Virus record (IMG/VR): IMGVR_UViG_3300031565_000491
Location: 1 to 20,106 of that record
From: a virus
Reading direction: 5' to 3' (one strand)
DNA: 20,106 nt
The notes beneath the pieces were generated by a model. It was not told the origin of the DNA, did no database searches, and saw only the letters and a list, made by a program, of their open reading frames with translations. The stretch's first letter is position 1; every line of letters begins with the position of its first letter. Positions 1 to 20,106 of the stretch are shown piece by piece. Position numbers and translations under genes: made by a program.

Positions 1-144
1 TTCGACACTATCGACCTTCTTTTTAGCGATGGCAAAGTGCGAAGTTATCTTCATTCAGAGGTTGTGCCATATAACTTAGTTCCTGTAATTGTGCTACCTG
101 TTGAAGACAGATGTCATCGAAGAGGAGATCCAGTTAAAATATAA
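1..144 (+). CDS. 3' end of an unidentified gene (partial)
   Basis: The first 144 bases are open in frame 1 and end with TAA at 142-144, giving the last 47 residues of a protein whose start lies before the window. The visible part mixes hydrophobic and polar residues (for example VVPYNLVPVIVLPVE) and ends in a basic tail, RCHRRGDPVKI. I see no known motif. The next gene starts 20 bases later behind its own ribosome binding site, so the two probably share a transcript. The reading frame is supported by its lack of internal stops and by the immediate start of another gene, but 47 residues are too few to name a family. Confidence 0.6.
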   Translation, partial: FDTIDLLFSDGKVRSYLHSEVVPYNLVPVIVLPVEDRCHRRGDPVKI

Positions 145-164
145 ACGATTAAAAGGAGACGAAA

Positions 165-335
165 ATGGCAAAGTCATTCTTTAGAGTAGTAAATCCATTC
201 GATAGGATTCACGCACAGAAGAGTGGGCAAATTGGCGAATTAATTGGGATTATAGACGAGTGTATCGGTTTACAATTCTTAGATGGAGCTGAATATTATT
301 TTTATCCTGACGAAGTTGAAGCGATAAAAAACTAA
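165..335 (+). CDS. small hypothetical protein, 56 residues
   Basis: A short gene starting at ATG 165, preceded by a strong ribosome binding site (AAAAGGAGAC, 151-160) at good spacing, and ending with TAA at 333-335. The protein begins MAKSFFRVVNPFDRIHAQKS and has alternating hydrophobic positions (GELIGIIDECIGLQFL, then EYYFYPDEVEAI), the pattern of a small beta-barrel such as an SH3-like fold. That fold is a guess from the residue pattern; I recognise no family. It sits between the partial gene at the window edge and a Cys-rich small gene, in the same direction. Confidence 0.75.
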   Translation: MAKSFFRVVNPFDRIHAQKSGQIGELIGIIDECIGLQFLDGAEYYFYPDEVEAIKN

Positions 336-363
336 AATAGTTGGCTTGTTGTTGGAGGGTAGC

Positions 364-717
364 ATGGAAACTGACATTAAAATTAACAGTCAATGTGAAG
401 AGTGCCTAAAGCATACTAAATGTGGATGCATCGGCAAAACAGTAGATGTGAAAGTCCAAATTCAAACACCTCTTTATTTTGGCACGAAACAAACTATTAA
501 TAAGAAACTGAGTGGATTAAAACTTTGTAAAGATTATGAATTCGACGAGCGACTTTATACGTTCGACGATGGAAGTAGATTTGGACATGCAGACACAATT
601 GACGTTATCCTAAAAAGGAAAGGCGTAAGGGAAAAGGAAGAGGCGATACATGACAATTGCGAAGCTGTGGATCTCGGTGAAACTCTAAGTAGTGCTGATC
701 TTGAAAACTTAATATAA
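364..717 (+). CDS. small Cys-rich hypothetical protein, 117 residues
   Basis: The best start is ATG 364, because GGAGGG lies at 354-359 just upstream; an in-frame TTG at 346 would put that site inside the gene. Near the N-terminus a cysteine cluster (C11, C14, C20, C22: CEECLKHTKCGC) could bind a metal ion. The middle is mixed alpha/beta and the C-terminus is acidic. I do not recognise a family. It is followed after 12 bases by the 3D-domain gene. Function is unknown; a zinc-binding regulatory or adaptor role would be inference only. Confidence 0.75.
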   Translation: METDIKINSQCEECLKHTKCGCIGKTVDVKVQIQTPLYFGTKQTINKKLSGLKLCKDYEFDERLYTFDDGSRFGHADTIDVILKRKGVREKEEAIHDNCEAVDLGETLSSADLENLI

Positions 718-729
718 CTGGATAATTAA

Positions 730-1062
730 ATGACTATTTTACAAACACTTTTATTATCTACAATACTTTTAAGACCAATGGAAGTTACAGCATATTGCAA
801 GTGCGAAAGCTGTTGCGGAAATCAAAGTCCGGGCATCACCGCGAGCGGCTACACAATACGTCAAGGCGATAAATTAGTTGCAGCTCCCCAGACTTTTAAA
901 TTCGGAACTCAAATATTTATACCAGGATATGGTTTGGCCTCTGTAAGAGATAGGGGCGGAGCGATACAAGGTAGCCGCCTTGACGTATATTTTGACTCGC
1001 ACAAAGAAGCATTAAAATGGGGACGACAAAATGTATTGGTAACCGTATTTCAAGGAGAATGA
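730..1062 (+). CDS. 3D-domain protein (cell-wall-active type)
   Basis: This 110-residue protein matches the 3D (Asp-Asp-Asp) domain, a double-psi beta-barrel found in lytic transglycosylase-related and Rpf/YabE-like cell-wall enzymes. The signature is visible in order: VTAYC near residue 19, a Cys cluster (CKCESCCG), GITASG, then SVRDRGGAIQGSRLDVYF with two of the conserved aspartates, and the closing HKEALKWGRQNVLVTVF. The first 15 residues are hydrophobic (LQTLLLSTILL) but lack a basic N-region, so they could be a weak export signal or simply part of the fold. At this length it is little more than the domain itself. A peptidoglycan-remodelling role is known for the family; in a phage it could act in lysis or entry, but the lysis context is not visible here. 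The final codons contain the ribosome binding site for the next gene. Confidence 0.85.
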   Translation: MTILQTLLLSTILLRPMEVTAYCKCESCCGNQSPGITASGYTIRQGDKLVAAPQTFKFGTQIFIPGYGLASVRDRGGAIQGSRLDVYFDSHKEALKWGRQNVLVTVFQGE

Positions 1063-1063
1063 A

Positions 1064-1351
1064 ATGATTCAGCTACCACCATCAGAATTTACTTTTGGGC
1101 TATATGGTTGGGATGCAGCACCATGGAGTGCTATCAAAACAACTAAAGGGTACATCGACTGGTTATTAACTCAGCCAATTATTGGTTACTGCGATGGTGC
1201 TATAACAGAAGTTCGCCCAAGACCAGATGACATAGCAGTTATGTTTGAAGACGAAGATGGAAAGGGGTGGAACCATATTCCTAAAGAAATATGGAAGAAA
1301 TTTGTTAGTGTTCAATATAACAATCAAAGAACTAAAATCCACGGAGAATGA
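1064..1351 (+). CDS. small hypothetical protein, 95 residues
   Basis: It starts one base after the 3D-domain stop, using GGAG at 1054-1057 inside that gene's last codons, so the two are probably translationally coupled. The protein is rich in aromatic residues near the N-terminus (FTFGLYGWDAAPWSAI) and carries an acidic patch (VMFEDEDGKGWNHI). The alternating pattern around DDIAVMFEDEDGKGW suggests a small beta-rich fold. I recognise no family. Its C-terminus, HGE then TGA, encodes the ribosome binding site of the next gene and overlaps it by four bases. Confidence 0.75.
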   Translation: MIQLPPSEFTFGLYGWDAAPWSAIKTTKGYIDWLLTQPIIGYCDGAITEVRPRPDDIAVMFEDEDGKGWNHIPKEIWKKFVSVQYNNQRTKIHGE

Positions 1352-1782
1352 AAATGGCAAAAATAAATTGGGATGAGATTGAAAAGAAATTGAAAGAAAA
1401 TAGAGATCGATTGGAAGCGTTGCAAGAAAAAATGAAAGAGAATAGTTTGGATATAAATAATCAGGTTTACGACTTAGAAGATGTTAGCTTCGAACATCCT
1501 ATGTGCAAATGCAATTTCGAAGGTAATGACTCAAACGAACCAGAAATATTTGTAGATCCTGATTTCGATTATAAACAGAGATTCGATAGTAAACTTGCAA
1601 GCTGTTCATTCAACAATCCGCTTAAGCAGCCATTCCAAAAGTCGCTAAGTTTTAACGACATGGATCAGAACGAATTATGGTTGATCGGGCTGTCAATGCC
1701 TGACGGATTTATACCAGAAAAGGATTTTATTACTAAAGCAAATCAACTCTTCGTCCATACATTCTTAGGGGATTATAAGTAA
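1348..1782 (+). CDS. hypothetical protein with N-terminal coiled coil, 144 residues
   Basis: It starts at ATG 1348, overlapping the upstream stop (ATGA), or at ATG 1354; GGAGAA at 1342-1347 serves either. Residues about 5 to 35 (INWDEIEKKLKENRDRLEAL and on) form a charged heptad-like helix, a probable coiled coil. The rest is acidic and polar with scattered Cys residues (MCKCNF) and no motif that I recognise. It is the last gene before promoter P1 and is followed by about 120 noncoding bases. Function unknown; the helix suggests oligomerisation or partner binding. Confidence 0.75.
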   Translation: MKMAKINWDEIEKKLKENRDRLEALQEKMKENSLDINNQVYDLEDVSFEHPMCKCNFEGNDSNEPEIFVDPDFDYKQRFDSKLASCSFNNPLKQPFQKSLSFNDMDQNELWLIGLSMPDGFIPEKDFITKANQLFVHTFLGDYK

Positions 1783-1798
1783 ACCTGCGATATTATAG

Positions 1799-1866
1799 GA
1801 CGTAAAAAATATTTGCAAAATTAAAAGATTTCTCTTTGCTTTTGTCTTAAAATGTAGTACACTTTG
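1799..1866 (+). promoter_or_regulatory. phage promoter P1 (repeated class)
   Basis: A sigma70-like promoter with -35 TTGCTT at 1836-1841, a 16-base spacer and -10 TACACT at 1858-1863. It has an A/T-rich upstream block (AAAAAATATTTGCAAAAT, 1805-1822) resembling an UP element. The same upstream block, -35, spacer start, -10 and leader recur at 5453-5530 and 18211-18278, with only a few differences, which is the main evidence that this is a real regulatory unit. The predicted start near 1870 gives a short leader containing GAGACAAGTTAAA and AAAGGAG before the 70-residue gene at 1905. Confidence 0.75.
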
Positions 1867-1904
1867 TGTAGATAAGAGACAAGTTAAAAGTAAAGGAGAA
1901 CGAA

Positions 1905-2117
1905 ATGGTTATCGAAGAAACAGTATTCAAAATGACAGAATCAGCAAACGAGCTTTTCAGTTACGGCGAATTTGGATCTTCAAAAGACCTTCTGCAACTT
2001 ATCGATTTAGTTTGTGAGAACAATGAAGTTCCGTTTCCAGATGAAGCTGTCGCATTAAATATCGCATTAGACGATAAGCTTGGATATGCAGTTTTACCGA
2101 TTCGTACCGATTCATAA
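1905..2117 (+). CDS. small hypothetical protein, 70 residues
   Basis: First gene downstream of promoter P1. It has a strong ribosome binding site (AAAGGAGAACGAA) ending just before ATG 1905. The protein is acidic, with a probable helix (ETVFKMTESANELFSYGEF), then ELCEN-like polar stretches and a C-terminal beta-type segment (KLGYAVLPIRTDS). No family is recognised. Its position directly behind a repeated promoter suggests early, high expression, a common arrangement for phage proteins that act on the host; that role is inference. Confidence 0.75.
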   Translation: MVIEETVFKMTESANELFSYGEFGSSKDLLQLIDLVCENNEVPFPDEAVALNIALDDKLGYAVLPIRTDS

Positions 2118-2151
2118 CTAAAAGTTAGCTTAGATTTGGTCAGGAGAATAA

Positions 2152-2520
2152 ATGGAAACTAAAACCAAAATAAATCAAAAGCCAGTAGTCGGAGACGGAG
2201 CAACAGAATTATGTTGGAGCGATGCACACGCTTATACTATTATAAAAGTATCGCCGAGCGGAAAAACAATTTGGCTGCAGAGAGACAAAGCCACGCTGCT
2301 TAACGGATTCGATAGCGGCGAAAACGATGCTTTAGTGATGCATCCTGGTGGCTTCGCTGGTCATGTCGAAGGAGTTCAGCGGTTTAAATACGAACGAGAT
2401 ACAAACGAGCATATTAGAAAAGCCACGCTTCGTAAAGATGGAAAATTCGGTATAGTCGGCTCATCTCGTTCTAATATTGTAATCGGTGTACGAAATAAAC
2501 ATTATGATTATAATTTCTAA
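2152..2520 (+). CDS. conserved-type phage hypothetical protein, 122 residues
   Basis: ATG 2152 follows CAGGAGAATAA, a good ribosome binding site. The protein has the look of a widespread group of small phage proteins of unknown function: a glycine-rich start (PVVGDGATELCWSDAHAYTI), a beta-strand pair (IKVSPSGKTIWLQRDKATLL), a QRFKYERD segment and the ending RNKHYDYNF. I base this on remembered resemblance, not on a search. The regular strand pattern suggests a small beta-barrel or beta-sandwich. It lies in the P1 operon, between a 70-residue gene and a second phage-type small protein. Confidence 0.75.
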   Translation: METKTKINQKPVVGDGATELCWSDAHAYTIIKVSPSGKTIWLQRDKATLLNGFDSGENDALVMHPGGFAGHVEGVQRFKYERDTNEHIRKATLRKDGKFGIVGSSRSNIVIGVRNKHYDYNF

Positions 2521-2540
2521 TTAAATCGTGGAGAAGAGAA

Positions 2541-2873
2541 ATGGAAACTATTACAAAAAAGTCACATCCGAAAGAATGGGCAATAATTATAAAGGCATTG
2601 CCGAATTATCGTAAACGCTCTGCGTTTTTACATGCAAACCAAACAAGCGTTACGCTCCATGGTCGATACTGGGACGGCGGAAGTCGAACGACTTGGCATA
2701 TTATCAGAGGAAACTTAGTTGAACAAGTTCCATCTCGAAACGACTATCCTTTTACATCTCCAGAAACAGAAATTGATTTGAGAAATCCAAATGATGGAGT
2801 TTCCGTAATGGTGGTATCTTCAGGAACTTTCTGTGGAAAACCATCGACAGCCAGCTTATACATGGACAATTAA
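2541..2873 (+). CDS. conserved-type phage hypothetical protein, 110 residues
   Basis: ATG 2541 follows GTGGAGAAGAGAA; a very similar pre-gene string, TTAAATCGTGGAGAA, also precedes the gene at 6062. The protein starts HPKEWAIIIKALPNYRKRSA and has a central YWDGGSRTTWHII and a C-terminal SGTFCGKPSTASLYM. These resemble a recurring family of uncharacterised phage proteins, by memory only. The fold appears mostly beta. It ends where the next gene begins (TAAATG), so they are coupled. Function unknown. Confidence 0.75.
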   Translation: METITKKSHPKEWAIIIKALPNYRKRSAFLHANQTSVTLHGRYWDGGSRTTWHIIRGNLVEQVPSRNDYPFTSPETEIDLRNPNDGVSVMVVSSGTFCGKPSTASLYMDN

Positions 2874-3074
2874 ATGGCAATAAAAGAACTAAAACCAAGA
2901 ATAGAAAAAGCGATGTTAAAAGTCAGGGAGGATTTAGCAGGGATAAGTGGCAGCACTAACCCACAAATTATTGAAGAGCAACATAAATTAGAAGGTCAAC
3001 TCTTGGCATTGACTGCTTGTTATGCGGCACTGTGTGGGAACAACATCTATCTAAATATAATTTCCGGCGATTAA
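2874..3074 (+). CDS. small helical hypothetical protein, 66 residues
   Basis: It starts directly at the preceding stop (TAA then ATG 2874), without a clear ribosome binding site of its own, which points to coupled translation. The protein is mainly helical: a charged helix (IKELKPRIEKAMLKVREDLA) then a hydrophobic one (LEGQLLALTACYAAL). Such two-helix proteins often dimerise. Only four bases separate it from the helicase gene, so it could be a partner of that enzyme; this rests on position alone. Confidence 0.7.
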   Translation: MAIKELKPRIEKAMLKVREDLAGISGSTNPQIIEEQHKLEGQLLALTACYAALCGNNIYLNIISGD

Positions 3075-3078
3075 AACT

Positions 3079-5193
3079 ATGGAATTAAAAATACCAGCAT
3101 TTCCGATTCTTGAGCCTTTGTCGAAAGCCACACAAACTGCGTTGGCTCCACTTAATCTCTTGCCAGGAGATTTTCTTGAAATAGACGTAGATGAAAAAGA
3201 AGGTCAGCATTTTATGGTTCAAGCTGTTTGTCTTAAGAAGTGTCCAGCTAATGCATTACCAAGTATGGACGATGCAGCGATGCCAGCTTATGTGACAACT
3301 CCAGAAGGTGCATTCTACAAAGATGATAGTTTCTATCACTATCCAAGTTTCAGTGCATCATCCACTTGGTTCCATAGAATTCCAGAACGTTCTCAAAAAG
3401 GCTTTGGATTTTGGAGACTGGCTGGAACTGATTACACGGCTTTAATAATTCATCATGCTTGGCCGCACCATAAGTTAATTTTTAAATCAGAGCAAGCACA
3501 GCTTCTTTATACTTTTTTATTACGGAGATTTTTTGCTCAATCAAAAAATGCTACAATAGCTGCAGAGTTTAAGTTGTCCGGTAAAGTTCCTGAAATGCCA
3601 GAAGATTTTATAGAACATCCAAAACTCCCATTAACAGACTATCAAAAAACTGCATTATATATTAGTTTACGAAGCAGTGCATATTCTTTATTTATGGAGC
3701 AGGGAACTGGAAAAACGCCAGTCATTATAAATAAAATATGTTTAGCCGCAGCAAGAAAACGAGCCGCAAAAAAAGGAATGTACCGTGCATTAATAATTTG
3801 CCCTCAACAAGTTCGTTTGAATTGGGAACGAGAATTTATGAGATTCGCCACAGTTCCTGGAAAGACTTGTATTTTGCGTGGTGGAAATCTACAGAAAGTT
3901 AGGCGTCTTATCGACGCACTCAGGGATGAAGATGATTGTGCTTGGTCTGCTTGCATAATCTCTATCGATTCTGTCAACTCGATATGGGATGCGATAAAAC
4001 AATTACAATGGGATTTTGCTTGCATAGACGAGTCGCATAAAATTAAAAACCCATCAACTAATAGATTTAAAAACTTAGTGTTGCTCGATGATACACATGC
4101 AAAATCAAAAGAAATTTTAACTGGAACACCTATTAATAATTCACTTTTTGATTTATGGGCACAACTGGAATGGCTTGGAAAAGGCTTATCTGGATTTTCT
4201 ACGTTTGGTAATTTCAGAGCATTTCATGGAAAATGGGAGCAACAAATGCAAGGTGGTACTGGAGTAGCTAAACTGGTTGGATTTAAAAACATGCCACTTA
4301 TACAAGAACGACTTGCAAGACTATCATTTTTGTTCCGAAAAGAAGATATGAAAGGCGATTTAAGACTTCCTGAAAAAGTTTACGATGTTTATGAAGTGTC
4401 GATGAATTCGAAACAAGCTGAAATTTATAAACAAGTCGCTACAAAACTTGTTGCAGAAATTGATGAAATATTAGCTAATGCGGAAGAAAAAGGAACTCAA
4501 AATTTAACTGTCGAACATATCTTAACAAAATTAATTCGTTTAGCTCAAATTTGTTCTGGATTTGTAAAGTTAGATGACACGATTGATGAGATAAACGAAA
4601 TAATAATTAGAGGTAAAGAGATTCAAATTTCTGATCGAAATCCTAAAATTGATGCACTTATAAAAATAATAAGAGAAGACTGGGAAAATGATTCTAATAG
4701 TAAATGTGTAATTTGGGCTACATTTATTCCAGATATTATAGCCATTAGTTCACGACTTGCAAAGGAAGGTATAAATCATGTTGGCTATCATAAAGCAATA
4801 CAAGATATTTGTTATCGTGTAAAGGATTCAGCAGCAGCGGAAGATGTAATTAATCGCAATGATAGTTGTAGAGTCCTTATAGCTAATCCGGCCTCTGCTG
4901 GAATTGGTCAAAATTACTTGGGCTATAATGTAGATAAGCCGGAAGATTCGACGATGTACGTTAATCATCATATCTATTTCTCATGCAATTGGTCTGCAGT
5001 AGATAGAATACAAAGTGAAGATAGATCGCATCGTCGTGGAACGAGGACAAATTTACGGATAACAGATTTAATGATTCCATATACCATCGACCAAGAAATT
5101 AGAGACAGGGTAACGGACAAACGAAAAATGGCAATGTCCATCCAGGACATCAGAGAAATTCTTAACAGTGTATTGAAAGGATATAGAAGATAA
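3079..5193 (+). CDS. SNF2-type superfamily 2 helicase/ATPase
   Basis: A 704-residue DNA-dependent ATPase of the SNF2/SWI2 branch of helicase superfamily 2. The motifs occur in order: LTDYQ (about residue 185), Walker A EQGTGKT (207-213), Walker B DESH (317-320), LTGTP (347-351) and the C-terminal motif VI DRIQSEDRSHRRG (642-654), typical of SNF2 proteins. About 180 N-terminal residues precede the core and have no motif that I recognise. Both RecA-like lobes are complete, so the enzyme should be active. Phage SNF2 proteins are thought to remodel protein-DNA complexes or help replication and recombination; the exact job here is unknown. No strong ribosome binding site precedes ATG 3079, only four bases after the upstream stop, so translation is probably coupled. 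Confidence 0.95.
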   Translation: MELKIPAFPILEPLSKATQTALAPLNLLPGDFLEIDVDEKEGQHFMVQAVCLKKCPANALPSMDDAAMPAYVTTPEGAFYKDDSFYHYPSFSASSTWFHRIPERSQKGFGFWRLAGTDYTALIIHHAWPHHKLIFKSEQAQLLYTFLLRRFFAQSKNATIAAEFKLSGKVPEMPEDFIEHPKLPLTDYQKTALYISLRSSAYSLFMEQGTGKTPVIINKICLAAARKRAAKKGMYRALIICPQQVRLNWEREFMRFATVPGKTCILRGGNLQKVRRLIDALRDEDDCAWSACIISIDSVNSIWDAIKQLQWDFACIDESHKIKNPSTNRFKNLVLLDDTHAKSKEILTGTPINNSLFDLWAQLEWLGKGLSGFSTFGNFRAFHGKWEQQMQGGTGVAKLVGFKNMPLIQERLARLSFLFRKEDMKGDLRLPEKVYDVYEVSMNSKQAEIYKQVATKLVAEIDEILANAEEKGTQNLTVEHILTKLIRLAQICSGFVKLDDTIDEINEIIIRGKEIQISDRNPKIDALIKIIREDWENDSNSKCVIWATFIPDIIAISSRLAKEGINHVGYHKAIQDICYRVKDSAAAEDVINRNDSCRVLIANPASAGIGQNYLGYNVDKPEDSTMYVNHHIYFSCNWSAVDRIQSEDRSHRRGTRTNLRITDLMIPYTIDQEIRDRVTDKRKMAMSIQDIREILNSVLKGYRR

Positions 5194-5447
5194 TGGCAGA
5201 AAATGTAAAAATCGATGGAAGAAAAACTATAAAATCAAGTGGCTCATTTTCATACAGATTAAGAGAAGCTACGCGGAAACGGATTATTGCATCGTTCTTA
5301 ACAACAGGAGGCTCTACTCATAGTAGATTAGGATTTACATTAGGCGTAATAATCGAGCATTGTATCAAGCATAATATCCCATTTAAATTAATAGCATATC
5401 CATCTAATGGATTTCAAATTGAGAGAATACCAGAATTGGGAGACTAA
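5193..5447 (+). CDS. small basic hypothetical protein, 84 residues
   Basis: Its ATG overlaps the helicase stop by one base (TAATG), so it is almost certainly co-translated with the helicase. The N-terminal half is strongly basic (SFSYRLREATRKRIIASF), followed by a glycine/serine turn and a hydrophobic helix (FTLGVIIEHCIKHNIPFKLI). The basic region could contact nucleic acid. I recognise no family. It is the last gene before promoter P2. A role as a helicase accessory protein is suggested only by the overlap. Confidence 0.75.
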   Translation: MAENVKIDGRKTIKSSGSFSYRLREATRKRIIASFLTTGGSTHSRLGFTLGVIIEHCIKHNIPFKLIAYPSNGFQIERIPELGD

Positions 5448-5452
5448 CATTA

Positions 5453-5531
5453 CGATATTATCGGACTTAAAAAATATTTACAAAATTCTTATTTTTCTCT
5501 TTGCTTTTACCTAAAGATGTGTTATACTTTA
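5453..5531 (+). promoter_or_regulatory. phage promoter P2 (repeated class) with upstream palindrome
   Basis: The second copy of the repeated promoter: -35 TTGCTT at 5501-5506, a 16-base spacer, and -10 TATACT at 5523-5528 preceded by TG (an extended -10). Of the three copies its -10 is closest to the sigma70 consensus. The A/T-rich block AAAAAATATTTACAAAAT lies upstream. Just before it is CGATATTATCG (5453-5463), a perfect odd-length palindrome whose counterpart at P1 (CGATATTATAG) has lost one base of symmetry; it could be an operator. The leader again holds GAGACAAGTTAAA and AAAGGAG. Confidence 0.8.
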
Positions 5532-5570
5532 GGTAGAAGAGACAAGTTAAAGAAATTAAAGGAGAATGAA

Positions 5571-5771
5571 ATGATAACTCAAAAAGAAGCAATAGACGCA
5601 ATTAAAAAGGCAACAATTGTATTTATCATTACTCGATTAACTGAACATGATATGGCATACATGAAGGGAATTAAATCAGACGTAATAAGAGAGATAAATA
5701 TTATGGCATTGGCTGGCACTAAAGAATTTAATGTTACAGTTTGTGATGATGGTGACGTAGTTATCGGATAA
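5571..5771 (+). CDS. small hypothetical protein, 66 residues
   Basis: First gene behind promoter P2. ATG 5571 is chosen because AAAGGAGAATGAA lies directly upstream; an in-frame ATG at 5517 falls inside the promoter, upstream of its -10, and cannot be used from this transcript. The protein starts with a charged helix (MITQKEAIDAIKKATIVFII) and ends with strands (KEFNVTVCDDGDVVIG). No family is recognised. As at P1, a small acidic-to-neutral protein occupies the promoter-proximal slot. Confidence 0.75.
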   Translation: MITQKEAIDAIKKATIVFIITRLTEHDMAYMKGIKSDVIREINIMALAGTKEFNVTVCDDGDVVIG

Positions 5772-5781
5772 GGATAATAAA

Positions 5782-6030
5782 ATGAAAATCAGATATGAAG
5801 TTTTGTGGTGCGAAACTGGCCACGAAGATTTCCACTACAAGTATTTTAAAGAGCAAGAAATAGCCAATAGTTTTGCTCGAACGCTAATCGCCAAAAACCG
5901 AACTTTTCATGGGTGCTGTTCTATTTACGAGCAAGAAGCAATAAAGTATTCAGATGAAGTAGGCCCTTTTATAAACTGGGAAAGAAACAAATCGTGGGAA
6001 TGTAGCGACTTAGGGATAGTAGAACTCTAA
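5782..6030 (+). CDS. small hypothetical protein, 82 residues
   Basis: ATG 5782 follows AAGGATAATAAA. The protein (MKIRYEVLWCETGHEDFHYK start) shows a strand, then a long helix (FKEQEIANSFARTLIAKNRT), then strands around CCSIYEQEAIKY, a layout common in small ferredoxin-like or GIY-like alpha/beta folds, but no catalytic motif is evident. It has three Cys and several His residues without a clear zinc pattern. Function unknown; second gene of the P2 transcript. Confidence 0.75.
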   Translation: MKIRYEVLWCETGHEDFHYKYFKEQEIANSFARTLIAKNRTFHGCCSIYEQEAIKYSDEVGPFINWERNKSWECSDLGIVEL

Positions 6031-6061
6031 GACTAAATAATTAAATCGTGGAGAATAAAAC

Positions 6062-6376
6062 ATGATACTTTTAATCGATGATTCAAGAGACGGTTTAGGT
6101 TATGACATCGTCGCTCGTAATTCTGAAGCAGGTCTATTAGTTTTAGGTGCTTGTCAAGGAAATATTGAAGAGCTTTATATTGATTTCGATTTAGGTTATA
6201 ATTCTAAAAATAATGGACTCTTTGTTATTACACGAGCATTAAGACTTGGAATTTTACCAGATAAGGTTATCATAGTTAGTTCGCTTCCACAAGGGAGAAA
6301 AATGATACAAGATTGTCTAATAAAGAATGGCTTCGAACAAACAAAAAACTCTTATTACGAGCGTAAACACACTTAA
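6062..6376 (+). CDS. cyclic-phosphate-processing receiver (cREC)-like protein
   Basis: This 104-residue protein resembles the stand-alone receiver-fold domain called cREC: a strand with two aspartates (MILLIDDSRDG, D6-D7), an acidic turn IDFDLG (D41, D43), a helix NGLFVITRALRLG, then DKVIIVSSLPQGRKMIQDCL, with Ser73-Ser74 in the place of the conserved hydroxyl and a Gln/Gly/Arg motif. Those positions match the family's expected acidic pocket. The family is linked by comparative genomics to nucleotide signalling and cyclic-phosphate chemistry, but the reaction is not well established. In a phage it could interfere with host nucleotide signals; that is inference. It has a good ribosome binding site (GTGGAGAATAAAAC) and overlaps the next gene by 50 bases. 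Confidence 0.7.
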   Translation: MILLIDDSRDGLGYDIVARNSEAGLLVLGACQGNIEELYIDFDLGYNSKNNGLFVITRALRLGILPDKVIIVSSLPQGRKMIQDCLIKNGFEQTKNSYYERKHT

Positions 6377-6545
6377 AGAATTATATGTTCGGATTCGTAG
6401 GAAATTTATAAGCTACGATAATAACCCAAAACATTTATGCGTTGATTGTAAATATTACTACAATAGTGGCTGTGCTTATTATCCCAAAGAGAAATGGCCG
6501 CTTATATGGTTGACTAATCAATGTGGTGGTTTTAAAAAGAAATAA
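6327..6545 (+). CDS. small Cys-rich (putative zinc) protein, 72 residues
   Basis: The reading frame runs from ATG 6327, inside the 3' end of the cREC gene, to TAA 6543-6545. The C-terminal half carries the pattern CVDCKYYYNSGC then NQCGGF, a CxxC plus two more cysteines typical of tiny phage zinc-binding proteins. The start is uncertain: only a weak AAAGA precedes 6327, and no other in-frame ATG exists before the Cys region, so reinitiation or a non-ATG start is possible. The first 25 residues are basic (MASNKQKTLITSVNTLKELY). Function unknown. Confidence 0.6.
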   Translation: MASNKQKTLITSVNTLKELYVRIRRKFISYDNNPKHLCVDCKYYYNSGCAYYPKEKWPLIWLTNQCGGFKKK

Positions 6546-6572
6546 ATAAACAAACATTAAACGAGGATTAAA

Positions 6573-7106
6573 ATGGATAACGTAACAGGCAGAACAACGA
6601 GAACTCCAGAAGCGATTAGGCGAGAGCTACTTCTTAAAGCACTTTCGCATGGCTTATATGGAAGCAGATTCAACATCGTGTTGATGAGCAGACGAGAGGG
6701 GCGTACAAGGGCAGTAAATTATCTGTTACAAGCAGATGTAAAGAAGCAAGCAGATGCAAAGAAACAAGCTAATAGCTTAATACAAATGGATTTTTCTGAG
6801 ATCGAAGCAAGAGCAATGGCACACTTTATAAGAAATAATACAAGTAAAAAAATTAGCATCCATGAAATGTATGGTATTAATATTAATGGGACGCACAGAC
6901 GTGTTTCTTGTACGAAAGAAAATAAACAAAATGTACCAAAACGATTAACAGTTAAAATAGAAAGAACTTCATTGGGCGGCGGTGGAAGTTTTAATAGTGC
7001 TGATTGTCCAAAATGTGGAAAGACAATAATCTTGAGTGGTTGTGAATTAAGGACAATGTACGTTATTTGTAATAAATGCCATTGCGTTTTTAACTTGGAG
7101 AAATGA
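6573..7106 (+). CDS. zinc-ribbon protein with a DNA polymerase A motif-A-like segment
   Basis: A 177-residue protein with two distinct parts. Residues 73-85 read DFSEIEARAMAHF, fitting the family A DNA polymerase motif A pattern (D-Y/F-S-x-I-E-x-R-x-x-A-H), followed by IHEMYG, reminiscent of the region after motif A. No motif B, motif C or exonuclease motif is present, so it cannot be a polymerase by itself. The C-terminus has a zinc ribbon: C145-P-K-C148 and C166-N-K-C169. Between residues 54 and 67 there is a repeated QAD-A/V-KKQA element. ATG 6573 follows GAGGATTAAA. It may be a remnant or domesticated piece of a second polymerase, or a chance look-alike. The upstream basic region (RRELLLKAL, SRREGRTRA) might bind nucleic acid. 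Confidence 0.75.
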   Translation: MDNVTGRTTRTPEAIRRELLLKALSHGLYGSRFNIVLMSRREGRTRAVNYLLQADVKKQADAKKQANSLIQMDFSEIEARAMAHFIRNNTSKKISIHEMYGININGTHRRVSCTKENKQNVPKRLTVKIERTSLGGGGSFNSADCPKCGKTIILSGCELRTMYVICNKCHCVFNLEK

Positions 7107-7107
7107 A

Positions 7108-7416
7108 ATGGGAATACCTAAAGATATAATTGATGAATATCTTTGTATTAGCGAATGGTCAATTTTATTAGGTTATCGTGGATCAATATCACATGGGATG
7201 TATGTGCCAAACAAAGACCCAAATTCGATAGACGACAAGGATGTAATTGGTATCTGTATAACACCAATGGATTATTATTATGGGCTTAAACAATTCGGAT
7301 CGAGAGGAACAAAAGAAATTAAAAGAGGAGAATGGGATATTGTTTTGTTTGAAATGACAAAAGCAATTCGGCTATTGGAAAAGGTAATCCAAATATACTT
7401 GCTATTCTTTGGTTAG
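7108..7416 (+). CDS. nucleotidyltransferase, N-terminal part (frameshifted)
   Basis: This is the N-terminal part of a DNA polymerase beta-fold nucleotidyltransferase, of the predicted-nucleotidyltransferase type (COG3541/RlaP-like). It carries the GS signature RGSISHG (24-30), followed by a D-D-K-D acidic pair (42-45) and VIGICITPMDYYYGL; D77 in EWDIVLFEM would be the third carboxylate. After LLEK the frame runs into an unrelated 12-residue tail (VIQIYLLFFG and TAG). The proper continuation, KGNPNILAILWLD, is in the next frame from 7380, so one base is missing in the A run at 7379-7382. Translation starts at ATG 7108, one base after the preceding stop. Either a pseudogene, a sequencing error or a -1 frameshift product. 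Confidence 0.8.
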   Translation: MGIPKDIIDEYLCISEWSILLGYRGSISHGMYVPNKDPNSIDDKDVIGICITPMDYYYGLKQFGSRGTKEIKRGEWDIVLFEMTKAIRLLEKVIQIYLLFFG

Positions 7417-7886
7417 ATAAAACACATTATATTGATATAACTGAAACAGGACAAATCCTGTTAGATAATCGAGATTTATTTGTAAGCAAATATGTTTATC
7501 ACAATTTTATAGGGTATGCACATGGGCAACTTCATAGAATGACGCATTTGGCCTGTAAAGGATATATGGGCAAGAAGCGAAAAGAATTAGTGGAAAAATA
7601 TGGCTATGATACTAAAAATGCGGCTCATTTGATAAGACTTTTACGAATGGGAATTGAATTTTTGAATGATGGCCAGCTTCAAGTAATACGTCAAGATGCA
7701 CAACAATTACTTGAGATTAAAAGAGGAGAATGGACGTTAGATAAAGTGAAAGCTGAAGCAGAAAGATTATTTATATCTGCTGAAACTGCATTTACTTTAT
7801 CAAAATTACCTAATAAACCAGACCATGATAAAATTAATAAATTATGTATTCAATTAGCAAATAGTTGGTTAAGAGAAATTAGATAA
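7380..7886 (+). CDS. nucleotidyltransferase, C-terminal part (frameshifted)
   Basis: The continuation of the preceding gene in the -1 frame, open from 7380 to TAA 7884-7886. Its order matches the family's C-terminal half: KGNPNILAILWLD, then DLFVSKYVYHNFIGYAHGQL, then KYGYDTKNAAHLIRLLRMGI, then LLEIKRGEWTLDKV. The whole protein would be about 259 residues, normal for the family. A separate start at ATG 7539 is possible but would yield only the helical C-terminus without the catalytic part and has no good ribosome binding site. The coding sequence shows no other damage, so the lesion is recent, programmed or technical. Confidence 0.75.
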   Translation, partial: KGNPNILAILWLDKTHYIDITETGQILLDNRDLFVSKYVYHNFIGYAHGQLHRMTHLACKGYMGKKRKELVEKYGYDTKNAAHLIRLLRMGIEFLNDGQLQVIRQDAQQLLEIKRGEWTLDKVKAEAERLFISAETAFTLSKLPNKPDHDKINKLCIQLANSWLREIR

Positions 7887-8243
7887 ATGAAAAAAGAAAT
7901 CCCAACATCTGTATTTTTATTATGTAAAAGTGGTGCACTCATAGTTGGCGGCTCTGCTGAATTTTTATTAGGGATGCGAAGCCATATCAACGATTATGAT
8001 TTAATTGTGCCACCAGAAAAATGGCATATAGTTAGCCTTTTAATTTCTCAGAATGCAAAAATTAATCATCACGGTGGATTTAAATTTAATGACGAAAAAG
8101 GAAATGTAATTGACATTTGGCCAAGCTCTATTGATGAATATTTAAGACATTGTAAGCCAAAACTCGGCAAACAAACATATATTGTCGATTATATTAATAG
8201 TAGGGCCTATACTTCGTATGTAATAGGAACAATATTGGATTAA
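7887..8243 (+). CDS. second, minimal nucleotidyltransferase-like protein
   Basis: It starts exactly at the previous stop (TAA then ATG 7887). The protein, 118 residues, shows the nucleotidyltransferase pattern: ALIVGGSAEFLLGMRSH (GGS at 21-23), NDYDLIV with D36 and D38, and VIDIWP with D76 as the likely third metal ligand. Such short proteins with a GG(S/A)...DxD...D layout are seen among stand-alone nucleotidyltransferases and tRNA/aminoglycoside-type relatives; the substrate is unknown. It is distinct from its upstream neighbour in sequence. A pair of adjacent nucleotidyltransferases in a phage could modify nucleotides, RNA or proteins. Confidence 0.7.
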   Translation: MKKEIPTSVFLLCKSGALIVGGSAEFLLGMRSHINDYDLIVPPEKWHIVSLLISQNAKINHHGGFKFNDEKGNVIDIWPSSIDEYLRHCKPKLGKQTYIVDYINSRAYTSYVIGTILD

Positions 8244-8249
8244 ATAAAT

Positions 8250-8417
8250 ATGGAAGCATATTGGATTAAAGAACAAAATAGATTATTGAAAATGCACTAT
8301 GATGCATTTCTGAATCAAATGGAATTTTGGTTTGCTAATATCGTAATAAGATTAAATGAATACCAAAAGCATATTGATTCTATTAGAGCAAATAGAAGAA
8401 CATTATTATTTTATTAA
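8250..8417 (+). CDS. small helical hypothetical protein, 55 residues
   Basis: A short open frame from ATG 8250 to TAA 8415-8417, in the 180-base gap between the nucleotidyltransferase and J-domain genes. The protein (MEAYWIKEQNRLLKMHYDAF start) is predicted by pattern to be entirely helical, with aromatic residues at one face (WFANIVIRLNEYQKHI) and a basic tail (RANRRTLLFY). There is no convincing ribosome binding site; the start lies six bases after the upstream stop, so reinitiation is likely. No family recognised. Confidence 0.6.
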   Translation: MEAYWIKEQNRLLKMHYDAFLNQMEFWFANIVIRLNEYQKHIDSIRANRRTLLFY

Positions 8418-8426
8418 ATGGTATAA

Positions 8427-8777
8427 ATGACAAGACAACTTAATAAAATGTCGTTGAGTGAAGCTTTTTGTATTTTTGATCTCACATCAGGATGTAGTAT
8501 CACCAAAGAAATTATCATGAAAAAGTTTCATGAATTGGCTTTAATACATCATCCAGACAAAGGCGGAGACGCGAGGCGATTGTCGAAAATAGTTGAAGCT
8601 AAAGAAGTATTAATGCGTGAGTTTGATTCTATTGTAACTAAAACGATAGATGCTGATGGAAAACCAGTGAAATCAGTGGGTGCAACATTTATAGATTTTC
8701 TAAAGGTTGCAGACACTAAAAATATAGCAAATCCATTTACAGTATATCAAAAAGGAAAGTCGAGGAGAAAAGAATGA
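8427..8777 (+). CDS. J-domain (DnaJ-like) protein
   Basis: This 116-residue protein carries a J domain. Helix II and the loop are plain: EIIMKKFHELALIHHPDKGG, with the HPD tripeptide at 42-44, followed by helix III (LSKIVEAKEVLMREFDSI). The HPD motif is what stimulates the ATPase of Hsp70/DnaK. No Gly/Phe-rich region, zinc-finger domain or full substrate-binding domain follows, only a short tail (DADGKPVKSVGATFIDFLKV), so it is a stand-alone J protein. Phage-encoded J proteins could recruit host DnaK to replication or assembly complexes, as known for viral J domains; here that is inference. Its stop overlaps the next gene's start (ATGA). Confidence 0.85.
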   Translation: MTRQLNKMSLSEAFCIFDLTSGCSITKEIIMKKFHELALIHHPDKGGDARRLSKIVEAKEVLMREFDSIVTKTIDADGKPVKSVGATFIDFLKVADTKNIANPFTVYQKGKSRRKE

Positions 8778-9007
8778 AAAATCAAAGCCGAACAAGTCTT
8801 GATGGAAGTAAAGTAGCTGAGACTAAAATCAGTAAGAAAGTCCATAGCAGAAACATTAGACAAAAGAGAATTTTATTAGCGTCTTCGTCAACACCAGGAT
8901 TTAACAAAAAGTATTGCCCTGAATGTGGATTTCGTACTCGTGGATCAAAACACACAGAAGGAACGCATCATAATGGTTCAGCAGTTCCTTGCCATAGGGG
9001 CAGGTAA
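8774..9007 (+). CDS. small basic zinc-ribbon-like protein, 77 residues
   Basis: The start overlaps the J-domain stop by four bases, with GAGGAGAAAAG upstream. The N-terminal 45 residues are strongly basic (RNIRQKRILLASSSTPGF), followed by KKYCPECGFRTRG and a His-rich end (HTEGTHHNGSAVPCHRGR), so CxxC plus later His/Cys could bind zinc. A basic arm with a zinc module suggests nucleic-acid binding. No family recognised. Overlaps the next gene by one base (TAATG). Confidence 0.7.
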   Translation: MKNQSRTSLDGSKVAETKISKKVHSRNIRQKRILLASSSTPGFNKKYCPECGFRTRGSKHTEGTHHNGSAVPCHRGR

Positions 9008-9195
9008 TGTCAATAACTAAATGGTATGAAATTATCTGTAATTCCTGTGGCTGTGCTAACCATTATCTTGGGAGCATTAAATCTGCTGAAGTTCAATATA
9101 TAGATGGTGGTGGAATGGTAAAAAATAAGAAGCATTATTGTAGTAAAGACTGTTATAAGGATAATAATGAACAAATCCCAAAATCAGAAAATTAG
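9007..9195 (+). CDS. small zinc-finger-like protein, 62 residues
   Basis: Begins with ATG overlapping the previous TAA (TAATG). Cysteines form two pairs: C11-N-S-C14 (ICNSCGCANHY) and C45-S-K-D-C49 (KKHYCSKDCYKD), with His residues next to both. This is the spacing of the tiny treble-clef or ribbon proteins common in phage accessory regions. Function unknown. Its last 29 bases overlap the start of the next gene. Confidence 0.7.
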   Translation: MSITKWYEIICNSCGCANHYLGSIKSAEVQYIDGGGMVKNKKHYCSKDCYKDNNEQIPKSEN

Positions 9196-9487
9196 AGATT
9201 TAGCTGAACAAGCAAATCGCCATGTTGCTAAAGATGGTAGTTACATTTGTTGTTTAGGCACTGTTAAAAAATGCCTCGATACAATTATCGATCTTTTATC
9301 GTGTGTGATTTATGATGAAGCCAATGCTAATAAAGTCATCGAATTATTAGAAGAGTATAAACGCACTTGCATGGACTTTGCAACAGGATCCCACCACAAA
9401 GGAAATAGGGCTAACACTAAATATTGGGAAGAAAAGGCAAAGTGTATCAGCAAAATTTTAATAGAATTAGCATCACGAAATGAATGA
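9167..9487 (+). CDS. helical hypothetical protein, 106 residues
   Basis: ATG 9167 lies inside the 3' end of the upstream gene, with AAGGATAATA just before it as a reasonable ribosome binding site. The protein is predicted helical (KIRDLAEQANRHVAKDG, then VKKCLDTIIDLLSCVIYDEA, then ANKVIELLEEYKRTCMDF) with six Cys residues, not in a clear metal site. I recognise no family. Its stop overlaps the next start by several bases. Confidence 0.7.
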   Translation: MNKSQNQKIRDLAEQANRHVAKDGSYICCLGTVKKCLDTIIDLLSCVIYDEANANKVIELLEEYKRTCMDFATGSHHKGNRANTKYWEEKAKCISKILIELASRNE

Positions 9488-9614
9488 ATGTAAGAGTTTA
9501 AAGAAATTTATACGGCCAAATTTATACTATCCAATAAAAGACTCTGAATTGTTAGAAGTGCAATATCTTAGTAGAAAAATGACCCCCACAAGAATTTATT
9601 ACAACAGCATGTAA
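9480..9614 (+). CDS. N-terminal part of a frameshifted protein
   Basis: A short frame from ATG 9480 to TAA 9612-9614. The first 36 residues (MNECKSLKKFIRPNLYYPIK and on to SRKMTP) look like a genuine N-terminus, whereas the last part after the CCCCC run (9583-9587) is an out-of-frame tail. Reading one base further on, the open frame continues as PQEFITTACNIIDNQNEIIE and on to 10170. I therefore treat this as the first exon-like piece of one ~229-residue gene interrupted by an extra C. It overlaps the previous gene's end, with no clear ribosome binding site. Confidence 0.55.
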   Translation: MNECKSLKKFIRPNLYYPIKDSELLEVQYLSRKMTPTRIYYNSM

Positions 9615-10170
9615 TATAATTGATAATCAAAACGAGATTATTGAGGCAGTTAATACTGAAAATAATGCACTTAGACGGCCTGCTGAAGTTAATGGCTTCA
9701 ATAGTAATGGTTTATTAGCAGTTGGGCAAAAGCTTATTGATAATGACTTAGAAATTGAGCGTATTAATACAGAGAATGCAAAAATAAAGAAGTGCCCTAA
9801 ATGTGGCGGATCTGAAATAGAGATTTTCGTTGACAAAGTTAATTTTGGTTGTGGTGATATATACGCACCTGTTCATAAATGCGAATGTGGATTCAAATGG
9901 ACTGACGATATTGCAGCGGAAGTTTATCAAAAGAATAAAGAATTAATCGACGCGGCAAGTTGCAGCATTTCAAAAGATAGTGTCGAATGGCTTAAGATTT
10001 ATTTCAAACTTTATAATACTGGCGATGTTGGCAGAATCTTACATCCTGCCATGAAACAATTTAGAGCAGAATTGCAAGCAGATGAAAAACTCGACAATCC
10101 AGTATTGCAAGATCTAAATATATGTTCATGGTGCATTAAGAAAGCATTAGAATGTTCGAGTCTTAAATGA
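9583..10170 (+). CDS. C-terminal part of the frameshifted gene, with zinc ribbon
   Basis: This 588-base stretch is open in one frame and lacks an ATG near its 5' end, so ordinary gene finders may miss it. The protein has a polar helical part (NIIDNQNEIIEAVNTENNAL and on), then KKCPKCGGSEIEI and HKCECGFKWTDD, two Cys pairs forming a zinc ribbon that resembles the layout of Lar-type restriction-alleviation proteins; that link is weak. A helical C-terminus follows (WLKIYFKLYNTGDVGRILHP, then AELQADEK, ICSWCIKKALEC). Joined to 9480-9614 by removing one C it gives a ~229-residue protein. The stop overlaps the next start (ATGA at 10167-10170). Confidence 0.7.
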   Translation, partial: PPQEFITTACNIIDNQNEIIEAVNTENNALRRPAEVNGFNSNGLLAVGQKLIDNDLEIERINTENAKIKKCPKCGGSEIEIFVDKVNFGCGDIYAPVHKCECGFKWTDDIAAEVYQKNKELIDAASCSISKDSVEWLKIYFKLYNTGDVGRILHPAMKQFRAELQADEKLDNPVLQDLNICSWCIKKALECSSLK

Positions 10171-10484
10171 GAAACTGCATAGACTGCACTATAAAATTAA
10201 CAGAAGAAAATAGAAGTGCCCATCAACCAGACATCAGGTGCACTAAATGTTTCGCTGCATTTTCAGATGGTGTTGGAGATGTACTTAAAAAGATGATAAA
10301 AGAAAAGGATCATGTAGCCATGGATACATTTAATTTTGAAAGCAAACTTACGATAAGCGTTAAAGCTGCGACAAAAATGGAAGCATTCAAAAAGTTTATG
10401 ATTTTTGTAATGGCCTTAAAGAAAGAGTATTCTGATGATAATTTTGTTATAGGTGTAAGGCTTCCATTAATAAGTAAGGTATAA
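10167..10484 (+). CDS. zinc-binding-type hypothetical protein, 105 residues
   Basis: Starts with ATG overlapping the upstream TGA. Two Cys pairs, C4-x-x-C7 (NCIDC) and C25-T-K-C28 (RCTKC), are separated by about 18 residues, a compact zinc-ribbon spacing. The rest is alternating helix and strand (FESKLTISVKAATKMEAFKK, then MIFVMALKKEYSDDNFVIGV), similar to a ferredoxin-like half-domain. No family recognised. Lies in a run of Cys-pair proteins, in the same direction. Confidence 0.7.
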   Translation: MRNCIDCTIKLTEENRSAHQPDIRCTKCFAAFSDGVGDVLKKMIKEKDHVAMDTFNFESKLTISVKAATKMEAFKKFMIFVMALKKEYSDDNFVIGVRLPLISKV

Positions 10485-10490
10485 ATAATT

Positions 10491-10799
10491 ATGAAAACAA
10501 AAGTAGTCAACGTACATAAAGAACAATACGACATTTGTATTATGCGTCCAAGTATTTATGGAAATCCATTTATAACTGGACGAGACGGGACACAGGAAGA
10601 AGTCGTCGAAAAGTTTCGCAAATATTTCTATATACGAATCCATAACGACATGATATTTCTAACAGCAGTCGGAGAGTTACGCGGCAAGAGACTTGGATGC
10701 TGTCACGACTCCAAACCATGTCACGGCGACGTATATGTTGAGTTTTTTGAACGAGAACGAATCGTAAATAATCTTAAAAATTTAAGAAAGAGAACATAG
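10491..10799 (+). CDS. DUF4326 family protein
   Basis: This 102-residue protein matches DUF4326 by its ordered signatures: VVNVHKEQYDICIMRPSIYG then NPF at the N-terminus, GTQEEVVEKFRKYFY in the middle, and ELRGKRLGCCHDSKPCHGDV near the C-terminus, where the Cys and His residues are conserved. DUF4326 proteins are widespread in phages and some bacteria, and their function is not established. The conserved Cys/His cluster suggests metal binding or a reactive site. ATG 10491 has no strong ribosome binding site, only an A/T-rich leader (AAATAATT), and it ends two bases before the next gene's start. Confidence 0.85.
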   Translation: MKTKVVNVHKEQYDICIMRPSIYGNPFITGRDGTQEEVVEKFRKYFYIRIHNDMIFLTAVGELRGKRLGCCHDSKPCHGDVYVEFFERERIVNNLKNLRKRT

Positions 10800-10800
10800 C

Positions 10801-10923
10801 ATGGAATTTCTAAACTTAATACGAGCGTTGGCCGGAACAGGCTGCAATATTGTCATTCTATACATTTTGATTTTATTGTGTAAGAAGATGAAAAAGTGGA
10901 CTGATAAAAATGAAAATAAATAA
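10801..10923 (+). CDS. small single-span membrane protein, 40 residues
   Basis: A short frame from ATG 10801 to TAA 10921-10923, directly after the DUF4326 gene. The protein has one hydrophobic segment (CNIVILYILILLC, residues 15-27) followed by a basic cluster (KKMKKWTDKNENK), the positive-inside arrangement of a small inner-membrane protein. AGAGAAC upstream is a weak ribosome binding site. The last codons lie in the left copy of a 20-bp direct repeat that recurs at 11105. Function unknown. Confidence 0.6.
   Translation: MEFLNLIRALAGTGCNIVILYILILLCKKMKKWTDKNENK
10890..10909 (+). repeat. direct repeat, left copy
   Basis: GAAAAAGTGGACTGATAAAA, 19 of 20 bases identical to 11105-11124 (C against A at the twelfth base). 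Here it lies in the 3' end of the 40-residue gene. The two copies bracket the structured element at 10923-11076, as a duplication made on insertion might; similarity continues more loosely as A/T-rich ATAAATA strings. Confidence 0.75.
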
Positions 10924-11076
10924 TATTTGAAATGCTGACAGTAGCGTGTGAACGTAAAGACCAGCAGCGGTCTTGGTTGAGTTCCCATATTGAATCGCTG
11001 ACTGAAATTCGATATATGAATAGGCTCAGTAAAGTATCATGCAAGTTAAAATCTTGCCTGTTGGTATTTCAGATGT
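10923..11076 (+). ncRNA. candidate structured RNA with a long closing stem
   Basis: This 154-base stretch has no gene but strong pairing potential. The ends, 10923-10940 and 11059-11076, can form 18 consecutive pairs, five of them G-U, which fits RNA better than DNA symmetry. Inside are four hairpins: GCGT-GTGA-ACGT (10944-10955, a GNRA loop), AAGACC-GGTCTT (10957-10974), a bulged arm from 10979 to 11027 built from GAG/CTC, CC/GG, CATAT/ATATG and GAAT/ATTC, and GCAAG-TTAAAAT-CTTGC (11041-11057). The last has a T-arm-like 5-bp stem and 7-base loop but lacks the conserved C. The whole is a closed multi-branch structure. I recognise no known RNA family. It lies between two genes on the same strand, flanked by 20-bp direct repeats. 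Confidence 0.6.
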
Positions 11077-11104
11077 ATATTAACTAAAATTTGAGTAGAC
11101 AAAC

Positions 11105-11124
11105 GAAAAAGTGGAATGATAAAA
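11105..11124 (+). repeat. direct repeat, right copy
   Basis: GAAAAAGTGGAATGATAAAA, matching 10890-10909 with one difference. This copy is noncoding and lies about 30 bases before the next ribosome binding site (AGAGGAGAAG). A 195-base interval holding the structured element separates the copies. Confidence 0.75.
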
Positions 11125-11152
11125 TAAATCATAAATAAACAGAGGAGAAGAG

Positions 11153-11344
11153 ATGGATGATATTGTAAAGAATGCTGTTACATGTAGAATTTGCCAAAGC
11201 CCTGCAGATTTGCATAACGGAAATATCTATATATGCCAAAGTAATCCAAATCATATTGGCGATACTATGATTAGTATGTTTACTGATATGACTTATAATC
11301 CTGTTCAAGTACAACATGAAAAAGAAAAAACAAAAACCAGTTAA
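11153..11344 (+). CDS. small zinc-ribbon-like protein, 63 residues
   Basis: ATG 11153 follows AGAGGAGAAGAG, a strong ribosome binding site. The protein has C11-R-I-C14 (VTCRICQSPADLHNG) and then YICQSNPNHIGD, so CxxC with a later Cys and His, a common small zinc-binding pattern. A lysine-rich tail follows (EKEKTKTS). First gene after the structured RNA element. Its last 29 bases overlap the next gene. No family recognised. Confidence 0.7.
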   Translation: MDDIVKNAVTCRICQSPADLHNGNIYICQSNPNHIGDTMISMFTDMTYNPVQVQHEKEKTKTS

Positions 11345-11705
11345 GAAAACTAATAAATTAAAACGTATTTATATAGATATTTATGATTTTGATTTATTCT
11401 ATTTGGTATCAGATTGGGCGAAGTGCGTAGAAATTCTAAAGAATAAATTTAATCAACATGATCTAAGTGATGAACAAAATGGAACAGGATTCGCTATACC
11501 AGTAATAAGAGCAGATTTGGGCGGGGCATACTTTATTTGGATTGACGAAAGAATATGTAACAAAGTAAAGATACACGAATGTTTCCATGCTACAAAATAT
11601 ATCTTAAATGACTATTGCGGCTTAGAGTTAACAGATTCTTCTGAAGAAGCATACGCATATTTACTTACTTATATTTGTGGAAAAGTAATGGGGTTAAATA
11701 ATTAA
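11316..11705 (+). CDS. HExxH-type putative metalloprotease-like protein
   Basis: This 129-residue protein carries KIHECFHATKYIL, an HExxH zinc-binding motif (H87, E88, H91), followed by an acidic helix (LTDSSEEAYAYLLTYICGKV) where E110 or E111 could be the third ligand. That arrangement is typical of small zincin-like phage proteins. The N-terminus is a lysine-rich arm (MKKKKQKPVKKTNKLKRIYI) with no signal sequence, so it is probably cytoplasmic. It starts inside the upstream gene with only a weak ribosome binding site and depends on coupled translation. Substrate unknown. Confidence 0.75.
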   Translation: MKKKKQKPVKKTNKLKRIYIDIYDFDLFYLVSDWAKCVEILKNKFNQHDLSDEQNGTGFAIPVIRADLGGAYFIWIDERICNKVKIHECFHATKYILNDYCGLELTDSSEEAYAYLLTYICGKVMGLNN

Positions 11706-11706
11706 A

Positions 11707-11910
11707 ATGATAAATAAATCGAGAAATAATTTTGATTCGTTTAGTTGGATTGAACAGCGAAGGTTAAAATGGATGAAAAGAAATGCCAAAAGTTGCCATT
11801 ATTGCAATAAAATAATCCATTGGTGGCAGCGTTCAATTGGTCTATGCGATTCATTAGATTACATTCGCATTCATCGGAAATGTCTTAAACAGTCAAAACT
11901 ATGCCCGTGA
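11707..11910 (+). CDS. small Cys/His basic protein, 67 residues
   Basis: Starts one base after the preceding stop (TAAAATG). The protein is strongly basic (FSWIEQRRLKWMKRNAKS) and has C30-H-Y-C33 (SCHYCNKIIHWWQRSIG) with LDYIRIHRKCLKQSK downstream, a CxxC followed by HxxxC, like a treble-clef or HNH-type zinc core without the catalytic histidines being clear. It may bind nucleic acid. About 80 noncoding bases follow, with an A/T-rich sequence and a ribosome binding site (GAGGGGAATAAA) for the next gene. Confidence 0.65.
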   Translation: MINKSRNNFDSFSWIEQRRLKWMKRNAKSCHYCNKIIHWWQRSIGLCDSLDYIRIHRKCLKQSKLCP

Positions 11911-11991
11911 AACAACATCACAAAAGAGTTTTCAAATTAAAATGGAATGCAAGATTAAAGCAAAGCGAATTATAATTTTGAGGGGAATAAA

Positions 11992-12318
11992 ATGAAAGAT
12001 TCAAGTTGGTGTAAACAATGCGGAGAGTTTAAATATTCAACTGGACACAAATGTCCACCAGTATGGGAAACAAATATTCCAGATTACGATGGCGAAGATG
12101 ACTGGATTAAAGTATATGCCAGAACTCCAGAAGTTGCAGCTATAAAAAGAGCAGAGAAGTATGATGAAGATGATTATGATTTAGTGAATGGATGTTGTAT
12201 AACTGTAGTAGTTCGTGTTGATGAAAATCAGACATTAGAATTTAATTGTGCAGGTGAAACTGCTATAGAATATTCTGCTAAATTGATTCCTAAAACGGGG
12301 AATGGCGATGGACATTAA
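11992..12318 (+). CDS. phage-type zinc-binding hypothetical protein, 108 residues
   Basis: ATG 11992 follows GAGGGGAATAAA. The N-terminus has CKQCGEFKYSTGHKCPPVWE, that is CxxC and HxC, an arrangement I associate with a recurring family of uncharacterised phage proteins. It continues with DDWIKVYARTPEVAAIKRAE, an acidic stretch and strands ending in the C-terminus. Function unknown. The next gene starts inside the last 17 bases. Confidence 0.75.
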   Translation: MKDSSWCKQCGEFKYSTGHKCPPVWETNIPDYDGEDDWIKVYARTPEVAAIKRAEKYDEDDYDLVNGCCITVVVRVDENQTLEFNCAGETAIEYSAKLIPKTGNGDGH

Positions 12319-12586
12319 TCAAAAGATACTGCTTAAAGGTATTGTAGCTGATTATAAAAAAGACGCTAAAACAAAAGGTATAATGGTTGATAAAGAACAC
12401 GAAGATGCTTTCATGGAACTTTTAGAAACTATTGATTCCAGTAGTATGAATCAAAAAGAAATAGTAAGAAAGTTAGTGAAGTTTATCATACATCAATTTA
12501 TATCGAAGCCGCTTGTACAAAAAGCCATCGCACTTTATAAAAATGAAACTAATAAGTTTGAAACTAAAACGGAGAATGAAGAATGA
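12302..12586 (+). CDS. helical hypothetical protein, 94 residues
   Basis: ATG 12302 (or ATG 12308) lies inside the end of the preceding gene, with GGGGAA just upstream. The protein is mostly helical and charged (DINQKILLKGIVADYKKDAK, then EDAFMELLETIDSSSMNQKE, then IVRKLVKFIIHQFISKPLVQ). I recognise no family. The acidic tail (KTENEE) encodes the ribosome binding site for the next gene, whose start overlaps the stop (ATGA). Confidence 0.7.
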   Translation: MAMDINQKILLKGIVADYKKDAKTKGIMVDKEHEDAFMELLETIDSSSMNQKEIVRKLVKFIIHQFISKPLVQKAIALYKNETNKFETKTENEE

Positions 12587-13287
12587 AAATAGCACAATCA
12601 TGTCAGAGTTGTAAAGAGTTTTTTATCACAGAGGTGCGGCTTAATATTTGTCCATTTTGTGAAAAGGTTATTCCTGAAAAGCCAAAAAGTCCTGATACGA
12701 AACAAGTTAAACTTCCAGATGTTCTCGAAGCGTTCGTTGGTGAGCCATCAACTGATGTTATAAAAGAATTTGTTAATGTGAGGGAACAAGTTCAGCTTCT
12801 TTATAATTTGGTCTATGGATTTCTGGCCAAAAACAACGAGCTTATTAAATCCAAACAACTTAAGAATGAAGAACTTTGTGATTTTGGTTTTATTTGCCGT
12901 GAGCTTGAAAACATATTAGACGAGTTACGAAAAGAAGTAAAGGCCAGAAAAGAACTTTGTGGAAGCATTATAGCTTATCGCTTAGTGCAAGCATCAATAC
13001 AAGACCCATCTATTAAAATGAAAGTACAAGGGCAATTCGCATCTGGTACTCCAGATGTAAAGATGCAAGCCGCACTACCACATAAATTTACAGATGAGTA
13101 TTATCAGATTACAGATTATCTTAAAGTTCCTCGTGACGTTGCGTCGTCCGGTGTATTACGTCTTGACTGGAAACAAGTAACAGAATTTTTAACAAAACGA
13201 ATGAATGAAGGAAAAGAAATTCCACCTGGATTTGGAAAACAATATCCATTATACACAACAACTTATCGCAAACGAAAGGTGAAATAA
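12583..13287 (+). CDS. zinc-ribbon protein with helical body, 234 residues
   Basis: The start overlaps the previous stop by four bases, behind CGGAGAATGAAG. Residues 7-26 form a zinc ribbon, C7-Q-S-C10 (SCQSCKEFF) and C23-P-F-C26 (ICPFCEKVI). A long helical region follows (FVNVREQVQLLYNLVYGFLA, ELENILDELRKEVKARKELC) and a C-terminal part with DWKQVTEFLTKRMNEGKEIP and a basic end (TYRKRKVK). No family recognised. It is the last gene before the unusual leader at 13288 and lies directly upstream of the SSB-like gene, so a replication role is possible. Confidence 0.75.
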   Translation: MKIAQSCQSCKEFFITEVRLNICPFCEKVIPEKPKSPDTKQVKLPDVLEAFVGEPSTDVIKEFVNVREQVQLLYNLVYGFLAKNNELIKSKQLKNEELCDFGFICRELENILDELRKEVKARKELCGSIIAYRLVQASIQDPSIKMKVQGQFASGTPDVKMQAALPHKFTDEYYQITDYLKVPRDVASSGVLRLDWKQVTEFLTKRMNEGKEIPPGFGKQYPLYTTTYRKRKVK

Positions 13288-13566
13288 TAAATAACTTCAT
13301 AATGAAAGTATTAATATCGAGATAAGACTTTAATCTACTCATTATGAATGAAAGGAGGGAAAATAAAATGTGAAGTTAAATGATAGATTATAAGAAAATT
13401 GAAAGATTAAAAGATTAAAGATAAGCTGGAGAATTATATTATGATAATGAAAGGAGGAAAATCAAATGCGTCCGAGTTTAAAAAACTCAACTTTGTGATT
13501 TAAGAATTAAGAATCAATAAATTAAAATTAACGAATTAAAAACTTTTTGAATTGGAGAATTAAAAA
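13288..13566 (+). promoter_or_regulatory. leader of the SSB-like gene with duplicated ribosome binding sites and mini-ORFs
   Basis: A 279-base A/T-rich stretch with no long gene. It starts with a perfect 10-bp inverted repeat, TTCATAATGA (13296-13305) and TCATTATGAA (13339-13348). Next is AATGAAAGGAGGGAAAATAAAATG ending 13370, where a perfect Shine-Dalgarno is followed by ATG TGA, a start codon followed directly by a stop. The block recurs at 13448-13468 (AATGAAAGGAGGAAAATCAAATG), leading into a 10-codon ORF, MRPSLKNSTL and TGA (13466-13498). Inside that ORF GAGTTT and AAACTC (13474-13488) form a hairpin. A 20-codon frame, 13441-13503, overlaps it. Several GAATTAA strings precede the true site GGAGAATTAAAAA. 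It looks like translational control of the gene at 13567. Confidence 0.6.
13466..13498 (+). CDS. candidate 10-residue leader peptide
   Basis: ATG 13466 sits five bases after the strong AAAGGAGG (13450-13457) and encodes MRPSLKNSTL before TGA. The ORF contains the GAGTTT/AAACTC hairpin. The near-identical preceding block has a start codon followed at once by a stop. Such short, strongly initiated frames usually regulate a downstream gene by ribosome occupancy. It is too short to prove coding by composition. Confidence 0.35.
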   Translation: MRPSLKNSTL

Positions 13567-14439
13567 ATGAGTGATGAGACAAAGAATGGCGGCGGTGGTT
13601 TAGCGTCGCGAAATGAAACTGCAATTAATAAAGTTGCGGTTAATCCAGATTATTTAGCTAAGTATATTGAACAAGACGAGAGTTTAAATGCCCTTAAAGA
13701 ACACAGAACAGTCCCACGTTTTAAGATTGTTCAGCCAACATCTGACGACGATCTCGTAACTAATTTTGGCAGGGGTACTGTTATCGTTCGCCCAGGTGAT
13801 GCAATGATTTGTAAACATAATGAAGAGCCTAAATCATTTCATTTTGTTCCTTTGTTCTTTTTTGTCGAGTGGAACAAATGGCGTGACTTAAAAGGCACAG
13901 GCCCAATGGTTTTAGAGCGGTCTCATGATCCATCAAGTAAAATTGCATTAAAGTCAAAAAGTGCTGATACTCGAAAAGAAGTCTATGAAGGTCAAGAGAA
14001 CATGCTTGAAAAAGATAGGCTATATTATTCGTATGTTGAACACCTTCGCTTTATTGGCGTAATTTATGGCGATCATCCGCTCGTCGGAACTCCTGTAACA
14101 CTTTCTTTTGAAAGAGGCGAGTGGGGACAAGGAAAGAATTTCATATCTGCTGTTTCGCTTAGGAGACAAATAATAAACAATGAGTCTGAACAAGTCCCTC
14201 TTTGGGCACAAGTTTGGAAATTGTCAACATTATTCCATAATCCAGAACCATCGAAAAAATGGTATGGATTTAAATTTTCATCTCCTGAACAATCGATTAT
14301 TTTACCAGATGAAGCAGATACCATGCAAAAACTTCATTTAGAGTTCAAAGATTTGTACGAGAAATCACGTCTAATGGTAATCGACGAAGAAATTACAGAC
14401 CCTGATGAAGCATCTGTAAAAGCAAATCAAGATTTTTAA
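13567..14439 (+). CDS. putative single-strand DNA-binding protein, phage type
   Basis: This 290-residue protein starts at ATG 13567 behind GGAGAATTAAAAA. It has a Gly-rich N-terminus, a central mixed-beta region (IKKVQ-like strands: RFKIVQPTSDDDLVTNFG, GTVIVRPGDAM, FHFVPLFFFVEWNKWRD, then TPVTLSFERGEWGQG) and an acidic C-terminal tail ending in Phe (EEITDPDEASVKANQDF). A beta core with an acidic, Phe-terminated tail is the hallmark of phage SSBs such as T7 gp2.5. I do not see a definitive OB-fold motif, so the call rests on architecture and on position between the zinc-ribbon gene and the kinase, deaminase and polymerase genes. It could instead be another uncharacterised phage replication protein. 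A small hairpin, CAGC-GAAA-GCTG, follows the stop (14446-14457). Confidence 0.6.
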   Translation: MSDETKNGGGGLASRNETAINKVAVNPDYLAKYIEQDESLNALKEHRTVPRFKIVQPTSDDDLVTNFGRGTVIVRPGDAMICKHNEEPKSFHFVPLFFFVEWNKWRDLKGTGPMVLERSHDPSSKIALKSKSADTRKEVYEGQENMLEKDRLYYSYVEHLRFIGVIYGDHPLVGTPVTLSFERGEWGQGKNFISAVSLRRQIINNESEQVPLWAQVWKLSTLFHNPEPSKKWYGFKFSSPEQSIILPDEADTMQKLHLEFKDLYEKSRLMVIDEEITDPDEASVKANQDF

Positions 14440-14501
14440 GAGCATCAGCGAAAGCTGTTCATGAAGTTGGTTAAGTGTAGCTATTACCAAGGAGATGGGA
14501 A

Positions 14502-14585
14502 ATGGATTTTGTGATGATCCTAAATTTAGCTGCGATTATAAATATCGATGATGGTATTGCGTCCAGATATGCTTGCTTATTATAA
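14502..14585 (+). CDS. very small candidate protein, 27 residues
   Basis: ATG 14502 lies eight bases after a perfect AAGGAG (14489-14494) and reads MDFVMILNLAAIINIDDGIA to RYACLL and TAA at 14583-14585. The hydrophobic N-terminal half could form a short membrane helix. Its coding sequence overlaps the left arm of the origin-like inverted repeat at 14540, so the ribosome binding site may matter more than the product. Evidence is the ribosome binding site alone. Confidence 0.4.
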   Translation: MDFVMILNLAAIINIDDGIASRYACLL

Positions 14586-14631
14586 GTGATTTCATATTGC
14601 GATTCAATCGCAGAATCGCTCATCGATATTT
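14531..14631 (+). repeat. inverted-repeat cluster, possible replication-origin element
   Basis: A perfect 12-bp inverted repeat, AAATATCGATGA (14540-14551) with TCATCGATATTT (14620-14631), flanks a 13-bp near-palindrome, GCGATT-C-AATCGC (14599-14611). TGCGATT occurs at 14531 and again at 14598. Together with the adjacent A/T-rich hexamer array this is the layout of an origin of replication (initiator sites beside an easily melted tract) or of a multi-site operator. Between the SSB-like and nucleotide-metabolism genes it is well placed for either. No known initiator protein can be matched. Confidence 0.4.
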
Positions 14632-14640
14632 CTTTATTTT

Positions 14641-14724
14641 AATATCAATATCAATATCAATATCAATATCAATATCAATATCAATATCAATATCAATATC
14701 AATATCAATATCAATATCAATATT
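14641..14724 (+). repeat. hexanucleotide tandem repeat, 13 copies
   Basis: Thirteen perfect copies of AATATC run from 14641 to 14718, followed by one imperfect unit, AATATT. The array encodes (Ile-Ser)n on the + strand and (Asp-Ile)n on the other, but no ribosome binding site or conserved gene supports translation. Tandem arrays this regular often vary in copy number between isolates. The unit also occurs in the flanking 12-bp inverted repeat (AAATATC), which suggests a protein-binding iteron or a melting tract. Confidence 0.9.
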
Positions 14725-14845
14725 AATTATTAGTGATGGCGCATCATGGCCAGATGTGTGTTGCAAATAAAATAAATAAATGGCTGCCAATGAAGCATCA
14801 AAACGCCTGAGCAACTTTCCATCACTTATTTATTGGAGAAACATA

Positions 14846-15391
14846 ATGCTATTAATAGAAGGCAGCGACAATCTTGGCAAGACTATTCTTGCCAAAAAAA
14901 TTGTTAAAAAGATTTCTGAAATGGGCTTGCCTGTTGTATATGGCTGGATGACAAGGCCTAATGAAGATGTGTTTGATTTCTTCTTAGACTACCGCAAGCT
15001 GTTGAATCCTTATGCTGTTCAAGATCGATTCCATCTTAGTGGGCTTGCATATCATCAAGACAAAATTTCACCAGAACATCTACAAATAATAAATGGTTGG
15101 ATTCGTGGACAGGGCGGATTAATTGTTGTTTTATACGCTGAAGATGAAGAGCGGTATCGACGCAGGCTACATAATGATGAACGTGGAAATTTATTAACTA
15201 TAAGTGCGATGTGCGAATCCAATAAATTTTATAAACGATTTAGTACAAAAGGCCGCATGGATTCAGATTATGCATTCAATATCTTACCTAATCCAGCATT
15301 TGATTATAATAATACAAATTTCGTGAGTGATAGTGATGTAACAGAATTAACAATAGACTGGTTAAGCAGACGACATTCTTTAGGATTATAA
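14846..15391 (+). CDS. thymidylate-kinase-like deoxynucleoside monophosphate kinase
   Basis: A P-loop kinase of 181 residues. It has the Walker A motif GSDNLGKT (6-13) at the very N-terminus, preceded by the hydrophobic strand MLLIE, and the DR motif DRFHLSGLAY (60-69), both typical of thymidylate kinases and related phage deoxynucleotide kinases. A lid-type basic region is present (EERYRRRL, residues about 107-114). It would phosphorylate dTMP or another dNMP with ATP. ATG 14846 is chosen because GGAGAA lies at 14835-14840; an upstream in-frame ATG at 14780 lacks a site. Followed after three bases by the deaminase gene, consistent with a dTTP-supply module. Confidence 0.8.
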   Translation: MLLIEGSDNLGKTILAKKIVKKISEMGLPVVYGWMTRPNEDVFDFFLDYRKLLNPYAVQDRFHLSGLAYHQDKISPEHLQIINGWIRGQGGLIVVLYAEDEERYRRRLHNDERGNLLTISAMCESNKFYKRFSTKGRMDSDYAFNILPNPAFDYNNTNFVSDSDVTELTIDWLSRRHSLGL

Positions 15392-15394
15392 GCT

Positions 15395-15955
15395 ATGAAA
15401 CGAGATACATTGCGACAAGTTGAAAAAAGGCTTAAGATAAGAAAAAGCCCAACGATAGATATGCTTGTAAAACAAGTAGTTTTACATACATTTTCCCAGA
15501 TGCAAATTAAAGCCAATGCTGAGCGTAAATGTATGCGAAGAGCTGTTGGATGTTCTATTCTTGAGATTGATTTATTTAACGAATTAATCGAACACTATTC
15601 AGCAACTAACGGGCCGAGCAATGGAAATACGTGTGGTGGCAAAGATCGTGCGTGTAGATGTAGTCATGCTGAATCCAGAGTTGTTATGAAATATTTAAAA
15701 CGATTTAGGCAACATCGAAAAAATATTAAGGCTATTTTAGTTTCTACTCATTTGCCTTGCACGCATTGTGCAAATATAATTGTTGATTCTGAATTAATAG
15801 ACGTTGTGGCTTATGAGAACATCGGCTCTAATATTAGTTTTGTGCGTCGTAATGGGCCATTAGATACGTCGCTTGACGTGCGTCTCTGGTCGAAAGAATT
15901 AATTGAAAATGATTTAGAAAATAATTATATTAAAAGTTGGTTATCGAAAAATTAA
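15395..15955 (+). CDS. dCMP-deaminase-like zinc deaminase
   Basis: This 186-residue protein has the zinc-dependent deaminase motif pair: CSHAESRV with H91 and E93 (HAE, catalytic glutamate) and PCTHC with C122 and C125. A Cys cluster (C80, C87, C89) lies upstream, as in phage and bacterial dCMP deaminases that bind an additional structural zinc. The family converts dCMP to dUMP, the substrate for thymidylate synthase. No thymidylate synthase gene is seen in this window, so the phage may use the host's. The N-terminus has an extra 50 basic residues (RRQVEKRLKIRKSP-like) not needed for the core. It lies between kinase and polymerase genes, 1 base before the latter. Confidence 0.85.
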   Translation: MKRDTLRQVEKRLKIRKSPTIDMLVKQVVLHTFSQMQIKANAERKCMRRAVGCSILEIDLFNELIEHYSATNGPSNGNTCGGKDRACRCSHAESRVVMKYLKRFRQHRKNIKAILVSTHLPCTHCANIIVDSELIDVVAYENIGSNISFVRRNGPLDTSLDVRLWSKELIENDLENNYIKSWLSKN

Positions 15956-15956
15956 A

Positions 15957-18029
15957 ATGATTAATTTAAAAAATGGATTTCATATAATAGAGACGCTTTC
16001 TGAACTTCCAGATTTACGGAATAGGCGGGAGATATTTTGCGACATCGAATCGAAAAGAGTTTTCGATAACGATAAAGTAGGTGGAATGTATCCGTTTAAG
16101 GGCGATAAAATATGCGGGTTTAGCGTGTCTGCCGATGATATGCCAGAAGTTTTTTATGTTCCTGTTAGACATACTGCGGAATGTTCAAATAATTTACCAG
16201 TTAAAAATGTAATGAATTGGGCAAGAGATATACTTACATCTTGTCATGATTGGATAAACCACTATGTTAAGTTCGACGCGATGATGTTTGATATTGGAGA
16301 CGATGTTCAATTCGATTGTCGTCTTGTGTGCACTTGTAATCTCGCTAAATTAGTATATAGTGATCGTACAAATTATAAATTAAAACCACTTTGTGTTGAT
16401 TGGTTAAATTATGACACTGGAAGTTTAGATAGAGTTCAAGCATATTTAAAGAAAATTAAATCAAAATCTTATGCAGATGTTCCTATTGAACTTCTTGGTG
16501 AGTATTGCAATGACGACGTGAGAATGAATCGATTATTATATAGATTTTTACAAAAGGAGATGCAAACACGCATCGAAAAATCTGAAGGAACACAAGGTGA
16601 AGCTGTACAACGATTAATCGAAACTGAAATAAACCTAACGTCTGTTCTATTTGATATTGAAAAAGAAGGTTTAAAAATAGATGTTGACGAGTGTCGAAAA
16701 GAATCTATAAAATCATTAACAATAATGATTGATAGTGCTGAGAAAATTCAAGAAGCCACAGGACTCGAAGAATTTACTAATTCAAATGCATGTATGCAAG
16801 AAATTCTGTTAAAGCAATTAAAACTTCCCGTTTTACTTACGATTAAAGAGAAGGAAGATGGCCAATACATAGATACAGGCCGCCCAAGTTTTGATAAAGA
16901 TGCGATGGCATTATATAAAAATCATCCATCTGTAACAAGTAATCCTAAGACTCAAGAGCTTATAAATGTTATTTCATCCTACCGTACAGAACAACAATTT
17001 AAAAGTTTATTTCTCGATACATTCTTAGAGCTTAATGTCGATGGCATAATTCATCCAAATTATAATCAATCAGTAAGAACTGGACGATTATCATGTAGCA
17101 AACCAAACTCTCAACAACAGAATGAAAGATCAAAGAAACTTATTCATCCATTTGATGGCGAGGGATTTATATCAAACGACTATTCACAAATAGAATATCG
17201 TTTAGTTGTACATTATGCAAATATTGTGGCAGCAATAAAAGCGTATAATGAAAATCCTTTGACAGATTATCATAAATGGGTTGCAGAACTTTTAGGGATT
17301 GTGCGAAAACCAGCTAAACAATTAAATTTTGGAATGGTCTATGGTGAAGGCAAAAAGGCAGTTACCAAGACATTATCATCTAATGAAGATATTATTAAAA
17401 CAATGGGTGATAAAGTAAATGAACTTATAAATGAAGGTTTATTAGCACCAGAATTAAGAGTTATGAAATTTAACGAACTTTGTAAAACTCACTCTGAAGA
17501 TTCTTATGACATATACCATGAAAGATTTCCTGAAATAAAAGCATTATCAAAACGTGCAATTAAAGTAGCAATTCAAAGGGGCTTTATTTTTACGGCTTAT
17601 GGCAGACGCCGATATTTGCCAGGCACTGCTACATATAAAGCATTAAACTCGATAGCACAAGGAACTGCAGCAGATATTATAAAAGAGAGAATGGTTGCGT
17701 TTTCTCCGCGTTATAATTCAGAATCTAAAAAGTGGGGAATAAAAATAAGGGCTAATGTTCATGACGAATTATTAAATGGAGTTCCACTGGAAAATTTACG
17801 AGATCCTAAATTATATGACTTTATATACAATATGTTGGAAACTACTACTGTAAAATTTAGAGTTCCAATTTTAGTTGGACTTGGTGTAAGTGAAAAAAAT
17901 TGGAGTGAAGCTGCGGGAGGCGAAACAACGATAGAAAATAATGGAAAATTAATAGAAGGTAAATTAAGTGAATTAAAAATTAAATTTCCTGATGGAAATC
18001 TCATTGCTGGAAAAATCCGCGGATTATAG
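15957..18029 (+). CDS. DNA polymerase I-type (family A) with proofreading exonuclease
   Basis: A 690-residue family A DNA polymerase. The 3'-5' exonuclease motifs are at the N-terminus: DIE (D29, E31), NHYVKFD (101-107) and YCNDD (183-187). The polymerase motifs follow: TGRLSC (375-380), motif A DYSQIEYR (D408), motif B KQLNFGMVYG with K454 region and F458, and motif C VHDE (601-604), plus AYGRRRYLPG. All catalytic aspartates are present, so both activities should work. It lacks a 5' nuclease domain, as in other phage polymerases of this type. The residue in motif B's discriminating position is Phe, the usual form. It starts one base after the deaminase stop and ends with the window's only obvious TAG stop, inside a hairpin (TAGCG-CGCTA). 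Confidence 0.95.
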   Translation: MINLKNGFHIIETLSELPDLRNRREIFCDIESKRVFDNDKVGGMYPFKGDKICGFSVSADDMPEVFYVPVRHTAECSNNLPVKNVMNWARDILTSCHDWINHYVKFDAMMFDIGDDVQFDCRLVCTCNLAKLVYSDRTNYKLKPLCVDWLNYDTGSLDRVQAYLKKIKSKSYADVPIELLGEYCNDDVRMNRLLYRFLQKEMQTRIEKSEGTQGEAVQRLIETEINLTSVLFDIEKEGLKIDVDECRKESIKSLTIMIDSAEKIQEATGLEEFTNSNACMQEILLKQLKLPVLLTIKEKEDGQYIDTGRPSFDKDAMALYKNHPSVTSNPKTQELINVISSYRTEQQFKSLFLDTFLELNVDGIIHPNYNQSVRTGRLSCSKPNSQQQNERSKKLIHPFDGEGFISNDYSQIEYRLVVHYANIVAAIKAYNENPLTDYHKWVAELLGIVRKPAKQLNFGMVYGEGKKAVTKTLSSNEDIIKTMGDKVNELINEGLLAPELRVMKFNELCKTHSEDSYDIYHERFPEIKALSKRAIKVAIQRGFIFTAYGRRRYLPGTATYKALNSIAQGTAADIIKERMVAFSPRYNSESKKWGIKIRANVHDELLNGVPLENLRDPKLYDFIYNMLETTTVKFRVPILVGLGVSEKNWSEAAGGETTIENNGKLIEGKLSELKIKFPDGNLIAGKIRGL

Positions 18030-18201
18030 CGTTTCACGCTACAAAACGAGGCTCTACGAGGCCCATGCTGGGCCTATCGTCGTTTCTACGAGTAAATACA
18101 GCTTGTAATCCAGTATGGGCTAAATATGGCGTTTTCAGCATATAAACCTTTGTTTTTAGGCTGAAAACAGCGATTCGCAGATTTCAATTATAGGCCTAAA
18201 A
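18027..18201 (+). promoter_or_regulatory. highly structured noncoding region with alternative pairings
   Basis: After the polymerase stop comes a gene-free, relatively GC-rich stretch. TAGCG-TTTCA-CGCTA (18027-18041) includes the stop codon. Next, AGGCCCA-TGC-TGGGCCT (18059-18075) is a strong hairpin extended by ACG/CGT and AAACG/CGTTT (18044-18085). The same GCCCATGCTGG (18061-18071) can instead pair with CCAGTATGGGC (18110-18120), 11 pairs with one G-U, extended to 13. Further on, GTTTTCAGC/GCTGAAAAC (18131-18168) competes with TTTTAGGC/GCCTAAAA (18154-18201). None ends in a U run, so it is not a simple intrinsic terminator. Mutually exclusive stems suggest a conformational switch or a processed RNA. 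Confidence 0.5.
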
Positions 18202-18210
18202 TTATTTGCT

Positions 18211-18283
18211 GCTATTTACAAAAATATTTGCAAAATCCTGATTTTTCTCTTTGCTTTTACCTAAAGATGTAGTACACTTTACA
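18211..18283 (+). promoter_or_regulatory. phage promoter P3 (repeated class)
   Basis: Third copy of the repeated promoter: A/T-rich block AAAAATATTTGCAAAAT, -35 TTGCTT at 18251-18256, a 16-base spacer and -10 TACACT at 18273-18278. From the -35 to just before the -10 it is almost identical to P2 (TTGCTTTTACCTAAAGATGT), and its leader keeps GTAAAGAAATTAAAGGAG. It drives the small genes after the polymerase. Confidence 0.75.
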
Positions 18284-18318
18284 TAGATAAGAGGGTAAAG
18301 AAATTAAAGGAGAATAAA

Positions 18319-18522
18319 ATGAAAAAATCAAAACATTCAGTTACAATCGAGCCAAAAGATTTTCCATCAGACAGCAGAACAAAACAAGCATGGATTAAAA
18401 TTGATGGAATGGAAGTACATATTGTAATTGGCTTCGATGGGCAACTCATTTTGACGCGGTACGTCAGCAAAGCGAAGTTCCCAGAGCCAGGAAGAGTAAA
18501 AGTCAAAACGTATAAATACTAA
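18319..18522 (+). CDS. small basic hypothetical protein, 67 residues
   Basis: First gene behind promoter P3, ATG 18319 after AAAGGAGAATAAA. The protein is basic and beta-rich (VTIEPKDFPSDSRTKQAWIK, then VHIVIGFDGQLILTRYV and KAKFPEPGRVKVKTYKY), reminiscent of an OB- or SH3-like small barrel. No family recognised. Like the first genes after P1 and P2 it is short and has an excellent ribosome binding site. Confidence 0.75.
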   Translation: MKKSKHSVTIEPKDFPSDSRTKQAWIKIDGMEVHIVIGFDGQLILTRYVSKAKFPEPGRVKVKTYKY

Positions 18523-18542
18523 GTATTTCAAAGGGGAATGAA

Positions 18543-18824
18543 ATGAAAATTCAAAGAATCTTACAAGCGAATTTTAGGGTAGAACGCGGAGCCGAGAGGT
18601 TTCAAATTGTTCTGGCATTCACTGATAGTAATATGAGCGTACGAAAATTCGTAACTCAGCAATATTTTGAAAGTATAGGATACACCAGATGCTGTTATTT
18701 CTCTAATTTTCATTCTGCTTATGATGCTTTTGTCGAACGTTGTTCGAGAAACGGCGGAGCAGATTTAATCGAATATTGTGCAAGACAAATAGGTGAAGCT
18801 GAAATAGTTTGGGAAACATTATAA
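18543..18824 (+). CDS. small hypothetical protein, 93 residues
   Basis: ATG 18543 follows AAGGGGAATGAA. The protein has strands at the N-terminus (MKIQRILQANFRVERGAERF) and a middle with aromatic and Cys residues (YFESIGYTRCCYFSNFHSAY), then a helical end (FVERCSRNGG, LIEYCARQIGEAEIVWETL). I recognise no family. Stop overlaps the next start by one base (TAATG). Confidence 0.75.
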   Translation: MKIQRILQANFRVERGAERFQIVLAFTDSNMSVRKFVTQQYFESIGYTRCCYFSNFHSAYDAFVERCSRNGGADLIEYCARQIGEAEIVWETL

Positions 18825-19024
18825 TGGCAAATATAAGAACATCTACACCAATAACGATAAAAGACTTTGACTTAGATGATGAAGCTAACGAATTCTTTAA
18901 CTCTTATAAGATTCCACGTAAGCATAATGGAATTAGAGTCGTTGGTTGTGAGCTTCAATACGGATGCAAAGCAAATAACTTCGCTAAAACTAAAGTAGTT
19001 CTTTGGTTAGATAATCAAAAATAA
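18824..19024 (+). CDS. small hypothetical protein, 66 residues
   Basis: Starts at ATG 18824, one base into the preceding TAA (TAATG). An upstream in-frame TTG at 18809 is less likely because the overlap coupling is exact. The protein is acidic in its first half (ITIKDFDLDDEANEFFNSYK) and beta-like in the second (IRVVGCELQYGC, TKVVLWLDNQK). No family recognised. Followed directly by an intrinsic terminator. Confidence 0.7.
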   Translation: MANIRTSTPITIKDFDLDDEANEFFNSYKIPRKHNGIRVVGCELQYGCKANNFAKTKVVLWLDNQK

Positions 19025-19042
19025 ACTCAAATGTGAGTTTTT
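19023..19042 (+). terminator. intrinsic terminator
   Basis: AAACTCA (19023-19029), loop AATG, TGAGTTT (19034-19040) then TT: a perfect 7-bp stem followed by a five-T run with G-C in the middle. It begins around the stop of the preceding small gene and ends the P3 transcript. The stem is A/T-rich and so may be only partly efficient. Confidence 0.65.
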
Positions 19043-19081
19043 GGAATCAATTTCAATTTAATTTAATGAGGAGATTTAAAA

Positions 19082-19474
19082 ATGAGTAATCAAAACAAAA
19101 CAAACAAAGCAAATGCTGGTACAAAGCCAGTAGCCGAAGTTGCAAAGTCAACGATTGTCCCAGTGTGCATCGCTCGACTACGTAAACTCGAAAGAGAAAT
19201 TTTGGTAGTCGGACAAGTTCCAGAGAGTTGTCAAGCAGCACAAAAGAAAATCGCTGCAAGCATTACAAAACTTGCCGACCGCATCCACAAAGGACTCGGC
19301 TCAGAGGCGAAGAAAGCCGCAAAGTTGGAAGCCAAGAAGGTTCGTTCAGATGCGAAAACCAAACGTGACGAAGCCAAGAAAACAAAGAAGCTGGCAGCCA
19401 TCAAAGTTCTTAAAGAGAAGTTGGCACAGATGGAAGCAGATGTTGCCCCAGTCGCTACAGACACAAAGAAGTAA
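19082..19474 (+). CDS. Lys/Ala-rich basic helical protein (histone-like)
   Basis: This 130-residue protein starts at ATG 19082 after GAGGAGATTTAAAA. Its second half is a lysine/alanine-rich charged helix (EAKKAAKLEAKKVRSDAKTK, then RDEAKKTKKLAAIKVLKEKL, then AQMEADVAPVATDTKK), and the N-terminus is a polar Lys/Asn-rich arm. It resembles histone H1-like and DNA-compaction proteins in composition only. Codons use more AAG, GCC and GAG than neighbours, so its composition is less A/T-rich, which may mean separate origin or high expression. It follows a terminator and needs its own promoter, which I cannot place with confidence. Confidence 0.75.
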   Translation: MSNQNKTNKANAGTKPVAEVAKSTIVPVCIARLRKLEREILVVGQVPESCQAAQKKIAASITKLADRIHKGLGSEAKKAAKLEAKKVRSDAKTKRDEAKKTKKLAAIKVLKEKLAQMEADVAPVATDTKK

Positions 19475-19584
19475 AGTATTTCAGCAAATATGAGACATTC
19501 ACTTTGCTTAAAATAAAGTACAGACGGTTGAAAGCCCGAAGCAAAGGTTTTTCGAAATCATAAATTATAATTTGGAGAAGAGAA

Positions 19585-20106
19585 ATGAACGATAAACAGA
19601 AAATTAACAAGAATGAAGTTAGTTCCATGGAGTCCGTTTTTGGTGCGAATGACCCTATGTTTCAAATACCAAAGAAAGCGGAGAGCAAAATGAATCTTCC
19701 TGAACTTGAAAAGAAAATTGCACAAGTTTATGAAAAGCAAATAGCACGAGCCATTCTTGATGCTCAAAAGATGCGTGAAGAAAGCTATCATTACGACCGC
19801 AATGAATCAGAAGCTGGTTTAACTGGTGAATACAAGTTAGATTGGGAAACTTGCTTTATCGAAGCAGCCAAGAAAAATAAGCTATCAAAGAGCATGTGGT
19901 ATTTGCTCAGTCTTGCAAATCACTGGTTTAACGACATTCAACTTTGGGCTGAAGATATTCTGGCAGGCAAAGATTGCTATACATCTGGCGACCACGAGCC
20001 ATGTTGTAAAGATCCATCAGAAGAAAAATGCGAGCAATGTCAGGAAACAGGTTTAGCAGACCAAAATAATGATTCAGCAGGTAAAGCAAACCCACAGAAT
20101 TATTGC
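19585..20106 (+). CDS. 5' part of an unidentified gene (partial, runs off the end)
   Basis: ATG 19585, behind GGAGAAGAGAA, opens a frame that continues to the window end without a stop: 174 residues. The protein has a helical section (NLPELEKKIAQVYEKQIARA, then ILDAQKMREESYHYDRNESE), an amphipathic middle (DWETCFIEAAKKNKLSKSMW, YLLSLANHWFNDIQLWAEDI) and a Cys-rich stretch near the end (EPCCKDPSEEKCEQCQETG), which may bind zinc. No family recognised. It is preceded by about 110 noncoding bases in which I see no clear promoter. Confidence 0.7.
   Translation, partial: MNDKQKINKNEVSSMESVFGANDPMFQIPKKAESKMNLPELEKKIAQVYEKQIARAILDAQKMREESYHYDRNESEAGLTGEYKLDWETCFIEAAKKNKLSKSMWYLLSLANHWFNDIQLWAEDILAGKDCYTSGDHEPCCKDPSEEKCEQCQETGLADQNNDSAGKANPQNYC

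Follow-up and report, generated by a model that had tools for sequence, protein, structure and literature searches.

A viral leader with two strong Shine-Dalgarno sites and very short open reading frames upstream of an SSB-like gene, possibly a ribosome-landing element

Leaders that combine a strong Shine-Dalgarno (SD) sequence with a mini-ORF have been described for LEE4 espADB (6 codons), LEE1 ler (2 codons) and axe-txe (2 codons) (PMC8708949). Leaders of this kind, with mini-ORFs of 2 to 6 codons, increase expression of the downstream gene, probably because AU-rich RNA is protected against ribonucleases, and in the case of LEE4 occupancy of the SD is sufficient and the peptide irrelevant (PMC8708949). 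STAB-SD is an mRNA stabilizer of similar action (PMC4113751), and the aprE leader appears as another in work cited in PMC3997798. For AUGUGA sequences in E. coli, termination at UGA followed by reinitiation at GUG is described (PMC9841429). In the operator of T4 gene 32, a pseudoknot precedes an unstructured stretch whose UUAAA/UAAA repeats cover the ribosome site (PMC535899, PMC3014915). The locus presented here had originally been predicted to match no described system in its exact arrangement. This is literally true, but the strong-SD mini-ORF leaders with 2–6 codons (PMC8708949) are a described class.

The window, i.e. the whole stretch of DNA that was analyzed, is a virus record of 20.1 kb (20,106 nt; IMG/VR IMGVR_UViG_3300031565_000491), called W in comparisons with relatives. 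ORF and family searches place a SNF2-type helicase gene at 3079–5193 (+ strand), and further genes on the + strand are a kinase-like gene, a deaminase and a family A DNA polymerase. The leader is a gap of 279 nt flanked by two genes of the phage replication module. On its 5′ side lies gene X (12583–13287, + strand), an ORF of 234 aa with a CxxC...CxxC N-terminus that ends where the leader begins; on its 3′ side lies a Pam3 gp34-like gene (13567–14439, + strand; Pfam PF23977, E 6.7e-10; OB-fold model), here called SSB-like. This adjacency is conserved in relatives, and the location of leader and SSB-like gene side by side on the same strand suggests that they are co-transcribed. Gene X has no match in Pfam or PHROG, and its structure model is poor (pLDDT 57). 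Rfam 15 returned no RNA family at gathering score across the window, and sigma-70-like sites occur at chance frequency over its whole length.

IMG/VR protein searches yielded 13 distinct relatives with 56–78% identity, together with L018, which shares its leader sequence with L017. Searching with the gene X alignment as query retrieved no contig beyond those already found, the DNA of the 7.5-kb neighborhood matched none of 50,697 phage records, and a scan of genome contigs contained no relatives. Two further gaps in the window, 9488–10166 (679 nt) and 10800–11315 (516 nt), lie outside the ORF set used, which is unusual for a compact phage genome; the second is overlapped by smaller ORFs, e.g. 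at 11153–11344. A 340-nt gap 3′ of the SSB-like gene holds 14.5 copies of AATATC (14641–14727, 98% matches), as well as AAGGAG with a 27-codon ORF at 14502.

Within the leader, two blocks, AATGAAAGGAGGGAAAATAAA (13347–13367) and AATGAAAGGAGGAAAATCAAA (13446–13466), are 86% identical over 21 nt and 99 nt apart. Each contains AAGGAGG on the + strand (13352–13358, within GAAAGGAGGG, and 13451–13457), and every element of the duplicated SD block that had been predicted is found in its place. These are the only two AAGGAGG in the 20.1-kb window; they precede the SSB start by 215 and 116 nt, and each lies 8–9 nt 5′ of an ATG with a tiny ORF. None of 4000 dinucleotide shuffles produced two such AAGGAGG, ATG and short-ORF sites in the leader. 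Computed anti-SD pairing of the mini-ORF sites (−12.1 and −11.6 kcal/mol) is the best of any start in the window, where 29 ORFs have a median of −6.0 and a best value of −9.8 kcal/mol, and the SD of the SSB-like gene itself, GGAG (13554–13557, + strand), is weaker (−6.4 kcal/mol). Alignment of the two blocks scores 41 against a shuffle maximum of 38 (n = 500), with the excess confined to the part from SD to ATG. Block 2 and block 1 are likely related by duplication, though this is not proven, as their likeness lies largely in what is common to all strong ribosome sites.

This data may suggest that the leader consists of ribosome-landing mini-ORFs which protect or tune the SSB message, the reading we favor, to which we assign a probability of about 0.4. 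Ribosomes loading at the very strong SDs would, after one to eleven codons, either leave or load again. A parked or fast-cycling ribosome would then most likely shield the long AU-rich spacer from ribonucleases, and such shielding could keep the polycistronic message intact or set the amount of SSB that is made. As in 5′ mRNA stabilizers, a strong SD-like sequence is present that does not serve the main gene, and as in mini-ORF leaders, a strong SD with a very short ORF lies 5′ of a downstream gene. The surroundings of the mini-ORFs are AU-rich, with an A/T-rich spacer and a heptad array (see below). We file the leader under the strong-SD mini-ORF type because of its strong SDs, variable ORF content, AU-rich spacer and a hairpin before the SD.

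This hairpin is AT-rich and lies just 5′ of the first SD (13296–13348, + strand). It corresponds to the 10-bp inverted repeat reported before, with the perfect arms TTCATAATGA (13296–13305) and TCATTATGAA (13339–13348) and a computed fold of −13.1 kcal/mol. Behind block 1 stands ATGTGA (13368–13373, + strand), a start followed at once by a stop as had been predicted. That it has no coding sense is too strong a statement, since the same letters hold a GTG that opens an alternative ORF of 7 codons (13370–13393, + strand), an AUGUGA overlap for which there is precedent (PMC9841429). The start-stop resembles the mini-ORF of L016–L018. Block 1, ATGTGAAGTTAA, aligns to ATGAGAAATTAA of L016, with AGA turned into TGA after the GAAAGGAGG common to both; the alignment scores 42, just short of the highest value among shuffles (43, n = 200). 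Probably the start-stop is a further variant in length, namely the three-codon mini-ORF of the relatives with its second codon turned into a stop, and the L016 alignment behind this reading is suggestive only.

A scan of phage contigs for GAAAGGAGG-N5-9-ATGTGA returned 119 sites, comprising 85 GTG gene starts, 18 positions within ORFs, 5 other starts and 11 noncoding sites. Since most of them are GTG starts or lie in ORFs, the motif says little by itself. Among other viral contigs, GAAAGGAGG and a noncoding ATGTGA start-stop occur in L042, L045, L104, L136; L046, L050; L065; L069, L114; and L074, L153, some of which carry identical sequence. Recoding of TGA was considered and dropped; 7 of the 36 listed window ORFs terminate in TGA.

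The second block leads, as anticipated, to a 10-codon mini-ORF, MRPSLKNSTL* (13466–13498, + strand), which contains a 6-bp hairpin, GAGTTT-AAA-AAACTC (GAGTTTAAAAAACTC; 13474–13488, + strand; −4.1 kcal/mol). Its first 25 nt, hairpin included, are identical at 24 of 25 positions (96%) to the mini-ORF of L001, MRLSLKNSIKN*; the sequence past these 25 nt and the position of the stop differ. In view of the fourfold-degenerate sites of the next gene, at which W and L001 agree in 45 of 89 cases, the 25 nt look selected. This points to selection on the RNA of SD, start and hairpin rather than on the whole peptide, although the identity could also stem from lineages having recently exchanged this segment. 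Scanning viral contigs for the hairpin pattern of the mini-ORF gave three matches besides L001, all in seemingly unrelated coding sequence.

A short ORF with an internal hairpin, conserved in L001 over its first 25 nt, might also act through its peptide, if translation of the 10 codons altered the RNA fold or transcription and thereby controlled the SSB gene. We regard such sensing or attenuation as very unlikely. The peptides of most relatives differ beyond the initial M-R, and no Rfam family is present; by fold computation, the ribosome site of the SSB gene is, in the untranslated RNA, about half unpaired and not firmly sequestered, which leaves no clear on/off fold. No terminator-like site or hairpin was found in the leader, and transcription attenuation was dropped for that reason. 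Neither a conserved peptide nor a terminator or SD-sequestering alternative fold of the trp/erm type is seen. The original prediction had offered "parking or sensing" as alternatives; of these, sensing through a leader peptide finds no backing in these results, and parking is the better supported part, given that SD and ATG recur in five relatives with varying peptides and that a gp32-like OB-fold is encoded downstream.

A strong SD, ATG and mini-ORF occur, in one copy each, in the same slot, between the two flanking genes, of five further distinct relatives: L001 (AAGGAGG, MRLSLKNSIKN*, 11 codons), L002 (AAGGAG, MNKK*, 4 codons), L015 (AAGGAG, MRR*, 3 codons), L016 (AAGGAGG, MRN*, 3 codons) and L017 (AAGGAG, MRN*, 3 codons; likewise L018). 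L003 and L005 have ORFs of 36 and 45 aa right behind the SD at the end of gene X, and L005 an out-of-frame MRS* in addition; L004, L006 and L007 keep an SD-like stretch with no clear ORF, and the mini-ORF arrangement is absent from the slot in L020 and L021. Beyond the slot, the loci of L001, L002 and L015–L017 contain no AAGGAG-class noncoding mini-ORFs, the exception in the window being the 27-codon ORF at 14502. Across relatives, SD and ATG are kept, and the peptides vary in sequence and length, with mostly only the initial M-R in common. Probably it is the landing site for ribosomes that counts, and not the peptide. This recurrence is not fully independent because of common descent. L001 has a different perfect hairpin of 11 bp 5′ of its mini-ORF SD. 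Besides its absence from L020 and L021 and the bare SD-like stretches of L004, L006 and L007, a point against ribosome landing is that the mini-ORFs of L002, L015, L016 and L017 begin directly at, or beside, the stop of the preceding ORF, like an ordinary small gene.

Directly upstream of the SSB-like gene, between it and the mini-ORF, L015, L016 and L017 share a conserved promoter-like TTGCGT-N16-TATAAT (TATAGT in L017). Its counterpart in L020 is TTGCCT-N17-TATAAT, and none was seen in W, L001 and L002.

Small genes of phages have a rapid turnover, and the mini-ORFs may be no more than functionless starts that outlived decayed genes of the slot. Small genes are found behind gene X in L001, L002, L003, L005 and L016; the 36- and 45-aa ORFs of L003 and L005 stand behind the same SD; the 70-aa slot gene of L001 has a homologue in L002 (about 4660–4880) with an in-frame TAG; and the SD-like stretches of L004, L006 and L007 have no clear ORF. 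However, the window leader has no detectable similarity to the small proteins of its neighbors. Neutral decay should moreover erode AAGGAGG at sites that are about 50% diverged, yet two intact copies are present, and the 25-nt block common to W and L001 is 96% identical. On balance we consider decay a rather doubtful explanation. The in-frame TAG of L002 is due either to breakage of the gene or to faulty assembly. In L003 and L005 the small ORFs have ends resembling the C-terminal tail of L021 gene X (507–1178), with ...GTD/STD; from this likeness, gene X seems to be split or fused in different phages.

The three-codon forms ATG AGA AAT/AGA TAA of L015–L018 fit the class of short strong-SD minigenes (PMC8708949). 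As with lambda bar, they might act in trans by sequestering tRNA, with peptidyl-tRNA drop-off slowing host translation. We think this extremely unlikely for the leader, as the window copies are an M-stop and a 10-codon ORF containing CGT, and tested leader minigenes reportedly work in cis (PMC8708949).

The nature of the downstream protein bears on a further alternative. The AlphaFold2 model of the SSB-like protein (pLDDT 80.8) is an OB-fold, which VIA-align relates to the phiC31 RDF protein (Z 7.2), the T4 gp32 core (6.3) and RB69 gp32 (6.0). Against gp32 structures Z is 6.3/6.0/5.1 at an rmsd of 4.6–5.9, a range (Z <8) that can reflect a common arrangement according to the tool. Foldseek returned no PDB matches below E 0.001, and matches below this threshold in BFVD carry no functional name. 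Resemblance of the OB-fold model to T4/RB69 gp32 at Z 6.0–6.3 lends moderate support to the SSB-like reading of the gene at 13567, as originally proposed. Its product may be a gp32-type SSB, with nucleic-acid binding suggested by the fold at a middling Z.

A degenerate GAAYTAA array with a 7-nt period extends between mini-ORF 2 and the SSB ribosome site (about 13500–13560, + strand); it was overlooked before and is also present in L001 and L002. The lag-7 match of W, L001 and L002 is 0.43, 0.58 and 0.57 (shuffles 0.33, 0.31 and 0.36), a value reached by 36, 0 and 0 of 1000 shuffles, respectively; the heptad of W is weak. In all three loci the array is the highest lag-7 window. TTAA occurs 7 times in W against 2.6 expected (3 of 1000 shuffles), whereas L001 is not enriched. 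As 7 is not a multiple of 3, the TAA of the array stops all three frames.

A gp32 monomer covers about 7 nt. The SSB might nucleate at a hairpin of its leader, polymerize on the heptad array and cover its own ribosome site, so that repression sets in when free SSB exceeds single-stranded DNA; ribosomes at the mini-ORFs would then bound the filament or compete with it. For such an autogenous operator speak the array in W, L001 and L002 with the TTAA excess in W, the gp32-like model of the downstream protein, and the precedent of UUAAA/UAAA repeats over the T4 ribosome site (PMC535899, PMC3014915). On the other hand, the array is absent in L015–L020 and weak in W, slippage of simple repeats could account for its identity, and nucleic-acid binding is read from a fold of middling Z. 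Self-repression of this kind appears unlikely as the whole explanation; nevertheless it is the main functional rival and a serious one, or else a partner mechanism. A heptad array before a gp32-like gene would, if true, offer a functional counterpart to the T4 gene 32 operator that can be put to the test. A combination of both is conceivable but quite improbable, in which SSB would polymerize on the array with one monomer per 7-nt repeat, parked mini-ORF ribosomes would bound the filament and protect the message, and ribosome loading and free SSB would compete.

If ribosome landing at the mini-ORFs is the correct reading, strong-SD mini-ORF leaders, described so far in a few operons of bacteria, would also serve replication genes of phages, and the natural variants in length (1, 3, 4, 10 and 11 codons) would separate the role of ribosome binding from that of translation.

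Compared with known systems, the leader shares with LEE4, LEE1 and axe-txe a strong SD, an ORF no longer than about ten codons, and an AU-rich leader 5′ of the regulated gene. It would differ from them, judging by the sequence, in its two tandem copies, one of them a start-stop, placed between phage replication-module genes with an SSB-like gene downstream. With the AUGUG ambiguous start sites of E. coli it has in common that a ribosome terminating at UGA in the AUGUGA of block 1 can reinitiate at GUG; in most phage matches (85 of 119) the GUG is the start of a real gene, whereas in the window it opens 7 codons. Block 1 holds GAAAGGAGGG, the STAB-SD core. Like cry3A STAB-SD and B. subtilis aprE, the leader has a strong SD that is not used for the gene, and like aprE a hairpin beside the SD; STAB-SD and aprE sit near the mature 5′ end and block RNase J1, whereas here an ATG follows the SD. 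With the gene 32 operator of T4 and RB69 it may share its position in the leader of a putative gp32-like SSB and an AU-rich stretch of UUAA repeats running into the ribosome site, besides an upstream fold. It differs in the 7-nt period of the array and in the strong-SD mini-ORFs, which to our knowledge have no counterpart in T4, and the folds computed here are nested ones.
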